A stretch of 64,000 bases of DNA. Origin: Polaribacter sp. Q13. GTDB lineage: Bacteria; Bacteroidota; Bacteroidia; Flavobacteriales; Flavobacteriaceae. Positions 1-64,000 of this stretch are shown here, piece after piece. Positions within the stretch are counted from its first letter, which is position 1. The number at the start of each line of letters is the position of its first letter. The stretch lies in contig NZ_CP074436.1 of the NCBI RefSeq assembly GCF_016858305.2, positions 3,864,001 through 3,928,000 on the forward strand, given 5' to 3'. The position numbers and the translations under genes are program-made. The notes beneath the pieces were generated by a model that saw only the letters and a program-made list of their open reading frames with translations, was not told the DNA's origin and searched no databases.

Positions 1-661
1 CCATTATTGAAACATGAAGAGGTAACTTGTCTAAAGGGCCAAACCAATCGGTAATTTCTTTTTTAATTCCTAAACCAAATAATTTTCCTTTTACATCATC
101 GCTACCTACTTCTGGTATAACACGTACAGTTGCTTCAAATTGATAAGGTAGGCCTAAGCTTATTTGTACTGATGGAGTTGGTGCTGCGTTTAAAGGTAAA
201 TCGTCTCCAAAACCATCTGGCATTGTAAAGTTTCTCACTAATTCTGGGTGGATACCATTATTTATAGTAGGGTCTGAGTTTGCAGGTATGGTTACCTCAA
301 AACCATTTTGTAAAGCACTATCACCACTCCCTAAAACGGTAGGAGAAGTAATTGGGTTTTGTGTAATTTTATCGGATAAGTTTAATGAATTTACATTAAA
401 GATTTCTTTATCAGATGGAACAAGGGAAAGATTAGCGCCTATTGTGATGTCAAAACCTAGTGTTTTGTGAACTTTTGCTGTATGAAACCAACCGCTGCTC
501 ATCCCGTAAATAAAGCCTTCTGCTACTGGTTTTAAATAAGCTTCTGTAAGTAGGTTTGCGTCTGAAATATCGGCAAAAAGAATGTTCTCTAAACCATCTT
601 GAGCTTTTGCGTTAAATGCTAAGGCGAATACGCCGATAAAAATTAAAATACTCTTTTTCAT
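1..661 (-). CDS. DUF6588-type outer-membrane protein, 3' end cut by the window
   Basis: Reading leftward from an ATG at 659-661 there is an open frame of 220 codons running off the window edge. It opens with a clear signal peptide (MKKSILIFIGVFALAFNAKAQ) followed by a mature part with the stretches LLTEAYLKPVAEGFIYGMSSGWFHTAK-like and LPYQFEATVRVIPEVG. I recognise these as typical of DUF6588 proteins of Bacteroidota, which are predicted beta-barrel proteins of the outer membrane without known function. The C-terminal barrel is missing only because the window ends. Family assignment is from memory of related proteins. Confidence 0.7.
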   Translation of the reverse strand, partial: MKKSILIFIGVFALAFNAKAQDGLENILFADISDANLLTEAYLKPVAEGFIYGMSSGWFHTAKVHKTLGFDITIGANLSLVPSDKEIFNVNSLNLSDKITQNPITSPTVLGSGDSALQNGFEVTIPANSDPTINNGIHPELVRNFTMPDGFGDDLPLNAAPTPSVQISLGLPYQFEATVRVIPEVGSDDVKGKLFGLGIKKEITDWFGPLDKLPLHVSIM

Positions 662-1105
662 GGTTAATGGGGTTTAGTTGGTAATTGGTTAAATGTTTGT
701 TAATTTTTTTGCTAAAATAGATAAATAAATCAATAATAAAAGTTTAGAGTCATTATATTGGTTGTAAGAAGTCAAATTTCACTATATCTAGGTATTGATT
801 TTTTTTAGTTTGATGAGGAATTTATAAGCATAATTTTAAAAAGACTTAGGTCTGCAATGCTAAAAAGATATAAGGTTTTATAAACTCATTTTATTTTATT
901 CAGAATTTTAATCGACTCAAAATAAATTCTATGTAAAGAAATAAGGTAATTTAATTTTAGAATGTTGTGAAAATAGATTGAATTATTTTTAATGAAAAGT
1001 AATCGGAAAAGTAACGATTTATTGATTTGTAAAATGTTTAAATCAGTATTGCGTAGTTAACTAAAGTATTTGATGATTATAGTGGGGCTTGTAGCGAATT
1101 TCATC
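662..1105. other. intergenic region, no gene seen
   Basis: About 440 bases of AT-rich sequence between the start of the DUF6588 gene and the gyrB terminator. No frame longer than a few dozen codons and no convincing RNA structure is visible. The leftward promoter of the DUF6588 gene must lie in its left part; a near-match to the TAnnTTTG box is present around 712-719 on the minus strand. Confidence 0.4.
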
Positions 1106-1142
1106 AAAAAAAATACACATTCCTATTACTAGAAATGTGTAT
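1106..1142 (-). terminator. gyrB intrinsic terminator
   Basis: Perfect 9-bp stem (1113-1121 with 1134-1142, ATACACATT/AATGTGTAT) followed on the minus strand by a run of T (the A-run at 1106-1112). It lies 26 bases past the gyrB stop codon. Confidence 0.8.
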
Positions 1143-1167
1143 CATATAAATTATTTAGATAAAAATA

Positions 1168-3700
<2,533 letters not shown>

Positions 3701-6205
3701 ATGCAATTTAAATTTTTACTTACATTTTTAACACTTTTTAGTCTAATTAGTACAAACGCACAAAATACAGGCGTGTTAAAAGGAACTATTACTACAGAGC
3801 AAGGAGAACCAATAATGGGAGCAAATGTTCATATAAAAAAAATAGCAAAAGGAACAACTTCAAATGAAAATGGTGCGTTTTTATTGAATAAGATTGCAAA
3901 AGATAGTTATTTGGTAGAAGTATCTTATTTAGGTTACAATACAATCGTCAAAAAAGTAGTAATTAATAAGGTAGAAACAATATTTAATGTTGTTTTAAAA
4001 GAAAGTGCTTATCAGTTAGAAGGTGTTGTAGTAACGTCTCAAAAAAGAGAGCAAAAAAATAAAGATGTGCCTATTGCAATCACCTCTTATGGAACAGATT
4101 TTTTAGAAAATCAAGGAACATTTGAATATGATGCTTTGTCAGAATATGTACCAGGTTTTCAAGTGCAAATTCAAAGTGTAAATAACCCCGGAATTGTAGT
4201 AAGAGGAATTACAAGTGATAGTGGTGATTCTAGAGTAGAACCAAGAGTCTCTATTTTTCAAGACGGAGTTTCAATTAGTAAATCTAGAGGTTCTGTTGTA
4301 GAATTATATGATATAGAACGTGTAGAGGTTTTAAAAGGACCACAAGGTACGTTGTTTGGTAGAGGAGCTCAAATTGGGGCAATGCATATTATTCAGAATA
4401 AAGCAAAAAATGAAACTTCTGGTGCTGTAAAATTAGGGTATGGTAATTTTAATCAATTTTTAGCAACAGGACATTATAATGCTCCCTTAGTAGAGGATAA
4501 ATTGTTTTTTAGAGCTGCTGCCATATATAATAAAAGAGATGGATATATCGAAAACCTTTCTGGTGGAGATTTAAACGGAAAAGAAACAGTTGCTTTTAGA
4601 ACCTCATTTAGATATTTATTAAATGATGATACAACTTTAGATCTTATTGCAAACTGGCAACAAGATACGCCTCCGGGAACTTCTTTTAAAAGTGGAACTT
4701 ATGCACCTTTAGGTGGAGATACAAACCCGAATACTTTTGCAGATTTAGAAAGGGGAGAAGAATTAGGTTTAGACAGAACTGTTTGGGGTGTTACTGCAAT
4801 TTTAAAACATGAATTAAATGATGTTTGGGATGTAACTTCTACAACAGCTTACAGAAAATTTAATTCTGATGAAGCTTTTGATGCAGACGGAACTGCGGCT
4901 CCTGCTTTATTTTTCCATGAGATATCAGAAGGAAAACAATTTAGTCAAGAGGTTAGATTTAATTTTGATACTGATGCTGAATTTAGAGGTTTTTTTGGTG
5001 GAAACTTCTTTTATGAAAAAGGATCACAAACCGTACCTTGGGAATATAATGAGCAAAGTGTTGCAATGTTATTCTTAAACCCTACTTTTTTGGTTTCAAA
5101 CGGATTTCCAATTTTGGCGTCAAATTTACCAGATGATCCAGCTACATTTGGACCTCTTGCAGGTGCTACTTTAAAATCTTTTAATACTGAATCCAATAAA
5201 AATTTTGGAGAAAACTATTCGGGAGATATTTTTGCTGATGCTTCTTATGATTTCACAGATAAATTATCTGTTACTTTAGGATTAAGAGCTACTTGGGAAA
5301 ACATTAATGCGGGGTATCAAGTAACGGATTCAGAAAATCCTTCTGTTTTAGGTCGTTTATTAGGGAATTATCCTAATGTGTTATTTACGACTACAAACGG
5401 AGGAAAAATAGAAGCGAGCGAAAACTTTTTATCAGCAGTGGGTCGTTTTGCCGTAAATTATGATGTGAATGAGGCAATTACATTATTTGGTACCGCTTCT
5501 AGAGGGAGAAGACCAAATGTTATTAATGTAACGGCAACAGAAACAAATGTATTATCAGATGAAACTGTTTGGTCTTATGAGGTAGGTGCAAAATCATTGT
5601 TTTTAAATAATAAATTACAATTTGATATAAATGCATATATGTATGAGTATTCAAATTTTCAAACAACTATTTCTAAATTTGAAGATGGGGTACTTACGTC
5701 AACGCCAGAAGATAGTGGAAGTGCAAGTTCTTTTGGTTTTGAAACGGCTATGCAGTATGCGTTTTCAAAAACATCAAGCTTTTTTGCAAACTATAGTTAT
5801 ATAGACGCTTCTTTTGATGACGAAGACTCTAATGGAAATGCACAAGCTTTAGCAGGAAATACATTTAGATTAACACCTAAGAATTCTTTTTCTGCAGGAT
5901 TTAATATCAATATAGATGCTACTAAAAACTTACGTTACTTTTTTAGACCCACTTATACGTATAAATCTAAAGTATTTTTTGAAGAGACTAATTTGCCAGA
6001 TATTTCTCAAGACGGTTATGGTATCTTAAATTTTAAAACAGGTCTTGTAATCAACAAAGATTATGAACTTACCTTTTTTATGAATAATGCTTTAAATAAA
6101 GAATTTATTGTTGATGCAGGTAATACTGGTGGTGCTTTTGGTATTCCGACTTTTATTGCAGGTGCGCCAAGATTTTTTGGAGTACAAGTAAAAGCGAACT
6201 TTTAA
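3701..6205 (+). CDS. TonB-dependent receptor with CarboxypepD_reg-like domain
   Basis: 834-residue outer-membrane transporter. A signal peptide (ending STNAQ) is followed by a carboxypeptidase-regulatory-like beta domain (about residues 25-110, GVLKGTITTEQGEPIMGANV) and a plug domain (about 115-235). The plug carries VPIAITSYG, VVRGITS and the typical ERVEVLKGPQGTLFGRGA. A 22-strand-type barrel follows and ends in aromatic F at the C-terminus. The plug and barrel style (GPQGTLFGRGAQIGAMHI) resembles the siderophore/oligosaccharide receptors without a SusD partner, and no susD is adjacent. The substrate cannot be read from the sequence. The downstream lipid/ester-hydrolysing fusion gene is a possible functional neighbour but has a terminator in between. 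Confidence 0.9.
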   Translation: MQFKFLLTFLTLFSLISTNAQNTGVLKGTITTEQGEPIMGANVHIKKIAKGTTSNENGAFLLNKIAKDSYLVEVSYLGYNTIVKKVVINKVETIFNVVLKESAYQLEGVVVTSQKREQKNKDVPIAITSYGTDFLENQGTFEYDALSEYVPGFQVQIQSVNNPGIVVRGITSDSGDSRVEPRVSIFQDGVSISKSRGSVVELYDIERVEVLKGPQGTLFGRGAQIGAMHIIQNKAKNETSGAVKLGYGNFNQFLATGHYNAPLVEDKLFFRAAAIYNKRDGYIENLSGGDLNGKETVAFRTSFRYLLNDDTTLDLIANWQQDTPPGTSFKSGTYAPLGGDTNPNTFADLERGEELGLDRTVWGVTAILKHELNDVWDVTSTTAYRKFNSDEAFDADGTAAPALFFHEISEGKQFSQEVRFNFDTDAEFRGFFGGNFFYEKGSQTVPWEYNEQSVAMLFLNPTFLVSNGFPILASNLPDDPATFGPLAGATLKSFNTESNKNFGENYSGDIFADASYDFTDKLSVTLGLRATWENINAGYQVTDSENPSVLGRLLGNYPNVLFTTTNGGKIEASENFLSAVGRFAVNYDVNEAITLFGTASRGRRPNVINVTATETNVLSDETVWSYEVGAKSLFLNNKLQFDINAYMYEYSNFQTTISKFEDGVLTSTPEDSGSASSFGFETAMQYAFSKTSSFFANYSYIDASFDDEDSNGNAQALAGNTFRLTPKNSFSAGFNINIDATKNLRYFFRPTYTYKSKVFFEETNLPDISQDGYGILNFKTGLVINKDYELTFFMNNALNKEFIVDAGNTGGAFGIPTFIAGAPRFFGVQVKANF

Positions 6206-6225
6206 GAACGCTTATAATTTAATAG

Positions 6226-6270
6226 AAAAGCTATCTTAATTTATTTTAACAAATATTTTTGATAGCTTTT
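6226..6270 (+). terminator. terminator of the TonB receptor gene
   Basis: Ten-base perfect stem AAAAGCTATC (6226-6235) with GATAGCTTTT (6261-6270), followed by further T residues. It starts 20 bases after the stop codon; the loop is 25 bases, longer than usual. Confidence 0.7.
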
Positions 6271-6288
6271 TTAAAAACACAATTTATC

Positions 6289-8052
6289 ATGCAAAAAACA
6301 TTTTTAACTTCGCTTTTATTAATAGCCTTTAATTTTACGGTTTTAGGTCAAGAAGTAAAAACGATTATGACCATTGAAAGTATTGTAAAAAAGAAAGAGG
6401 ATAGTAATAAAAACATCAAACCCAATAATGATGCTAGAATTATTTGGGCTGATAATTATAAAAATAAACAATCTGATATTGCATTTGTCTATTTACATGG
6501 TTTTGGCGCAAGTAGTAGGGAAGGAGAGCCAATAATGAGTATGCTTTCTAAAAAATACAATGCCAATGTTTACTTATCTCGTTTAAAAGAACACGGCATA
6601 CAGAGGGACGATAGTTTTAAGAAACTAACTCCAGAAAATTATTTAGAAACAGCAAAAGAAGCATTGTCAATTGGTAAAATAATTGGTAAAAAAGTAATTT
6701 TAGTAAGTACGTCTACTGGCGGAACTTTAAGTCTAAAATTAGCATCAGAAGATGCTTCTATTCTTGGTCTAATTATGTATTCTCCATTTGTCGGACTTAA
6801 AAATCCTGCTTTTGCAGCAATTACAACTCCAGAAGGTAAAGCCGGATTTATCAAAATGAACGGTAGTGAAATTACAAAACAAATAAGACCCGAAGAAGAA
6901 GCGAAGTATTGGTCTACTTCGTATCATGTTAATGGTTATGAGGCTTTGATAAAAATGTTACTAGATAACATGAAACCAGCAACTTTTGCTAAAGTTAAGA
7001 TTCCTGTATTTGTTGGGTATTATTATAAGAATGACAAAGAACAAGATCAAGTGGTTTCTGTTGCTGCAATTTTAAAAATGTATGATGGTTTAGGAACTCC
7101 TGCGGATAAAAAAACAAAAGTTGCTTTTCCAGAAGCAGGAAACCATGTTATTGCATGCGATTTAAGATCTAAAGATTGGCAAGGTGTTTATAATGAAACG
7201 GTAACTTTTATTGATGAGGTGATTTTAGGGAAAGAACAAAAGTTCTATTTTGATTTACAAGGTCATCGTGGAGCAAGAGGTTTATCACCAGAAAATACAA
7301 TTCAGGCTTTTGAAAAGGCATTAGAATTAGGTGTAAATACGTTGGAGTTAGATGTGGTTATTAGTGAAGATCATAAAGTGGTTGTTTCTCATGAGCCTTG
7401 GTTAAATGAAAATGTTACTTTAGATGCTAAAGGAAATCGTATTACAAAAGAAGAAGCTTCTGCATTTAATATGTATAAAAATAAATACAAAAAGATAAAA
7501 AGTTATGATGTAGGTTCTATTGGAAATCTTAAGTTTTTAGAACAGAAAAAAGAGAAAGCATATAAACCTTTATTATCTGAAGTGATTGCTTTTGCGGAAG
7601 CAGAAAATGAAGAGATTCGTTATAATATTGAAATTAAAAGTACTCCTGATGATGAGAAAAATGGTTTTCAACCTGCTGTGGCAGAATTTTCTGATCTTGT
7701 AATTAATCAATTAAAAAAAGCAAAATTACCTTTAGAAAGAATAACGGTTCAAAGTTTTGATCCTCGTGTTTTAGAATACATTCATAAAAAATATCCAACA
7801 TTTACTTTGGCATTTTTAACGTATCAAAATGATTTTGAAACGAATATGAAAATGTTAAGTTTTGTACCAAAAATTTACAGTCCGTATTTTGTTTTATTGA
7901 ATAAAGATGAAATAAAAACGATTCACAATAATAAGATGAAAGTAATTCCTTGGACGGTAAATAAAAAAGAGGATATGGTAAACCTACTAAAAATGAGTGT
8001 TGATGGAATTATTACCGATTACCCCAATATTGCAATTCCTTTAAGAAAATAA
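6289..8052 (+). CDS. alpha/beta-hydrolase fused to glycerophosphodiester phosphodiesterase
   Basis: Two-domain secreted enzyme of 587 residues. I start it at the ATG of 6289, which gives the signal peptide MQKTFLTSLLLIAFNFTVLGQ; an upstream in-frame TTG (6259) lies inside the preceding terminator stem. Residues about 45-315 are an alpha/beta-hydrolase: VYLHGFGASSREGE is the oxyanion region, STSTGG the nucleophile elbow and GNHV the likely catalytic His. Residues about 320-585 are a GDPD domain opening with GHRGARGLSPENT and continuing with ELDVVISEDHKVVVSHE. YNIEIK follows, with DGIITDYP at the end; these are the metal and catalytic residues of the family. The likely role is sequential deacylation and phosphodiester cleavage of phospholipid headgroups in the periplasm. 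This is inference from the fusion. Confidence 0.85.
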   Translation: MQKTFLTSLLLIAFNFTVLGQEVKTIMTIESIVKKKEDSNKNIKPNNDARIIWADNYKNKQSDIAFVYLHGFGASSREGEPIMSMLSKKYNANVYLSRLKEHGIQRDDSFKKLTPENYLETAKEALSIGKIIGKKVILVSTSTGGTLSLKLASEDASILGLIMYSPFVGLKNPAFAAITTPEGKAGFIKMNGSEITKQIRPEEEAKYWSTSYHVNGYEALIKMLLDNMKPATFAKVKIPVFVGYYYKNDKEQDQVVSVAAILKMYDGLGTPADKKTKVAFPEAGNHVIACDLRSKDWQGVYNETVTFIDEVILGKEQKFYFDLQGHRGARGLSPENTIQAFEKALELGVNTLELDVVISEDHKVVVSHEPWLNENVTLDAKGNRITKEEASAFNMYKNKYKKIKSYDVGSIGNLKFLEQKKEKAYKPLLSEVIAFAEAENEEIRYNIEIKSTPDDEKNGFQPAVAEFSDLVINQLKKAKLPLERITVQSFDPRVLEYIHKKYPTFTLAFLTYQNDFETNMKMLSFVPKIYSPYFVLLNKDEIKTIHNNKMKVIPWTVNKKEDMVNLLKMSVDGIITDYPNIAIPLRK

Positions 8053-8109
8053 GTTTATTTTAATAAAAACTGTAAAATCCCCCAATTTTATCGTGATGTT
8101 TATTTGAAG

Positions 8110-8129
8110 CTTACTATTTAATTAGTAAG
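8110..8129 (+). terminator. possible weak terminator hairpin
   Basis: CTTACTA (8110-8116) pairs with TAGTAAG (8123-8129), followed by TTTCTTA. The stem has few G/C pairs and the T-tract is broken, so termination is uncertain. Confidence 0.35.
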
Positions 8130-8248
8130 TTTCTTATAAATATGCTTTAATCTATTGCTATATCAATAAATAAATATCAATATTTTATAAATTATGTAAA
8201 GGCTGTATAAAATCTTAAAAAAGAAGAATGTATACAGTTTTTTCTATT

Positions 8249-8256
8249 TATATTTG
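8249..8256 (+). promoter_or_regulatory. candidate -7 box for the gat/aspS operon
   Basis: TATATTTG fits TAnnTTTG exactly. Transcription starting 6-7 bases downstream would give a 5' leader of only about a dozen bases before the Asn-rich leader peptide. No clear -33 TTG is seen. Confidence 0.5.
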
Positions 8257-8273
8257 TCATCAGTATAACAAAA

Positions 8274-8321
8274 ATGACAAACAATAATAACAATCGTAAT
8301 TTCAATAATCCTAATTGTTAG
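8274..8321 (+). CDS. Asn-rich leader peptide of the gatC-gatA-gatB::aspS operon
   Basis: A 15-codon frame, ATG to TAG, encodes MTNNNNNRNFNNPNC: nine of fifteen residues are asparagine, five in a row. It lies just after a TAnnTTTG box and just before a perfect intrinsic terminator (8356-8386), followed by the genes that make Asn-tRNA(Asn) by transamidation. The layout is that of a ribosome-mediated attenuator. If charged Asn-tRNA is scarce the ribosome stalls on the Asn run, the segment at 8326-8331 stays free and pairs with the 5' arm of the terminator. If the ribosome reaches the stop at 8319 it covers that segment and the terminator forms. The role is inferred from sequence and geometry; Asp codons are absent, so the sensed species would be Asn-tRNA. 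Confidence 0.85.
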   Translation: MTNNNNNRNFNNPNC

Positions 8322-8325
8322 GATG

Positions 8326-8364
8326 GGAAGGTTGTTGTTTAGAAATATATAAATAAAGCCTTCC
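8326..8364 (+). promoter_or_regulatory. antiterminator pairing of the Asn attenuator
   Basis: GGAAGG at 8326-8331 is complementary to CCTTCC at 8359-8364, the core of the 5' arm of the terminator, so the two structures exclude each other. The left arm begins 5 bases after the leader stop codon, inside the footprint of a terminating ribosome. A small dyad CCTAA/TTAGG (8310-8314, 8318-8322) spans the leader stop. Confidence 0.75.
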
Positions 8365-8386
8365 AAATTTTGGAAGGCTTTTTTTT
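8356..8386 (+). terminator. attenuator terminator ahead of gatC
   Basis: AAGCCTTCC (8356-8364) pairs perfectly with GGAAGGCTT (8372-8380) around a seven-base loop and is followed by a run of T. It lies between the leader peptide and gatC, so it must be read through for the operon to be expressed. Confidence 0.9.
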
Positions 8387-8405
8387 GAATCTAAAAATTA
8401 AAAAC

Positions 8406-8672
8406 ATGAGCAAAATAATGACGGTAGACATTTTGTCTAGCATTAAAGGAGCAAAACCATCGGAATCGGTGAATCAGTTATTTGAAGTAATTAAAAAGGC
8501 AAATACATCAAATTCTACTTTTAATACCAATCATAATAATGCGGTGTCTTTAGATGATTTAAGAGAAGATGTGGTTATTGATAGTCCGCAAGCGGAAAAA
8601 CAAATCATCATCGAAAACTTTCCGAAAGAAAAAAACGGATTTTTAGTAGTTTCTAAAGTGATAGAAGAATAA
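8406..8672 (+). CDS. gatC: GatC-like subunit, N-terminus divergent
   Basis: 88-residue protein placed immediately before gatA (2 bases apart). Start chosen at the ATG of 8406; an earlier in-frame ATG (8370) lies inside the attenuator stem. The C-terminal part has the GatC pattern: LREDVV near residue 52, then conserved spacing to an A, P and the ending GFLVVSKVIE that resembles the usual GFFxVPKVI. In GatCAB this belt wraps around GatA and GatB. The N-terminal half lacks the canonical LARLELSEEE helix and instead has SIKGAKPSESVNQLFEVIKKA and an Asn/Ser/Thr-rich linker. It is either a remodelled GatC or a protein that kept only the belt. Confidence 0.7.
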   Translation: MSKIMTVDILSSIKGAKPSESVNQLFEVIKKANTSNSTFNTNHNNAVSLDDLREDVVIDSPQAEKQIIIENFPKEKNGFLVVSKVIEE

Positions 8673-8674
8673 TT

Positions 8675-10075
8675 ATGGAATCGCAAATACGTAAAATTCA
8701 TCAGCAATTGGTGAACAAAGAAATTTCGTGTACACAATTAGTGCAAGAAAGATTAGATTTATTAAAATCGAACACCCACAATACAGTCAATTCACTTTTA
8801 GATACTTTAGCATTAGAATTAGCTGCAAAAGTAGATGCTAAAATAGCAGACGGACAAGAAATTGGTTTGTTAGAGGGAATTCCATTCGGAATTAAAGATG
8901 TGTACATGGTTCAAGGAACTTTAACAACGGCAAGTTCAGATTTATTAAAAAAATACAAATCGCCATATACAGCAACTGCCATTCAGAAATTATTTGATGC
9001 AGGTGCCATTCCTTTAGTAAAAGAAAATTGTGATTCTTTTGGGCATGGTTCTTCTTCTGAAAACACCATTTTCGGAGCTGTTAAAAATGCGATTAATACA
9101 GCGTTGGTTTCTGGAGGATCAAGTGGAGGTTCTGCAGTAAATGTAGCAAAAGACTTTACGGTATTTTCAATTGGTGGAGACACAGGAGGTTCTGTACGTC
9201 AACCGGCAGGTTACAATAAAATATACGGATTAAAACCAACCTACGGAAGAATTTCTAGATTCGGATTAATGGCGTACGCATCGTCTACAGATTGTGTTGG
9301 TCCGATTGCAAAATCTATCGAAGATATTAGAATTGTTTTAAATGTAATGAGTGGTAAAGATATTAAAGATCTAACTACGTATCCATCAGAAGCAATATCC
9401 GAAGAAACTATTTTAAATGCTGATGGAATTAAAACTGTTGGGTATTTTAAAAATTTCATTGAAAATGATGCAATTGATGCGCAAGTAAAAGCAGATTTTT
9501 TATCAGCCATCAAAAAAATAAAAGCCAAAGGAATTGAAGTTAAAGAATTAGATTTCTTTGAATCTGATACCTTAGTTTCTACATACTATACATTGGCAAT
9601 GGCAGAAACAGCATCGAATCTTTCTAGGTTAGATGGTACCAATTACGGAAATAGAATAGAAGGCGATACTTTAAAAGATACGTATTCTATTACACGATCA
9701 GAAAATTTCTCTGAAGAATCTAAACGTAGAATAGTTGGTGGGAATCAAGTATTATCGCAAGGTTTTTCTGATGAAATCTATTTAAAAGGATTGAATTTAA
9801 GAGATCAAATTGTAACTAATTTCGAAAAAGATTTTAAAGTGGTAGATATTATTTTATCACCTGTTACGCCAAATTCGCCACCAAAAATAGGCGATAGTTT
9901 AAAAGATCCGTTGGCAATGTATTTGTCGGATGCGTATACGGTTGGTTTTAGTTTAGGGCAATTGCCAACGTTAACAGTGCCACAAGGAACAGAAACAGGA
10001 TTACAAATTACGGCAGCAAAAAATAATGACGAACTTGTTTTGAAGTTTGCTAACTTCTTAAAAGATACGATATAA
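8675..10075 (+). CDS. gatA: Asp/Glu-tRNA amidotransferase subunit A
   Basis: 466-residue amidase-signature enzyme that frees ammonia from glutamine or asparagine for transamidation of misacylated tRNA. The Ser-cisSer-Lys triad regions are visible: GIPFGIKDVY with the catalytic Lys near residue 73, then VSGGSSGGSAVNVA and GGDTGGSVRQPAGY. KPTYGRISRFGLMAYASS follows, the family hallmark for the glutamine pocket. Its stop overlaps the start of the next gene by one base (TAATG), pointing to coupled translation with gatB::aspS. Confidence 0.96.
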   Translation: MESQIRKIHQQLVNKEISCTQLVQERLDLLKSNTHNTVNSLLDTLALELAAKVDAKIADGQEIGLLEGIPFGIKDVYMVQGTLTTASSDLLKKYKSPYTATAIQKLFDAGAIPLVKENCDSFGHGSSSENTIFGAVKNAINTALVSGGSSGGSAVNVAKDFTVFSIGGDTGGSVRQPAGYNKIYGLKPTYGRISRFGLMAYASSTDCVGPIAKSIEDIRIVLNVMSGKDIKDLTTYPSEAISEETILNADGIKTVGYFKNFIENDAIDAQVKADFLSAIKKIKAKGIEVKELDFFESDTLVSTYYTLAMAETASNLSRLDGTNYGNRIEGDTLKDTYSITRSENFSEESKRRIVGGNQVLSQGFSDEIYLKGLNLRDQIVTNFEKDFKVVDIILSPVTPNSPPKIGDSLKDPLAMYLSDAYTVGFSLGQLPTLTVPQGTETGLQITAAKNNDELVLKFANFLKDTI

Positions 10076-13000
10076 TGGAACTGGAACAATTAAATGAGCT
10101 TATTAAAAAGCACGACTTAGAGTTAGTAATCGGTATTGAAACACACGTTCGATTAAATACAAAATCAAAGTTATTCTGTTCTTGTGCAAATCAAGAAATA
10201 GAGCAACCAAATCAGAATATATGTTCGGTTTGTACTGGGCAAATGGGTGTTTTACCATCGATAAATAAAGAAGCAATTACCAAAGCTATTTATTTTGGAA
10301 AAGCGGTAAAATCTACTTTTTCTAATGAAGTTATTTCTTGGGATCGTAAACATTATGAATATCCAGATAACCCAAAGAACATTCAAATTACACAGTTTCA
10401 CAATCCTGTAATTCCAGACGGACAAGTTTCTTGTTATAGAAATGATGGTTCGCAATTTACGGTGAGTTTAACGCAAGTTCATATTGAGGAAGATGCTGCA
10501 AAATTGATGCACGAAAAGAAAATTTCTTTAGTCGATTTTAACAAAGCAGGTGTTCCGTTAATCGAGATTGTTACCGATCCTTGTATTCGTAATATTGAAG
10601 ATGCTTCTACGTATGCGCAATACATTCAAAGAATTGTTCAGAATTTAAAAATCTCTGAAGCAAATCTTGAAAAAGGTGAGTTTAAATCGGATGTTTCTGT
10701 ATCACTTAGAAAAAAGCGTACGTATGATTTAAACCCAAGAACAGAAATCAAAAACTTAAATTCTTTTAAGTTTATGGTAGATGCGTTAAAGGAAGAAGTT
10801 GAAAAGCAATTAAATTATTACGTAGAAAATAAAGCGTTTAGACCAGACCAAACTACGGTTTTATGGGATGCCGATTTAAAGCAAACCAAAACGATGCGTA
10901 AAAAGGAATTTGAAGCAGATTATCGTTTTATTTCTGAGCCAGATTTACCTTTTGTCAACATTAAAAAAGTAGTAGAAAGTATTGATGTAGATATCAGTTC
11001 TTTGCCTTTTGCCGTAGAATCTATTTTGATAAATGGTGGCGTTTTACCACAAGACGCAAAGTTTTTTACAGCAGATTCTTTACGTTCTGCAGTATTTGTA
11101 GCTATCAATAATAAAATTAACGATGCTTCTTTTGTAGCCAAAACATTGGTGAATAATATTGGTGCAGATGAGTATGAAAATATTCATGATGTAGCTCAAT
11201 TAACAGAGATTTTCCAATTATTTAAAGACGATAAAATTACCTCTGTTTTAGTACAAAACGGAATTACATCGTATTTAAAAGATAGGAACTTCGATTACAA
11301 CAAGTATTTTGAAGACAATACTATTTCTGAAGATAAAATTAAAGATGCCGTTAAAAAGGTGATTGCAGAAAATGAAGCAATTGCAAACGATATTAAAGCA
11401 GGAAATCAAGGGAAAGCTGGTATTCTTGTTGGTAAAGTAATCGGTATTATAGGTAAAGGAGCTTCAGGGAAAGTTATCCGTGAGGAGATATTAGATGCAC
11501 TTAGCAATTCGCCTTTAGCGGTTAGCGAAGAGCCAATAGCTAATAGCCAACAACAGCAAATAGCCAATAGCGAAAAGCCAAAAACGGAAGAAGAATTACC
11601 TAAAGTTCCTATAATAATCAAGGAAAACTACAGAACGCATAAAATTTCTCAGTTATCAGAAGAAACAATTAATGAAGAAGTTACATTGTCTGGTTGGGTT
11701 TCTAGTGTGCGTGATCACGGAGAATTAATTTTTATCGATTTAAGAGATTCTAGCAATCAAGTTTTTCAAGTACGTTTAAGTAGAGAAACTTTTCCTAATT
11801 TAGATGAACTTGTAAAGTTGAAATCAGAATCTGTTATTTCTGTAACCGGAGTAGTGGTTCAGAGAAACGAAGATGATTATAACGCAGGTTTAAGAACCGG
11901 AAAAATAGAATTAGAAACATCTGTATTAGAAATTTTAAACTTATCTAAAACCTTGCCTTTTGAAATAAAAAGAGCAATGAAAACGAATGAAACTACTCGT
12001 TTTCAATACAAGTTTTTAGATCATAGAAATGATGAGGTTCGTAAAGCAATTGTAAATAGACATAAAGTAATTAAGTTACTTCGTGATATTTTAGATGAAG
12101 AAGAGTTTTTAGAAATTGAAACTCCAATTTTAACTGCAGGTACAGATGAAGGAGCAAGAGAATTTATTGTTCCTACAAGAAAACAAGCAGGTTCTTTTTA
12201 TACATTACCACAAGCACCACAACAATTTAAGCAAATGTTAATGGTTGGTGGATTTGAAAAATATTTTCAAATAGCACGCTGTTTTAGAGATGAAGATTCT
12301 CGTGGAGACAGACAGCCAGAATTTACACAATTAGATATTGAAATGGCATACGCAAGTATGCAGCAAATCATCGATTTAAACACTAAAATGTTTAATGAAG
12401 TTGTGAATAAAATTTATGGTAAAAAATGGATTTTACGTCCGTTTGAAGTAATTACGTATAAAGATGCAATGGATAAATATGGTTGTGATAGACCGGATTT
12501 ACGTTATGGTTTGCAAATGCAAGACATTACAGATATTGTAAAAGATACCACTTTCCAGGTTTTTAGCAAACCAATTGAAGATGGTGGAATTGTAAAATGT
12601 ATTAAAGTTTCTGCAGCAGAGCAAGGAAACAAACGTATGTCTAAAGGACAAATAGAAAACTTAACTGCCATTGCACAACAAAATGGTTTAGGTGGTTTGG
12701 CTTATATTATTGTGAATGAAAACGATTTGCAATCGCCAATTATTAAGTTTTTAGGCGAAGAAATTGCAGCCTATATTATAAAGGCTACAGATGCACAAGT
12801 TGGTGATATTGTATTTTTCTCAGCAGCAGATTATGCAACCGCTAACAAGGCGTTAGATGCGGTACGTCAAGAAATGGGACGTATTTTAAAGTTGATCAAT
12901 CCGAAAGAACTAAGACCAGCTTGGGTTGTAGATTTTCCAATGTTTGAAAAAACTGATGAAGGAAGATGGACGTTTACGCACAATCCTTTTTCTATGCCAG

Positions 13001-13410
13001 CTATCTACGATTTAGAAAAGCACATGACTGGAGAAGGCGAGGAGATAGGTACAATTATCGCGCAACAATACGATTTAATCTTAAATGGTTATGAGATTGG
13101 TGGAGGTTCTGTTCGTGCTCACAAAGCAGAAATTTTAGAAGCAACCTATAAAAATATGGGTTACGATAAAGAAGGAATGATGAAAAGTGTTGGAACCATG
13201 TACAAAGCTTTCCAATACGGAGCGCCACCTCACGGAGGAATTGCTTGGGGAGTAGATCGTTTAATGATGATTTTAGAAAAGAAAGCGTCTATTAGAGAAG
13301 TAATGGCTTTCCCTAAAACAGGTTCTTCTGAAGATTTATTATTTAATGCGCCTTCTATTTTGAGTGATAAGAAAGTGGAAGAGATGAATGTAAAGATTAT
13401 GAGGAAGTAG
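10075..13410 (+). CDS. gatB/aspS: GatB::AspRS fusion (amidotransferase subunit B fused to aspartyl-tRNA synthetase)
   Basis: A single frame of 1111 residues. Residues about 1-475 are GatB: IGIETHVRL, the CSC...CSVC zinc-type knot (near 40-62), ASTYAQYIQRIV, and a C-terminal YqeY-like tail domain ending GKASGK/REEIL-like. Residues about 477-510 are a Ser/Gln/Glu-rich linker. From about 515 it is a complete bacterial AspRS: the OB anticodon domain (GWVSSVRDHGELIFIDLRD), motif 1 (EIETPILT) and motif 2 (CFRDEDSRGDRQPEFTQ, near 735-750). The GAD insertion lies at about 830-980 and motif 3 is GGIAWGVDRLMMIL near 1055. His548 in RDHG sits where nondiscriminating AspRS such as that of Pseudomonas has His, so charging of tRNA(Asn) with Asp is expected (inference). 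This covalently joins the first and second enzyme of tRNA-dependent Asn formation. Such fusions are annotated in some flavobacteria, as far as I recall. Confidence 0.95.
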   Translation: MELEQLNELIKKHDLELVIGIETHVRLNTKSKLFCSCANQEIEQPNQNICSVCTGQMGVLPSINKEAITKAIYFGKAVKSTFSNEVISWDRKHYEYPDNPKNIQITQFHNPVIPDGQVSCYRNDGSQFTVSLTQVHIEEDAAKLMHEKKISLVDFNKAGVPLIEIVTDPCIRNIEDASTYAQYIQRIVQNLKISEANLEKGEFKSDVSVSLRKKRTYDLNPRTEIKNLNSFKFMVDALKEEVEKQLNYYVENKAFRPDQTTVLWDADLKQTKTMRKKEFEADYRFISEPDLPFVNIKKVVESIDVDISSLPFAVESILINGGVLPQDAKFFTADSLRSAVFVAINNKINDASFVAKTLVNNIGADEYENIHDVAQLTEIFQLFKDDKITSVLVQNGITSYLKDRNFDYNKYFEDNTISEDKIKDAVKKVIAENEAIANDIKAGNQGKAGILVGKVIGIIGKGASGKVIREEILDALSNSPLAVSEEPIANSQQQQIANSEKPKTEEELPKVPIIIKENYRTHKISQLSEETINEEVTLSGWVSSVRDHGELIFIDLRDSSNQVFQVRLSRETFPNLDELVKLKSESVISVTGVVVQRNEDDYNAGLRTGKIELETSVLEILNLSKTLPFEIKRAMKTNETTRFQYKFLDHRNDEVRKAIVNRHKVIKLLRDILDEEEFLEIETPILTAGTDEGAREFIVPTRKQAGSFYTLPQAPQQFKQMLMVGGFEKYFQIARCFRDEDSRGDRQPEFTQLDIEMAYASMQQIIDLNTKMFNEVVNKIYGKKWILRPFEVITYKDAMDKYGCDRPDLRYGLQMQDITDIVKDTTFQVFSKPIEDGGIVKCIKVSAAEQGNKRMSKGQIENLTAIAQQNGLGGLAYIIVNENDLQSPIIKFLGEEIAAYIIKATDAQVGDIVFFSAADYATANKALDAVRQEMGRILKLINPKELRPAWVVDFPMFEKTDEGRWTFTHNPFSMPAIYDLEKHMTGEGEEIGTIIAQQYDLILNGYEIGGGSVRAHKAEILEATYKNMGYDKEGMMKSVGTMYKAFQYGAPPHGGIAWGVDRLMMILEKKASIREVMAFPKTGSSEDLLFNAPSILSDKKVEEMNVKIMRK

Positions 13411-13467
13411 GTTTCTAATAATTCTTAAAAATATAAAAATCTCGCGAAAGCGAGATTTTTTTTGGTT
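13321..13467 (+). repeat. aspS 3' end and terminator, copy 1 of a divergent direct repeat
   Basis: The last 90 bases of gatB::aspS, its stop, spacer and terminator reappear 890 bases downstream (14211-14357). The copies are collinear, with scattered differences such as GTGGAAGAG versus GTTGAGGAG and a different short spacer. The toxin-antitoxin pair lies between the copies. Confidence 0.85.
13435..13463 (+). terminator. terminator of the gat/aspS operon
   Basis: Strong hairpin AATCTCGC-GAAA-GCGAGATT followed by eight T residues, 25 bases past the stop codon of the fusion gene. An identical hairpin is present in the second repeat copy. Confidence 0.9.
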
Positions 13468-13563
13468 TATTCTAATTAGAAAATGCAAGAGAAACAAATG
13501 AAAAAAAACATTATTGAAACCGATTCTTTTTTAGTTTTATTCTTTGCCAAAAATTAGCTATAA

Positions 13564-13881
13564 TTATTTTGTTCTTTTAATTTTAGGTGGACTTTGTCGA
13601 GTATCAAAAACATCACTAATTTCAATCTGATTTTCTTTACTATTTATCCAATAAATTAACTTGTAGTTTTTGTGAATTAAATATCTAAATTCTTCTTTTC
13701 GGTTTTTTAGTAATTCCTCAATTTGCCCTATTTCTGGTTGATTTTTTAAAGTAAGAGTTTCGTTATATATTCCTTTTACAAGTTTTTTAGAAATTACGAT
13801 TCCAGCTTTTTCTCGATAATATTTATAAATTATTTCAAGTTCATTTTTAGCAAATTCAGTCCAAAATATGTTTAATTCCAT
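13564..13881 (-). CDS. ParE/RelE-type toxin
   Basis: 105-residue protein of the RelE/ParE plasmid-stabilisation fold. It opens with the family pattern (W-E-A-x-N-E-L-x-x-I-Y-x-Y-Y), has the Arg-containing strand RYLIHKNYKLIYWI and ends VFDTRQSPPKIKR, where R and the final strand are typical of this family. Whether it poisons gyrase (ParE) or cleaves mRNA (RelE) cannot be decided; the IYKYY...DTRQ signature is shared by many flavobacterial members annotated either way. Its start overlaps the antitoxin stop by 10 bases, so the antitoxin is translated first. The gene is convergent with aspS and lies inside the duplicated aspS end. Confidence 0.85.
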   Translation of the reverse strand: MELNIFWTEFAKNELEIIYKYYREKAGIVISKKLVKGIYNETLTLKNQPEIGQIEELLKNRKEEFRYLIHKNYKLIYWINSKENQIEISDVFDTRQSPPKIKRTK

Positions 13882-14114
13882 TCTTCAATTTGGGCTTTCA
13901 ATTCACTAGAACTTATTAATCTTCCGTTTTCTGAGTCGTTCATAGATTGGTCGATTCGTGAATTAAATTCCTCAATGGACATAGGTTTAAAATCCTCTTG
14001 TCCAGCTTTTAGATTCTCTTTTTTTAGTATTTTTTCAAAAAGAGAAATAACTTCCTCACTTTGTAGTTTAAGAAATTCTTGTACAAATTCTATTTTTCGA
14101 GCTTCTAAATTCAT
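13872..14114 (-). CDS. antitoxin of the ParE/RelE-type pair
   Basis: 80-residue acidic, helical protein directly upstream of and overlapping the toxin gene. It has no recognisable HTH; its C-terminus (SMNDSENGRLISSSELKAQIEEWN) resembles the toxin-wrapping tail of small antitoxins, where residues such as GRLISSSELK are common in flavobacterial addiction modules. Assignment rests on size, position and this tail. A leftward TATCTTTG box at 14131-14138 is a plausible promoter for the pair. Confidence 0.75.
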   Translation of the reverse strand: MNLEARKIEFVQEFLKLQSEEVISLFEKILKKENLKAGQEDFKPMSIEEFNSRIDQSMNDSENGRLISSSELKAQIEEWN

Positions 14115-14130
14115 TTTATTGGACTTTTAT

Positions 14131-14138
14131 CAAAGATA
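14131..14138 (-). promoter_or_regulatory. candidate -7 box of the toxin-antitoxin pair
   Basis: Minus-strand TATCTTTG matches TAnnTTTG and lies 17 bases upstream of the antitoxin start codon. No -33 element is evident. Confidence 0.4.
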
Positions 14139-14210
14139 CAAAATTTTCAATTTAGTTCGTATTTTTATTGATTTCACAGATTTTACAGCTGTCTTACTCA
14201 ATAAAAAATA

Positions 14211-14300
14211 GATTCGTTTGAAGATTTATTATTTAATGCGCCTTCTATTTTGAGTGATAAGAAAGTTGAGGAGATGAATGTTAGGGTTATGAGGAAGTAG
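14211..14300 (+). pseudogene. aspS: aspS 3'-end fragment (29 codons)
   Basis: In frame from 14211 to a TAG at 14298-14300 the sequence encodes the last 29 residues of AspRS, nearly identical in protein (SEDLLFNAPSILSDKKVEEMN...). It carries silent changes and an NVRVMRK end instead of NVKIMRK. It has no start and no catalytic part. The divergence shows it is not a fresh tandem copy; it looks like the displaced original end of aspS, or the end brought in with an integrating segment. Confidence 0.85.
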
Positions 14301-14325
14301 GTTTCTAACTACTTTTATAAATATA

Positions 14326-14354
14326 AAAATCTCGCGAAAGCGAGATTTTTTTGG
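14326..14354 (+). terminator. duplicated aspS terminator
   Basis: Same AATCTCGC-GAAA-GCGAGATT hairpin with T-run as at 13435-13463. In its present place it would insulate the downstream HTH/protease operon from read-through. Confidence 0.85.
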
Positions 14355-14410
14355 TTTATTAAAAAGTATTCTATTTTTTAGGTAATAGTTTTAGATAAAT
14401 ATTTTTTTTG

Positions 14411-14424
14411 AGGGTAATTACCCT
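14411..14424. promoter_or_regulatory. upstream operator palindrome of the HTH::ImmA/IrrE gene
   Basis: AGGGTAATTACCCT is a perfect 14-bp palindrome. It shares the pattern AGNGTAAWTACNCT with the site at 14463-14476; the centres are 52 bp apart, close to five helical turns, so both sites face the same side of the DNA. The likely ligand is the HTH domain of the gene that follows. Confidence 0.7.
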
Positions 14425-14453
14425 TTAAATTTATTTTAAGTTTAATTTTGTTG

Positions 14454-14461
14454 TATATTTG
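14454..14461 (+). promoter_or_regulatory. -7 box of the HTH::ImmA/IrrE operon
   Basis: TATATTTG matches TAnnTTTG. The expected start point falls within the second operator, so a bound repressor would block initiation. Confidence 0.6.
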
Positions 14462-14462
14462 C

Positions 14463-14476
14463 AGAGTAAATACTCT
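14463..14476. promoter_or_regulatory. downstream operator palindrome at the transcription start
   Basis: AGAGTA-AA-TACTCT, near-palindromic and matching the upstream operator pattern. It ends 5 bases before the start codon and overlaps the expected +1 region. Confidence 0.7.
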
Positions 14477-14481
14477 TTTTT

Positions 14482-15675
14482 ATGATTAACTCAGATATCG
14501 ATGACTTATTAAAATCAATTTTTTCAAATGATGGCCGCTTGGATATTAGAGAAATGTTTGATGATAAATTAGAATCTTATAAGATTAGTAAAACTAAGGC
14601 TTTAAGGTTATTGAAAATTGATAAAGATGTTTTTGAACAGATAATAAATGGTAGTGCTAAGCAGCCTAACTTAATACATATAGTAAAAATTGCAGAGTTT
14701 TTAGGAATACCTATTAATAAATTTATTGAAACTGTTTTAAGTAATCAAAGCCCTGAAAATATACGTTCTATTGATAATGCAAGGAAAGCAACGTTTTTAT
14801 TAGATAATTTTGATGTAAAAACTTTGACTAAGTTTGGTTTTTTTAAGATTAAAGATGAACCGGATAAGTTAGTTCACAAAATTTTATCTTTTTTTGGGTT
14901 TAATTCTATTGAAGATTATCAATTAGAACTTAACAAACCTTTATATAGTAGCGCTAAAAGAAATTTTTCAGATAAGATGAAAGATTTTTGGGTTAAGTCA
15001 GCATATCAGACTTTCAAGGTTATTGATAATCCTAACGATTATGATAGAAATAGATTAAAAGATTTAATCATAAAAATAAAACCATATTCTCAAGATATAA
15101 AAAACGGGTTATTCACTGTTTGTAAAGCATTATATAATATTGGTGTAACTGTTGTGTTTCAAGATTATTTAGCTACAACACAAGTAAGAGGAGGGACGTT
15201 TATTATTAATGAAAAACCCTGTATTGTTCTTACTGATTTTAATAAAAGTTACCCGACAATTTGGTTCACTCTTTTGCATGAGTTACATCATGTATTATTC
15301 GATTTCGATTTGATTAAAACAAATAGTTTTCACTTATCTGGTGATGCCGATTTATTTTTAATAGAAGAAAAAGCAGATTCTTTTGCTAGAGATTTTTTTA
15401 TGCCAAAAGAAAAATTTATATACATAAAAAATTATATAAATAATCCTTACTTAGTTTCGAAATTTGCAATTGAAAATGAAATTCATGTTTCTGTTGTTTA
15501 TTCATTTTTTACTTGGTATCAGGATAATTTATATGATAAAAAATATTATGGAGCTTTTAATAAATTCTATCCAGATTATAAAGAAGCTTTAAGTAAATTG
15601 AGTCCTTTGTCATGGAATGATGAAAGTATAAAATTAGTAGGGGAAAGAATAAAGCATATTTTAGAAATTAATTAA
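14482..15675 (+). CDS. XRE-type HTH protein with ImmA/IrrE metalloprotease domain
   Basis: 397 residues. The N-terminal part (about 30-90) is a helix-turn-helix: KISKTKALRLLKIDKDVFEQ, then PNLIHIVKIAEFLGIPINKF. A middle helical region leads to a zinc-protease domain (about 215-310) with the HExxH motif in WFTLLHELHHVLFDFD and the downstream glutamate region EEKADSFARDFFMP. This is the ImmA/IrrE arrangement, in which a protease cleaves a partner regulator after a stress or phage signal. Here DNA-binding and protease domains are in one protein, as in several toxin-antitoxin and prophage regulators. Two palindromes at the promoter suggest autoregulation. The partner gene follows after 9 bases. 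Confidence 0.85.
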   Translation: MINSDIDDLLKSIFSNDGRLDIREMFDDKLESYKISKTKALRLLKIDKDVFEQIINGSAKQPNLIHIVKIAEFLGIPINKFIETVLSNQSPENIRSIDNARKATFLLDNFDVKTLTKFGFFKIKDEPDKLVHKILSFFGFNSIEDYQLELNKPLYSSAKRNFSDKMKDFWVKSAYQTFKVIDNPNDYDRNRLKDLIIKIKPYSQDIKNGLFTVCKALYNIGVTVVFQDYLATTQVRGGTFIINEKPCIVLTDFNKSYPTIWFTLLHELHHVLFDFDLIKTNSFHLSGDADLFLIEEKADSFARDFFMPKEKFIYIKNYINNPYLVSKFAIENEIHVSVVYSFFTWYQDNLYDKKYYGAFNKFYPDYKEALSKLSPLSWNDESIKLVGERIKHILEIN

Positions 15676-15684
15676 AATTGGTAT

Positions 15685-16230
15685 ATGGAAGATAATAAAA
15701 AAGTAAAAAAGCAAGTAGAACTTTCTGAATCAGATATAGAAAGATTAGAGTTGTTACAAAAAGCAAATGAAAAAGTAGGAAAACAATTGTCTATTGACTC
15801 AGAGAAAGGAAATCTTGTGGAAGTCGATGAATTGAGAGAGTTAATTGGAAAAGAATTTGAAAACCCAGAAGAGAAATATAATATTTATTATAAGGGAATT
15901 AGAAACTTATTAATGGCTTACCTTCCAAAAGGAAAAGAATTCAAGGAAGTTCGAGATATCATATACGATGAAAAAAATATTTTTCTAAATTTAGGTAAAC
16001 GTAAATCCGATAATAATGGCATTAGAGGAGGAGATGGTAGAATGACTTTTCAACCTGTTATGAATGAAATCCTTGATATTATTGTTACTTGGGTTGCCAA
16101 ATCACAGAACCCATTTGATATTTACCGATCATTTTATGAATTAAACGAAAAACATAGTTATGGACATGAGGAATATGATAAGTCAGCTTTAAATGTAGCT
16201 AAGGCTATGTTTAAATTAAGTGAGAAATAA
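15685..16230 (+). CDS. unknown helical protein paired with the HTH::ImmA/IrrE gene
   Basis: 181 residues; I do not recognise the family. It starts with a charged, probably coiled-coil segment (KKVKKQVELSESDIERLELL) and continues with acidic helices. A central Gly-rich motif (GKRKSDNNGIRGGDGRMTFQ, about residues 110-130) and a conserved-looking helical end (QNPFDIYRSFYELNEKHSYG) follow. There is no signal peptide or membrane segment, so it is cytoplasmic. It lies 9 bases after the protease gene and must share its promoter; it could be the protease substrate, an effector or an antitoxin. No terminator is evident after it before the trp promoter. Confidence 0.6.
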   Translation: MEDNKKVKKQVELSESDIERLELLQKANEKVGKQLSIDSEKGNLVEVDELRELIGKEFENPEEKYNIYYKGIRNLLMAYLPKGKEFKEVRDIIYDEKNIFLNLGKRKSDNNGIRGGDGRMTFQPVMNEILDIIVTWVAKSQNPFDIYRSFYELNEKHSYGHEEYDKSALNVAKAMFKLSEK

Positions 16231-16365
16231 TTTTATAAATATTATTAAGCATATTTTTATTAAATCAATGATTTTTAGACGAAATATATGAACTAGTTTT
16301 TTTAAATTAAACTATTAATTTAAAAATATACTTCAATAAATTCCAAATAAAAATCAATCTAAACA

Positions 16366-16396
16366 TTGCCTATTTTAAAAATCTATCTTACTTTTG
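16366..16396 (+). promoter_or_regulatory. trp operon promoter
   Basis: TTG (16366-16368), 20 bases, TACTTTTG (16389-16396): a good match to the Bacteroidota TTG / TAnnTTTG promoter. Initiation is expected within a few bases of the trpL start codon, so the leader transcript is nearly leaderless. Confidence 0.7.
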
Positions 16397-16403
16397 TTTC
16401 ATA

Positions 16404-16454
16404 ATGAAAAATAATACAATAAATACAGGTTGGTGGAACTCTCTTAATAATTAA
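16404..16454 (+). CDS. trpL: trp leader peptide
   Basis: 16 codons encoding MKNNTINTGWWNSLNN, with tandem Trp codons at positions 10 and 11. It sits between the trp promoter and an intrinsic terminator ahead of trpE. Stalling at the Trp pair when Trp-tRNA is uncharged would leave GTGAGA (16455-16460) free to pair with TCTCAC (16499-16504) and break the terminator. Confidence 0.92.
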   Translation: MKNNTINTGWWNSLNN

Positions 16455-16504
16455 GTGAGAAGAAACCTATATGTATAAAATATATTAAAAAAGGCTTATC
16501 TCAC
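16455..16504 (+). promoter_or_regulatory. trp antiterminator
   Basis: GTGAGA directly after the trpL stop region pairs with TCTCAC, which spans the end of the 5' arm and the loop of the terminator. Pairing can extend (AAG with CTT) across one bulge. It is mutually exclusive with the terminator. Confidence 0.7.
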
Positions 16505-16522
16505 GATAAGCCTTTTTTTTAT
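16489..16522 (+). terminator. trp attenuator terminator
   Basis: AAGGCTTATC (16491-16500) pairs perfectly with GATAAGCCTT (16505-16514) and is followed by a T-run. It precedes trpE by about 110 bases. Confidence 0.92.
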
Positions 16523-16560
16523 GATGATTTTTTAGTCATTTAAAGAAAAAAATAAAGAAA

Positions 16561-16618
16561 TGTCCGCTTGAGTGCAGTTAAGAGGATAAGTAAAAGTCTC
16601 GACTGCGCTCGACCAGAC
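16561..16618. repeat. imperfect inverted repeat between the trp attenuator and trpE
   Basis: Ends TGTCCGCTTGAGTGCAGT and ACTGCGCTCGACCAGACA are imperfect reverse complements of each other, 14 of 18 matching. The right end carries the TCGACTGCGCTCGACC core seen again near 19830. It is a REP-like intergenic element. Confidence 0.7.
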
Positions 16619-16628
16619 AAAAAGTAAA

Positions 16629-18020
16629 ATGAAAAAATTACAATTTAAGACAATTCATAAAACAAAAATGGCAGATACAGTTACTCCAGTAGGGCTGTAC
16701 TTACGTTTTAGAGATAAATTCGCTAACACGCTGTTGTTAGAAGGTTCCGATTATCACAGTAAAGAAGAAAGCTTTTCTTTTATTGCTGTAGAACCTATTG
16801 TTACTATGAAAGTAGATGATTATCAGTTTACAGTTTCACATAAAGGAACGCAAATAGATACACAACCTATCTATAAAAACTTTTATGATTTATATTATAA
16901 ATTTAAGGATGCGATAGATTTAGATTGTCCTGCCGAGTTAAAACCCTATAACGGATTATATGGGTATACAACCTTTGATTCTGTTCAGTATTTCGAGAAT
17001 ATTAAATTCACAAACAAGAAAGCACCTTCTGCAATACCAGAAATGCAATACAGTTTTTATCGTTTTGTTATTGTTATCAATCATTTTAATGATGAAATGA
17101 CGCTGATAGAAAATATAGAAGAAGGTACAGCTTCTCGTATAGATGAAGTTGAAACCATTATTGATGCACAAGCATTTAATACACTAAAATTCGAAATTGT
17201 AGGTGAAGAAACTTCAAATATAACTGGCGAAGAATTTAAAGAGTATGTGCGAAAAGCAAAATCTCATTGTAAAAGAGGAGATGTTTTTCAACTAGTTTTA
17301 TCTCGCCAATTTCAACAAAAATTTAAAGGAGACGAGTTTAATGTGTATAGAGCATTGCGTTCTATCAACCCGTCGCCATATTTGTTTTATTTCGATTACG
17401 GGTCTTTCAAATTAATGGGTTCTTCACCAGAAGCGCAAATTAAAATATCCGCAGGTAAAGCGACGATCAATCCAATTGCAGGTACGTTTAGACGAACGGG
17501 AGATATGGCAGAAGATATTAAGTTGGGTAAAAAATTATCCGCAGATAAAAAGGAAACCGCAGAACACGTAATGTTGGTAGATTTAGCACGTAACGATTTA
17601 AGCAAACATGCCGATAAAGTTACCGTTGAGGTATTTAAAGAAGTACAATATTTTAGCCACGTGATTCATTTGGTTTCTACTGTTAGAGGAGAAATTAAAG
17701 GAAACCCAATTGAAATTGTTGGAGACACTTTTCCTGCAGGAACTTTAAGTGGAGCGCCAAAATACAAGGCAATGCAGTTAATCGATAAATACGAAAACCA
17801 AACACGCGGATTTTACGGTGGAGCAGTCGGAATTATCGGTCTAGACAACTCTGTAAATTTGGCCATTGCCATTCGTTCGTTTGTAAGTAAGAACAACGTT
17901 TTATATTCGCAAGCGGGAGCAGGAATCGTAATTCATTCCGACGAAGAAAAAGAATTACAAGAAGTAAATAATAAATTAGCAGCGTTAAAAAAAGCGTTGA
18001 TTTTAGCAGAAAATATTTAA
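16629..18020 (+). CDS. trpE: anthranilate synthase component I
   Basis: 463 residues, the chorismate-binding subunit that makes anthranilate with ammonia from TrpG. The C-terminal chorismate-binding domain shows KRGDVFQLVLSRQF, SPYLFYFDYG, the GTFRRTGDMAEDI motif and HVMLVDLARNDL. FPAGTLSGAPKYKAMQLID and the end GAVGIIGLDN...AIAIRSF complete it. The N-terminal domain carries the Trp-binding LLEGSDYH-type segment (SDYHSKEESFSFI), so feedback inhibition is likely in addition to attenuation. It is the first structural gene of the operon. Confidence 0.96.
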   Translation: MKKLQFKTIHKTKMADTVTPVGLYLRFRDKFANTLLLEGSDYHSKEESFSFIAVEPIVTMKVDDYQFTVSHKGTQIDTQPIYKNFYDLYYKFKDAIDLDCPAELKPYNGLYGYTTFDSVQYFENIKFTNKKAPSAIPEMQYSFYRFVIVINHFNDEMTLIENIEEGTASRIDEVETIIDAQAFNTLKFEIVGEETSNITGEEFKEYVRKAKSHCKRGDVFQLVLSRQFQQKFKGDEFNVYRALRSINPSPYLFYFDYGSFKLMGSSPEAQIKISAGKATINPIAGTFRRTGDMAEDIKLGKKLSADKKETAEHVMLVDLARNDLSKHADKVTVEVFKEVQYFSHVIHLVSTVRGEIKGNPIEIVGDTFPAGTLSGAPKYKAMQLIDKYENQTRGFYGGAVGIIGLDNSVNLAIAIRSFVSKNNVLYSQAGAGIVIHSDEEKELQEVNNKLAALKKALILAENI

Positions 18021-18091
18021 AAATAGCTTTTAGCTGTTAGCGGTTAGCTTTTTGCTAATTGCCAAAAGCCAAAAGCCAAAAGCTTTTTAAA
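18021..18091. repeat. TTAGC/GCCAAAAG spacer repeat between trpE and trpG
   Basis: Short degenerate repeats: TTAGCTGTTAGCGGTTAGC on the left and three GCCAAAA units on the right, together able to fold back (AGCTTTT/AAAAGCT). The TTAGCGGTTAGC core also occurs inside gatB::aspS (near 11513), where it encodes part of the linker. A TTG-started frame through it would extend trpG by 11 residues, but that is unlikely to be real. Confidence 0.7.
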
Positions 18092-18667
18092 ATGAAAATA
18101 TTAATTTTAGATAATTACGATTCTTTTACCTACAATTTGGTTCATTTGGTAGAGAAAATCACAGGAGAATTTCCTGCAGTTTTTAGAAACGATGAAATCA
18201 GTATTGCAGATGTAGGAAACTACGATATGATTATGTTATCGCCAGGACCAGGAATTCCGGATGAAGCAGGCATCTTAAAAGAAGTAATTAAAACCTACGC
18301 AGGCATAAAACCAATATTCGGAGTGTGTTTGGGCTTACAAGCCATTACAGAAGTTTTTGGAGGAACCATCATCAATTTAGAAGATGTTTTTCACGGAGTA
18401 GCCACAGAAATGAGAGTTACAGACAAAAACGCAATAATATTTAAAGATGTTTCAGAAACATTTATGGCGGCACGTTACCATTCTTGGGCAGCAACAGACG
18501 AAGGTTTTCCAGAAGAAATTCAAGTTACTGCTAGAGATGAAGATGGATTAATTCAGGCAATTGAGCATAAGATATTTCCAATTTCTGCTGTGCAGTTTCA
18601 CCCGGAATCTATTTTAACAGATGTTGGTGAGCAGTTGGTAACGAATTTTATTAATGCGAATAAATAA
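18092..18667 (+). CDS. trpG: anthranilate synthase component II (glutamine amidotransferase)
   Basis: 191 residues counted from the ATG at 18092, giving the standard start MKILILDNYDSFTYNL. Class I glutaminase: the oxyanion strand MLSPGPGIP, the nucleophile Cys in GVCLGLQAI and the catalytic His-x-Glu in VQFHPESI. It releases ammonia for TrpE. A TTG further upstream (18059) lies in the repeat and is rejected as start. Confidence 0.95.
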   Translation: MKILILDNYDSFTYNLVHLVEKITGEFPAVFRNDEISIADVGNYDMIMLSPGPGIPDEAGILKEVIKTYAGIKPIFGVCLGLQAITEVFGGTIINLEDVFHGVATEMRVTDKNAIIFKDVSETFMAARYHSWAATDEGFPEEIQVTARDEDGLIQAIEHKIFPISAVQFHPESILTDVGEQLVTNFINANK

Positions 18668-18732
18668 ATGTCATTGCGAGGCACGAAGCAATCTTTTAAT
18701 GATGAGATTGCTTCGTACCTCGCAATGACAAG
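18668..18732. repeat. long inverted repeat of the TGTCATTGCGAGG family, trpG-trpD spacer
   Basis: TGTCATTGCGAGG...ACGAAGCAATCT on the left and AGATTGCTTCGT...CCTCGCAATGACA on the right form an almost perfect 26-bp stem with a short loop. This is a dispersed intergenic element known from many Bacteroidota genomes. It is transcribed with the operon and may stabilise or process the mRNA. Confidence 0.9.
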
Positions 18733-18740
18733 TAAGAATT

Positions 18741-19730
18741 ATGAAAGCAATTTTAAACAAATTATATAATCACGAAAGATTGTCTAAATCTGAAGCAAAA
18801 CAAATCTTAAAAGATATTGCTGCAGAGAAATACAATGATGCCCATTTAGCATCATTTATGACTGTTTTTATGATGCGTCCGATAACAGCAGATGAACTTG
18901 CTGGTTTTAGAGATGCGTTAATGGAGTTGGCAATAAAAGTAGATTTATCAGATTATAATACAATCGATATTGTTGGAACTGGAGGCGATGGAAAAGATAC
19001 GTTTAACATATCAACCTTAACTTCTTTTATAGTTGCCGGAACCGGACAAAAAGTAGCAAAACACGGTAATTATTCAGTGTCTTCTCAATCAGGTTCGTCT
19101 GATATGTTAGAGAGTTTTGGATACAATTTTACGAATGATGAAACCATTTTAAGAGAACATTTAGAAAAGGCAAATATTTGTTTTTTACATGCTCCAAAGT
19201 TTCATCCAGCAATGAAAGCTGTAAGTGGAACAAGAAAAGCATTGGCATTAAAAACGTTCTTTAATATGTTAGGGCCTTTGGTAAACCCAAGTTCACCTAA
19301 AAACCACATGTTGGGAACTTTTAATTTAGAAGTTGCACGTTTGTACAATTACATTTTACAAGAAGAAGATATCAATTACGGAATTATTCATGCCTTAGAT
19401 GGTTATGATGAAATTTCGTTAACAAGCGGATTTAAGTTCTTTACGAAAAACGGAGAACAAATTATAAACCCAGAAGATTTAGGACAGAAAAGAATTCAGC
19501 AATCAGAAATATTTGGAGGGAATTCAGTTGCAGATGCTGCTGAAATTTTCAAAACGATTATTGGTGGAAATGGAACAGAATCTCAGAATAATGTAGTGCT
19601 AACAAATGCTGCTTTTGCATTAACTATTGTTGATGATACCAAGTCTTTCGAAAATGCTTTCGCAGAAGCTAAAGATTCGTTATTTGGATTGAAAGCGAAA
19701 CAAACGCTAGAGAAATTAGTTAGTATTTAA
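18741..19730 (+). CDS. trpD: anthranilate phosphoribosyltransferase
   Basis: 329 residues, transfers phosphoribosyl from PRPP to anthranilate. The PRPP-binding loop GTGGDGKDTFNIST is near residue 76, followed by AKHGNYSVSSQSGSSDMLE (anthranilate and metal contacts) and FLHAPKFHPAMKAV. The length is standard for a stand-alone TrpD. Confidence 0.96.
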   Translation: MKAILNKLYNHERLSKSEAKQILKDIAAEKYNDAHLASFMTVFMMRPITADELAGFRDALMELAIKVDLSDYNTIDIVGTGGDGKDTFNISTLTSFIVAGTGQKVAKHGNYSVSSQSGSSDMLESFGYNFTNDETILREHLEKANICFLHAPKFHPAMKAVSGTRKALALKTFFNMLGPLVNPSSPKNHMLGTFNLEVARLYNYILQEEDINYGIIHALDGYDEISLTSGFKFFTKNGEQIINPEDLGQKRIQQSEIFGGNSVADAAEIFKTIIGGNGTESQNNVVLTNAAFALTIVDDTKSFENAFAEAKDSLFGLKAKQTLEKLVSI

Positions 19731-19740
19731 AAATAGAAAA

Positions 19741-19856
19741 TGTCATTCCGAAGGAAGTATGACTGAAGGAATCTTTTAGTAAAAAGAACAGATTGTTTCG
19801 CTCCTCACAATGACTAAATATATTAAAATAGGTTTCGACTGTGCTCGACCTAATAT
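19741..19856. repeat. REP-like repeats in the trpD-trpC spacer
   Basis: TGTCATTCCGAAGGAAG...GGAATCTTTTAG with a degenerate partner AGATTGTTTCGCTCCTCACAATGAC, then TTTCGACTGTGCTCGACC, which repeats the core found at 16600. Two different element types are fused here and both are decayed. Confidence 0.75.
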
Positions 19857-19868
19857 AAGAAATAAGAA

Positions 19869-20657
19869 ATGACAATACTTGATAAAATAATCGCATTTAA
19901 AAAGAAGGAAATTGCTAAGATAAAAGCAGAAGTTCCTGTACAAAATTTAGTAAAAAGTCCAAGTTTTGGAAGAGAAACTTTTTCATTAAAAAAATCTTTG
20001 TTAGAAGTTGGTTCTACAGGGATTATTGCAGAGTTTAAACGTCAATCTCCATCAAAAGGAATCATTAACGACCAAGCAACCATTGCAGAGGTTACTAATG
20101 GGTATTTGGATGCGAATGTTGCTGCACAATCTATTTTAACAGACACTTCTTTCTTTGGAGGAACAATGGCAGATTTAATGGAGGCAAGAGTTATCAATCA
20201 ACAAAAACCAATTCTTAGAAAAGATTTTATTGTTGATGGATTTCAGATTGTAGAAGCAAAAGCGATTGGAGCCGATGTAGTTTTATTAATAGCTTCTTGC
20301 TTAACCGCAACTGAGTTAAAAAACTACGGAAACTTAGCAACAGACTTAGGTTTAGAGGTTTTGTATGAAGTACATACGCAAGAAGATTTAGATAAAATTA
20401 ACGATTTAGATAATAAGATTATCGGAATTAATAATAGAAACCTAAAGACTTTTGAAGTGGATTTAGAGCACTCAATTAAATTAGCAGGTCAAATTCCGGA
20501 TACGTGTTTAAAGGTTTCAGAAAGCGGAATTTCTGATCCAAAGATTATTACTGGATTGAAAGAATTTGGTTTTCAAGGTTTCTTAATTGGAGAGAATTTT
20601 ATGAAAACAGACAATCCTGGAGAAGCTTGTTTAGATTTTATCAATCAAATTAGATAG
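19869..20657 (+). CDS. trpC: indole-3-glycerol phosphate synthase
   Basis: 262-residue TIM barrel that closes the ring of CdRP to indole-glycerol phosphate. Motifs in order: IAEFKRQSPSKG (catalytic Lys and Ser), SILTDTSFFGG, PILRKDFIVDGFQIVEAKAIGAD (catalytic Lys), GINNRNLKTFEVD, and SESGISDP with GFLIGENFM for the phosphate. It is not fused to TrpF; trpF follows as a separate gene. Confidence 0.96.
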   Translation: MTILDKIIAFKKKEIAKIKAEVPVQNLVKSPSFGRETFSLKKSLLEVGSTGIIAEFKRQSPSKGIINDQATIAEVTNGYLDANVAAQSILTDTSFFGGTMADLMEARVINQQKPILRKDFIVDGFQIVEAKAIGADVVLLIASCLTATELKNYGNLATDLGLEVLYEVHTQEDLDKINDLDNKIIGINNRNLKTFEVDLEHSIKLAGQIPDTCLKVSESGISDPKIITGLKEFGFQGFLIGENFMKTDNPGEACLDFINQIR

Positions 20658-20660
20658 TTA

Positions 20661-20764
20661 TGTCAGTTCGAGTGAATTTTGAGGAACGAAAAATTTGTAT
20701 CGAGAACAGAATAACTTCTCGATACAATTTTCTCATAAAGTCGAAAATCACTCGAAGTGACAAA
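20661..20764. repeat. long inverted repeat in the trpC-trpF spacer
   Basis: About 100 bases fold into one stem: TGTCAGTTCGAGTGAATTT... with ...AAATCACTCGAAGTGACA at the outside, and TTGTATCGAGAA with TTCTCGATACAA inside. A third repeat family distinct from those in the two preceding spacers. Confidence 0.85.
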
Positions 20765-20775
20765 AAGATAATATT

Positions 20776-21471
20776 ATGAAATTAAAGGTTTGTGGAATGA
20801 AGTTTACAGAAAATATCCAACAAGTTGCAGCGTTGCAACCTGATTATTTGGGGTTTATTTTCTATGAAAAATCAAAAAGAAATTTTGAAGGAATTATTCC
20901 AGAACTTTCTAATTCGATAAAAAAAACAGGTGTTTTTGTAAATGAATATATCGAGATTGTTATTTCTTTAGTTGAAGAATATAGGTTAGAAGCTATTCAG
21001 TTACACGGAGATGAGTCTGTTGAGTATGTTGTCAATTTAAAAAAGCAATTAGCAGAAAATAAAGCGCTGTTTATTGAAGAAAATAAGACGATAAAAAAGC
21101 AAAAAAATAAACACTACATTTCTAAAAATGAAGTTGAGGTTATTAAAGTATTCGGAATTAAAGACGAATTTAATTTTGATGTTTTAAAGCCGTATTTAGA
21201 AGTGGTAGATTTCTTTTTGTTTGATACCAAAGGAAAAGAAAGAGGAGGAAATGGAACCAAATTTGATTGGTCTGTTTTAGAGAAATATCCTTTTGAAAAA
21301 CCTTTCTTTTTAAGTGGAGGAATCGGTTTAGAGGATGTAGAAGAAGTACAAAAAATATTGAAATCTAATTTACCAATTTACGCTTTAGATGTAAATAGTA
21401 AATTTGAGAGTAAACCAGGAGTTAAGAAAACAGAAGAGTTAAAGGAATTTAAGAAAGAAATTTTTGTGTAA
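20776..21471 (+). CDS. trpF: phosphoribosylanthranilate isomerase
   Basis: 231-residue TIM barrel. It begins KLKVCGMKF with the catalytic Cys, then LQPDYLGFIFYEKSKR, AIQLHGDE, the catalytic Asp in FFLFDTKGKERGGNGTKFDW, and FLSGGIGLEDV for the phosphate. It is slightly longer than the usual 200-210 residues because of a Lys-rich insertion around residues 95-115 (KKQKNKHYISKNE). Confidence 0.95.
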   Translation: MKLKVCGMKFTENIQQVAALQPDYLGFIFYEKSKRNFEGIIPELSNSIKKTGVFVNEYIEIVISLVEEYRLEAIQLHGDESVEYVVNLKKQLAENKALFIEENKTIKKQKNKHYISKNEVEVIKVFGIKDEFNFDVLKPYLEVVDFFLFDTKGKERGGNGTKFDWSVLEKYPFEKPFFLSGGIGLEDVEEVQKILKSNLPIYALDVNSKFESKPGVKKTEELKEFKKEIFV

Positions 21472-21474
21472 TTG

Positions 21475-21548
21475 TGTAAAAGTTGAATTGTGTAAAAAAG
21501 CACATCAACAGTTACACGATTAAACAAATAAACAATTACACAATTTAA
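21475..21548. repeat. AATTGTGTAA/TTACACAATT repeats, trpF-trpB spacer
   Basis: AATTGTGTAA occurs twice on the left and its complement (TTACACGATT, then TTACACAATT) twice on the right, making a nested inverted repeat that nearly fills the spacer. It is unlike the other trp spacer elements. Confidence 0.75.
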
Positions 21549-21551
21549 GAT

Positions 21552-22736
21552 ATGAAATCAAAATTTCACCCAGACAAAAATGGTTATTACGGACAATTTG
21601 GAGGTGCTTTTATCCCAGAATTGTTATACCCGAATGTAAAGGAATTAGAAGATAATTATCTTCAAATTTTAGAATCGGAAGAGTTTCAAGAAGAATACAA
21701 AGCCTTATTAAAAGATTACGTTGGTCGCCCGAGTCCGTTGTATTTGGCAAAAAGATTATCAGAAAAATATGGTGCTTTTATTTACTTAAAACGAGAAGAT
21801 TTAAACCATACAGGCGCACATAAAATAAACAATACTATTGGTCAGATTTTAGTTGCTAAGAAATTAGGGAAAACGAAAATTATAGCAGAAACAGGCGCAG
21901 GACAACACGGAGTTGCAACGGCTACAGTTTGTGCTTTAATGAACTTAGAATGTACTGTCTTTATGGGAGAAAAAGACATTGAGCGTCAAGCGCCAAATGT
22001 TGCACGTATGAAAATGTTAGGTGCAAAAGTGGTACCTGCTTTAAGCGGAAGTAGAACTTTAAAAGATGCAACAAATGAAGCAATTCGTTATTGGATTCAG
22101 CATCCAGAAACGTTTTATTTAATTGGTTCTGTAGTTGGGCCGCATCCGTATCCAGATATGGTTGCGCGTTTACAAGCAGTAATTTCAGAAGAAATGAAAT
22201 GGCAACTAAAAGAGAAAACCGGTAAAGAAAATCCAGATACAATTATAGCTTGTGTTGGTGGAGGTTCTAATGCAGCCGGTGCTTTTTATCATTATATGGA
22301 TGATGAAGATGTAGAGTTAATTGCAGTTGAAGCTTCTGGATTAGGGGTGAATTCTGGAGAAAGTGCCGCCACCTCTCAATTAGGTGAAGTAGGAATTATT
22401 CATGGTTCTAAAACCATTTTAATGCAAGATGAATACGGTCAAATTATTGAGCCTTATTCTATTTCTGCAGGTTTAGATTATCCTGGAGTTGGACCTTTAC
22501 ACGCCTATCTTTTTGATTCTAAAAGAGCAAAATTCATGGATGCGACAGATAAAGAAGCGTTAGCAGCAGCTTATGAATTAACTAGAATTGAAGGAATTAT
22601 TCCTGCCTTAGAAAGTGCACATGCTTTGGCGGTTTTACCTAAAATTAAGTTTAAAAAAGACCAAGTTGTGGTGGTGAATTTATCGGGTAGAGGAGATAAA
22701 GATTTAGAAACGTATATCAACCATTTAGAAGACTAA
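21552..22736 (+). CDS. trpB: tryptophan synthase beta chain
   Basis: 394-residue PLP enzyme condensing indole with serine. It contains [11 protein letters not shown], the PLP lysine in [11 protein letters not shown] (near residue 88), [12 protein letters not shown], the PLP-phosphate loop [10 protein letters not shown], and the C-terminal [11 protein letters not shown]. It is the TrpB1 type that works with TrpA, whose gene follows. Confidence 0.97.
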
Positions 22737-22745
22737 TTAGAATTA

Positions 22746-22776
22746 GACCCTTCAGGGTTTTAAAACCTGAAGGGTC
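22746..22776. repeat. GACCCTTCAGG hairpin in the trpB-trpA spacer
   Basis: GACCCTTCAGG (22746-22756) pairs with CCTGAAGGGTC (22766-22776) around GTTTTAAAA. No T-run of terminator length follows, so it is a dispersed dyad rather than a terminator. Confidence 0.8.
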
Positions 22777-22793
22777 TTCATTAATAGAATATT

Positions 22794-23561
22794 ATGAATT
22801 CAATTCAAGAATTATTTCAGAAAAAAGATAAAAATTTATTATCTATTTATTTTACTTGTGGATATCCGAAGTTAAACGATACTACAAAAGTGATTTCGGC
22901 ATTAGAAAAAAGTGGTGTAGATTTTATAGAAGTTGGTTTGCCATATTCAGATCCTTTAGCAGACGGACCAACGATACAAGATAGTAGCCAGAAAGCATTA
23001 GAAAACGGTATTAATTTAGATTTGATTTTTGATCAATTAATGACGATTAAAGGCAGTAATAAAACACCTTTGGTATTAATGGGGTATTTAAACCAGATGT
23101 TAAAATATGGTGAAGATAAATTTTGTAAGAAAGTAGTAGATTGTGGTATTGATACCGTTATTCTTCCAGATTTACCAATGATTGAGTTTGAAAATCATTA
23201 TAAAGATTTATTTGAAAAATACGGAATTACAAACGTGTTTTTAATTACTCCGCATACATCCGAAGAAAGAATTAGAAAAATAGATGCGTATTCTAAAGCC
23301 TTTATTTATGTAGTTGCCTCGGCTTCTATTACGGGAGCAAAAGGAGATATTTCTAATAATCAAGTTGCTTATTTCGAAAGAATAAAAAACATGAATTTGC
23401 AAAGTAAATTAATTATTGGTTTTGGTATTTCTGATAAACAAACTTTTACTACTGCATGTGAATATGCAAACGGAACTATTATAGGTTCTGCATTTATTAA
23501 GAATTTAGGTGCTAATGGAATTGATAAAATTGATGATTTTATAAAACCAATTATTTCTTAA
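22794..23561 (+). CDS. trpA: tryptophan synthase alpha chain
   Basis: 255-residue TIM barrel releasing indole from indole-glycerol phosphate. It shows TCGYPKLNDT, FIEVGLPYSDPLADGPTIQ with the catalytic Glu, GYLNQMLKYG, LPDLPMIE with the catalytic Asp, VASASITGAKG, and FGISDKQTF. It is the last gene of the operon and is followed by a strong terminator. Confidence 0.97.
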   Translation: MNSIQELFQKKDKNLLSIYFTCGYPKLNDTTKVISALEKSGVDFIEVGLPYSDPLADGPTIQDSSQKALENGINLDLIFDQLMTIKGSNKTPLVLMGYLNQMLKYGEDKFCKKVVDCGIDTVILPDLPMIEFENHYKDLFEKYGITNVFLITPHTSEERIRKIDAYSKAFIYVVASASITGAKGDISNNQVAYFERIKNMNLQSKLIIGFGISDKQTFTTACEYANGTIIGSAFIKNLGANGIDKIDDFIKPIIS

Positions 23562-23584
23562 ATTAAAGTCATATAAATTATATA

Positions 23585-23620
23585 AAAAAAAGCGAAACTT
23601 ATTAAGTTTCGCTTTTTTTT
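23585..23620. terminator. bidirectional terminator between trpA and the FKBP gene
   Basis: AAAGCGAAACTT (23589-23600) pairs perfectly with AAGTTTCGCTTT (23604-23615), with T-runs on both strands. It can end the trp operon from the left and the FKBP lipoprotein gene from the right. Confidence 0.92.
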
Positions 23621-23639
23621 ATGTCCTTAAATATTTAGT

Positions 23640-24485
23640 TTAGTCATTAACACTAATTAAATTGACATCAAAAGCTAAAACAGTATATCCTGGAATAAGA
23701 ACATTTCCATAAACATCAGTATATCCGTTTTCTCCATATCCTAAAGTATAAGGCACTAACAGAATACCGTCTCCACCTTCTTTAAAATATGGAATTCCTT
23801 CTGTCCAACCTGCAATTACTTGATTTAAATTAAATGTTGCTCCAGATACAGTACTTTCATCAAAAGGAGTTCCGTTTAAAAAAGTTCCTTTATAAGCAAC
23901 TGTTACATTGGAAGAGTCTGTTGGTCTTGTACCTGTTCCTTCATTATTTATTACATAATACAAGCCAGAATTGGTTTTTGTTGCAGTTAAATTATTGTCT
24001 TCAATATATTTTAAAATAGCAGCTTCATTTTGTTCGTCATAATCTGTATATGCAGCATTAATTTTTATGTCAAAGATTAATACAGCACCTGCAGGAATTG
24101 AACCAGATCCACTTTCGCCATAAGCTAATTGGTAAGGAAGTATTAAAGTTCCATCTCCACCTTCTCTAAAAAGTTGAAGGCCTTCTATAAAACCAGGAAT
24201 TACTTTTGTTAAATTAAACACAGCACCTTCATATTCGTCAAAAACTGTTCCGTCTAAATAATATCCTTTATAGTCAACATCTACTATAGAGCTTTCTGAA
24301 GGATACTCTCCTGTACCTTCATTATTAATAATATAGTAAAGTCCTGTATCAGTTTTTGTTGCAGTTAAATTGTTGTCTTCAAGATATTTTAAAATATCAG
24401 CTTCTGTTTCTGGGTTGAAACTATCTTCTTTATTACAAGAAGTAAAAAGAATTAGTGATAAAAACAAATATAAATATGATTTCAT
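23640..24485 (-). CDS. lipoprotein with two FKBP-type prolyl isomerase domains
   Basis: 281 residues. A lipobox (LILFTSC, Cys17) is followed by two FKBP domains (about 40-155 and 160-280). Each is preceded by the same short helix motif ILKYLEDNNLTATKT / ILKYIEDNNLTATKT, so the protein arose by internal duplication. FKBP core features are visible twice: VDYKGYYLDGTVFD with VIPGFIEGLQL...GGDGTLILPYQLAYGE, then VAYKGTFLNGTPFD with VIAGWTEGIPYFKEGGDGILLVPY. It likely assists folding of proline-containing envelope proteins. It is related in style to GldI-type gliding lipoproteins, but I do not assign it as GldI. Confidence 0.88.
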   Translation of the reverse strand: MKSYLYLFLSLILFTSCNKEDSFNPETEADILKYLEDNNLTATKTDTGLYYIINNEGTGEYPSESSIVDVDYKGYYLDGTVFDEYEGAVFNLTKVIPGFIEGLQLFREGGDGTLILPYQLAYGESGSGSIPAGAVLIFDIKINAAYTDYDEQNEAAILKYIEDNNLTATKTNSGLYYVINNEGTGTRPTDSSNVTVAYKGTFLNGTPFDESTVSGATFNLNQVIAGWTEGIPYFKEGGDGILLVPYTLGYGENGYTDVYGNVLIPGYTVLAFDVNLISVND

Positions 24486-24599
24486 GGTACGTTTTTTTAA
24501 GTTTTAGGCGAATATAAAAGAAATCCAAATCATTATATAATTTAAAAATAGAAACTATTCATTATTTTATTTATATTAAGAATCTAAAACAATATAATT

Positions 24600-24836
24600 A
24601 TGAAATTACCAAAAAGAGCAGGAAATGCATCTATTGCAGTTGAATTAGAAGAAGGGAAAAATTATGCATGGTGTAGTTGTGGTTTGTCGGAAAACCAACC
24701 ATTATGTGATGGAAAACATAAAGGCACAGGCATGAGTCCGAATGTTTTTAAAGCAGATAAAACAGAAAGCAGAAATTTATGTGCTTGTAAAGAAACTAAA
24801 AATGCACCTTTTTGTGATGGTTCTCATAGATCATAA
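24600..24836 (+). CDS. CDGSH-type iron-sulfur protein with two clusters
   Basis: 78 residues with two CDGSH motifs: CSCGLSENQPLCDGKHKG near residue 29 and CACKETKNAPFCDGSHRS at the end, each with the three Cys and one His that bind a 2Fe-2S cluster. There is no membrane anchor, so it is a soluble bacterial mitoNEET-like protein. Its electron partner is unknown. Confidence 0.93.
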   Translation: MKLPKRAGNASIAVELEEGKNYAWCSCGLSENQPLCDGKHKGTGMSPNVFKADKTESRNLCACKETKNAPFCDGSHRS

Positions 24837-25057
24837 ATTGTTATTCTTAAGAAATAGTAATTAATTAAATGTATATTTCTTCTGCAAGGATTTTGAAACT
24901 ACACGTGCTTTATTTTCTTATTCCTTTTAAAGAAAGAAATAATTAACTTTGGGCGTGTTTTTTCTTCTTATTTTAACGTAAAATGGGGGAGTTATATAAT
25001 CCTTGTATTTTAAGTTTAAATGTCTTAAATTAATAGACGCACCTAAAAAAAACTTCT

Positions 25058-25065
25058 TAAATTTG
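25058..25065 (+). promoter_or_regulatory. candidate -7 box for the FUSC gene
   Basis: TAAATTTG matches TAnnTTTG and ends 16 bases before the start codon. No clear -33 element is seen. Confidence 0.45.
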
Positions 25066-25081
25066 ATACTTAATTTTATTT

Positions 25082-27295
25082 ATGGTTAAAAATTTAATTA
25101 GATATTTTAAGAGTGTTTATTTTATTAAAGCATTTTTAGTTGCTTTAGCAATGGCAGTTCCTGTATTTATATCAATTTATTTCTTTGACAATTTTAATAT
25201 AGGATTTAGCATTGCATTAGGAGCCATCTTTTGTGCTCCGTCGGATGTGCCAGGAAGTTTAAAACATAAATTTTTTGGGATATTAATTTCCATAATTTTA
25301 ACCTTTGTAGTAACGCTATTAATAGGTTCGTTTAGTGATTATCTAGTTTTAGTTCCTTTGCTAGTTATTCTTGTATTTTTAATTTCTTATATTTCTGTAT
25401 TTGGCTTTAGAGCCTCTTTAATTTCATTTGCGGGTTTAATTTCATTGATTTTAGCGCTTGCACATCAGAGTGCAGAAATTTCGGTTTTAGAACATGCTTT
25501 GTTTATTGCTTTAGGAGGTGTTTGGTATTTGTCTTTGGTAATTTTAAGTGATGTAGTATTGCCAAAGGTTCAAATAGATTATTTGTTTGTGGAGTTACTT
25601 GAAAAAACTTCAAAATTTATAAAAATTAGAGGAAAATTATTGGTGGAGATTGATAATAGAACAAACCTTTTAGAGGAGAATTTTAAATTGCAAACAGAAA
25701 TCAATGAGCTTCACGAAACGATAAGAGAAGTTGTTTTAGTAAAAAGATCAAAGACCGTTTTTAGTAACAGAACAAGACGACAACAATTAATTTTTTCTAA
25801 AATTATTGAGATATATGAATTGGCTATATCAAACACAATCGATTACGAGAAGTTTGATACATTATTTAAAGAGCACCATGAGAAAGTAGATGAGTTTAAG
25901 TTATTGATTTTTGAAGTTTCTGATAGATTAAATCATATTTCTAAAGTAATATTAAAACAAGAGAAACTTACGTTTCAAAACAATTTTAATATTTTACTTA
26001 AAAAAATTGAGAATCATATAGAAATTTATAAAGTAAATGTTGGTTTGCCAGAAGCTAGGGAAGGAGTTATCTTTTTATTAAACTATAAAGCGTATCAAGA
26101 AAAGCAAATAGGAAACTTAATGGATATTGTTAGGGTAATAGATAATTATTCTAAAAACGATAAGATTAGGCCTATAAAAGATGCAGAACAGTTTTTAACG
26201 CCTCAAGACTATGATTTTAAAAAGTTAAAAGCCAATTTTAGTTTTAAATCGCCCATATTTAGGCATTCATTAAGATTAACACTTACCATGTTAATTGGTT
26301 TTATCATTGGTTATGCTATAGAAATGCAGCAGCCTTATTGGATATTGTTAACTATAGTGGTTATTATGAGACCTAGTTATGGTTTAACTAAAGAAAGAAC
26401 CAAGAGTAGAGTAGTAGGCACATTAATTGGTGCTGCGGTGGGAGTTGGGATTGTTTTTTTAACACAAAATGTAATAATATATGCTATAATTGCTGCATTA
26501 TCTTTAATAATAGGTTTTTCTTTAGTAAAACAAAACTATAGAAATGGAGCAGCATTTATTACGTTGTATGTTATTTTTATATATGCTTTAATAAATCCGA
26601 ATATATTAACGGTTATAAAGTTTAGAGTTATGGATACTTTAATAGGATCTGTTTTAGCGTATGTTGCAAATTACTTTTTTTGGCCAGCTTGGGAAGCTAA
26701 AAATATAAAAGAATTTTTATCAAAATCAATAGAAAGTTTTTCAGAGTTTTTAAAGCAAATAGATGTTTTATATCACCAAAAAGGTGAAGTACCTACGGCA
26801 TATAGTTTGGCTAGGAAAGAAGCTTTTTTACAAGTAGGAGATCTAAATGCAGCTTATCAAAGACTGGCACAAGAACCAAAATCTAAGCAAGAAAACAGTG
26901 AATTGTTTTATGAATTAATGAGCATTTTTAATACCTATTTGTCATCACTTTCTTCTTTAGGGATGTATATAAGAACCAATGAAACTGGCAAAGTGCCAAA
27001 ACAATTTGAAATTTATATAAAACATATTTTATCAAATTTAGAAAAGGCAATAGAACTCTTAAATAATTCTGAATCTTCTATTTGTTTAGAAAGGGAAGAG
27101 TTGGCTGTTGCTGCAAAAAATTATGAGGATTATTTTCAAATTTTAGCAAACCAAAGAGATAAAGAAATAGAAAAAGGATTGCCTATCACAAAAGAAATGA
27201 GATCTCAACTACATGAAACACAATTAGTATCTGAACAAGTTAGGTGGCTGTTAAGTCTTTCTGAAAGTTTGATAAAAAATATAAAGAAAATTTAG
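25082..27295 (+). CDS. FUSC-family (YccS-like) inner-membrane transporter
   Basis: 737 residues in two repeats of a membrane block plus a soluble helical part. Transmembrane segments fill about residues 15-160 and again 400-540 (for example LTMLIGFIIGYAI, then YWILLTIVVIMRPSYGLTKERTKSRVVGTLIGA). The motif RPSYGLTKERTKSRVVGT is the FUSC signature. Members export aromatic or hydrophobic acids or polyamine-like compounds; the substrate here cannot be told. Monocistronic by context. Confidence 0.88.
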   Translation: MVKNLIRYFKSVYFIKAFLVALAMAVPVFISIYFFDNFNIGFSIALGAIFCAPSDVPGSLKHKFFGILISIILTFVVTLLIGSFSDYLVLVPLLVILVFLISYISVFGFRASLISFAGLISLILALAHQSAEISVLEHALFIALGGVWYLSLVILSDVVLPKVQIDYLFVELLEKTSKFIKIRGKLLVEIDNRTNLLEENFKLQTEINELHETIREVVLVKRSKTVFSNRTRRQQLIFSKIIEIYELAISNTIDYEKFDTLFKEHHEKVDEFKLLIFEVSDRLNHISKVILKQEKLTFQNNFNILLKKIENHIEIYKVNVGLPEAREGVIFLLNYKAYQEKQIGNLMDIVRVIDNYSKNDKIRPIKDAEQFLTPQDYDFKKLKANFSFKSPIFRHSLRLTLTMLIGFIIGYAIEMQQPYWILLTIVVIMRPSYGLTKERTKSRVVGTLIGAAVGVGIVFLTQNVIIYAIIAALSLIIGFSLVKQNYRNGAAFITLYVIFIYALINPNILTVIKFRVMDTLIGSVLAYVANYFFWPAWEAKNIKEFLSKSIESFSEFLKQIDVLYHQKGEVPTAYSLARKEAFLQVGDLNAAYQRLAQEPKSKQENSELFYELMSIFNTYLSSLSSLGMYIRTNETGKVPKQFEIYIKHILSNLEKAIELLNNSESSICLEREELAVAAKNYEDYFQILANQRDKEIEKGLPITKEMRSQLHETQLVSEQVRWLLSLSESLIKNIKKI

Positions 27296-27296
27296 T

Positions 27297-27507
27297 TTTT
27301 TATCAACCTTGTTTTAAATTTTGAAAGTGATTTAATACACTTTTTCTCTTCTTGAAAATTGGCATAAGCAGCGAAAATAGTCATCACTTTTAGGGTTTCT
27401 TCCTTGCTTAATGTATTTCTATCTTAAAACCATTTTCAGGGCCATTTTAGATATAATAATCTATATCGGGTTGATTTTCAGTAGAAACCATCGCATAAAT
27501 GCGCATT
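27297..27507 (-). other. gene remnant or non-coding sequence between FUSC and DoxX genes
   Basis: Read leftward there is a short frame MRIYAMVSTENQPDIDYYI ended by TAA. In another frame a protein-like stretch of about 40 codons with Lys/Glu-rich helices follows (TLSKEETLKVMTIFAAYANFQ...) and ends in TGA. This looks like a decayed small gene with at least one frameshift, but chance open frames cannot be excluded. Confidence 0.3.
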
Positions 27508-27516
27508 TTAATTTTA

Positions 27517-27876
27517 TTAGTTTAGGTAAGTTAGGTAGGATAAATACATCAACAAAAATTGTAAAAGAATTCTAATAAGAGCTATTTTTTTAGAACCGAT
27601 TGCAGGTCTTTCTTTAGTAAGATCCCAAATATGAATGGGTAGGAATAGAATCATTAAAACAAAAATTCCCATAGCAGCATTTTTAACAGTAGATGGAAAA
27701 AACAACCCTAATCCTAATGCAAATTCAATAATTCCTGCAATATAATTTACCAATCGTTTCGGTAAAAAATCTGGAATAAAATGTTTGAAAGCATTCGGTT
27801 TTATAACATGCATAATTCCTGCGAAGCAGAATAAAACACCAAAAAATATTTTAAGAATTAGTATAAAAATTTCCAT
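27517..27876 (-). CDS. DoxX-family membrane protein
   Basis: 119 residues with four hydrophobic segments. The DoxX pattern appears in GVLFCFAGIMHVIKPNAFKHFIPDFLPKRLVNYIAGIIEFALGLGLFFP, where the family has Asn/His and Gly-Glu-rich positions. DoxX-like proteins are small quinol- or redox-associated membrane proteins; the specific role is unknown. It stands alone. Confidence 0.85.
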   Translation of the reverse strand: MEIFILILKIFFGVLFCFAGIMHVIKPNAFKHFIPDFLPKRLVNYIAGIIEFALGLGLFFPSTVKNAAMGIFVLMILFLPIHIWDLTKERPAIGSKKIALIRILLQFLLMYLSYLTYLN

Positions 27877-28136
27877 TCAATTTTGATTTTAATAGTTAGT
27901 TGTTAAATAAATGATACTTACATTGAGTGCTACTAATTTGTAACGAAACTTGTTTATTTTGTTAAGTAATGTTCATAATCTATTTTTTATTCTGATTAAA
28001 ATTGAGCGTTATCAATTGTCTTTTTAATTTTCTATTACAAGAAATTAGTAACATTGAAGATATAGATTAGAATAGTTGGTTTTTAATATTTTATAGGTTA
28101 TTTGATTTTATAAAGCTACAAAAATGAAATGACTAT

Positions 28137-28949
28137 TTATTTAATTTGAAAATGAATATGATCATCATGTCTAACAGCTCCGCAACCATGAAACCTAATT
28201 TTAGAATGATTGAGATTTAACCTGTTTTTAAGATGAGGTTCTATAAAAATTTTACTAACCGCATCTTCTTTTAAGATTTGTAGAATAAGATTTTTGGTAG
28301 CTTTTTCTGAGATTTTTAAATTTGAATTGAAGCTTCCAAACGTAAAGTACTTGGTAAAATCATATTGCAAAAAACCTTTTTTCTTGCAAATATTGGTTTG
28401 ATTGATTTCATTGTTTTTAGGTGCTACAAAGATTCCGTAGCCACTATTAGAAGGTTTGTTATTTGTATTTACACCTTTTTCGGTTTGATAAATAAAAGAA
28501 ATATCAATCTTTTTACCATCATTATGGCTTAAATGAGGAAGTAAAGGAAAACCATTAAAAAAAGGAAAGTTTGCATCTAAATATATAACTTTTAAAGAAG
28601 GCGATTCTTTCTTTATTTTTAAAGAAACAGCTGTTAACACTTCTTGTAATTTAGGCGTAACATAATTTCTATTAAAGAGTTTGGTTATAAAGTTATGTGC
28701 CTCTAAATTTTTATTGTTTTCAATTTTAACGCGTCCAAATAATGGAGCCATTTTTGGAACAATTAAAAAGGATGTTATTAAATATAAAGTGATGAAAAAG
28801 AATGTCCTTTTTAATCTATATTTTAACACTTTATTAGAAATTAATAAAAATGTAATAACATATAATATGCCACCAATTTGAGTTGTTACCGTTAAAAATA
28901 AGAAAATTAATAAATGTAGAATTCCCTTAAAAAAATAGTTAATTCTCAT
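28137..28949 (-). CDS. membrane-anchored LAS-type metallopeptidase
   Basis: 270 residues. Two or three hydrophobic segments occupy about residues 8-70, followed by an extracytoplasmic domain. It contains LSHNDGKKIDISF (H-x3-G-x3-D) and, at the C-terminus, AVRHDDHIHFQI (DDHIH), the zinc ligands of LAS enzymes such as MepA (penicillin-insensitive murein endopeptidase) and related peptidases. It probably cleaves cell-wall peptides. The gene overlaps the upstream TPR gene by 11 bases, so the two are translationally coupled. Confidence 0.75.
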   Translation of the reverse strand: MRINYFFKGILHLLIFLFLTVTTQIGGILYVITFLLISNKVLKYRLKRTFFFITLYLITSFLIVPKMAPLFGRVKIENNKNLEAHNFITKLFNRNYVTPKLQEVLTAVSLKIKKESPSLKVIYLDANFPFFNGFPLLPHLSHNDGKKIDISFIYQTEKGVNTNNKPSNSGYGIFVAPKNNEINQTNICKKKGFLQYDFTKYFTFGSFNSNLKISEKATKNLILQILKEDAVSKIFIEPHLKNRLNLNHSKIRFHGCGAVRHDDHIHFQIK

Positions 28950-29655
28950 TCAGAATTTTACTTGCTTCAGATAGTATGCTTCTATGTTTTCTTGCATTTA
29001 CGTTTGTCATCGCAGTTATTTCTGCAATAACTTCAGTTAAAACTTCTTTGGCAGCATCTTTTTTGTGATGTCTAATTAAGAATTTAGAAAGTTCAAGTCT
29101 TTCATTATAATGAGAATATCTGATGTCAATTTTTCTTAATTGAATTTCCGCCTTTTCTAATGCTCCTTTTTGTTCTAAAGCTAAACCATAAAAAAAGATG
29201 GTTTCTTTAAAGTCTTTTTGGAGGTCTATTTTTTGTGCATATTCAATTACTTTATCAAAATTTTGAGTGTTAAAATAACAAGTAATTAGTTTATTTAACG
29301 TGTACGGATCATCTTTAAAATTACTTTCTAGCGCTTTTTCATAAGTGTCAATAGCTTTTTTATACTCTTTGTTTTGTGCATAAGCATCTGCTAAATTAAT
29401 CTTATTTTGAAATGTGTTAGAAAATTTTAGAGCTGTTTCTAAGTCTTTTATCTTTTTTGTAGGATTAATTATGGTAGTAATTTCTTCTGTTATATTAGTT
29501 ACATCACTTTTATTAATTACCTGTGTTAAAAGGTAAATAATACAACCAATTAAAGGAATAAAGAATATTATAAAATACCAATACATATTGTTCCTATTCT
29601 TATAGGCATGGTATACGCAATAAATTTGAAGTCCAATTATTAAGTAGTAAAACAT
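28939..29655 (-). CDS. membrane-anchored TPR protein
   Basis: 238 residues. Two N-terminal membrane segments resemble a phospholipase-D-nuclease N-terminal (PLDc_N) hairpin (YLIIGLQIYCVYHAYKNRN, IIFFIPLIGCIIYLLTQV). They are followed by about four to five tetratricopeptide repeats (for example AYAQNKEYKKAIDTYEKAL and YGLALEQKGALEKAEIQL). It is likely a scaffold in the inner membrane. The overlapping downstream gene encodes the LAS-type peptidase, which it may position or regulate. Confidence 0.75.
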   Translation of the reverse strand: MFYYLIIGLQIYCVYHAYKNRNNMYWYFIIFFIPLIGCIIYLLTQVINKSDVTNITEEITTIINPTKKIKDLETALKFSNTFQNKINLADAYAQNKEYKKAIDTYEKALESNFKDDPYTLNKLITCYFNTQNFDKVIEYAQKIDLQKDFKETIFFYGLALEQKGALEKAEIQLRKIDIRYSHYNERLELSKFLIRHHKKDAAKEVLTEVIAEITAMTNVNARKHRSILSEASKILNEN

Positions 29656-29695
29656 AAAATAAATTTAATAAAATGCTTGGTTTTTATAATTGATT

Positions 29696-31459
29696 TTAAA
29701 AATCAAACTTATAAGTCATTCCTCCTAATATTTGAAATCCCTGAGTGTCAAAGTTTGCAAAACGTTGGTATTCTGTGTTTAATATATTGTTTAATTTTAG
29801 AAATGCAGAAAACTTGTCGTTAAAATGATATCCTCCATTTAAGTTTACATCTGCAAAAGAATCTACAGTCTCTATACCACCTAAACTAGAAGGGTATTGG
29901 TTGTTATAGAGGGCATCTTTTCTTTCGCTTACATAGAAAATGTTGGCAGAAGCAAACCATTTAGTTGTTTTGTAATTAGCAGAAATACTTCCTTCTACAG
30001 AAGGCAAATTCCAAGCTTCTGAAGCATTTTTTAAAGTATAGTTGTTGTAGATTCCCTGAAGCCCAAATGATAAGTTTTTAGAATAGTCATATTCTAATTC
30101 TGTAAATAAAGTATTTGTTTTTACATCATCATACAACACATCAAAAGAATTTCCATACTCATATCCTTTTAAATTACTGCCATTATAAGTGTTAATACTT
30201 CCGTTAGATTTAGAAGTATTTCTTAAGAATAAAGGTTTGTCTTCTTCAGATTTAAAACTTGCTTTAATATTAAAACTTAAATCGTTGATAATTCTTCCTT
30301 TTAACCCCAAATAGATATTCGATTTTTCTAAAGTTTGAGTTATAAAAAGAGTAGGCGAAACGTAAGGGTTTTCTTCAGTGAAATTCTTGTATGTATTGGT
30401 GTGTAAATCTCCAGAAAAACCACCATAGATATTTAAATATTCTTCTATTATTGGTCCTTCAACAAATACATCGGGTAATATAAAAAAGTTATTAGAGCTG
30501 TTTTCTGAATCAAAAGAAGCAATTAATTTTAAGCCTGGTTTTATAGAAAAACCTTCATATTCTATTTTATATTGAGGATTTATGTTGATGGTAGATGTTC
30601 CGTATTTTAAAGAATTAGAATTGCTGTAATCGTTTTTAAACTCCCCTTTTAAAAATTCGATGCTAGTAGCAATAGAAATATCATTTAAACTAGAAAGTAA
30701 AAAATCTAAAGGCAAATCTAATCTCGCATTAAATTTAGCTAATATTTCATTACTTTTATAACTATCTGTAAAATAGGCTGTTTTAATTTTTGCAGAATGA
30801 AGATAAGAGTCTTTAAAATTGAACGATCCAATTAATTCAAAATAATTGTTTATTAGTTCTTCATTAATAGAATTAGTCGTTAAATCTGTAAAATTAAGAT
30901 CTGGTAAACCGTACCAATTATAAAGATTTCTTTCAGAATTTAAGGTTACTTTCCAATCGAAGTAACGGTCTTGCTGCTTGTAGAAAGCGCCAATATTTAA
31001 GTTAGAAAAATTACTGTTAAGCACTGAGTTTTTAACATTGTCTAGAGATGCTAAATATTTTGCATTAAAACCAAACTCGTTTTCAAAGCGAGTACTATAA
31101 TGTAAATTGGTTTCTAAATATGGTGTGTTGTAATTACCATATCCGGCTGCTAAATAATTTTGGTAAACTCTTTCTTTTATACCAACATTAATTCCTTTTA
31201 CAACACCACTTTTAGGAATAAAAGTAGAGGCAACAGGAGCAGAAAAAATAGTGTATTCTAGTTTTTTCTTTTCGTTGCTTTTAAGCAGTTTTATTGTTGG
31301 GTTTTTATTAATCTTTTTAGCATCTGCAATTTTAGGGTTGTATTTTGTAACAATATTTACAACTTCTGTTTTTACGGTGTCTATAGCTTGTTCTTTTTTT
31401 TGAGCGTTTAAACTTAAAAAAGAAAAATAGAGTAGAAATAATGTGAAACCTTTTTTCAT
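29696..31459 (-). CDS. TonB-receptor-like outer-membrane barrel without plug
   Basis: 587 residues with a signal peptide (ending SLNAQ), a short Lys-rich stretch and then directly beta-barrel sequence. The end of the protein has the TonB-receptor barrel style (FNDKFSAFLKLNNILNTEYQRF...QILGGMTYKFDF). No plug domain and no CarboxypepD domain are present, and the length matches a barrel alone. The start overlaps the stop of the large TPR gene by one base (TAATG), so it is translated together with it. It is possibly an outer-membrane secretion or assembly partner of the TPR protein. Confidence 0.78.
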   Translation of the reverse strand: MKKGFTLFLLYFSFLSLNAQKKEQAIDTVKTEVVNIVTKYNPKIADAKKINKNPTIKLLKSNEKKKLEYTIFSAPVASTFIPKSGVVKGINVGIKERVYQNYLAAGYGNYNTPYLETNLHYSTRFENEFGFNAKYLASLDNVKNSVLNSNFSNLNIGAFYKQQDRYFDWKVTLNSERNLYNWYGLPDLNFTDLTTNSINEELINNYFELIGSFNFKDSYLHSAKIKTAYFTDSYKSNEILAKFNARLDLPLDFLLSSLNDISIATSIEFLKGEFKNDYSNSNSLKYGTSTININPQYKIEYEGFSIKPGLKLIASFDSENSSNNFFILPDVFVEGPIIEEYLNIYGGFSGDLHTNTYKNFTEENPYVSPTLFITQTLEKSNIYLGLKGRIINDLSFNIKASFKSEEDKPLFLRNTSKSNGSINTYNGSNLKGYEYGNSFDVLYDDVKTNTLFTELEYDYSKNLSFGLQGIYNNYTLKNASEAWNLPSVEGSISANYKTTKWFASANIFYVSERKDALYNNQYPSSLGGIETVDSFADVNLNGGYHFNDKFSAFLKLNNILNTEYQRFANFDTQGFQILGGMTYKFDF

Positions 31460-34400
31460 TATTTTTGATTTTTTTTAGTAGTGTTATCCTCTTTTATAGG
31501 AGTTACGGAATTATTAGTTTTGGCTTCGTTTTCTTTAATTATTTTTAATTCTTGTTTGGCTTCTTCAACAATGTCTTTAAATTGAGTAAAGTTTTTAATA
31601 ATGTTTTCTAAAACAAAAGTAGCTTGATAAACATCTTTTAATCCATAATAATTTTTCCCCATTATTATATAGCTTTTTACGGCCCAATATTTATAAGAAG
31701 AATAGTTTGCTATTAAATTTTGTACGGTTTTATTAGAGTCTGCAAATTCTTTTTGTTGATTTTTAAAGTATGCATTATAATACAATGCTTCTGCTTTTAA
31801 TTCGCCAGAAGCCTTACTTTCTAATTCTGTATAATATTCTTCAGCAGTGTAAAAATCTTTGTTTATAAAAGAAGCACGAGCAATAATTATTTTTGCATCA
31901 TTTTCTAGCTGGTCGTTTAATTTATCTTTAGCAAGAATTTTTTTAGCGTATGTTATTGCTTGTTCATAAGCTTTTGTTTCATAATACCCTTTCATTAAAT
32001 TACTTTGGGCAAATAAAACATTTTCTGTTGTATAAGCTTCTAGTTCTAATCTGTCTAATATTTGGATTGCATTTTCAAACTCATTTTTTTCAAGAAATAT
32101 TTGAGCTAATTTAGCCAGTGAATCTTCACTATATTCATTTTGTCCTTCTTCTAATACATTTTGATAATAAGGAATTGCTTTGTCAAATTGTTTTTCTTTA
32201 AATAAAATATCTGCCAAGTAATAATTTGCTTTTAGTTTGTGTATTCCTTCAGGAAAAGAAATTGTGTATTTAGAAATCGCTCTAATAATTTCATTACCAT
32301 CTTTTGCTTCAAAATATTTTTTTTCTGCTACTGCAAAAGTGGTGTTGTCTAAATCGGAATTTGTAATGTTTATAAATTTTAAACCAGAAACCCAACTAAC
32401 ATAATCATTTAAATTGCCATTATCAATATAAATATTTCTGGCATTTGCAACAGCTTCAAAGGCATCTGGAGAATTAGGAAATTGACTGGTAGTTTTTTTG
32501 AATTTTTCTAAAGCTTTTTCATTCTCATTTTCACTATAATACAATAATCCTTGACGGACTAAAGCTTTTGGTAAAAAAACACTGTTTGGGTGTTTCTCAA
32601 TTAACCTTTCATAGGCTAAATGTGCTTTTTTATTATCTTTTATTATGGTATATGTGTTTGCGAGTTGAAATAAGGCGTCATCTTTTAAATTAGAAATTTG
32701 GTATTCATTTACAACATTGGTAAGCGCTTTTATTTTAGCTTGGTTATCTTCAATAAAACCATAACTCATTCCTATTTGATATTGGGCGTAATCGGCATCT
32801 GCACCATAAGTTTTAACTACGTTAGCGTAGGTTGTAATTGCTTTTTTATAATTTCTAAGAGCAAAATAACTATCTCCTAAACGGATAAAAGCATCGTCTT
32901 TAATCTCTTTTTCTATAGATTCTTTTTTTATAAAATTTTCGAAAGATATAGCAGCATTGGTATAGTCTTTTAGTGTAAAATAGCTATAACCAATGTTGTA
33001 GTCTAGTAGTTTAAATTCGCCACCTTCTATTTTTAATTCCTTTTTTAACGCCGTAAATTTAGTGAGTGCTTCATTCGTGTTATCTAAACGATAAAGAGTT
33101 TCGGCTTCCCAATATTTAGATTTTTCATTAATAGATACGTCTGTTGCTTTTTTGCCTTCTACAAAGAAAGGTAACGCTTCTTTTAATTTTTGATCATTAA
33201 ATAATTGAATACCTCTATATAGAGAAACTTCTGAAATTAAAGAATTATTTTTTATAGATTTTTTTTGACTTAAAAATGCTAAAGCCCCATTATAATCTTG
33301 TTGATGTAAGAATGAAGAAATAACTAAGTCATTAATTTCTTCGTATGCTTTAGATTTTGGATAAGCTTTTAAGTAATCTTGCAAAACTTCTGCAACGCTC
33401 TTAAAAGGATTACCTGCTTCATAACTTAATTTTGCATAATTTAAAGCAGCATCTTGTTTAATATTTGTATCAAAATCCATTTCAGAAGCTGTTTTAAAAG
33501 CATTTAGAGCTTCTGTTTTTTTTTCTAAATTAAGGTAACATTCACCTAAATGGTAATAGGCATTCTGAGCAACAAAGTTTTTCTCATCAATAATTTTATT
33601 AAAATTACTAATGGCATTTTCAAAATCGTTTTGTTTGTAATACGCAAATCCTAATTGATAATAATCTGTATTATTCCATTTCCCTTTTTTACCTGTATAT
33701 CCTTTTAAATAAGGAATTGCTTCACTATATTGTTTTAAATTAAAATAGCTCTCACCAATTATTTTAGAAATTTCTGATCTATCTTTTTTCTTAAATGTAT
33801 TCATTAGTTTTTTACCAACGGTAATACAACGTTCAAACTTACCAGCCTGAAAACTAATGTCTAATAAATAGTAAGAAATCTCTACGCGATAGGTTTCATT
33901 ATCTGCAATTTCTTTAAACGTAGATTCTGCAATTTCATAATCTTCTAATTTGTAAGCAATGTAACCATAATAATATCTAGAATCATTACCATACTTAGCA
34001 TCATTAATTAATGGAAGAAATTTTTCTTTAGCTAAAGTTAAATTTTTGGTTACTACATAAGCGTATCCCATTTTAAAATTTAGTTCTTTTCTATCTTCTT
34101 TAGAAAGTTGATCTGCATTCACTTTTTTGTACCATTTAAGAGCATAAGCAGCTTTTTTATTGGCAAAATAATAACTAGCAACTGTAAAAAAGGCCTTGTT
34201 TTTTTTACTGCTATTAGGATTTTCTTCAATAAAAGTTACTACTTTTTTATCTGCTTCTGGTTGATTTAATCGTACAGCACACATGGCATCATAATAGGCG
34301 GCATCTGCTTTTAAATTAGAACTTACGGTTGCGGTTTTGTTTATAGAAATAAAACTAGCTTGCGCGGCAGCATACGCTTTGTCATTAAATAACTTTATGG

Positions 34401-34518
34401 CATTATTATATTTTGTAAAAATATTTGTGTCTACAATTGTTTGTTGGCTAAAACCTGCAAAAGCAACTAAAAAAAAGAAACAAGTAATAAAACGTTTTTT
34501 TATAAAAATAAACTTCAT
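31459..34518 (-). CDS. very large periplasmic TPR protein
   Basis: About 1019 residues counted from the ATG at 34516-34518, which gives a signal peptide (MKFIFIKKRFITCFFFLVAFAGFSQQ). An earlier in-frame ATG would add 38 residues, overlap the opposite-strand promoter region and spoil the signal. The rest is made of some twenty or more TPR/Sel1-like helical pairs (patterns such as YYQLGFAYYKQNDFENAISNF and AAISFENFIKKES). The C-terminus is charged (EAKTNNSVTPIKEDNTTKK). It is probably a periplasmic scaffold; co-translation with a barrel protein suggests work at the outer membrane. Confidence 0.82.
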   Translation of the reverse strand: MKFIFIKKRFITCFFFLVAFAGFSQQTIVDTNIFTKYNNAIKLFNDKAYAAAQASFISINKTATVSSNLKADAAYYDAMCAVRLNQPEADKKVVTFIEENPNSSKKNKAFFTVASYYFANKKAAYALKWYKKVNADQLSKEDRKELNFKMGYAYVVTKNLTLAKEKFLPLINDAKYGNDSRYYYGYIAYKLEDYEIAESTFKEIADNETYRVEISYYLLDISFQAGKFERCITVGKKLMNTFKKKDRSEISKIIGESYFNLKQYSEAIPYLKGYTGKKGKWNNTDYYQLGFAYYKQNDFENAISNFNKIIDEKNFVAQNAYYHLGECYLNLEKKTEALNAFKTASEMDFDTNIKQDAALNYAKLSYEAGNPFKSVAEVLQDYLKAYPKSKAYEEINDLVISSFLHQQDYNGALAFLSQKKSIKNNSLISEVSLYRGIQLFNDQKLKEALPFFVEGKKATDVSINEKSKYWEAETLYRLDNTNEALTKFTALKKELKIEGGEFKLLDYNIGYSYFTLKDYTNAAISFENFIKKESIEKEIKDDAFIRLGDSYFALRNYKKAITTYANVVKTYGADADYAQYQIGMSYGFIEDNQAKIKALTNVVNEYQISNLKDDALFQLANTYTIIKDNKKAHLAYERLIEKHPNSVFLPKALVRQGLLYYSENENEKALEKFKKTTSQFPNSPDAFEAVANARNIYIDNGNLNDYVSWVSGLKFINITNSDLDNTTFAVAEKKYFEAKDGNEIIRAISKYTISFPEGIHKLKANYYLADILFKEKQFDKAIPYYQNVLEEGQNEYSEDSLAKLAQIFLEKNEFENAIQILDRLELEAYTTENVLFAQSNLMKGYYETKAYEQAITYAKKILAKDKLNDQLENDAKIIIARASFINKDFYTAEEYYTELESKASGELKAEALYYNAYFKNQQKEFADSNKTVQNLIANYSSYKYWAVKSYIIMGKNYYGLKDVYQATFVLENIIKNFTQFKDIVEEAKQELKIIKENEAKTNNSVTPIKEDNTTKKNQK

Positions 34519-34655
34519 ATAATTATTTTTGATACTTAAAATGAATAACGAACATATTTTAATTTTGTTTGATGGAGGAAGAAATATTATGAAAATATTT
34601 TGAATCAAAAGTAAGAATTGTTTGTAATTCATAGTATAAAATCGTTCAAAACTTT

Positions 34656-34663
34656 TAAGTTTG
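34656..34663 (+). promoter_or_regulatory. candidate -7 box for the ftsE-like gene
   Basis: TAAGTTTG fits TAnnTTTG; it ends 17 bases before the start at 34681. No clear -33 box. Confidence 0.4.
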
Positions 34664-34680
34664 TAGAAACAAGTTTTTTT

Positions 34681-35367
34681 ATGGAAAAACCAGTCTTATT
34701 TTTAGAAAACGCAGATATATATCAAAGAGAAAATTTGGTGTTGTCTAAAGTTAATCTTTCGATACAAAAAGGAGAATTTTATTATTTAATTGGTAAAACA
34801 GGAAGTGGGAAAAGTAGCTTAATGAAAACGCTATATGGCGATTTAAAGCTGCAAAAAGGTGCTGGAAGTATTGTGGATTTCGATTTAAAATCGATTAAAG
34901 AAAAAGACATCCCTTTTTTAAGACGAAAAATAGGAATTGTTTTTCAGGACTTTAAATTGTTAAGTGATCGTAATGTTTTTGGTAATTTAGAGTTTGTATT
35001 AAAAGCGACTGGTTGGAAAGATAAAACTAAAATTAAGGAGAAAATTGATGCCGTATTAGATAAAGTAGGCATGAAAGCACATTCTTTTAAGAAAACGTAT
35101 GAACTTTCTGGAGGAGAACAACAAAGAATAGCCATTGCTAGAGCGTTGTTAAATGATCCGGAATTAATTTTAGCAGATGAGCCTACAGGTAATTTAGACC
35201 CAAAAACTTCTTTAGAGGTAATGGAACTTTTAAATGACATTCATAAAAGTGGTAAAACCATTTTAATGGCAACGCATGATTACCAATTAATTGTAAAGTT
35301 TAAGCAAAAAACGTTAAAGTGTGAAGGTGGAGAGTTGTTTGAAGTAGCTCAAAAAGCCACTGTTTAG
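34681..35367 (+). CDS. ftsE: FtsE-like ABC transporter ATPase
   Basis: 228 residues from the ATG at 34681; an upstream in-frame start would add a 21-residue stretch that lies across the promoter. Walker A is GKTGSGKSS, then the Q-loop in IGIVFQDFKLL, the signature LSGGEQQRIAIARAL, Walker B LILADEPTGNLD and the H-loop MATHD. The sequence fits FtsE, the cell-division ATPase that controls peptidoglycan hydrolases with FtsX. No ftsX is adjacent, which is common in Bacteroidota. Confidence 0.88.
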   Translation: MEKPVLFLENADIYQRENLVLSKVNLSIQKGEFYYLIGKTGSGKSSLMKTLYGDLKLQKGAGSIVDFDLKSIKEKDIPFLRRKIGIVFQDFKLLSDRNVFGNLEFVLKATGWKDKTKIKEKIDAVLDKVGMKAHSFKKTYELSGGEQQRIAIARALLNDPELILADEPTGNLDPKTSLEVMELLNDIHKSGKTILMATHDYQLIVKFKQKTLKCEGGELFEVAQKATV

Positions 35368-35384
35368 ATTATAATCTTATAATA

Positions 35385-36485
35385 TTGAAAAAAAAAAATA
35401 AAGTTTTTGTAGCTGTAACTAATGATATTTCAACAGATTATAGGGTGCATAAAATATGCAGTTATCTTATTAAATTAGGTTTCGATGTTGTTGTGTATGG
35501 TAGAGTTTTACCAAATACAATTACTGTAAAAAGAGCGTATACAATTATTAGAAAAAAACATTTTTTTAATAATAATTTTTTATTTTATGCAGAGTATAAT
35601 ATAAGACTTTTTTTTTATATCTTATTTAGAAAATTTAATTATATAGTATCTAATGATTTAGATACTTTACCTGCTTGTTTTTTTACTAGCAAGTTAAAAA
35701 ATATTGATTTAGTTTATGATAGTCACGAGCTTTTTTCTGAAGGACCAGAATTACAAGGTAGAGCATTTGTGCAGAATTTTTGGAGAAAATTAGAAGATTT
35801 TTTTTTACCGAGAATAAAAAAATCTTATACCGTTAGTCAATCTATAGCCGATTTTTATGATAAAAAATATCAGAATAAAATGGGTGTTATTAAAAATGTT
35901 CCTTTAAAGAATGCTTACTCTAATTTAAAAGAAGTAAAGTTTCCAACAGATAAAAGGACTATTCTGTATCAAGGAGTTTTAAATCCTGGTAGGGGAATTA
36001 AACCAATGATTAAGGCTTTAAAATATATAGATAACTTAGATTTAGTTATTATTGGTTATGGCAAAGTAGAACAAGAATTAAGAATGTTTGTTGCTAAAGA
36101 AAAAATGGACGAGAGAGTTCATTTTTTAGGTAGAATAGATAGAGGTAAGCTTATTAATTATACTAAGTTAGCAACTTTGGGTATGGTTTTAGAAGAGCCT
36201 TTAGGTTTAAGTTTTACGTATTCTTTACCAAATAAATTATTCGATTTTATTCATGCAGAAATTCCTATTATTGCGGGTAATATGCCAGAAATATCAAGAA
36301 TTATAAATGAATATAAAGTTGGTGTTACAGTAGAAGATTATTCTCCAGAAAAAATAGCTAGCAAAATTAATGAAGTATTAAACGATGCCGCTTTATTAAG
36401 CTCTATAAAAAAACATCAACAAGAAACAAAAGAAATACTTTGTTGGGAGATAGAATCTAAAAAATTAGATAATTACTTTAAATAA
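35385..36485 (+). CDS. glycosyltransferase family 4 protein
   Basis: 366 residues, apparently starting at a TTG (35385), since no ATG is available before NKVFVAVTNDISTDYRVHKI. The C-terminal GT-B Rossmann domain shows TILYQGVLNPGRGIKPMI, VIIGYG, RVHFLGRI and the sugar-nucleotide-binding LGLSFTYSLPNKLFDFIHAEIPIIAGNMPEI. It probably adds a sugar to a surface glycan. It ends 2-3 bases before the reading frame of the next glycosyltransferase, which is in the same frame. Confidence 0.85.
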   Translation: MKKKNKVFVAVTNDISTDYRVHKICSYLIKLGFDVVVYGRVLPNTITVKRAYTIIRKKHFFNNNFLFYAEYNIRLFFYILFRKFNYIVSNDLDTLPACFFTSKLKNIDLVYDSHELFSEGPELQGRAFVQNFWRKLEDFFLPRIKKSYTVSQSIADFYDKKYQNKMGVIKNVPLKNAYSNLKEVKFPTDKRTILYQGVLNPGRGIKPMIKALKYIDNLDLVIIGYGKVEQELRMFVAKEKMDERVHFLGRIDRGKLINYTKLATLGMVLEEPLGLSFTYSLPNKLFDFIHAEIPIIAGNMPEISRIINEYKVGVTVEDYSPEKIASKINEVLNDAALLSSIKKHQQETKEILCWEIESKKLDNYFK

Positions 36486-37211
36486 ATAGATATCAAACCG
36501 AAAATATCCATAATAATACCAGTTTTAAATAATCTTAAAGGATTAAAAAAAACGGTAAAAAGTATTCAAAATCAATCTTTAAATAATTTTGAAGTTTGGA
36601 TTATTGATGGTGGCTCTAAAACTAAAACTCAAGAATATTTAAAAACATTAAGACCACCTTTTAACTATATTTCTGAGAAAGATAAAGGGATTTATAATGC
36701 TATGAACAAAGGTGTTCTTAGATCTAAAGGAAAATGGTTGTATTTTTTAGGAAGTGGAGATTTATTAGCTTCTAATTGGGTTATAGAAAATTTATCAAAA
36801 GAATTGGACCTTAAATTTGATTTAATAATTGGTGAAATTAGTTACTGTTTTAAAACAATTAGTAAAAATTTTAAATCGAAATGGTCTTCTATAATGTGGG
36901 TGAAAAATACGGTTCATCATCAATCTATATTTTATAATAAAACTATTTTTAACGAAAATTTATATAACACAAATTATAAAATTTTGTCTGATTATGATTT
37001 TAATTTAAGCTTATTTGCTAACAAAAGTAAAGTTAAAACCGTATCTACTGTTATTGCTTTATGTGAACCTTATGGTGTTTCTAAAAACTATAATTGGTCA
37101 TTATATAAAGAAGAAATACTCTTAAAAACAAATAATTCTATTATTTTTTTAAAACCAATATTTTCAATTATTGCTTTACTTAAATTTTTAATTAGAAAAA
37201 TTGCTGGTTAG
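36486..37211 (+). CDS. glycosyltransferase family 2 protein with a non-standard start
   Basis: The coding frame opens directly after the TAA of the preceding gene: ATA GAT ATC AAA CCG, giving IDIKPKISIIIPVLNNL. This is a perfect GT2 N-terminus if the first codon is read as Met, continuing SIQNQSLNNFEVWIIDGGS and SEKDKGIYNAMNKGVLRSKG with a DxD-like LGSGD. No ATG, GTG or TTG occurs before residue 73 (36702), and a start there would remove the nucleotide-binding domain. So the gene either uses ATA, has lost its start by a G-to-A change, or was once fused in frame to the upstream GT4 gene. 241 residues in this reading; it ends with a hydrophobic segment (FLKPIFSIIALLKFLIRK). Confidence 0.75.
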   Translation: MDIKPKISIIIPVLNNLKGLKKTVKSIQNQSLNNFEVWIIDGGSKTKTQEYLKTLRPPFNYISEKDKGIYNAMNKGVLRSKGKWLYFLGSGDLLASNWVIENLSKELDLKFDLIIGEISYCFKTISKNFKSKWSSIMWVKNTVHHQSIFYNKTIFNENLYNTNYKILSDYDFNLSLFANKSKVKTVSTVIALCEPYGVSKNYNWSLYKEEILLKTNNSIIFLKPIFSIIALLKFLIRKIAG

Positions 37212-37541
37212 AGGATATTTGTTTATTTAAAAAAGTCAAATTTTGTGTACTACCAATACTTTAAGAACAGTGTTTTTTTAACTTAAGCATCTTATTAAAA
37301 CAATTTCGAATCCATTTTTTTGTAACGTACAGCAAACTTTATCAACACGTTGATCTGTTGATAAATCATTTGTAACAGTAACTATTATTTTTTTCAATGT
37401 TTAGCTTGTAATAAAAAACAAAAATATACTTTTAATTTTTTAATAGATTTTAAATTATAGTAAAAAAGAAAAGTAAAAGGCAAATTTGTATAATTGATAT
37501 TCTACAAAATCTATAAATAAAAATTAAGAGATTTATATTAA
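37212..37541. other. convergent intergenic region
   Basis: 330 bases between two convergent genes. The only structure I see is a 9-bp inverted repeat, TTTATCAAC (37338-37346) with GTTGATAAA (37357-37365), and A/T-rich dyads. No clean terminator and no gene. Confidence 0.4.
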
Positions 37542-38489
37542 TTATTTTGGCAAGATCTTCTTAATGTCTTCACCTAGTATTTTTGTAAATATCTCAGCTC
37601 CTTTTTTATTTAAATGTTGCGAATTATAGAAATAGTCGGTAGAATATACAAGGAAATTAGTTGAATAATCAATAAATGGTACATCATATTTTTTAGAAAT
37701 GCTGGTGTAGTATGAAATAATATCATCTTGATTTTTGATATACTTGTTGTATTTATAATAGGTAGGAGGGTAGATAAGTAAAATATTTATTTTATTCTTT
37801 TTACATTCAGCAATATAATTTTCAAATATTTTCATAGTTTCAGCATCCATTTTTATTACTGTCCCATTCTTATGGGTACTTGTAAATTTATCAAAAGAAT
37901 CAGTCCATTTTATATCTTGTTCAAAATAGCCTTTATATCCAGTTGGTTTTCTTAGTTCCAAACCAAAAAAACTAAAAAAGCCATCCATAATATTAAAAGG
38001 ACTTCCAGTATATTTGAAAAATGGAATATTATAATCTAAAAATGAAATTCCTTTATATTTTTTAGCTACTTTTTTAACCATATCCATATCTAAATAGGGC
38101 GTGAATGCCATATTTCCGGATATTTTTTCATTTTTAAACATATCAAAATCACCTACTAATTGAATCACTGTTTTTGGTTTCTTGTTATATTTTAAATATA
38201 GGTCATATTGCAATTTTTGATCAATAAATCCTGCTCCTGCTATTCCAAAGTTGTAAGAATTTACATTTAAAATAGAATCTATTAAGAAAGGTGATATTTG
38301 AAATAAGGCAATAGAACTTCCATTAATTATTAAATCAGAATTTAACTCACTATTGTATATTTTGGTTAAATTATTAAATGTATGAAAATGACTCTTTCTT
38401 AATCCTTTTGTAGCCGTATAGTCTAATAAATATAAAATGGAGATTATTATTAAGCAAAATAAAACCATTTTCCCGATAAATTTTTTCAT
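37542..38489 (-). CDS. membrane-anchored SGNH-type protein of the Dlt-like cluster
   Basis: 315 residues with one N-terminal membrane anchor and an extracytoplasmic domain. It shows the SGNH blocks LIINGSSIALFQIS (nucleophile Ser), NFGIAGAGF and the C-terminal YFYNSQHLNKKGAEIF with the catalytic His, so it is a likely acyl esterase or transferase partner. It follows the MBOAT gene after 12 bases. The arrangement matches DltD or AlgJ/AlgX-like proteins that pass acyl groups to a surface polymer. Confidence 0.78.
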   Translation of the reverse strand: MKKFIGKMVLFCLIIISILYLLDYTATKGLRKSHFHTFNNLTKIYNSELNSDLIINGSSIALFQISPFLIDSILNVNSYNFGIAGAGFIDQKLQYDLYLKYNKKPKTVIQLVGDFDMFKNEKISGNMAFTPYLDMDMVKKVAKKYKGISFLDYNIPFFKYTGSPFNIMDGFFSFFGLELRKPTGYKGYFEQDIKWTDSFDKFTSTHKNGTVIKMDAETMKIFENYIAECKKNKINILLIYPPTYYKYNKYIKNQDDIISYYTSISKKYDVPFIDYSTNFLVYSTDYFYNSQHLNKKGAEIFTKILGEDIKKILPK

Positions 38490-38501
38490 TTAATTTTTTG
38501 T

Positions 38502-39965
38502 TTAAAATTGAAAATAAATAAAATCTTGTTTTCCTCCCGCAAATATCATTATTGATATTATGATGATAATATAGATAGCCCAACGACTATATTTATTGCT
38601 GGTTTTTTCTAATTGAGATATAGCATATTCTTTTTCTCTACCAAACCATTCAATCAACATAAATATAATTATAAAAAAAATGATTGTAATAATTACACCT
38701 AAGTCATGATGATTAAACTTTGGTATCGTAAATAGGGAACTTGAAAAAATTTTGGAAAAATAGCTCCAAGATTGATTGATGTTGTCTGCTCTAAAAATTA
38801 TCAAACTTAAAGTCCAAAGTAAAAAAGTTACATTAATTTTATAAAAATCTTTTAATGATGGTAACCCATATTTATTTACTATCAATTTTTTCTTTTTAAA
38901 AATACTTCCTGTAAGAATTAAAGGAATAAAAAGTAAACCATGGTAAAGGCCATAAATAACAAATATCCAATTAGCTCCATGCCACAAACCAACTAACATA
39001 AAATTAATAATTATAGCTAGAATTATACCCCAATTACCAAAAGAACGAAACTTAAAATTTAATGGCATAAAAACATAATCTGTTAACCATGATGTTAAGG
39101 ATATATGCCAATTTCTCCAAAACTCTGCAATATTTCTTGAAAAATATGGATAATTAAAGTTTTTAGTAATTTGGAAACCTAGAATTTTACCAACTCCAAT
39201 AGCCATATGTGAGTACCCAGAAAAGTCGGTGTATATTTGATAACTATATAGAATTGCCATAAACAATAACATACTTCCTGATTGGTTAGGGATATCGCCC
39301 CAAACTCCATTAATATATACGGCCAAGTTATCTGCTATGACTACTTTTTGAAACAGACCCCAAAGTATTTGACGACAACCATCTACAACAAGGTTGTAAT
39401 TAAACGTTCGTTTACCTACAAGTTGAGGAATAAAATTATTAGGTCTGTCTATTGGGCCAGACAAAATTGTAGGAAAAAAGGCTACATAAGTTGCAAAGAT
39501 TACAAAATCTTTGGTTGGTTCAATTTGTCCTCTATGTACCTCAATAATATAACTAATAAGCTTAAAAGTGAAGAAGCTTATACCGAGAGGCATAATAATG
39601 TTGAAAGTTCCAATGTTTGATTTTAAACCGATAACGCTTAAAACAGACGAAAATGAATCAATAAAAAAATTGAAATACTTGAAATAAAATAAAAGTCCAA
39701 CACCTAATACTATCCCTAAAGTTGCTAATCTTGAAGACTTCTTTTCATTTTCTTCTGAGGTATATATTGCAATACCCAAAAAATAAATAAGTATGGTTGC
39801 AATTAAGAGGATTGGAATAATTTTCCAATTTACATATCCATAAAAGAAATAACTTGCTAGAAGTAGTAACCAATTTTGGTATTTGGTGCTCTCTTTAAAA
39901 ACAAAATAATATATAAAAAATACAGCAACAAAAAATATTATAAAAGTGAGAGAATTAAATATCAT
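38502..39965 (-). CDS. MBOAT-family O-acyltransferase (DltB/AlgI-like)
   Basis: 487 residues with about ten to twelve membrane segments. The MBOAT core reads DFSGYSHMAIGVGKILGF, NFNYPYFSRNIAEFWRNWHISLTSWLTDYVFMPL, and the catalytic histidine region GLWHGANWIFVIYGLYHG. Such proteins move an activated acyl group across the membrane to a sugar. It sits between the carrier protein and the SGNH protein, as dltB does between dltA/dltC and dltD. Confidence 0.92.
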   Translation of the reverse strand: MIFNSLTFIIFFVAVFFIYYFVFKESTKYQNWLLLLASYFFYGYVNWKIIPILLIATILIYFLGIAIYTSEENEKKSSRLATLGIVLGVGLLFYFKYFNFFIDSFSSVLSVIGLKSNIGTFNIIMPLGISFFTFKLISYIIEVHRGQIEPTKDFVIFATYVAFFPTILSGPIDRPNNFIPQLVGKRTFNYNLVVDGCRQILWGLFQKVVIADNLAVYINGVWGDIPNQSGSMLLFMAILYSYQIYTDFSGYSHMAIGVGKILGFQITKNFNYPYFSRNIAEFWRNWHISLTSWLTDYVFMPLNFKFRSFGNWGIILAIIINFMLVGLWHGANWIFVIYGLYHGLLFIPLILTGSIFKKKKLIVNKYGLPSLKDFYKINVTFLLWTLSLIIFRADNINQSWSYFSKIFSSSLFTIPKFNHHDLGVIITIIFFIIIFMLIEWFGREKEYAISQLEKTSNKYSRWAIYIIIIISIMIFAGGKQDFIYFQF

Positions 39966-39972
39966 ACCCTAA

Positions 39973-40215
39973 TTATTCTGTTTTTAGTACTAGAAGATCT
40001 ATCATATCTCCAACATTCTTCATTTTGTTTAAGTCTCTTAATTTAAACTTAATATTAAAAGTATTCTCCACTTCAACAATTAGTAACATGTGGCTTAAAG
40101 AATCCCAATTATCAACATCATTTGCCGTCATTGTCATATTAATTTCTAATTTGTCATCTTCAAAAACTTTTTTGAAGATAGCTTCAACTTCTTGTGTTGT
40201 TTTATTCTTATTCAT
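39973..40215 (-). CDS. acyl carrier protein of the Dlt-like cluster
   Basis: 80 residues with the phosphopantetheine-attachment serine in DNWDSLSHMLLIVEVENTF; an ACP/DltC-like carrier. It is followed within 8 bases by the MBOAT gene, which supports a role as donor of the group transferred by that protein. Confidence 0.9.
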   Translation of the reverse strand: MNKNKTTQEVEAIFKKVFEDDKLEINMTMTANDVDNWDSLSHMLLIVEVENTFNIKFKLRDLNKMKNVGDMIDLLVLKTE

Positions 40216-40439
40216 TATTTATTTTTCTTTAATTAGTGATAGCAACAATGTAGAGGGATTCTAGATTTTATTTTGTTTAAATTTAAGTGTATTGTTGAAT
40301 CCTCATTTAACTCTTTGTAATTCTGATTCCTTATACAGAGAACAGCTTCGTGTCTTTTAAGAAGTTTCCATCTGTATAATCTAGTATCATTTTTAAATAC
40401 TAATACACTAAAATTTATAGTTTAAGTTCATAATATTCA
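40216..40439. other. spacer between the carrier-protein and adenylation genes
   Basis: 224 bases. A leftward open frame without start codon (about 60 codons, ending at 40233) encodes a basic, protein-like stretch (for example RLYRWKLLKRHEAVLC), but I cannot assign it. No terminator is seen, so the genes on both sides may be co-transcribed. Confidence 0.3.
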
Positions 40440-41957
40440 TTATTTTATTAATAATTTTAATTTTAGTCTATCAATTTTCCCATTCGAGTTTAATGGAAAT
40501 TGATTCAAAAAATATAGTTTCGAAGGGAGCATATAAGGAGGCAATTTAGTTGACAAATAATTTTTTACATCATCACTAGACACTTCTGTACTTTCTATAA
40601 ACAATGCAAGTTCTGTATTGCCCGTTTTATTAGTATAGGATGTTGCTACTGCACTTACTCCGTTACAATAATCTCTAACCTTATATTCTATTTCTCCAAG
40701 TTCTATTCTATATCCCTGTATTTTTACCTGGTGATCAATTCTTCCATATAATAAAATATCTCCATCATGATCAAAATAACAAGAATCTCCAGTTCTATAA
40801 AACCTTAATTCCTTATCACTGTTTTTTATTTTTATAAAGGAATCTTTATTCTTTTCATCATTCTTCCAGTAACCCGGTGTAATTTGTTTTCCGGCTATAC
40901 ATAATTCGCCTTTTATTCCAGGCTTTTTCGTAATATCACCATCAATAAGAATTACAGCCTCTAAACCTTTCATGGCTTTACCAATAGAATACATTCCGTT
41001 TAAAGTTTTATTGCTAGCATCCCTAAGAATCTCATAATATGTACAATATATAGTAGCTTCCGTTGGTCCATAAAAATTAAATAATTGTGCATTTGGCACA
41101 CATAGTTTCCATTCATCTACTAATTCTACAGGGGAAGCTTCTGCCGTAAGAATATTATATCTCATACTAGGTATTTCAATTTCATCAAAATAAGGTCTAA
41201 GATATCTTAACATAGAAGGAGCCATAGCACCAAATGTAATTTTATGATCTTCTAATAGTCCGTATACATAGCTGAATTTTATTTGATCATGGGGTATGGT
41301 ATATGTACAAGCTCCTTTAGTTAGTGGAACTAAGAAAGACTGTACAGAAACATCAAATGTTAAATCAAAAGCTTGTAAACATCTATCTTTTTCGGTAATA
41401 TCAAATCCTATTTCAAAAAAAGATTTCATAAAAGCACCTACATTTTCTCGGGTAATAGAAACACCTTTAGGTTTCCCGGTACTTCCAGAGGTAAATAAGA
41501 TATATGCTAATTCACTATCTTCTATTTTATTTATTTCTAAATTATATTTAATAAATACTAAACCGGTTGTGTTTATTTTCCGAAACCCTTCATATTTGCT
41601 ATCCGATGAAGAGTCTAATATGAAGCTTATTTCTGCTTGACTAATTATTTCGAGATTCCTTTCAATTGGTTGATTAGGATGAAGAGGCACATATGCCAAA
41701 CCCTCTAACCAAATAGCAAATATTGAGGCATACGTTTCTAAATCGTCATTTACAACGATACCTATATTTTTAGAAACAATTTTTTGTTTTTGTAAACTAT
41801 CTCTAATTTTAGAAATTGTTTTAGCAAAGTATTCATACGTAAAAAACACTTCATTTATACAGAATGCATTTAAATCTTTATGAATCTGACTAATGAATGG
41901 CTCTATTACATAGTCATTAAAAATCATTTGCACCAGATCTTCTTTGTCTTTTTGCAT
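40440..41957 (-). CDS. amino-acid/acyl adenylation enzyme (DltA-like)
   Basis: 505 residues of the ANL superfamily. Motifs in order: the P-loop AYILFTSGSTGKPKGVSITREN, FNFYGPTEATIYCTYYEI, YRTGDSCYFDHDGDILLYGRIDHQVKIQGYRIELGEIE, and the C-terminal catalytic Lys in NSNGKIDRLKLKLL. It activates a carboxylate with ATP and loads the carrier protein. The residue specificity is not readable: it need not be D-Ala, as in DltA. It is the first gene of the leftward cluster and is preceded by a good promoter. Confidence 0.88.
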   Translation of the reverse strand: MQKDKEDLVQMIFNDYVIEPFISQIHKDLNAFCINEVFFTYEYFAKTISKIRDSLQKQKIVSKNIGIVVNDDLETYASIFAIWLEGLAYVPLHPNQPIERNLEIISQAEISFILDSSSDSKYEGFRKINTTGLVFIKYNLEINKIEDSELAYILFTSGSTGKPKGVSITRENVGAFMKSFFEIGFDITEKDRCLQAFDLTFDVSVQSFLVPLTKGACTYTIPHDQIKFSYVYGLLEDHKITFGAMAPSMLRYLRPYFDEIEIPSMRYNILTAEASPVELVDEWKLCVPNAQLFNFYGPTEATIYCTYYEILRDASNKTLNGMYSIGKAMKGLEAVILIDGDITKKPGIKGELCIAGKQITPGYWKNDEKNKDSFIKIKNSDKELRFYRTGDSCYFDHDGDILLYGRIDHQVKIQGYRIELGEIEYKVRDYCNGVSAVATSYTNKTGNTELALFIESTEVSSDDVKNYLSTKLPPYMLPSKLYFLNQFPLNSNGKIDRLKLKLLIK

Positions 41958-42133
41958 ATATTTTGTTTTCTATTAGGTGTAGCATTTTCTGTTAAGTTTG
42001 CTTTAAAATAGTTCAACTTATTGCGTTAGGTTACTGAATGAAGGGGGAGTTTTTTAATAGGGGGATATATTATCTTATTAAGGAGGTCGTAATTTTGTCA
42101 GTTAGGGATTTCTGAATAAAATTCAAAATTTCG

Positions 42134-42164
42134 CAAAAATACAAGAACCTTTAGATAAATCAAA
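42134..42164 (-). promoter_or_regulatory. promoter of the Dlt-like operon
   Basis: On the minus strand TTTG (42164-42161), 19 bases, TATTTTTG (42141-42134): both elements of the Bacteroidota promoter at the right spacing. It would give a 5' leader of about 170 bases before the adenylation gene. Confidence 0.7.
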
Positions 42165-42485
42165 TCTAGTAAATTTTTTAATACTATGTTAATTTTACCT
42201 TTTTTTTTATATAAAAAAAGGTACGTTTATACAATTTTCATATCTGAGTTAAAAGTATCTTTAATTTTTATTCGTTTTTGAATATAGTACTATAGAAGGA
42301 TTTGTGAATAAGAATTTATTAAATTTATATTGATGAAGTCTTCCTATTGCTAAGTACTTTATAAACAATTAAAGACTGAAATACATTTGTTAAACTGTAT
42401 TAATAATTTACTGAGAGGTTTATTATTTTATTTATAAAATATTCTAAATAAGAGTATAAATTATAAGTTTAGATTTAGATTATAA
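42165..42485. other. intergenic region, no gene seen
   Basis: A T/A-rich perfect dyad at about 42198-42224 (ACCTTTTTTT with AAAAAAAGGT) could be a weak terminator for either strand. Nothing else is recognisable up to the tmRNA terminator. Confidence 0.35.
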
Positions 42486-42520
42486 AAAATAAAACCCGTA
42501 AATCATTGATTTACGGGTTT
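42486..42520 (-). terminator. tmRNA terminator
   Basis: AAACCCGTAAAT (42492-42503) pairs perfectly with ATTTACGGGTTT (42509-42520), with A/T tracts on the left that read as T on the minus strand. It lies 5 bases past the 3' end of the tmRNA. Confidence 0.9.
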
Positions 42521-42525
42521 TTAAG

Positions 42526-42916
42526 TGGAGACGCCGAGAATCGAACTCGGGTCCAAACAAGCAGCCAAAAAGCTTTCTACATACTTAGTTCTTTCTTGGT
42601 TTTCGACCAAAAGCTGATTAAGAACAATCTGCTTTTAGCTTATCTTCTTTAGTTTCAGAAATTTGCCGAAGCTTCAAATTTCCTATATTTACTTTTACGA
42701 TATCCAAAAGTGAAACGCCGTAAATCAGGGCTTTCCGTGGACATAAAGCTTGCACACCTAGTGTGCCGAGGCCAATCCTACTATAGTTCGGATTAAGCAG
42801 CTAAAGCGTAGTTATCTTCGCCGTTTAAAAAGTTGAAATTAGGTTTTACGAGTGTTATTTCATAACTCGGTATGCTTACAAATTCACTGTCCTCGCTGTC
42901 AAAACCAGTCGTCCCC
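42526..42916 (-). ncRNA. ssrA: transfer-messenger RNA
   Basis: Read on the minus strand, the 5' end GGGGACGACTGG and the 3' end CGTCTCCA form the tRNA(Ala)-like acceptor stem. The T-arm GTTCGATTC (TpsiC) with CGAG...CTCG stem is just before the 3' end. The tag frame at 42822-42793 encodes GEDNYALAA and stop TAA. The CCA end is not encoded. tmRNA rescues stalled ribosomes with SmpB, which is not in this window. A structured RNA lies only 13 bases upstream. Confidence 0.96.
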
Positions 42917-42929
42917 GTTTTAATAGTTT

Positions 42930-43024
42930 GGGCGTTACCACGTAAAAAAACGTGGTCAGGCTTTCCGTTATATCTTTTTTAATTGAAAAAATTAAAAAAG
43001 GATGTCACTTCAATCCTTAACGCG
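42930..43024 (-). ncRNA. structured RNA directly upstream of ssrA (Flavo-1-like candidate)
   Basis: The minus-strand segment begins GCGTTAAGGATTGAAG and ends TAACGCCC; GCGTTA pairs with TAACGC to close the outside. Inside are GGATTGAAGTGACATCC (a small hairpin), a long A/T hairpin, GGAAAGCCTGACC and an ACCACG/CGTGGT-type hairpin. A second copy with the same ends (GCGTTAAGGATTGAA...GAAAGCCTG...ACGCCC) is at 57253-57374. The conserved ends resemble my memory of the Flavo-1 RNA family of Rfam; that identity is unchecked. It lies between a good -7 box and ssrA, so it is either a separate RNA or the 5' leader of pre-tmRNA. Confidence 0.65.
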
Positions 43025-43029
43025 GTCTG

Positions 43030-43037
43030 CAAAAGTA
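43030..43037 (-). promoter_or_regulatory. -7 box for the structured RNA and ssrA
   Basis: Minus-strand TACTTTTG, TAnnTTTG type. Starting 6-7 bases further would place +1 at the first bases of GCGTTAAGG, the edge of the structured RNA. Confidence 0.6.
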
Positions 43038-43139
43038 TAAAAAATACTGTTGCTTATCATCATAAATTCTAATATCTTCGAGCAAATATTATACCAATCC
43101 TGCTAAACTAGTTTAAGTAGGTCTAAAAATACTACTATT

Positions 43140-44345
43140 ATGAAATTTGGCATTATTAAAGAGCGCAAAAATCCACCAGATAGAAGAGTCGTTTTTTCAC
43201 CAGAAAAACTACTAGAATTCAAAGAAAAGTATCCGGAAGCCGCTGTTAAAGTAGAATCTTCAAGTATTAGAATATTCTCTGATGCAGCTTATAAAGCAGC
43301 AGGATTAGAAGTATCTGAAAATGTGTCAGACTGCGATGTTTTATTTGGCGTAAAAGAAGTGCCAATTGAAGCTTTAATCAACAATAAAAAATATTTTTTC
43401 TTTAGTCATACTATTAAAAAGCAACCTTATAATAGAAAATTGTTGTTGGCTATTTTAGAAAAAAACATAGAATTATATGACCACGAAACGATTGTAAGAG
43501 AAAACGGATTGCGCTTAATCGGTTTTGGGCGTTATGCCGGTATTGTAGGTGCTTACAATGGTTTTAGAGCTATTGGTTTAACAAACGGAACTTTTAATTT
43601 ACCAAAAGCAGAACATTTATACAGTCAGCAAGAATTGATAGCCGAACTAAAGAAAATAAAGTTACCTAGCATTAAAATTCTTTTAACGGGTAATGGAAAA
43701 GTTGCCTACGGAGCAAAAGAAATGTTAGATGCCATGAGTATTAAAGAAGTTTCTGTAAATGATTATTTAAATAATTCGTTTAACGAGCCTGTATATTGTT
43801 TGGCAGATGTGTTAGATTATAACAAACGCAAAGACGGACAAACACTAGATAATTTCGATTTTTATGATCATCCAGAAAAGTATGAGTCAGATTTTATGCG
43901 CTTTGCTAAAGTGTCCGATTTCTTTATTGCAGGTCATTTTTATGGTAACGGAGCACCTTATTTATTTACCAGAGAAGATGCAAAATCAGCAGATTTCAAT
44001 ATAAAATATGTAGCAGATATTTCTTGTGATGTAGACGGTCCTGTGGCATCAACATTAAAAGCATCTACCATTGCAGACCCTATTTATGGGTACAATCCTC
44101 AAACAGAATCTGAAGTTAATTTTAAAGATAAAGATGCTATAGTTGTAATGGCAGTAGATAATTTACCTTGTGAGTTGCCTAAAGATGCGAGTGAAGGTTT
44201 TGGAGAAATGTTTTTAGAAAATGTAATTCCTGCTTTTTTTAATGATGACAAAGACGGGGTTTTACAACGTGCAAAAATGACAGAAAACGGAAAACTAACA
44301 GAACGTTTTTCTTATTTACAAGATTATGTTGATGGGGTAGAATAG
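43140..44345 (+). CDS. NAD(P)-dependent oxidoreductase of the saccharopine/alanine dehydrogenase (LYS1) family
   Basis: 401 residues. The N-terminal AlaDh/PNT-type domain opens FGIIKERKNPPDRRVVFSPE, with DVLFGVKEVPI and the FSHTIKKQPYNRKLL loop characteristic of yeast Lys1-like enzymes. A nucleotide-binding domain follows, with IKILLTGNGKVAYGAKEML. DISCDVDGPVASTLKASTIADPIYGY matches the catalytic region of the family. Saccharopine dehydrogenase (lysine-forming) homologues in Bacteroidota often have uncertain substrates, so I stop at the family level. Confidence 0.82.
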   Translation: MKFGIIKERKNPPDRRVVFSPEKLLEFKEKYPEAAVKVESSSIRIFSDAAYKAAGLEVSENVSDCDVLFGVKEVPIEALINNKKYFFFSHTIKKQPYNRKLLLAILEKNIELYDHETIVRENGLRLIGFGRYAGIVGAYNGFRAIGLTNGTFNLPKAEHLYSQQELIAELKKIKLPSIKILLTGNGKVAYGAKEMLDAMSIKEVSVNDYLNNSFNEPVYCLADVLDYNKRKDGQTLDNFDFYDHPEKYESDFMRFAKVSDFFIAGHFYGNGAPYLFTREDAKSADFNIKYVADISCDVDGPVASTLKASTIADPIYGYNPQTESEVNFKDKDAIVVMAVDNLPCELPKDASEGFGEMFLENVIPAFFNDDKDGVLQRAKMTENGKLTERFSYLQDYVDGVE

Positions 44346-44434
44346 GGGGGGAGTTTAACGTTTCAAGACTTCAAGTTTCTGGTTTCAAGTGTTTCCTAGA
44401 GCGCAGTCTAGTGGTTTAATTCAATTACAAAATA

Positions 44435-44659
44435 ATGTTACAAGACAGACAGTTTCTAATAGATTTAGCAAAAATGAAAATGCCTTTTGGTAAATATCAA
44501 GGCAGATATTTAATTAATTTACCAGAACATTATATTGTTTGGTACAAAAACAAAGGGTTTCCTAACGGTAAATTAGGGAAACAAATGGAGTTGGTTTATG
44601 AACTTCAATTAAATGGTTTAGAAGATATTATTAGAAAAATTCAACAAGATTTTACTTAA
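44435..44659 (+). CDS. DUF3820 family protein
   Basis: 74 residues with the DUF3820 pattern KMPFGKYQGRYLINLPEHYIVWY followed by FPNGKLGKQMELVYELQ. Family members are small putative quorum- or exonuclease-associated proteins of unknown function. It lies 90 bases after the oxidoreductase gene; the spacer contains degenerate GTTTCAAG repeats. Confidence 0.85.
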   Translation: MLQDRQFLIDLAKMKMPFGKYQGRYLINLPEHYIVWYKNKGFPNGKLGKQMELVYELQLNGLEDIIRKIQQDFT

Positions 44660-44714
44660 TAAATGATTATATTTGGTAGGAAACTGTCTCACTTCTACAG
44701 TTTCCTTCAAAAAA

Positions 44715-45590
44715 GTGGATATTCAACAATTATTAAATAACGAGATATTTACAAAAACCACTTCCATATTATTTCTTTTTGTAATTATTTACGCGTTGGT
44801 GAAAATTTCACAAAAAGCAACTTTTAAAATTGCAAAAGACAACAGTGCTAAATACAAGTTTAAAAAGCTCATAAATTTTATTGGGTATCTCTTTTTTGTT
44901 TTCGGAATTTTATACATTTTTAATACAAAACTTTCAGGTTTAGGTACAGCGTTAGGTGTTGCAGGTGCTGGTATTGCGTTTGCATTACAAGAAGTAATTG
45001 TTAGTATAGCTGGTTATGTAACCGTTTTTTCTAGTAATTTTTATAAAGTTGGAGATCGTGTTAAATTAGGTGGTACAAAAGGAGATGTTATAGATATTGG
45101 TCTGCTAAGAACTACTTTAATGGAAATAGGAGACTGGGTAAATGGCGATTTATATAACGGAAAAATGGTAAGAGTTGCCAATAGTTTTGTTTTTAAAGAA
45201 CCTGTTTATAATTACTCGGGCGATTTTCCTTTTCTGTGGGATGAAATTACGATTCCGATAAAAACAAATGGCGATTATAAATTTGCGAAAGATACTTTTA
45301 CTAGAATTTTAGTAGAGGAAGTAGGAGATTTTGCAAAAACGTCTCAAGTGGCTTGGAATAAAATGATAGGAACTTATAGCATAGAAAATGCCAGTGTAAC
45401 ACCTATGGTTTCTATGTCTTTTGATGAAAACTGGATTACTTTCACCTTGCGTTATGCGGTAGATTACAAATCTAGAAGAGGTACAAAATCTGTACTATTT
45501 GATAAAATTTTATCAGCAATTAAGGAATCTAAAGGTAGAGTGGAAGTAGCCTCTGCGGCTATTGAAATAACAGCTTTTCCAAAGAAATAA
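44715..45590 (+). CDS. small-conductance mechanosensitive channel (MscS family)
   Basis: 291 residues starting at the GTG of 44715. An in-frame TTG at 44673 lies in an inverted repeat (GGAAACTGT/ACAGTTTCC, 44679-44705) and would add a non-conserved 14-residue tail. Two to three membrane segments precede the Gly/Ala-rich pore helix GLGTALGVAGAGIAFALQEVIVSIAGYV, then the beta domain FYKVGDRVKLGGTKGDVIDIGLLRTTL. It releases solutes on hypo-osmotic shock. It is oriented toward the lapA cluster (convergent). Confidence 0.88.
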   Translation: MDIQQLLNNEIFTKTTSILFLFVIIYALVKISQKATFKIAKDNSAKYKFKKLINFIGYLFFVFGILYIFNTKLSGLGTALGVAGAGIAFALQEVIVSIAGYVTVFSSNFYKVGDRVKLGGTKGDVIDIGLLRTTLMEIGDWVNGDLYNGKMVRVANSFVFKEPVYNYSGDFPFLWDEITIPIKTNGDYKFAKDTFTRILVEEVGDFAKTSQVAWNKMIGTYSIENASVTPMVSMSFDENWITFTLRYAVDYKSRRGTKSVLFDKILSAIKESKGRVEVASAAIEITAFPKK

Positions 45591-45647
45591 ATTATAAGTT
45601 AAGCATAAATATTGCTGATGTAAAAATTAGGGTTAACTTTTAGATTA

Positions 45648-46091
45648 TTAAAATTCAATTTTAGATTCAAACGGAAGTGACCATTTTGAAGCTCTCCCAA
45701 TAGCCGGAGCAAGCGTAGCAAATACTTCTGTTTTTTTAGAGAAGTGAGAGCTCCTATTTGTTAATTTACCAAGTTTTAAACTCATCGGTACTTCAAATAA
45801 TTCTTTTTTAGACCTAGCAGTTATCATCTTTATTTCTTTTCCTAGGTATTCATCTTTTCTATCTTTAGATATTGGTACTACTTTGCTTTCATCCCAATTA
45901 GAAATAATAAGAGGAGCGTCTAATTCTCCATGAACTTCATAAGCAAATAAATGTAAACAATACTCCATTTTTAGTTGCAAGTCTATATCATGGAATTCAA
46001 TATCTATAAGCACTGTAAAATCATTATTGTCATCATTAACAACAATTACTTCTGGTATAGAAACTAGTTTTACGGATAAAATTTTTGCCAT
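45648..46091 (-). CDS. unknown protein downstream of the LapA-domain gene
   Basis: 147 residues that I do not recognise. No signal peptide or membrane segment; the first half looks beta-rich (KILSVKLVSIPEVIVVNDDNNDFTVLIDIEFHDIDLQLKMEY) and the end has LPFESKIEF. It follows the lapA-like gene by 46 bases on the same strand and is probably read from the GTGACTT-type promoter at 46376-46400, so it may belong to the ECF regulon. Confidence 0.6.
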   Translation of the reverse strand: MAKILSVKLVSIPEVIVVNDDNNDFTVLIDIEFHDIDLQLKMEYCLHLFAYEVHGELDAPLIISNWDESKVVPISKDRKDEYLGKEIKMITARSKKELFEVPMSLKLGKLTNRSSHFSKKTEVFATLAPAIGRASKWSLPFESKIEF

Positions 46092-46137
46092 TGTAAAATT
46101 TTTAATAGAGTTATAATAATTCTCAGTTATTCTTTGG

Positions 46138-46347
46138 TTAAAATGAGTTTGTTCTATTCCTTTTAAATTTAACAGACATTAAAACACCTACTAAAATACC
46201 AATAGAAAAACTACCTATAATCACCAACACTCTAGATATTGAAACCTTCCAAAATAAAAAGTTCACATCGGTTGTTGCTGCATTCTGCAAAGAGAAAACA
46301 ACGATTAAAACAATAAAAAGGAACGAAATAATATTTTTTAACTTCAT
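46138..46347 (-). CDS. LapA-domain (DUF1049) membrane protein
   Basis: 69 residues with two hydrophobic segments (IISFLFIVLIVVFSLQNA and VLVIIGSFSIGILVGVLMSV) around the conserved Asn/Phe motif NVNFLFWK-like (DVNFLFWKVS), the LapA pattern. LapA takes part in lipopolysaccharide assembly in Escherichia coli. It is preceded by an ECF-type promoter. Confidence 0.85.
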   Translation of the reverse strand: MKLKNIISFLFIVLIVVFSLQNAATTDVNFLFWKVSISRVLVIIGSFSIGILVGVLMSVKFKRNRTNSF

Positions 46348-46375
46348 AAGATTAATGTATTTGACTCATATATAC

Positions 46376-46400
46376 AACACATTAAAATGGAAAAAGTCAC
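46376..46400 (-). promoter_or_regulatory. ECF-type promoter of the lapA-like gene
   Basis: Minus-strand GTGACTT (46400-46394), 13 bases, GTGTTGTATA (from 46380). The same pair of elements with spacing 13-14 stands before the sigma gene, the 805-residue outer-membrane protein and ompA. Confidence 0.75.
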
Positions 46401-46512
46401 TTTTTGCTACAGTTTATAAGTGAGGTAATTAGCTGTAAAAATGAGAAATAAAAGTGTATCTTAATATCCTTAAAATTTGCCAATGGGATATCGCTTTTTT
46501 TTTACTTAAAAA

Positions 46513-46542
46513 GTGACTTTTTAAAATTCTTAGTGTTCTAAC
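46513..46542 (+). promoter_or_regulatory. ECF-type autopromoter of the sigma factor gene
   Basis: GTGACTT (46513-46519), 13 bases, GTGTTCTAAC (46533-46542), 18 bases before the sigma gene. The -35-like element lies inside the near-palindrome AAAAAGTGACTTTTT, matched by AAAAAGTCACTTTTT at the divergent lapA promoter. Confidence 0.8.
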
Positions 46543-46559
46543 TATAAAGACAAACTTAG

Positions 46560-47129
46560 ATGAATGTAGCGTCGTATAAAAAATTATCCGATGATGAAAT
46601 TATTAAAATCATATGTGATTCTAATAACTCTCTAGTTTTTGGTGTTTTGTATGATCGGTATTCTCAAATCATTTACAATAAATGTTTGGGCTTTACTAAA
46701 GATAAAGATGATGCTAAAGATTTAACGCAAGAAGTTTTTATAAAACTTTTTTTCAAACTAAAAGACTATCAGTCGCAATCTAAGTTTAAAGCTTGGTTGT
46801 ATGTGTTTGTCTATAATATTTGTATAAACTATGTTAATAGAGATAAGCATCATAATCAATTAAAATCTAAAGCACCTGTTTACGAATTAGAATCTCTAGC
46901 AGTAGAAGAGGTAAGTGATTCTGTTGTTTTTGAATTAAAAGTAGAAGCGTTAGATAAATTGTTAATGCAAATAAGTCCAGAAGATAAAACGATATTATTA
47001 TTAAAATACCAAGATGAGCTTACGGTTAGTGAGCTTTCTAAGGTATACGGTATTGGTGAAAGTGCTATTAAAATGAGGATAAAAAGAGCAAAAGAAAAGT
47101 TAGTAAAATTAAAGAATTTAAACGACTGA
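46560..47129 (+). CDS. ECF-type RNA polymerase sigma factor
   Basis: 189 residues. Sigma region 2 (FGVLYDRYSQIIYNKCLGFTKDKDDAKDLTQEVFIKLF...KFKAWLYVFVYNICINY) and region 4 (ISPEDKTILLLKYQDELTVSELSKVYGIGESAIKMRIKRAKEKL) are both complete. There is no FecR-type anti-sigma gene beside it; the next gene is a 64-residue protein that could be a small regulator, then a mechanosensitive channel. The GTGACTT-type promoter of this gene is shared by envelope genes in the window, so autoregulation and a role in envelope or osmotic stress are inferred. Confidence 0.92.
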   Translation: MNVASYKKLSDDEIIKIICDSNNSLVFGVLYDRYSQIIYNKCLGFTKDKDDAKDLTQEVFIKLFFKLKDYQSQSKFKAWLYVFVYNICINYVNRDKHHNQLKSKAPVYELESLAVEEVSDSVVFELKVEALDKLLMQISPEDKTILLLKYQDELTVSELSKVYGIGESAIKMRIKRAKEKLVKLKNLND

Positions 47130-47135
47130 TATAAA

Positions 47136-47330
47136 ATGGAAAACCCTTTTAAAAAATTATGGAAACCTCACCATGAAGTTCCTGAAGAAATAAAGAGTGA
47201 GGTGAAAAACGAAATAGCTTTACGTTTGTTGTTTAGTGATTTAGCGAATTTATTTACGGTTAATTATGGAGAAGCTGCAAAAAGTATTATAGAAAGAAAA
47301 CCAACTACTAAAAAAACGAAAAATGGATAA
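47136..47330 (+). CDS. small unknown protein of the sigma operon
   Basis: 64 residues, strongly basic at the end (ERKPTTKKTKNG), with a helical stretch EEIKSEVKNEIALRLLFSDLANLFTVNY. It lies between the sigma gene (6 bases) and a channel gene, with which it overlaps by 8 bases; a modulator of the sigma factor is possible but not shown. Confidence 0.65.
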   Translation: MENPFKKLWKPHHEVPEEIKSEVKNEIALRLLFSDLANLFTVNYGEAAKSIIERKPTTKKTKNG

Positions 47331-48150
47331 ATTAAACGCGTGGAAAGAAATATCAATAAATTCTTTTAATAATTTGTTTGATGTAATTACAGATTTATTG
47401 CCTAATATTATTGGTGCTATTTTTATCCTTTTTCTTGGATGGTTGATCAACAAAATGATTGCTTTCTTTTTAAAGAAAATTTTAAAGTTGATAAAAATTG
47501 ATCAGTTATCAGATAGAATTAATCAAAAAGGAGTTTTAGGTAGAGAAATTAAGAATTTAAATATTTCTAAAATAATACTACTTTTTATAAAGGTTACCCT
47601 TTTCTTAGTAACCATAACTTTAGCTTTCGAAATTTTAGAATTACAAACCATTTCTACTGTAATTGGTAATTTGCTTTTATACTTGCCAAAATTATTTGGA
47701 GCAATTGTATTGTTTATATTAGGTTTATATATTGCTAACTTTATTAAAAGTTCTTTAAACAATGTCTTTGATTCTTTTGACATTATGGGAGGTAATATTA
47801 TAGGTAATTTGGTGTTTTATGTAATTGTTACCATTGTTACTGTTGCAGCCATTAATCAGGCAGGTGTGGATACAAGTATTATTTCTAACAACTTAACTGT
47901 TATTTTGTTTATTGTGTTAACTTCTATAGGTTTATCTCTTGCATTGGGCTCTAAAGAGGTAATTAGCCAGCTAATGAGAGCTTTTTATGTAAGAAAGAAA
48001 TATAATATTGGTCAGAAGATAAAAGTTAAGAATTACACAGGTTATATAGAATCAATTGATGGTATTTCTCTTACCTTAAATACTACGCCAAATAAGGTGG
48101 TTTTGCCTATATCAGAAATTGTTACCAATGATATTGAAGTACTAGATTAG
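47323..48150 (+). CDS. mechanosensitive channel-like protein of the sigma operon
   Basis: 275 residues with four or five membrane segments, including TM-helix-type repeats (LPNIIGAIFILFLGWLINKMI and LPKLFGAIVLFILGLYIANFI), a pore-like segment GLSLALGSKEVISQLMRAF and a short beta domain (VKNYTGYIESIDGISL). It starts inside the preceding small gene, so they are coupled. The link with a sigma factor suggests a role in osmotic or membrane stress. Confidence 0.82.
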   Translation: MDKLNAWKEISINSFNNLFDVITDLLPNIIGAIFILFLGWLINKMIAFFLKKILKLIKIDQLSDRINQKGVLGREIKNLNISKIILLFIKVTLFLVTITLAFEILELQTISTVIGNLLLYLPKLFGAIVLFILGLYIANFIKSSLNNVFDSFDIMGGNIIGNLVFYVIVTIVTVAAINQAGVDTSIISNNLTVILFIVLTSIGLSLALGSKEVISQLMRAFYVRKKYNIGQKIKVKNYTGYIESIDGISLTLNTTPNKVVLPISEIVTNDIEVLD

Positions 48151-48167
48151 AATATTTCTTATTATTT

Positions 48168-48213
48168 AAAACCAAAGAGAGTGCATTGCAAAATGCGCTC
48201 TCTTTGGTTTTAT
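48168..48213 (+). terminator. terminator of the sigma operon
   Basis: AAACCAAAGAGAG...GCATT pairs with AATGC...CTCTCTTTGGTTT, a long stem with a short loop and a T-run, starting 17 bases after the last stop codon. Confidence 0.9.
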
Positions 48214-48709
48214 AGTGGTTTTAAAGTGATATATAATATACTCTTGGTGAAGCTGTAAAATTAAAGAAACTTGCATACACCTGGGTTTTTCTTGCAGAGA
48301 ATGTTATGCTCTATGTATTGATCAGTAAAAGAAGTAGAACTACTGCTGTATTTTTTCTTTTTGAATATTCTAATGTTATAGTAAACCAGAGTTAGGTTAA
48401 TTTGTGTTATTTTGGATTAACTACTTATAGTCAAAAAATAATATTAGAATCAACCTAAAGGTGATAAAATGTAAGCATGTAACACTGATCTTGTCAGATT
48501 GATTATCTATAATCTTTGAATGCTAATTTTAAGGAAGTAAAAACTAGAAATATTTTAATTTATGCACAAAAAAAACTGCTCTTATAGAAGAACAGCTTTT
48601 TAGTTAATGAAGCTCAATATTTATAGGCTTTCAGCTTTAAAATCACCTTGTAAATTAGATTTAAGTTGTATTATTCTACTTTATAAATGGCATTTTATAC
48701 GAGAAAAGA
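48214..48709. other. convergent intergenic region
   Basis: Nearly 500 bases. A bulged hairpin at about 48571-48600 (CTG.TCTT with AAGA.CAG) with a T-run when read leftward may end the lipocalin-like gene. Nothing else is recognised. Confidence 0.4.
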
Positions 48710-49132
48710 TTATATTTTTTCAAATCCTTCTGTTCTAGTACTACTTACTTCAGATGTAAATTTTGTAAAATCATCATGAAAAGTAATGTTTAATGATGCT
48801 GATGTACTTGACGTTTTATTTGGCGTTAATTCATAATCGTTATCACTAACACTTGTCCAAGTTCCACTTGTTACAGTGGCAGTTTTACAATCTTTAGAAG
48901 ATGTACCTGCATAGGTAGTTTCAGTGTAGTTTCCGTTAGAAGAAAACACATATTGAATCTGATTATCACAGATTATTTCTTCTGTTAATTGTCCATCTTG
49001 AACAAAGTAATCTAATTTCCAAGTACCTACTAGGTCTTTAGAGCTAGAAGATATAGAATCATCATCTTTAGAACATCCTACGGCTAAAACTGTAATTAAG
49101 ATTAAACTTGCTATTGTTATTAATTTTTTCAT
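48710..49132 (-). CDS. lipocalin-like lipoprotein
   Basis: 140 residues. Lipobox LAVGC (Cys20) after a signal peptide, a Ser/Asp-rich linker, then the lipocalin-like DLVGTWKLDYF strand, a Cys pair (near ICDNQIQY and KDCKTATV) and TSGTWTS. It belongs to the lipocalin_5/DUF4923-like lipoproteins common in flavobacteria; ligand unknown. It follows the 805-residue outer-membrane protein gene by 37 bases on the same strand and may be co-transcribed. Confidence 0.78.
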   Translation of the reverse strand: MKKLITIASLILITVLAVGCSKDDDSISSSSKDLVGTWKLDYFVQDGQLTEEIICDNQIQYVFSSNGNYTETTYAGTSSKDCKTATVTSGTWTSVSDNDYELTPNKTSSTSASLNITFHDDFTKFTSEVSSTRTEGFEKI

Positions 49133-49169
49133 AATCGTATTATTTGTTAATTTATTTTTTTTGTAGTTA

Positions 49170-51587
49170 TTAAAATTTAAGAGTATATCCTATTGCAAAT
49201 TGGTTATAGTCAAATGAATTACGAGTAGTGTAATCAAAATATAAGTTTTTATGTATAAATGGTAACTTAGCACCTAATATAACATTATAATATCCAGTGA
49301 TTCCATCTACTAAGTCACCAAACCCAAGACCAGCACCTAAGTAAGGTTCAAAATTGTCATTTTTAAGATTTATTGGGTAAATCACATTTGCAGATACTGC
49401 CCAAGCATTTGCTTCACCAACTCCGTAATATGCTTCTGGTACAAACTCTAATTTTGTTTTACCTATAGCATAGTGTAATCTTAAACCTAAGTTAAAAGTA
49501 GAAGCACCTCCATAGTTAAATCCGGCAAGTAAAGATGAGTTTTTGTACGTTAATAAATTACCTTCTTTTAACGTTGAGGTGTATATTATCTCTCCCTTAT
49601 CATTAATTGTAGAGACTACTGTTTTTCCATCATTATTTTGATTTGGAGAAACAATAACTGTTTTTCTATTATTAGTTTGATTCTTTTTATCGTTAGAGTT
49701 ATTATTTCTATTTAAATCGTCTAATTTATTAAGAATTGTACTGTTCATGCCTTGTACACGCTCATCTTTATTAGGTGTATTATTTTCTTGTATATTATTA
49801 CTAGTACCTTGTTTAGCATTTATTTGTAATAATAGTTTTTCTAATAATTGAATTCTATTATTTAATTGCTCTATTTTTTGATCCTGCGGTGTTAAGTTAT
49901 TCTCTAATTGTATAGATTTAGTTTCTTCTATTTTAGCAGGAACTGGGTTTTCGTTATCTACGTTTTTTAGAATTCTATCTATTAGAGATTCGAATTCCAC
50001 AGGTGTCATTTGAATTAATCTAGATTTTTCTTCTAACGGATTAGAAACAGTTGCTATTTTAGGAGTAATAACTTCCTTATTAGTAGAAGTAATAGTGTCT
50101 AAAGTAGTAACAGAAGCTACTGGTTGTTGAATTGTTTTTACATGTACTTTTTCAACTTGTTTTACTTCGCTTAGTGCTTCTTCTACTTGTTTTTTCTCTT
50201 CTAAAATCTCTACTGCTTTATCAACATCTTTGGTTTCGTAAGCTAATTTAAGATCTTTGTTTAGAATATTTATTTTAGACTGATATTCTTTTTTAAGTTG
50301 ATCAATCTTTTTATTATTTACTTCATCTTGTGCGGTTAATTCTCTGTCTAAATTTTCTTTATATACAGCACTAGGCGCTTTAGATTTTTTACCTAAAGTA
50401 AATTTAATTCCAGCATTGTAAAAGAAATGCGTTTGTATGTCATCTGTAGTAGCAATATCTTTTGCATCTTCTCCAGAAGTTATCATTGCTCTTGCAGCAG
50501 CTGTAATTAATACGTTTTTACCTAATGGAATATTTAGTCCTAAACCACCCATAGCAAATTCGCCTCCTTCAACATTAGAAAAAAGACCACTTTCATTAGG
50601 AGCAGAAACGTAATTATCACTTGTACTTAAATAACCACCACCTAAAGTTAAGAAAGGAGTTACCCCATTTCCATCATTTAATCTGGCTCTAAACTCACCA
50701 CCATACATTGCCATTTTGTCAAAGTTTGTAGAGATTTCTTCATTTTCGGTTGCTTGAAAATAGAAAGCTCTAATTCCAATATATTCATTTAAGTCTAAAC
50801 CAGCATAAGCACCTAGCATATAGGTGTCTTTATATAAAGATTCTCCTGCAAAGTTTACGTAAGCAAGACTTGGTTCTATAACCCATTGTAGGCCTTTAAA
50901 ACCTCCTTTAAAGTTTTGAAGATAAGCTTTGTCTAAATCAGATAAAGTTCCAGGTTTTCTTCCTCCTAAATAAAATTGTAAAGAACCTTGTGCAGACCAG
51001 TTAGATAAACGTTCACTACCAAAGTCTGCATCTGTTACTGCAAAATCTGCTTTATCTCCATTAGATAATAAACTTGCACCAGAATTAAATTTGTAAGTTG
51101 TATTTTTTGCTTCTAAAGCAAAAACAATTCTTTTTGTAAGGTTAAATTTAACACCTAAGCCTAAAGAAGCATATACTTGTTCGTAATCTCCACTAGTATC
51201 TAAATCTATATTTTGAACACCAGCACCTAATGTAAAGTAAGGCTTAATACCTTTTGTACCAAAGTTAGCTTTAAATTCACCACCATAACGAGATATAGTT
51301 ACATCTTGGGCATCAAAAAGAGTAGGGTTAAAACCTGTAATACCAAAGTTACTGAAATCTGTTTTTTGATCTAAAGATTGTAAATAAATACCTCTAAGCT
51401 CTATAAATTCTCCAAATCCAAAACCTAATTTTCCACCAACCATTACATTGTCTTCAAATCCTGCTTTATCATCCCACCAAGTATATTCTGCGGCTGGAGA
51501 TACGGTGAAACTGATATCTTTTACCTGAGCCTTACCTACGTATGCACATAGAATAAGAAGCATAGTTGTTAATTGTATTTTTTTCAT
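49170..51587 (-). CDS. large outer-membrane protein with three barrel-like blocks and a coiled coil
   Basis: 805 residues with a signal peptide (ending VGKAQ). Two related N-terminal blocks (about 25-205 and 235-400) each contain amphipathic beta stretches and the motifs EYIGIR/EFIELRGIYLQS, YGGEF, FLTLGGG/FTLGAG, LGLGVKF/LGLNIPL. Then follows a helical, Gln/Lys/Glu-rich segment (about 410-640) with coiled-coil heptads. The third C-terminal block (about 675-805) ends YTTRNSFDYNQFAIGYTLKF, with the terminal Phe of outer-membrane proteins. The duplication plus an extra barrel is an unusual build. It is preceded by an ECF-type promoter facing that of ompA. Confidence 0.75.
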   Translation of the reverse strand: MKKIQLTTMLLILCAYVGKAQVKDISFTVSPAAEYTWWDDKAGFEDNVMVGGKLGFGFGEFIELRGIYLQSLDQKTDFSNFGITGFNPTLFDAQDVTISRYGGEFKANFGTKGIKPYFTLGAGVQNIDLDTSGDYEQVYASLGLGVKFNLTKRIVFALEAKNTTYKFNSGASLLSNGDKADFAVTDADFGSERLSNWSAQGSLQFYLGGRKPGTLSDLDKAYLQNFKGGFKGLQWVIEPSLAYVNFAGESLYKDTYMLGAYAGLDLNEYIGIRAFYFQATENEEISTNFDKMAMYGGEFRARLNDGNGVTPFLTLGGGYLSTSDNYVSAPNESGLFSNVEGGEFAMGGLGLNIPLGKNVLITAAARAMITSGEDAKDIATTDDIQTHFFYNAGIKFTLGKKSKAPSAVYKENLDRELTAQDEVNNKKIDQLKKEYQSKINILNKDLKLAYETKDVDKAVEILEEKKQVEEALSEVKQVEKVHVKTIQQPVASVTTLDTITSTNKEVITPKIATVSNPLEEKSRLIQMTPVEFESLIDRILKNVDNENPVPAKIEETKSIQLENNLTPQDQKIEQLNNRIQLLEKLLLQINAKQGTSNNIQENNTPNKDERVQGMNSTILNKLDDLNRNNNSNDKKNQTNNRKTVIVSPNQNNDGKTVVSTINDKGEIIYTSTLKEGNLLTYKNSSLLAGFNYGGASTFNLGLRLHYAIGKTKLEFVPEAYYGVGEANAWAVSANVIYPINLKNDNFEPYLGAGLGFGDLVDGITGYYNVILGAKLPFIHKNLYFDYTTRNSFDYNQFAIGYTLKF

Positions 51588-51633
51588 TTTATTTCTTTAT
51601 TAACTTTAATTAGTTATAACTTTCAATATTATA

Positions 51634-51658
51634 AACACACTTTTTATTAGTAAGTCAC
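51634..51658 (-). promoter_or_regulatory. ECF-type promoter of the large outer-membrane protein gene
   Basis: Minus-strand GTGACTT (51658-51652), 13 bases, GTGTTTATAA. It is back to back with the rightward ompA promoter; the two -35-like elements are 29 bases apart. Confidence 0.75.
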
Positions 51659-51687
51659 ATTTCTATTTAAAATAATATGTTTATAAT

Positions 51688-51713
51688 GTGACTTATAGCA
51701 ACTTTGTTGTGTT
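51688..51713 (+). promoter_or_regulatory. ECF-type promoter of the OmpA-family gene
   Basis: GTGACTT (51688-51694), 14 bases, GTGTTTAATAA (from 51709). Same elements as at the sigma gene, lapA-like gene and the divergent outer-membrane protein gene. Confidence 0.72.
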
Positions 51714-51764
51714 TAATAAATAAGTGGTAACTATTACTATTCTAATTTTTTAAAAAAGTCAAAA

Positions 51765-52805
51765 ATGAATTCAGTAAAATATATTAGTGTTTCTTTTCTT
51801 CTGTTAGGATCTTTAACCATGAGTTATGGGCAACAGCATAGTACTACAGATTCTAAAGAGAGTATGGTGGTAATGAGTGAAGCCGATATTATATCTTTAA
51901 CTAGTAAATTAAGGATTTACAAAAAAGAAAAAGCTTTAAGAAAGAATGCTAAAATACAATTAACTAAAGTAAAGGATACTGTTTTAACGAGTGGTAAAGC
52001 GTCTAATTTTGAATTAGATTATTTAAGAAGTAAGATGGCACAATTAGAAAATCGCTTAAATAATCAAAATAATAGTAACCAAAATTCTAATACTACTGAT
52101 TTACAATCTTCAGAATTAGGAAATCTTAGGTTAGAGGTTCGTCAATTAAGACTTGCATTATTGCAGCAACAATCTAGTAATGGTAAAAATAATGTAGTTT
52201 ATTTACCACCTTCTAATAATATTAAACCTATTGTACAACCAATTGTACAGCCTTTTTTACTACCTAAAGAAATTGTAAGAGAACAAACTTCTGTTAATTC
52301 TGTTATTGTACAACAAAAACTAGATTCGCTTTATGGCGTGTTAGATGGTTTTAAACAATCAGAAAACAATAATTATACTAATAATTTTGATGCAATTCAG
52401 TTAAGAATACAAGAGTTGAAAAACGAGATGGCTAAAAATAAAGAACTACCTACTACTTATGAGAACTTAGTTGCTAAGTATAAAAATTATAAACAAGACA
52501 TTTATTTTGCAGATAACTCAAAGGATTTAAATAGTAAATCTTTACAAGTGGTATATGATTTGTATGCTATTTTAGAGGTAAATGAAAATTTAGATGTATT
52601 GGTTAAAGGTTTTGCTAGTAATAAAGGCAATGCAATCTATAACGAAAACCTATCTATGCAACGTACAGAAGCCGTTAAAAAAGCTTTAATGTTAAGAGGA
52701 GTGCATCCAACTAGAGTGTTAACACAATATCATGGTATAGATTATAGTACACAAAATAATTCTAAAGCAAGAAGGGCAGAGGTTTCTTTTTTGGTAAGAA
52801 AATAA
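51765..52805 (+). CDS. OmpA-family protein
   Basis: 346 residues: signal peptide (ending MSYGQ), a long helical/coiled middle rich in Asn and Gln (about 40-220, SKMAQLENRLNNQNNSNQNS-like), then an OmpA C-terminal peptidoglycan-binding domain (about 230-345). That domain has DIYFADNSKDLNSKS, LVKGFASNKGNAIYNENLSMQRTEAV and RRAEVSFLV. No barrel precedes it, so it is a periplasmic peptidoglycan anchor; it may partner the divergent outer-membrane protein, with which it shares the regulatory region. Confidence 0.88.
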   Translation: MNSVKYISVSFLLLGSLTMSYGQQHSTTDSKESMVVMSEADIISLTSKLRIYKKEKALRKNAKIQLTKVKDTVLTSGKASNFELDYLRSKMAQLENRLNNQNNSNQNSNTTDLQSSELGNLRLEVRQLRLALLQQQSSNGKNNVVYLPPSNNIKPIVQPIVQPFLLPKEIVREQTSVNSVIVQQKLDSLYGVLDGFKQSENNNYTNNFDAIQLRIQELKNEMAKNKELPTTYENLVAKYKNYKQDIYFADNSKDLNSKSLQVVYDLYAILEVNENLDVLVKGFASNKGNAIYNENLSMQRTEAVKKALMLRGVHPTRVLTQYHGIDYSTQNNSKARRAEVSFLVRK

Positions 52806-52834
52806 TAGCAGTAAATGCTAAGTGTAATTTATAC

Positions 52835-53212
52835 TTAGGATCTCTTTCTTTTCTGAATATATTTTTCGATAATTAAGATGGTGATAACTCCAAAAGTATA
52901 AGCAACTAAATCGCCAATACTAAAAGAAGTACCCATTATAATTTTTAGCATTTTTGAATATGCAGCGGGAAAGTTGTTTTGTAAATCTGATAGTTGTAGA
53001 AATTCAATCAAAAAAGAAATAGCGAACGTTACTAAGATTGCTTTTTCTAGTGATATTTTAAGGATTGCTTTTATAAAGGTATATACTAACATAACTGCTA
53101 GATAATCGCCAATAGTATGTCTTAAAAAACCAGAAGAATACTTTGCAATGAGTATTTCTGTGATGAATAAGATTGAAAAATAGGTAAAATACTTTAGATT
53201 GAATTGTATCAT
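52835..53212 (-). CDS. DUF2809 membrane protein
   Basis: 125 residues with four hydrophobic segments and the DUF2809 pattern (FLRHTIGDYLAVMLVYTFIKA, FLIEFLQLSDLQ...GTSFSIGDLVAYTFGV). Function unknown. It lies 63 bases before the creD gene end and is on the same strand. Confidence 0.82.
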   Translation of the reverse strand: MIQFNLKYFTYFSILFITEILIAKYSSGFLRHTIGDYLAVMLVYTFIKAILKISLEKAILVTFAISFLIEFLQLSDLQNNFPAAYSKMLKIIMGTSFSIGDLVAYTFGVITILIIEKYIQKRKRS

Positions 53213-53275
53213 GATTTTATTTTAATAAGAGCAAAGCCTCTAATAGTTAGAAGCTTTGTTCAAATGGTTCCATTT

Positions 53276-54664
53276 CTAATTATTTTCCCAATCTATTTTT
53301 CTTGAAGCATACATTACAGCTGCAAGAATTGTAAATAAGCCTATACTTCCCACTAATAACGCATAATTCTCTAGTTGAATAATAACAAAAATAAAGGTGT
53401 ATAATGCTGTTAAAGAAACTCCAATAAAAACAGGGAACTTAATGTTTTTTAGGATAGATTTTGAGTATAAAGTAATCAATGTTACTACGGCTACTCCCGC
53501 AATTAAATATGCTTTTAAGTAACTACTATGTTCAGAAATGGAGATTAATAGTGTGTAAAACATCGTCAATGCAATACCAATCATTAAGTACTGAAACGGA
53601 TGGATGTTTATCTTGCTCATAGATTGTATTAAAAAGAAAATTAAGAACGTTAGCCCAATCACTAAAAAGCCATATTTAGCAGAACGCTCGCTTTTTTGAT
53701 ATTCATCTACAGGAATTAAAAAATTTACACCAAAAGCATAGTTTTTTAAATTAGGAATACCGTTAAAGTATTGTTGAGAAAAGGGTCTGTTAATATCTAA
53801 AATTTTCCATTTTGCATTAAAACCTGTTTCCGTTATTTTATCTGAATTATGGGGTAAGTATTCTCCAATAAAATTAGCCGTTTTCCAATCAGAATTTATG
53901 GTTACATCGGTTTCTTGTCCTATCGGAATAAAACGAATCTGTTTGCTTCCTTTCATATGTATAGTCATAGAAAAAGGAGTTTCTTTTCCGTTAGGTGCAT
54001 CTAAAAGTTGTAAATTATTACTCTCTAACTCGTTTAATTCTACATAATTGTTGTTGTATAATTTTTGCGAATTAGCATCTTTAAAATTCTTAGAGGTTAA
54101 CTGATATTTATTTTTATTAAACTGAATTTCAAATAAGCTCGACGCTCCTTTTAAGTTAGAAGACTGCATAATAACCCTTGTTTTATTCCAAAGAATATCT
54201 TCATCTTTAATTTCTATTTCAGAAAAATCAGGTTTAGAAAAACTACCGTTTAGCGCAATGCTACTTTTGTAGACTGCAGTTTTATAGATTCCTCTGGTTT
54301 TTTCTTCTGGATTGATCGTCGAATTAATTACCAATTTTTGAGGAAAAAAATGGGCATATTTTATTTTTGTAATCGTTTCTTTCTGTACTTCTTTAGTTGT
54401 TGGATTAGTAATTGTTTTTTCGAAATAAGTTTTATAAGGTACTTTTAAAATAGGACCATAAATCATCACTTCTTCTCCCCATTTTTGATTGATCTCACTC
54501 ACAACTTCTTGTTGTCTTAACTTCCTTTCATTAATTAAACTTTTAATATAAGAAAGCGGAATCATTAAAACCACAATTAAAACTCCTACCATTAGCATTC
54601 TTGCCGTAATTGATGTTTTTGCCCATCTACCAAATTTTCCTTGTTGCTGATTGTTCGTTTCCAT
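53276..54664 (-). CDS. creD: CreD-family inner-membrane protein
   Basis: 462 residues. One N-terminal segment (ITARMLMVGVLIVVLMIPLSYIKSLI), a large periplasmic domain with EINQKWGEEVMIYGPILKVPY, and at the end six membrane segments with the CreD hallmark PVDEYQKSERSAKYGFLVIGLTFLIFFL and QYLMIGIALTMFYTLLISISEH. CreD is induced by the CreBC response in enterobacteria; here a small winged-helix regulator gene lies upstream in the same direction, with a membrane protein gene between. Confidence 0.92.
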   Translation of the reverse strand: METNNQQQGKFGRWAKTSITARMLMVGVLIVVLMIPLSYIKSLINERKLRQQEVVSEINQKWGEEVMIYGPILKVPYKTYFEKTITNPTTKEVQKETITKIKYAHFFPQKLVINSTINPEEKTRGIYKTAVYKSSIALNGSFSKPDFSEIEIKDEDILWNKTRVIMQSSNLKGASSLFEIQFNKNKYQLTSKNFKDANSQKLYNNNYVELNELESNNLQLLDAPNGKETPFSMTIHMKGSKQIRFIPIGQETDVTINSDWKTANFIGEYLPHNSDKITETGFNAKWKILDINRPFSQQYFNGIPNLKNYAFGVNFLIPVDEYQKSERSAKYGFLVIGLTFLIFFLIQSMSKINIHPFQYLMIGIALTMFYTLLISISEHSSYLKAYLIAGVAVVTLITLYSKSILKNIKFPVFIGVSLTALYTFIFVIIQLENYALLVGSIGLFTILAAVMYASRKIDWENN

Positions 54665-54677
54665 AGTTATTGAATTT

Positions 54678-55085
54678 TTATAATTTGTTGTTTTTATATT
54701 GATTAATTTTTGTTCCGATTACATAAACAAAAGAAGTTATGATACCAGAAAAAAGAAGTCCTGTTATAAATGAAAAATTTCTACCAGTATCTGAAATAAC
54801 ATTTCTCATGGCAATATTAAATTCAGGAGTGATTTCTGCTGTATTAAAGTTTCCATCTTTGTTTAAATCAAAACTTTGTAAAAGTATATTCGTGGAATAA
54901 TGAGTATACGTTGCATTGCCAACAATGAGTAAATAGATGCAAAAAAATAGAATGACACTGATCCAAAACACTTTGTTTTTATCATTTATAAATAGTTTTT
55001 TCCTTTTATAAAAAAGTATTCCCAAAATTAGAATAGAGATTATTGTGGGAATAATTAAATGGTATGGTAAGCTTATTTCTTTCAT
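54678..55085 (-). CDS. small membrane protein with an EF-hand-like loop
   Basis: 135 residues with three hydrophobic segments and, in an extracytoplasmic loop, DLNKDGNFNTAEITPEF: the DxNxDGxFxxxE spacing of a calcium-binding EF-hand (about residues 72-83). It lies 13 bases before creD on the same strand. Function unknown; calcium binding is inferred only from the motif. Confidence 0.7.
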   Translation of the reverse strand: MKEISLPYHLIIPTIISILILGILFYKRKKLFINDKNKVFWISVILFFCIYLLIVGNATYTHYSTNILLQSFDLNKDGNFNTAEITPEFNIAMRNVISDTGRNFSFITGLLFSGIITSFVYVIGTKINQYKNNKL

Positions 55086-55142
55086 GTTATTATGTTTTTA
55101 AAAGAACTTTGAAATTCAAAGTAAGTATGTAAAAAAATAGCT

Positions 55143-55439
55143 TTATTTGTTTTTAATTAATTTTTCTAGTGCTTCAATGTGTTTTTTAAACTCCATTCTT
55201 CCTAAATCGGTAGCCAAATATTTGGTGTTTGGTTTTCTGCCAATAAATTGTTTCTCTACTTTTATAAAATCGACTTTTTCTAATGCTTTTGTATGACTTG
55301 CTAAATTTCCATCTGTGGCACCTAATAATTCTTTTAAAGTATTAAAATCCGCATATTCATTCACCATTAAAACAGACATAATACCTAGTCGTATTCGATG
55401 ATCAAAAGCTTTATTTATATTTAGAATAATATTTTTCAA
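55143..55439 (-). CDS. winged-helix transcriptional regulator
   Basis: 98 residues with a MarR/ArsR-like winged helix: DHRIRLGIMSVLMVNEYADFNTLKELLGATDGNLASHTKALEKVDFIKVEKQFIGRKPNTKYLATDLGRMEFKKH, matching small regulators (HTH_34/'winged helix DNA-binding') found next to creD in Bacteroidota. No ligand-binding domain. It probably controls the cluster, whose other members are membrane proteins. Confidence 0.88.
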   Translation of the reverse strand: MKNIILNINKAFDHRIRLGIMSVLMVNEYADFNTLKELLGATDGNLASHTKALEKVDFIKVEKQFIGRKPNTKYLATDLGRMEFKKHIEALEKLIKNK

Positions 55440-55462
55440 AAGAACTTATTTAGGTTATAAAA

Positions 55463-56074
55463 CTATTGTTTTCTGTCGTATTTAAAATACATAATTGTAC
55501 CATAAATAATATGCATTACTCCAAAACCAATTACCCAAAACCAAAAACCGGAACCAGGATATAAAGCCGCTAGGAGGCCTAAAATTATTTCTGAATATCC
55601 TAAGTATTTTATATCACCTAAAGTATATTTTGATGCGCTTACTAGTGCCAATCCATAAAAAAGTAACATTAAAGCACCTGTACTGCCATACTTTTGTTGA
55701 TTTAAAATAATGATAATGTATATAGCTCCAGTAACTAATGGGGTTATAAAGTTTAGTAACAATCTATGGGTTAATGGATTCCAAATTTTTTCATTATTAT
55801 GTTTCGCTTTTCTTGTGGTTAAAAAAATTGCGGTACCAACACTTAGAGCACCAACCAAAAGCAAGTCTATAAGAACCAACCGAAACACTCCTCCATCTAA
55901 AATGAGGTAATTTCTTTCACTTTTTTCTATCAACCAATATGCGTAACCTGCACCAATTAAAGCGTAAATCCCTGCTAAAATACCAGACAAACCACTTAAT
56001 GAAATAAATTTTGATGATTTACTCATTAAGTTTTTAATTTCTGATAGGTCTTTTAAATAATCTTTTTGACTCAT
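55463..56074 (-). CDS. six-segment membrane protein of the creD cluster
   Basis: 203 residues with six hydrophobic segments (for example ISLSGLSGILAGIYALIGAGYAYWLI and YSEIILGLLAALYPGSGFWFWVIGFGVMHIIYGTIMYF). I do not know the family. It starts just upstream of the regulator gene on the same strand (23 bases apart), so it belongs to this operon. The N-terminal soluble part (SQKDYLKDLSEIKNLMSKSSKF) resembles a short helical cap seen in such operons. Confidence 0.7.
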   Translation of the reverse strand: MSQKDYLKDLSEIKNLMSKSSKFISLSGLSGILAGIYALIGAGYAYWLIEKSERNYLILDGGVFRLVLIDLLLVGALSVGTAIFLTTRKAKHNNEKIWNPLTHRLLLNFITPLVTGAIYIIIILNQQKYGSTGALMLLFYGLALVSASKYTLGDIKYLGYSEIILGLLAALYPGSGFWFWVIGFGVMHIIYGTIMYFKYDRKQ

Positions 56075-56191
56075 TTCTTAAAGAACTTTGAATTGCAAAG
56101 TAAATTATAAAAATTATAGTACGCAATTAAAATTGTAAAAACTTTTAGAATCAGTTTAAAAAATAAAAAAGGATGTAAAATTAATGAAACA

Positions 56192-56746
56192 TTATTTTGC
56201 TATAAATCCATATGTAACATGAACTATTGCAATAATAGATATCGCAGAAGACCAATAACTAGGGATTAAAAAGCATAAAACACCTAAAAGAACACACAAA
56301 CTTGCCAATACTAATAAGTCTTTACTTTCTTTATTTTTAAATAAAAACAAGAAAACACCATATAAAACAAGGAAAGTAGAAGTTAGGTAATTGATAAAGC
56401 CTAGATTCATTAAAATAATTAATATAGTAGAGATGATTATAATACCAAGAATATATTTTTTAAAAGCAGCTTTTGTTTTTGCATTCCAAAGTTGATGTTG
56501 TAACTTTTTAGCATTCCTTTTTCCGAAAAAAAATAAGGTAAAAGAAGAAAGGAGAAAAACCAAAAATAAAATCGATATTACTATAGTTTTTATGCTCTCT
56601 GGAGACGTTTTTGCCAACGGACTTTCTTCAATAATAGTACTATCTAAAATTGTCTTTATAAAATGATTGCTTATAAAAAAGTAAGCTCCAATAAGAATAC
56701 TTGTATATCCTTTTAAAGAGAAATTAATTTTAATATTATCGTTCAT
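56192..56746 (-). CDS. membrane protein, first gene of the leftward cluster
   Basis: 184 residues with five or six hydrophobic segments (YTSILIGAYFFISNHFI, IVISILFLVFLLSSFTLFFFG, and IISTILIILMNLGFINYLT). It shares no recognised domain and may be a distant relative of the neighbouring six-segment protein (both end with WSSAISIIAIVHVTYG / FWFWVIGFGVMHIIYG). It is divergent from the DUF1801 gene. Confidence 0.65.
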   Translation of the reverse strand: MNDNIKINFSLKGYTSILIGAYFFISNHFIKTILDSTIIEESPLAKTSPESIKTIVISILFLVFLLSSFTLFFFGKRNAKKLQHQLWNAKTKAAFKKYILGIIIISTILIILMNLGFINYLTSTFLVLYGVFLFLFKNKESKDLLVLASLCVLLGVLCFLIPSYWSSAISIIAIVHVTYGFIAK

Positions 56747-56794
56747 ATAACTTTTATTTACCTGTAATTTTTTAACTTTCGCGAATATACAAAA

Positions 56795-57166
56795 ATGAAA
56801 CCTGCAGAAGAATACATTTTAAAGCAACAAGAACCTTTCAAATCCATTTTAATGCATTTGCAGATTTTAATTGAAACTAATTTCCCAGAAGTAGATTTAC
56901 AATTTAAATGGAAAATGCCTTTTTATTATTTAGATGAAAAGCCATTTTGTTATTTAAATCCTTCAAAGAAAAAAGGGTATGTAGATGTAGGTTTTTGGGT
57001 TTCTGCTCATTTAACAAAATACAATGAGTATTTAATTTTAGAAAACAGAAAAGTTATAAAGTCCTTACGATATTGGACTATAGATGATATTAATGAAGAA
57101 ATTTTACTATCAGTTTTAGAGGAAGCGCATCAACTTAAAGAAAAAGGGTTTTATAAGAGAAAATAA
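56795..57166 (+). CDS. DUF1801 family protein
   Basis: 123 residues with the DUF1801 pattern: PEVDLQFKWKMPFYYLDEKPFCYLNPSKKKGYVDVGFW, the KMPFY and FWV positions typical for this small family related to YdhG-like proteins. Function unknown. It ends at a bidirectional terminator before the structured RNA copy. Confidence 0.85.
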   Translation: MKPAEEYILKQQEPFKSILMHLQILIETNFPEVDLQFKWKMPFYYLDEKPFCYLNPSKKKGYVDVGFWVSAHLTKYNEYLILENRKVIKSLRYWTIDDINEEILLSVLEEAHQLKEKGFYKRK

Positions 57167-57187
57167 TTTTAGAAAGGATTAAAAAAC

Positions 57188-57216
57188 CCTACAAGATCAA
57201 AAAATGACCTTGTAGG
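57188..57216 (+). terminator. terminator of the DUF1801 gene
   Basis: CCTACAAG (57188-57195) with CTTGTAGG (57209-57216), plus inner TCA/TGA pairs, followed by A/T-rich sequence. The T-run is short, so it is of medium strength. Confidence 0.6.
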
Positions 57217-57252
57217 ATTTATGTAATTATTTTTTATGGATACTGAGTAAGC

Positions 57253-57374
57253 GCGTTAAGGATTGAACCTTTCGACTACGCTCAAGACAGGCTCAATGTT
57301 TGAGCTCTTTTTTGAGATGCTGATTTTTATCAGCACGAAGAAAAAGCGAGTAGAGAAAGCCTGTTAAAACGCCC
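57253..57374 (+). ncRNA. second copy of the structured RNA (Flavo-1-like candidate)
   Basis: Starts GCGTTAAGGATTGAACC and ends GAAAGCCTGTTAAAACGCCC, the same frame as the RNA before ssrA (42930-43024). The variable interior is longer: it holds a TTCGACTACGCTC...GACAGGCTC repeat, a GCTGATTTTTATCAGC hairpin and a GAGCTCTTTTTTGAG dyad. The outer pairing GCGTT/AACGC is kept. It is convergent with kdsA. The family name is from memory; homology between the two copies is seen directly. Confidence 0.6.
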
Positions 57375-57388
57375 AAAAAACAGCTCTT

Positions 57389-58207
57389 TTATAAACTATT
57401 TATCGTTTTTCTAATAGCAACTAGATTAGTTAACAAACCTTCTAAATTGTCTAAATGTAGCATGTTTGCTCCATCACTTTTTGCATTTGCAGGATCAAAA
57501 TGAGTTTCAATAAATAATCCATCCACGTTATTTACAATTCCGGCTCTAGCAATCGTTTCTATCATATCTGGTCTTCCGCCTGTAACACCTACTTCTTGAT
57601 TTGGTTGTTGTAAAGAGTGTGTAACATCTAAAATTGTAGGTGCAAACTTTCTCATTTCCGGAATTCCTCTAAAATCTACAATCATGTCTTGGTAGCCAAA
57701 CATGGTGCCTCTATCGGTAATCCACGCTTTTTCAGAACCAGCATCTTTTACTTTTTGAACTGCATGTTTCATTGCTCCAGGACTCATAAATTGCCCTTTT
57801 TTAAGATTGACAACCTTACCCGTTTGTGCAGCAGCTACCACTAAGTCTGTCTGACGAACTAAAAAAGCAGGAATCTGTAAAACATCTACATATTCTGCTG
57901 CTTTTATAGCATCTGAAACTTCATGAATATCGGTAACAGTGGGTACATTAAAAGTCTCAGAAACTTTACGTAAAATTTTTAAGGCTTTTTTATCTCCAAT
58001 TCCTGTAAAACTATCAATTCTACTTCTGTTTGCTTTTTTAAAACTTCCTTTAAAAATATAAGGAATTTCTAGCTTATCTGTAATTGTAAGTACTTTTTCG
58101 GCAATTCTCATTGCCATTTCTTCACTCTCTATGGCACAAGGACCTGCAAGCAAAAAAAAGTTATTTGAGTTTAAGTGTTTTATGTTTGGTATAAGAGATA
58201 AATCCAT
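57389..58207 (-). CDS. kdsA: 3-deoxy-8-phosphooctulonate synthase
   Basis: 272 residues from the ATG at 58205-58207; an in-frame TTG six codons upstream is not needed. It condenses phosphoenolpyruvate with arabinose 5-phosphate, the committed step of Kdo synthesis for lipopolysaccharide. Motifs: NFFLLAGPCAIES, FKGSFKKANRSRIDSFTG, PTVTDIHE, LQIPAFLVRQTDLV, NLKKGQFMSPGAMKHAV, MIVDFRGIPEM, GRPDMIETIARAGI and the end FIETHFDPANAKSDG. It is single in this window. Confidence 0.96.
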   Translation of the reverse strand: MDLSLIPNIKHLNSNNFFLLAGPCAIESEEMAMRIAEKVLTITDKLEIPYIFKGSFKKANRSRIDSFTGIGDKKALKILRKVSETFNVPTVTDIHEVSDAIKAAEYVDVLQIPAFLVRQTDLVVAAAQTGKVVNLKKGQFMSPGAMKHAVQKVKDAGSEKAWITDRGTMFGYQDMIVDFRGIPEMRKFAPTILDVTHSLQQPNQEVGVTGGRPDMIETIARAGIVNNVDGLFIETHFDPANAKSDGANMLHLDNLEGLLTNLVAIRKTINSL

Positions 58208-58274
58208 TTTATATATTTTCAACAAAAATACGAAATAAATTTAGCTATATTTAAACTTTTAAAACTCAATTAGA

Positions 58275-59264
58275 ATGAAGAAAATCAACTTAGTTTATGT
58301 CCTTTTATTTGCAATTATTTTTTCTTGTAAAGAAAGTGCGAAAGTAGTTAAAACGAATAAAAAGGTTGCAGTTATAGATTCTATTACAGTAAAAAAACAT
58401 CTTTATACCTTAGCGGCTGATGATATGGAAGGTAGAAAGACCAGAACTGCAGGAATTGAAAAAGCCGCAAAATATATAGAAAATGAATTTAAAAGAATTG
58501 GGTTAACTACTTATGATACTTTAAAAGATTACAGACAGACTTTTACATTTACAGACAAAAGTTCTAAAAAAGAAATAACAACCAGTAATATTATTGGTGT
58601 TTTGGAAGGGAAATCTAAGAAAAATGAAATTGTAATTATTTCTGCGCATTACGATCATTTGGGGGTTAAAATTAAAGAAGGGCAATTAGATAGTATTTAT
58701 AATGGTGCTAATGATGATGCTTCTGGTGTAACCGGAGTTTTAGCTTTGGCAGAATATTTTAAAGAGAAAGCAAATAATGAAAGAACGATTCTTTTTGTTG
58801 CTTTTACTGGTGAAGAATTAGGCTTAATAGGTTCTACTTATTTTGGAAAAGGAATTGACGCTACTAAATTTGTAGCAGGTATTAATCTAGAAATGATAGG
58901 GAAAGTACCAAGTTTTGGTCCAAATACGGCGTGGTTAACAGGTTTTGAAAGATCTGATTTTGGTAAAATTATTCAGAAGAATTTAGAGGGAACCGGCTAT
59001 CAACTATTTGCAGATCCGTATAAAAAGTTTAATTTGTTTTTTAGATCAGACAATGCTTCCTTGGCAAGGTTAGGGGTGCCTTCTCATACTTTTTCTACAA
59101 CACCAATAGATGTTGATAAAGATTATCATCAGGTTTCTGATGAAGTAGAAACTCTAGATATGGCTGTAATTACAGAAACGATTAAGGCTGTTGCAAAAGG
59201 AACTGAGAGTATTATTAGTGGAAAAGATACTCCTACGAGAGTTGTAATTAAAGAGAATAAATAA
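58275..59264 (+). CDS. M28-family zinc aminopeptidase lipoprotein
   Basis: 329 residues. Lipobox IIFSC (Cys18) follows the signal peptide. The peptidase domain shows VIISAHYDHLG (zinc His), NGANDDASGVTGVLALAEYF (bridging Asp), FTGEELGLIGSTYF (catalytic and metal Glu), NLEMIGK and the final zinc His in DKDYHQVSDEVETLD. It probably trims peptides in the periplasm or at the outer membrane. It is followed by a DUF4136 lipoprotein gene after 8 bases. Confidence 0.92.
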   Translation: MKKINLVYVLLFAIIFSCKESAKVVKTNKKVAVIDSITVKKHLYTLAADDMEGRKTRTAGIEKAAKYIENEFKRIGLTTYDTLKDYRQTFTFTDKSSKKEITTSNIIGVLEGKSKKNEIVIISAHYDHLGVKIKEGQLDSIYNGANDDASGVTGVLALAEYFKEKANNERTILFVAFTGEELGLIGSTYFGKGIDATKFVAGINLEMIGKVPSFGPNTAWLTGFERSDFGKIIQKNLEGTGYQLFADPYKKFNLFFRSDNASLARLGVPSHTFSTTPIDVDKDYHQVSDEVETLDMAVITETIKAVAKGTESIISGKDTPTRVVIKENK

Positions 59265-59272
59265 AATTTGTT

Positions 59273-59788
59273 ATGAAGAAAGTACGATACTTCTTTTTGT
59301 TTTTATTGATGAGTTGCTCAACTTCTAAAGTAATTACAGATTATGATGATAATACGAATTTTAAGCAATACAAAACCTATGCTTTTTTTGATGATATTGG
59401 CGCAGGTTTAAATGAGTTTGATGTAAATAGGAGCGCAGACGCCATATTTTCAGAAATGGAATCACTTGGTTTTAAAGAGACAGAAACGCCTGATTTTTAT
59501 ATCAATTTAAAAGCAAAAACTACTGAAGCTAAAGTTACAAATACCATAGCAATTGGTTTAGGAAGTGGAGGTAGAAATGGTGGTTTAGGAGTTTCTGGCG
59601 GAATTCCGATTGGTGGAAAAAAGCTAGATGAAGAAATTACTTTAGAGTTCGTAGATGCTAAAACCAATGAATTATTTTGGGAAGGTATTTTAACATCCAC
59701 CATAAAGGAGAAAAGAAATCCAGCAAAAAGAATACTTTATTTTAAAGAAATAGTGCATAAAATATTACAAAGTTATCCTCTCAAATAA
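59273..59788 (+). CDS. DUF4136 lipoprotein
   Basis: 171 residues. Lipobox LLMSC (Cys15), then DYDDNTNFKQYKTYAFFDD, ADAIFSEMESLGFKE and a Gly-rich loop (GLGSGGRNGGLGVSGGIPIGG) followed by LEFVDAKTNELFWEGILTS, the DUF4136 pattern. Function unknown. It belongs with the M28 peptidase in one transcript by spacing. Confidence 0.88.
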   Translation: MKKVRYFFLFLLMSCSTSKVITDYDDNTNFKQYKTYAFFDDIGAGLNEFDVNRSADAIFSEMESLGFKETETPDFYINLKAKTTEAKVTNTIAIGLGSGGRNGGLGVSGGIPIGGKKLDEEITLEFVDAKTNELFWEGILTSTIKEKRNPAKRILYFKEIVHKILQSYPLK

Positions 59789-59795
59789 ATAATTA

Positions 59796-60141
59796 ATGGC
59801 ATTTAGTAGATAGAGTTTCTCAATTTTTAACTGAAAAGAGTATTGCTTTTATTACAAAAAAAATGATGGGAGGTTTATTATTTATGGTAGATGATAAAAT
59901 GTATGTTGCTGTAATGAAAGAAGAAATTATGGCTCGTATTAATCCAAATATTTATGATGAATCTATAGAAAAGGAGGGGTGTAATAAAATGAATTTTACA
60001 GGAAAACCGATGAAAGGTTTTGTGTTTCTCTCTGAAGAAGCGGTAGATTTAGATGATGATTTAAACTATTGGTTGCAATTAGCTTTAGATTTTAATCCGC
60101 TTGCCAAAGCGAGTAAAAAAATAAAATCCTCTAAAAATTAA
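59796..60141 (+). pseudogene. TfoX N-terminal-domain gene, 5' end frameshifted
   Basis: From 59801 the downstream frame reads VDRVSQFLTEKSIAFITKKMMGGLLFMVDDKMYVAV...MNFTGKPMKGFVFL, a TfoX-N domain. The natural ATG at 59796, encoding MAFS, is in another frame and reaches a stop after five codons. The two frames join across TTTAGT; removal of about 11 bases between two TTTAGT repeats would explain it, since homologues usually have a few more residues there. In the good frame the first ATG is 59863, inside the conserved KKMMGG motif. So the gene is probably inactive unless a non-ATG start is used. The end of the gene is intact (KKIKSSKN). Confidence 0.7.
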
Positions 60142-60157
60142 TTTAGAGGATTTTTTA
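60122..60157. terminator. terminator after the TfoX-like gene
   Basis: AAATCCTCTAAA pairs with TTTAGAGGATTT, followed by T on the plus strand and preceded by A-rich sequence on the other side. The stem overlaps the last codons of the TfoX-like frame. Confidence 0.85.
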
Positions 60158-60175
60158 ATATAATAAATTTCCTAT

Positions 60176-60622
60176 TTAGAATTGATATCTAACAGCTAAA
60201 GATATATCAGAATTTACACCGCTTAAGCCACCTGCAATACCTACTTCTGGTCTATAATCTAGAGATACTAAAATTGGTGCATCAAAATTATATTCAATAC
60301 CAACAACCCCAGCACCATAAATTCCGGTACCACTAGCAGAAACAATTCCACCACCAAAACCAGCGTACCAATTAAATTTATCTTCTAGATTCCAAACCCA
60401 TTGATATAAACCAGTAGCTTTAAAATCAGCAAATTCGTTAGCTAAACCTAAATCTACTTCTAAACGGTTGTTGGCTCCTAATGCTTTTTGATAAGAGATT
60501 TCTCCACCCACTCCATTTCCTCCACTAAAACGAAGTCCAATTGCATTATCTGAAATGTCTTGAGCATTTACAGAAAATGCTCCAACTATTAAAAGACCGA
60601 TAATTAAAAGTGTTTTTTTCAT
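60176..60622 (-). CDS. small outer-membrane beta-barrel protein (paralogue A)
   Basis: 148 residues with a signal peptide (ending FSVNAQ) and a mature barrel made of alternating strands (LRFSGGNGVGGEISYQKAL, WYAGFGGGIVSASGTGIYGAGVVGIEYNF, ISLAVRYQF). It is clearly related to the next upstream gene (60792-61238): both share NRLEVNLG/NRLEVDLG, FKATGLYQW and the barrel turns. Function unknown. Confidence 0.85.
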   Translation of the reverse strand: MKKTLLIIGLLIVGAFSVNAQDISDNAIGLRFSGGNGVGGEISYQKALGANNRLEVDLGLANEFADFKATGLYQWVWNLEDKFNWYAGFGGGIVSASGTGIYGAGVVGIEYNFDAPILVSLDYRPEVGIAGGLSGVNSDISLAVRYQF

Positions 60623-60742
60623 GTTTTTATGTGTTTTTTATTGAAGGTCAAAGTTATATTTATTAATTCATCTTTATGATCTTTATCTATTGAAATATGA
60701 ACTCAAAAGATATTTTTACCAACAAAAAATAATTGCGTAATA

Positions 60743-60772
60743 AACCCTTCTAATAGTTAAATTAGAAGGGTT
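60743..60772 (-). terminator. dyad after the upstream paralogue
   Basis: AACCCTTCTAAT (60743-60754) with ATTAGAAGGGTT (60761-60772), a perfect 12-bp stem. On the minus strand it follows the 60792-61238 gene by about 20 bases; the T-tract is weak. Confidence 0.65.
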
Positions 60773-60791
60773 ATAAAGTAAAATTTATGTT

Positions 60792-61238
60792 TTAAAACTG
60801 ATACCTAACAGCGATACCCATATTGGATACTAAACCAGTTGAATTGCCAGTATAACCAATTTCTGGTCTGTAGTCTAGGGCAACTATTAAAGGAGCTCTA
60901 AAGTTATATTCAATTCCTATAAGACCTGCACCATATATTCCTGTTTTATTAGCAGAAGCAATGCCACCACCAATACCTGTATACCAATTAAATTGTTCTT
61001 CTATGCTCCAAATCCATTGATATAAACCAGTTGCTTTAAAGTCATTATACTCACTACCAAAACCTAAATTCACTTCTAATCGATTGTTATTGTTTAATAG
61101 TTTTTGATAGGAAATTTCTTCTCCGGTACCATTTCCGCCATCAATACGTATACCAATTGCGTGGTTAGATATTTGTTGGGCATTTATAGAGAAACTTGCT
61201 GCTAATATTATACTTAGGGCTAATAATATTTTCTTCAT
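60792..61238 (-). CDS. small outer-membrane beta-barrel protein (paralogue B)
   Basis: 148 residues from the ATG at 61236-61238, which gives the signal peptide MKKILLALSIILAASFSINAQ. A longer frame from 61298 adds a 20-residue tail with no homology to its paralogue. It aligns over its full length with the 60176-60622 protein, so the two arose by tandem duplication. Confidence 0.85.
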   Translation of the reverse strand: MKKILLALSIILAASFSINAQQISNHAIGIRIDGGNGTGEEISYQKLLNNNNRLEVNLGFGSEYNDFKATGLYQWIWSIEEQFNWYTGIGGGIASANKTGIYGAGLIGIEYNFRAPLIVALDYRPEIGYTGNSTGLVSNMGIAVRYQF

Positions 61239-61332
61239 TTTATGATATGTAATTAAATTAGGGATGCCCAAAATACAACCATTTAGCAAGTGAATCAAAA
61301 TAAAAAGCTTGTTATTTAGCTAGGTAAAATGC

Positions 61333-64000
61333 TTAATTTTCATCCACCATAAGTCTTATTCCTTTAGAATGACTGCTAAATTCTGGAGCATACATACTTT
61401 GTATTGTTGTAATTCCGTTACTGAAATTCCCTGCATTATTAACTCTTACATCATATTCGAAAACATAAACGCCTTTAGGAAAACGATCAAAAAAGAAGTT
61501 AGTAGCAGCATCTTTAGTGCTTTCATAATAACCTATATTGTCTTGCCATTTATATCTAGATAAAACATTTACAGGTTCTACACCAGAAGCTCTCATATCT
61601 TTCATATGGATGAATTCCATGTCTCTGTCACTTCTTAACTCAATTCTTACCGTAATTAAATCGCCAACTTTTAACTTTGTGTTTTTTGTTATTTCCTGTA
61701 ACTCTTTTCCTGTATCTGAATTTACTTTTAAGAATAATTTCTTATCCAATTTTAAAGGTGTTTCTGCGGAAGTAATTTTGTCTAAATCTTCAAAATATTG
61801 CCAATACAAACCTCCCCATGCAATTCCTTCTCCTTTCTTGTTGATGATCACTTCTGCCATTTTTGGTGTAATTTCAGATCCATTCCAAGAAGTTTTAAAA
61901 TATCCAGTTCCTGCTTCTACTTTTACGTTATCCAACTTTGTTGGATTAATTTCATTGTCACCAACTTTTATATCTACCATATCAGTTACACTTCGACTTC
62001 GCTCAGTACTGGCTTCAATCCAATTAGTTCCATTTAACAATAATGCATACACCGCTTCAGAAGTTGCCTTGGTGGTATTCCAACTATTGGTTTGCTTGTT
62101 TTTTAGCAACCAAATTTTTAGGTTGTCAATGGTTTCTGTATTGTTTTCTATTTCAGAAAATGTTTCAATCATTAATGCTTGAGTTTCTATAGGAGCTTGA
62201 TAATAATAGTAACCAGCAGCGTTTTCTTTCCAATACATTCCTAATTCATCAGAAGTAATTGAATTTTCTTTTAAGGATTTTAAAATCTGACTTGCAGTTA
62301 TTTTTTCATCGCTTCTAAAAAGCGATAAAGCAATTTGTCCTTTTGCATATAAATTATAGTCATTCCAATAGGTAACAGTTTGATTTCTGTAATAAGCAAC
62401 CGCTTTTTGCAAGTTGTTATTCATAGAAATGGAAGAATAAAAACTACGCATATACAAATACTGAATGGTAAAATAGTTCAGATTGTTTTTAGCCAAATAG
62501 TTGTCATAATCTTCTTTACCTTTTTTTTCTGTTTTGGCTTTCTGTTTAATTTCTTCTGCTCTTTCTATGAGTTTATTGTATTGTTCTAATAATTCTCCAT
62601 CTAAATAATTAACAGATTTTTCTATTATTTTTTTAGTTGATGGTTCGAAATTTTCTGCACCTAATTTTGATAAATGTCCAAAACCAGTTGCAATATGTTG
62701 TGTAATAAAATTACTTTCATATCGTCCGCCTTTAAACCAAGGAAATCCACCAGAATTCATCTGAATGTCTTCTAATTTATTGATGGCCTTTTCTTGATCA
62801 TTTTTCATCTTATTCAAGTCGAATAATAAAGCGATTCTCTTTTTTTGCTCGGTTTCAGATTGCGCATCTCTTAACCAAGGAGTTTCTTGAATTATTAATG
62901 ATTTTAATTCTTGATTCTTCTCTAAATTAGATAATAAAGCATCAGAAGATTTCCAAGCATTAAATACTTTTTGAATTCTAGGATTAGAATTTGCGACAAA
63001 ACTTGCCAAGGTATTTGCATAATATCTAGAGAAAACTTGTTCTGCACATTCATACGGATATTCCATTAAATATGGCAAAGATTGAATTGCATACCAAACT
63101 GGGTTTGACGTCATTTCTAAAGTCAATTTGTGGTTTTTTAAAGTAGAAGACGAGCCTGCACTGAGCGTAGACGAAGTGTTCTTTAACTTATCTAAGGTAA
63201 AAGTTTTTGTTTCGTTAGATTTTATCCACATTGGTAAGGTTTCTGTTACCAACATCCTGTTGGATAAAACGGGTAAAACATTTTGTTCACCATCAGAGAA
63301 ATCACCAGCTTTAGCCACAATTTTATATTGTACCGCTTGCACCGTTTCTGGAATTGATAATTGCCAAGATACATTGGTATTTCCGTCTTTATTTACTGTA
63401 AAGTTTTTAGTAGAATTAGTGTTTTCTAAATCAATATTAATTTCTTTGTTTGTAATTGCGTCCGTTAACATTAATTTTGCGAAACCACTTAATTGGTTAT
63501 TTGTTAAGTTGGTAATTTTTGCACTTAAAGTAATTTTATCTCCTTCACGTAAAAATCTTGGTGCATTTGGCACTATCATTAATTCTTTTTGCGTAACCGT
63601 TTCTAATGTTTTGGTTGCCGATTTTAAAGATTTAGTATGTGCTAGTAATTGTAATTTCCAACGTGTTAATGCTTCTGGCATTGTAAAAGAAAAACTGACT
63701 TGTCCGTTTTTATCTGTTCTTAATTGTGGAAAAAAGAAAGCGGTTTCTTTAAAGTTTTTTCGTGCTTCTATTTGTGATAATTGATTGTTTATAGCTTTTT
63801 TGGTATTAATTATAATTACGCCATTTAAACCTCTTTGTCCATATAAAGAAATGGCAGCAGCATCTTTTAGAATATCCATTTCTAAAATTTCATTAAGGTT
63901 TATACTTTCAACCTCTAATTTTGTCATTACTTTTCCATCAACCACATATAATGCCTCTGTAACGTTGTCTAAACTACCTATGCCTCTTATTAGAATATTT
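61333..64000 (-). CDS. alpha-2-macroglobulin family protein with TonB-plug-like segment, 5' end outside window
   Basis: At least 888 codons are in the window and the frame is open at the right edge. The part near the edge reads ILIRGIGSLDNVTEALYVVDGKVM...ILEMDILKDAAAISLYGQRGLNGVIIINTKK, the TonB-receptor plug signature (VVDG, DILKDAAA-xSLYGxRGxNGVIIINTKK). Then come MG-type beta domains (QVSFSFTMPEALTRWKLQLLAHTK), the alpha-alpha toroid and the motif PYECAEQ, matching the CxEQ thioester of A2M proteins. It ends NGITTIQSMYAPEFSSHSKGIRLMV. It likely traps proteases in the periplasm. Two REP-type insertions are embedded in frame. Confidence 0.88.
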   Translation of the reverse strand, partial: NILIRGIGSLDNVTEALYVVDGKVMTKLEVESINLNEILEMDILKDAAAISLYGQRGLNGVIIINTKKAINNQLSQIEARKNFKETAFFFPQLRTDKNGQVSFSFTMPEALTRWKLQLLAHTKSLKSATKTLETVTQKELMIVPNAPRFLREGDKITLSAKITNLTNNQLSGFAKLMLTDAITNKEINIDLENTNSTKNFTVNKDGNTNVSWQLSIPETVQAVQYKIVAKAGDFSDGEQNVLPVLSNRMLVTETLPMWIKSNETKTFTLDKLKNTSSTLSAGSSSTLKNHKLTLEMTSNPVWYAIQSLPYLMEYPYECAEQVFSRYYANTLASFVANSNPRIQKVFNAWKSSDALLSNLEKNQELKSLIIQETPWLRDAQSETEQKKRIALLFDLNKMKNDQEKAINKLEDIQMNSGGFPWFKGGRYESNFITQHIATGFGHLSKLGAENFEPSTKKIIEKSVNYLDGELLEQYNKLIERAEEIKQKAKTEKKGKEDYDNYLAKNNLNYFTIQYLYMRSFYSSISMNNNLQKAVAYYRNQTVTYWNDYNLYAKGQIALSLFRSDEKITASQILKSLKENSITSDELGMYWKENAAGYYYYQAPIETQALMIETFSEIENNTETIDNLKIWLLKNKQTNSWNTTKATSEAVYALLLNGTNWIEASTERSRSVTDMVDIKVGDNEINPTKLDNVKVEAGTGYFKTSWNGSEITPKMAEVIINKKGEGIAWGGLYWQYFEDLDKITSAETPLKLDKKLFLKVNSDTGKELQEITKNTKLKVGDLITVRIELRSDRDMEFIHMKDMRASGVEPVNVLSRYKWQDNIGYYESTKDAATNFFFDRFPKGVYVFEYDVRVNNAGNFSNGITTIQSMYAPEFSSHSKGIRLMVDEN
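61986..62016. repeat. REP-type element inside the alpha-2-macroglobulin gene, copy 1
   Basis: Plus-strand CACTTCGACTTCGCTCAGTACTGGC. On the coding strand it encodes EASTERSRSV, a residue string produced by this repeat in many flavobacterial proteins. Related to the copies at 63152-63178 and 57262-57292. Confidence 0.75.
63152..63178. repeat. REP-type element inside the alpha-2-macroglobulin gene, copy 2
   Basis: Minus-strand CACTTCGTCTACGCTCAGTG followed by CAGGCTC, opposite in orientation to copy 1, encoding TSSTLSAGSS in a loop between the MG domains and the toroid. Confidence 0.7.

Follow-up and report, generated by a model that had tools for sequence, protein, structure and literature searches.

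A predicted asparagine leader peptide attenuator before the gatC-gatA-gatB::aspS operon of Flavobacteriaceae

A short Asn-rich reading frame precedes the gatC-gatA-gatB::aspS operon of Polaribacter sp. Q13, and we hold with high confidence that this region is a ribosome-mediated transcription attenuator, which would sense Asn-tRNA(Asn) and control tRNA-dependent asparagine synthesis. The leader has a conserved coding frame, its RNA has three mutually exclusive structures, the element is linked to gatC, and genomes with the gatB::aspS fusion exclude full-scoring asparagine synthetase. We further believe, as the likely but less secure part of this reading, that the GatB-AspRS single-chain transamidosome is the asparagine synthase of the cell and that its product, Asn-tRNA(Asn), is read by a first Asn leader peptide, with neither free Asn nor a protein regulator involved.

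The leader region and its operon

The window, which is the whole stretch of 64,000 nucleotides analysed in this study, comes from a genome assembled as a single contig of 4.42 Mb. Among 80 GatB loci (L147-L226), the nearest to the GatB of the window was that of Polaribacter (92% to L149), and the GatB part of the window fusion was 98% identical to that of a Polaribacter sp. 20A6 protein. A box of the TAnnTTTG type lies at 8249-8256 on the + strand and reads TATATTTG; in the first alignment, the box was TATATTTG or TATCTTTG in 13 of 13 leaders. We take TAnnTTTG to be the -7-type consensus of Bacteroidetes, on which the box is considered a putative promoter, and inspection by eye found no clear -33 element upstream of the leader. 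The leader ORF (8274-8321, + strand, MTNNNNNRNFNNPNC) starts 17 nt past the box and ends 33 nt ahead of a 12-bp terminator. It has 15 codons, nine of them Asn, and consists of ATG ACA, five consecutive Asn codons (AAC AAT AAT AAC AAT), then CGT AAT TTC AAT AAT CCT AAT TGT and the stop TAG at 8319-8321. The earlier note on this DNA had described the box, the frame with its five consecutive Asn codons and a perfect terminator, and all of them were found in place, the last as a 12-bp stem at 8355-8381. Among the 453 ATG-started ORFs of 10-30 aa on both strands of the window, the leader alone contained at least 40% Asn, and none of the 9595 ORFs in 20 single-strand mononucleotide shuffles reached 60% or more.

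The three genes downstream are on the + strand. The gatC gene (8406-8672, 88 aa) was assigned by its position in the operon and by PF02686 (23.0 bits, cut-off 23), and its TIGR00135 score of 24.1 bits was below the cut-off of 47.1. The gatA gene (8675-10075, 466 aa) matched PF01425 with 371 bits and TIGR00132 with 429 bits, the latter below the cut-off of 481. The third frame (10075-13410, 1111 aa) is the gatB::aspS fusion, in which the GatB and AspRS models both scored above their cut-offs in one frame; relatives of this protein are already named bifunctional GatB/AspS by NCBI. Downstream of aspS, two small overlapping frames (105 and 80 aa) on the - strand at 13564-14114 look like a RelE/ParE-type toxin-antitoxin pair when judged by eye, and at 42523-43035, also on the - strand, a tmRNA adjoins a Flavo-1 RNA. 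In the window genome, scans of 340 nt ahead of the stand-alone aspS and of 382 nt ahead of asnS gave no Asn-rich frame, and one Leu-rich TTG frame that precedes asnS was put down to chance.

RNA folds, reading frame and conservation of the leader

The intrinsic terminator (3:4) at 8355-8386 on the + strand has a 12-bp stem (8355-8366/8370-8381), a 3-nt loop and a T run; two terminator-like sites were counted, which are the same hairpin on each strand, compared with a shuffle mean of 0.2. Three further segments of the + strand take part in the alternative folds. Segment 1 (8286-8303) contains Asn and Phe codons and provides the left arm of the protector (1:2) with 8286-8295 and 8301-8303. Segment 2 (8326-8341, GGAAGGTTGTTGTTTA) is both the right arm of the protector and the left arm of the antiterminator, and segment 3 (8350-8364) is the right arm of the antiterminator and includes the 5' part of the terminator. 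When the full leader RNA was folded, the protector stem paired 8286-8295 with 8330-8339 and 8301-8303 (TTC) with 8327-8329. This stem, which was absent from the earlier note, encloses a stop-codon hairpin at 8308-8324 on the + strand (AUCCUAA-UUG-UUAGGAU, 8308-8314/8318-8324) as the apical part of 1:2. When the RNA was cut before the right terminator arm, the antiterminator formed from 8326-8333/8357-8364 and 8335-8341/8350-8356. The competing pairing proposed earlier, 8326-8331 with 8359-8364, is present as GGAAGG with CCTTCC and is extended by this fold, and its left arm does fall within reach of a ribosome at the leader stop. GGAAGG begins 5 nt past that stop. The transcript fold was 4.4 SD below dinucleotide shuffles (z -4.4), none of 200 being as low. 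The same alternative folds were obtained for the window and 12 relatives, each folded singly, and the consensus fold of the first alignment forms the protector and the terminator.

For the modelling, the footprint of the ribosome was assumed to reach 13 nt downstream of the first A-site nucleotide. For a ribosome placed at the stop codon, this footprint contains the first part of segment 2 and, in all 77 distinct leaders, the entire antiterminator core. With the A site at codon 5, the pairing probability of the antiterminator in these leaders had a mean of 0.96 and a lowest value of 0.20. For RNA that ends with the left terminator arm and carries no ribosome, the mean at equilibrium was 0.80 (range 0.01-1.00), and the value in the window was 1.00. 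Because the ribosome-free RNA prefers the antiterminator, absence of translation does not by itself ensure the off state, for which 1:2 would have to fold first. The region has a protector that involves the regulatory codons and a terminator between the leader and gatC; by folding and the assumed footprint, its antiterminator is blocked with the ribosome at the stop and free when the ribosome is stalled.

In the mechanism that we propose, the ribosome would translate the leader behind RNA polymerase. When Asn-tRNA(Asn) is plentiful, the ribosome would reach the TAG at 8319-8321 and its footprint would cover GGAAGG at 8326-8331; no antiterminator could then form, the terminator at 8355-8386 would fold, and transcription would stop ahead of gatC. 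When Asn-tRNA(Asn) is scarce, the ribosome would stall in the Asn codons and mask segment 1, so that segment 2 would pair with segment 3 and the polymerase would continue into gatC-gatA-gatB::aspS. The pausing and protector hairpin is probably made up of the stop-codon hairpin and the stem that joins the Asn codons to segment 2, and without translation the off state would depend on the protector stem forming first. Stalling and read-through, like the specificity of the enzymes discussed below, are what we infer from these structures and sequences.

GatB homologues were found in 23 of 149 family genomes, and every one was an open frame of 1115-1123 aa, that is, the fusion. In 22 of the fusion genomes the upstream sequence was readable; the leader was present in 13 of these, the window genome included, and absent in 9. 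A covariance model (R1) was built from these 13 leaders and searched in 397 family genomes, with stricter filters by which weak leaders were possibly missed. The search gave 37 strong matches, the window's included (at least 105.8 bits; next 58), and gatC was directly downstream of all 37. The fusion was found in 59 of the same 397 genomes; 36 of these have a leader match and 23 are without a strong one, and in one of the 23 (G140) the upstream DNA is off its contig. The genome of the 37th match (G124) has gatC on a contig that stops before gatB. In that assembly, contig 155 carries the leader and gatC at its end and no gatB was found elsewhere, so the missing gatB is probably an assembly gap. 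In the 80-locus set (L147-L226), the leader was present in 55 and absent in 24, and one locus had no upstream DNA. Weak model matches (up to 58 bits in the 397 genomes and up to 42 bits in the 80 loci) were not counted. Among those in the 80 loci, eight are on the reverse strand, seven of which overlap the terminator palindrome and one of which (L167) lies elsewhere.

The earlier note had proposed an alignment of the upstream regions of relatives, and in such alignments the Asn run, the stop, the antiterminator and the terminator are conserved together in all three sets (13/22, 37/397 and 55/80). It had also held that absence of the leader from relatives with the same operon would speak against its reading. 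Such absence does occur, in 24 of 79 loci, but these are a minority and 55 of 79 keep the leader. In a quick GatB tree, the leaderless loci are scattered, and the leader trait takes 13 changes, of which at least 7 are forced by well-supported branches. Because the three largest upstream-neighbour groups mix loci with and without the leader, this distribution is most easily read, from the sequences compared, as repeated loss in place, although gain by exchange may also have contributed. The motif TTTYGTARTTT, which is promoter-like in sequence, was found no more than 80 nt from gatC in 23 of the 24 leaderless loci compared with 0 of 55 loci with the leader. The exception is L151 (Polaribacter sp. 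Hel1_85), where an unrelated hairpin and T run, AAGCTCGATCGAGCTT, stand before gatC at 1724-1745 with no Asn leader.

For coding and covariation, 85 leaders were collected (55 from L147-L226, that of the window and 29 from other genomes), of which 77 were distinct once eight duplicates had been removed. Their 67 different peptides are 14-17 residues long and contain 6-10 Asn; among model matches, this richness is partly by construction, as 13 leaders went into the model. In the six positions preceding Phe, AAY made up 425 of 462 codons and AAR none. An ATG 9-42 nt upstream of Phe was in the leader frame in 76 of 77, compared with 2 and 0 in the other frames, and the stop was TAG in 76 of 77. 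Length differences between leaders are whole numbers of codons, and the last residue is unconstrained although the frame remains open. In L172, the stop is further downstream, apparently by one extra base before the usual TAG, and the sequence of the stop hairpin is kept. The coding signature, with translation predicted, carries a run of codons cognate to the product of the operon.

On the 77 distinct rows, in an alignment that was fitted to the model and hence biased towards it, 96.7% of 2307 cells paired, compared with 43-63% when the arms were slid and 95.6% when the partners were shuffled, so much of the leader pairing is invariant. Changes on both sides were seen in 41 cells and 7 pairs, compared with 16.6 and 3.6 after shuffling, respectively. 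The first alignment, of 13 leaders, had 99.0% of its 390 cells paired versus 41-63% when slid, with one pair changed on both sides and no excess over shuffles. A C-starting codon (CGT, CTT or CTA) two before Phe was accompanied by G in segment 2 in 20 of 21 leaders, and an A-starting codon by A in 46 of 53 (Fisher 2.8e-11 over the 74 of 77 leaders that were readable, with relatedness not removed). This linkage is what the shifted register of the stem requires; in the window, the G pairs with the C of AAC. In the single row of L159, a C-G pair of the stop hairpin became U-A on both sides, alongside a Pro to Ser change. Compensating changes are shown by the protector stem, the stop-codon hairpin and the terminator.

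Asparagine metabolism and competing readings

Among the 149 family genomes, AsnB was above cut-off in 108 and AsnA was found in 10. AsnB above cut-off or AsnA was present in 0 of 23 fusion genomes compared with 114 of 126 others (Fisher 1.3e-18, the genomes not being phylogenetically independent). The window genome had no Asn_synthase match at E 0.001, and 9 of the 23 fusion genomes encode AsnB-like proteins of about 570-640 aa below the cut-off. In G131, a genome of the window's genus without the fusion, an asnB match with one TGA and one TAA lies on contig 1 at 285799-287433. All 23 fusion genomes have a stand-alone AspRS-like frame (585-669 aa) beside the fused AspRS, and 10 tested genomes without the fusion have the stand-alone AspRS only. 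AsnRS was present in 34 of 34 genomes tested and GlnRS in 24 of 24, and both counts take in all 23 fusion genomes. The earlier note's suggestion that Asn is made by transamidation is strengthened by these results, with fusion genomes lacking a full-scoring asparagine synthetase and possessing an extra AspRS. In terms of gene content, the operon seems to replace asparagine synthetase. GatCAB with its GatB-fused AspRS would put Asp on tRNA(Asn) and then amidate it to Asn; as no AsnA or AsnB was found in the window genome, the operon would be the asparagine route there, and the switch would sense the operon's own product.

The His of the RDHG motif, in the anticodon-binding domain, governs the acceptance of tRNA(Asn) in non-discriminating bacterial AspRS. 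The fused AspRS has RDHG in 23 of 23 cases, and the same motif was found in three displayed PDB chains titled Asp/Asn ligase and in 4o2d. The stand-alone AspRS has RDKG in 19 of the 20 fetched (one unread) and in the window genome, and 1c0a and 1eqr, presumably E. coli AspRS, read RDLG. The second reported position of non-discriminating AspRS is Gly in P. aeruginosa; the fused AspRS has RNEDDYN where 4wj3, which we take to be the P. aeruginosa protein, has RPEGARN, and the match is not clear. The fused AspRS probably serves tRNA(Asn). As had been remarked earlier, Asp codons are missing from the leader of the window in spite of aspS in the operon, and only two Asp residues occur across all 77 leaders; this can be explained by the housekeeping AspRS being a separate gene, with the fused AspRS probably serving tRNA(Asn). 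The U1-A72 pair specifies the amidation of Asp-tRNA(Asn), as stated in an excerpt of PMC9976931. It was present in tRNA(Asn) of all 24 genomes read (15 with the fusion and 9 others; 25 were searched and G011 was unread) and was rejected as a discriminating test because genomes of both kinds share it.

If the element were a structured RNA recognized by a protein or small ligand, with the small frame incidental to the pairing of an A-rich RNA, this could account for AATTTCAATAATCCTAA, whose nucleotides change little or not at all among the first 13 leaders, beyond the needs of the peptide. Such an RNA would hardly restrict the third positions of the Asn run to T and C, confine the start codon to one frame, or change length by whole codons with a free last residue and an open frame (the shifted stop of L172 being the one exception), and no Rfam family reached its threshold at the site. 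The C/T rule comes partly from pairing with the G of segment 2, so the coding test is not fully independent; even so, we give this explanation very little probability. That the terminator is merely the end of the upstream gene's transcript, with an unrelated small frame, agrees with the upstream gene being on the same strand. However, 14 different groups of nearest upstream frames (chosen by a mechanical rule, on either strand) adjoin the element, whose position ahead of gatC does not change, and a leader belonging to the upstream gene was rejected on this ground. Box, leader, antiterminator and terminator are also conserved together. We regard this explanation as extremely improbable.

The attenuator might instead sense a general slowing of translation or the total use of Asn, while GatCAB does other work such as repair or the making of Gln-tRNA. 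AsnRS in every genome tested means that GatCAB is not formally needed for charging tRNA(Asn), and the U1-A72 pair of tRNA(Asn) is the same with and without the fusion, both of which would suit this explanation. Gln-tRNA, however, needs no GatCAB where GlnRS is present, the exclusion of AsnB/AsnA and the RDHG of the fused AspRS point to Asn synthesis, and Asn codons predominate in the leader (6-10 of 14-17). We regard this explanation as very improbable. The reading of an Asn leader attenuator on gatC-gatA-gatB::aspS, as the earlier note had interpreted the region, is supported by coding, pairing and conservation, and the regulation itself is predicted.

With this reading, asparagine and the tRNA-dependent synthesis of amino acids would come within the scope of leader-peptide attenuation. 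The reading also suggests, in testable form, a reason for the retention of GatCAB in some Flavobacteriaceae that have both AsnRS and GlnRS: we propose that GatCAB and the fused AspRS stand in for asparagine synthetase and are under the kind of control usual for amino-acid biosynthetic operons. In marine bacteria, the conserved leader could readily serve to report how far Asn-tRNA is charged, and model R1 could be a new RNA family for annotation.

Relation to known attenuators and transamidation systems

A T-box or another known Rfam element was considered and rejected, with nothing above threshold at the site: no T-box match reached threshold in the window or appeared among 23 site matches up to E 5, and of the amino-acid leaders, Phe_leader and Thr_leader scored 28.8 and 26.2 bits on the + strand at the site against a threshold of 55. 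T-box control has been described for gatCAB and aspS of Clostridium acetobutylicum. There, as is inferred here, an indirect Asn-tRNA pathway is attenuated according to the charging of tRNA(Asn); the T-box RNA binds tRNA directly without translation, whereas here the ribosome would read a leader peptide. In the excerpted text of PMC2494555, one of three aspS genes of C. acetobutylicum is under a T-box, and no T-box is given before the amidotransferase genes surveyed.

Leader-peptide attenuation itself is classical. Clues for it before amino-acid operons, and conserved structured 5' regions, are reported for the transcriptome of Flavobacterium psychrophilum in PMC9723704, whose text names pheA, hisG, alaS and others, and not gatC. 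In the text of a premature-terminator survey (PMC2965389), the words Bacteroid, Flavobacter, gatC, aspS and asparagin are all absent. Among the matches listed, as titles and starts of abstracts with most subscription journals outside the search, an Asn leader, attenuation of gatCAB and a GatB-AspRS fusion were undescribed.

According to PMC4206432, Deinococcus and Thermus, which have AsnRS, GlnRS, GatCAB and two AspRS without asparagine synthetase, form Asn on tRNA(Asn). The fusion genomes have the same set; their second AspRS is bacterial-type, fused to GatB and in most loci preceded by the leader, whereas that of Deinococcus and Thermus is archaeal-type. The latter is also a separate protein. 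In E. coli pheM-pheST, the charged tRNA that is sensed is made directly by the operon under the control of the leader peptide. The present leader would sense, in the same way, the charged tRNA that its operon produces, but pheM-pheST concerns Phe and an ordinary synthetase, with no amidotransferase.

Within the window, the Rfam Bacteroid-trp leader (RF01692) was found at 16384-16500 (51.4 bits, cut-off 49), with a frame MKNNTINTGWWNSLNN and a terminator before a trpE-like gene at 16629. Lying 8 kb away, this leader serves as a positive control for a switch of this type. Both consist of a leader peptide and a terminator in Bacteroidetes, and Bacteroid-trp differs in its Trp codons, its trp operon and its sequence. 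Proteobacterial trp, his, ilv and thr attenuators have an ORF rich in codons for the product, 1:2, 2:3 and 3:4 pairings and a switch driven by the ribosome footprint. The leader of gatC-gatA-gatB::aspS resembles them in its product-codon ORF, protector, antiterminator, terminator and predicted footprint switch; it differs in that the amino acid is Asn, the operon makes an aminoacyl-tRNA and not a free amino acid, and the host is a flavobacterium.
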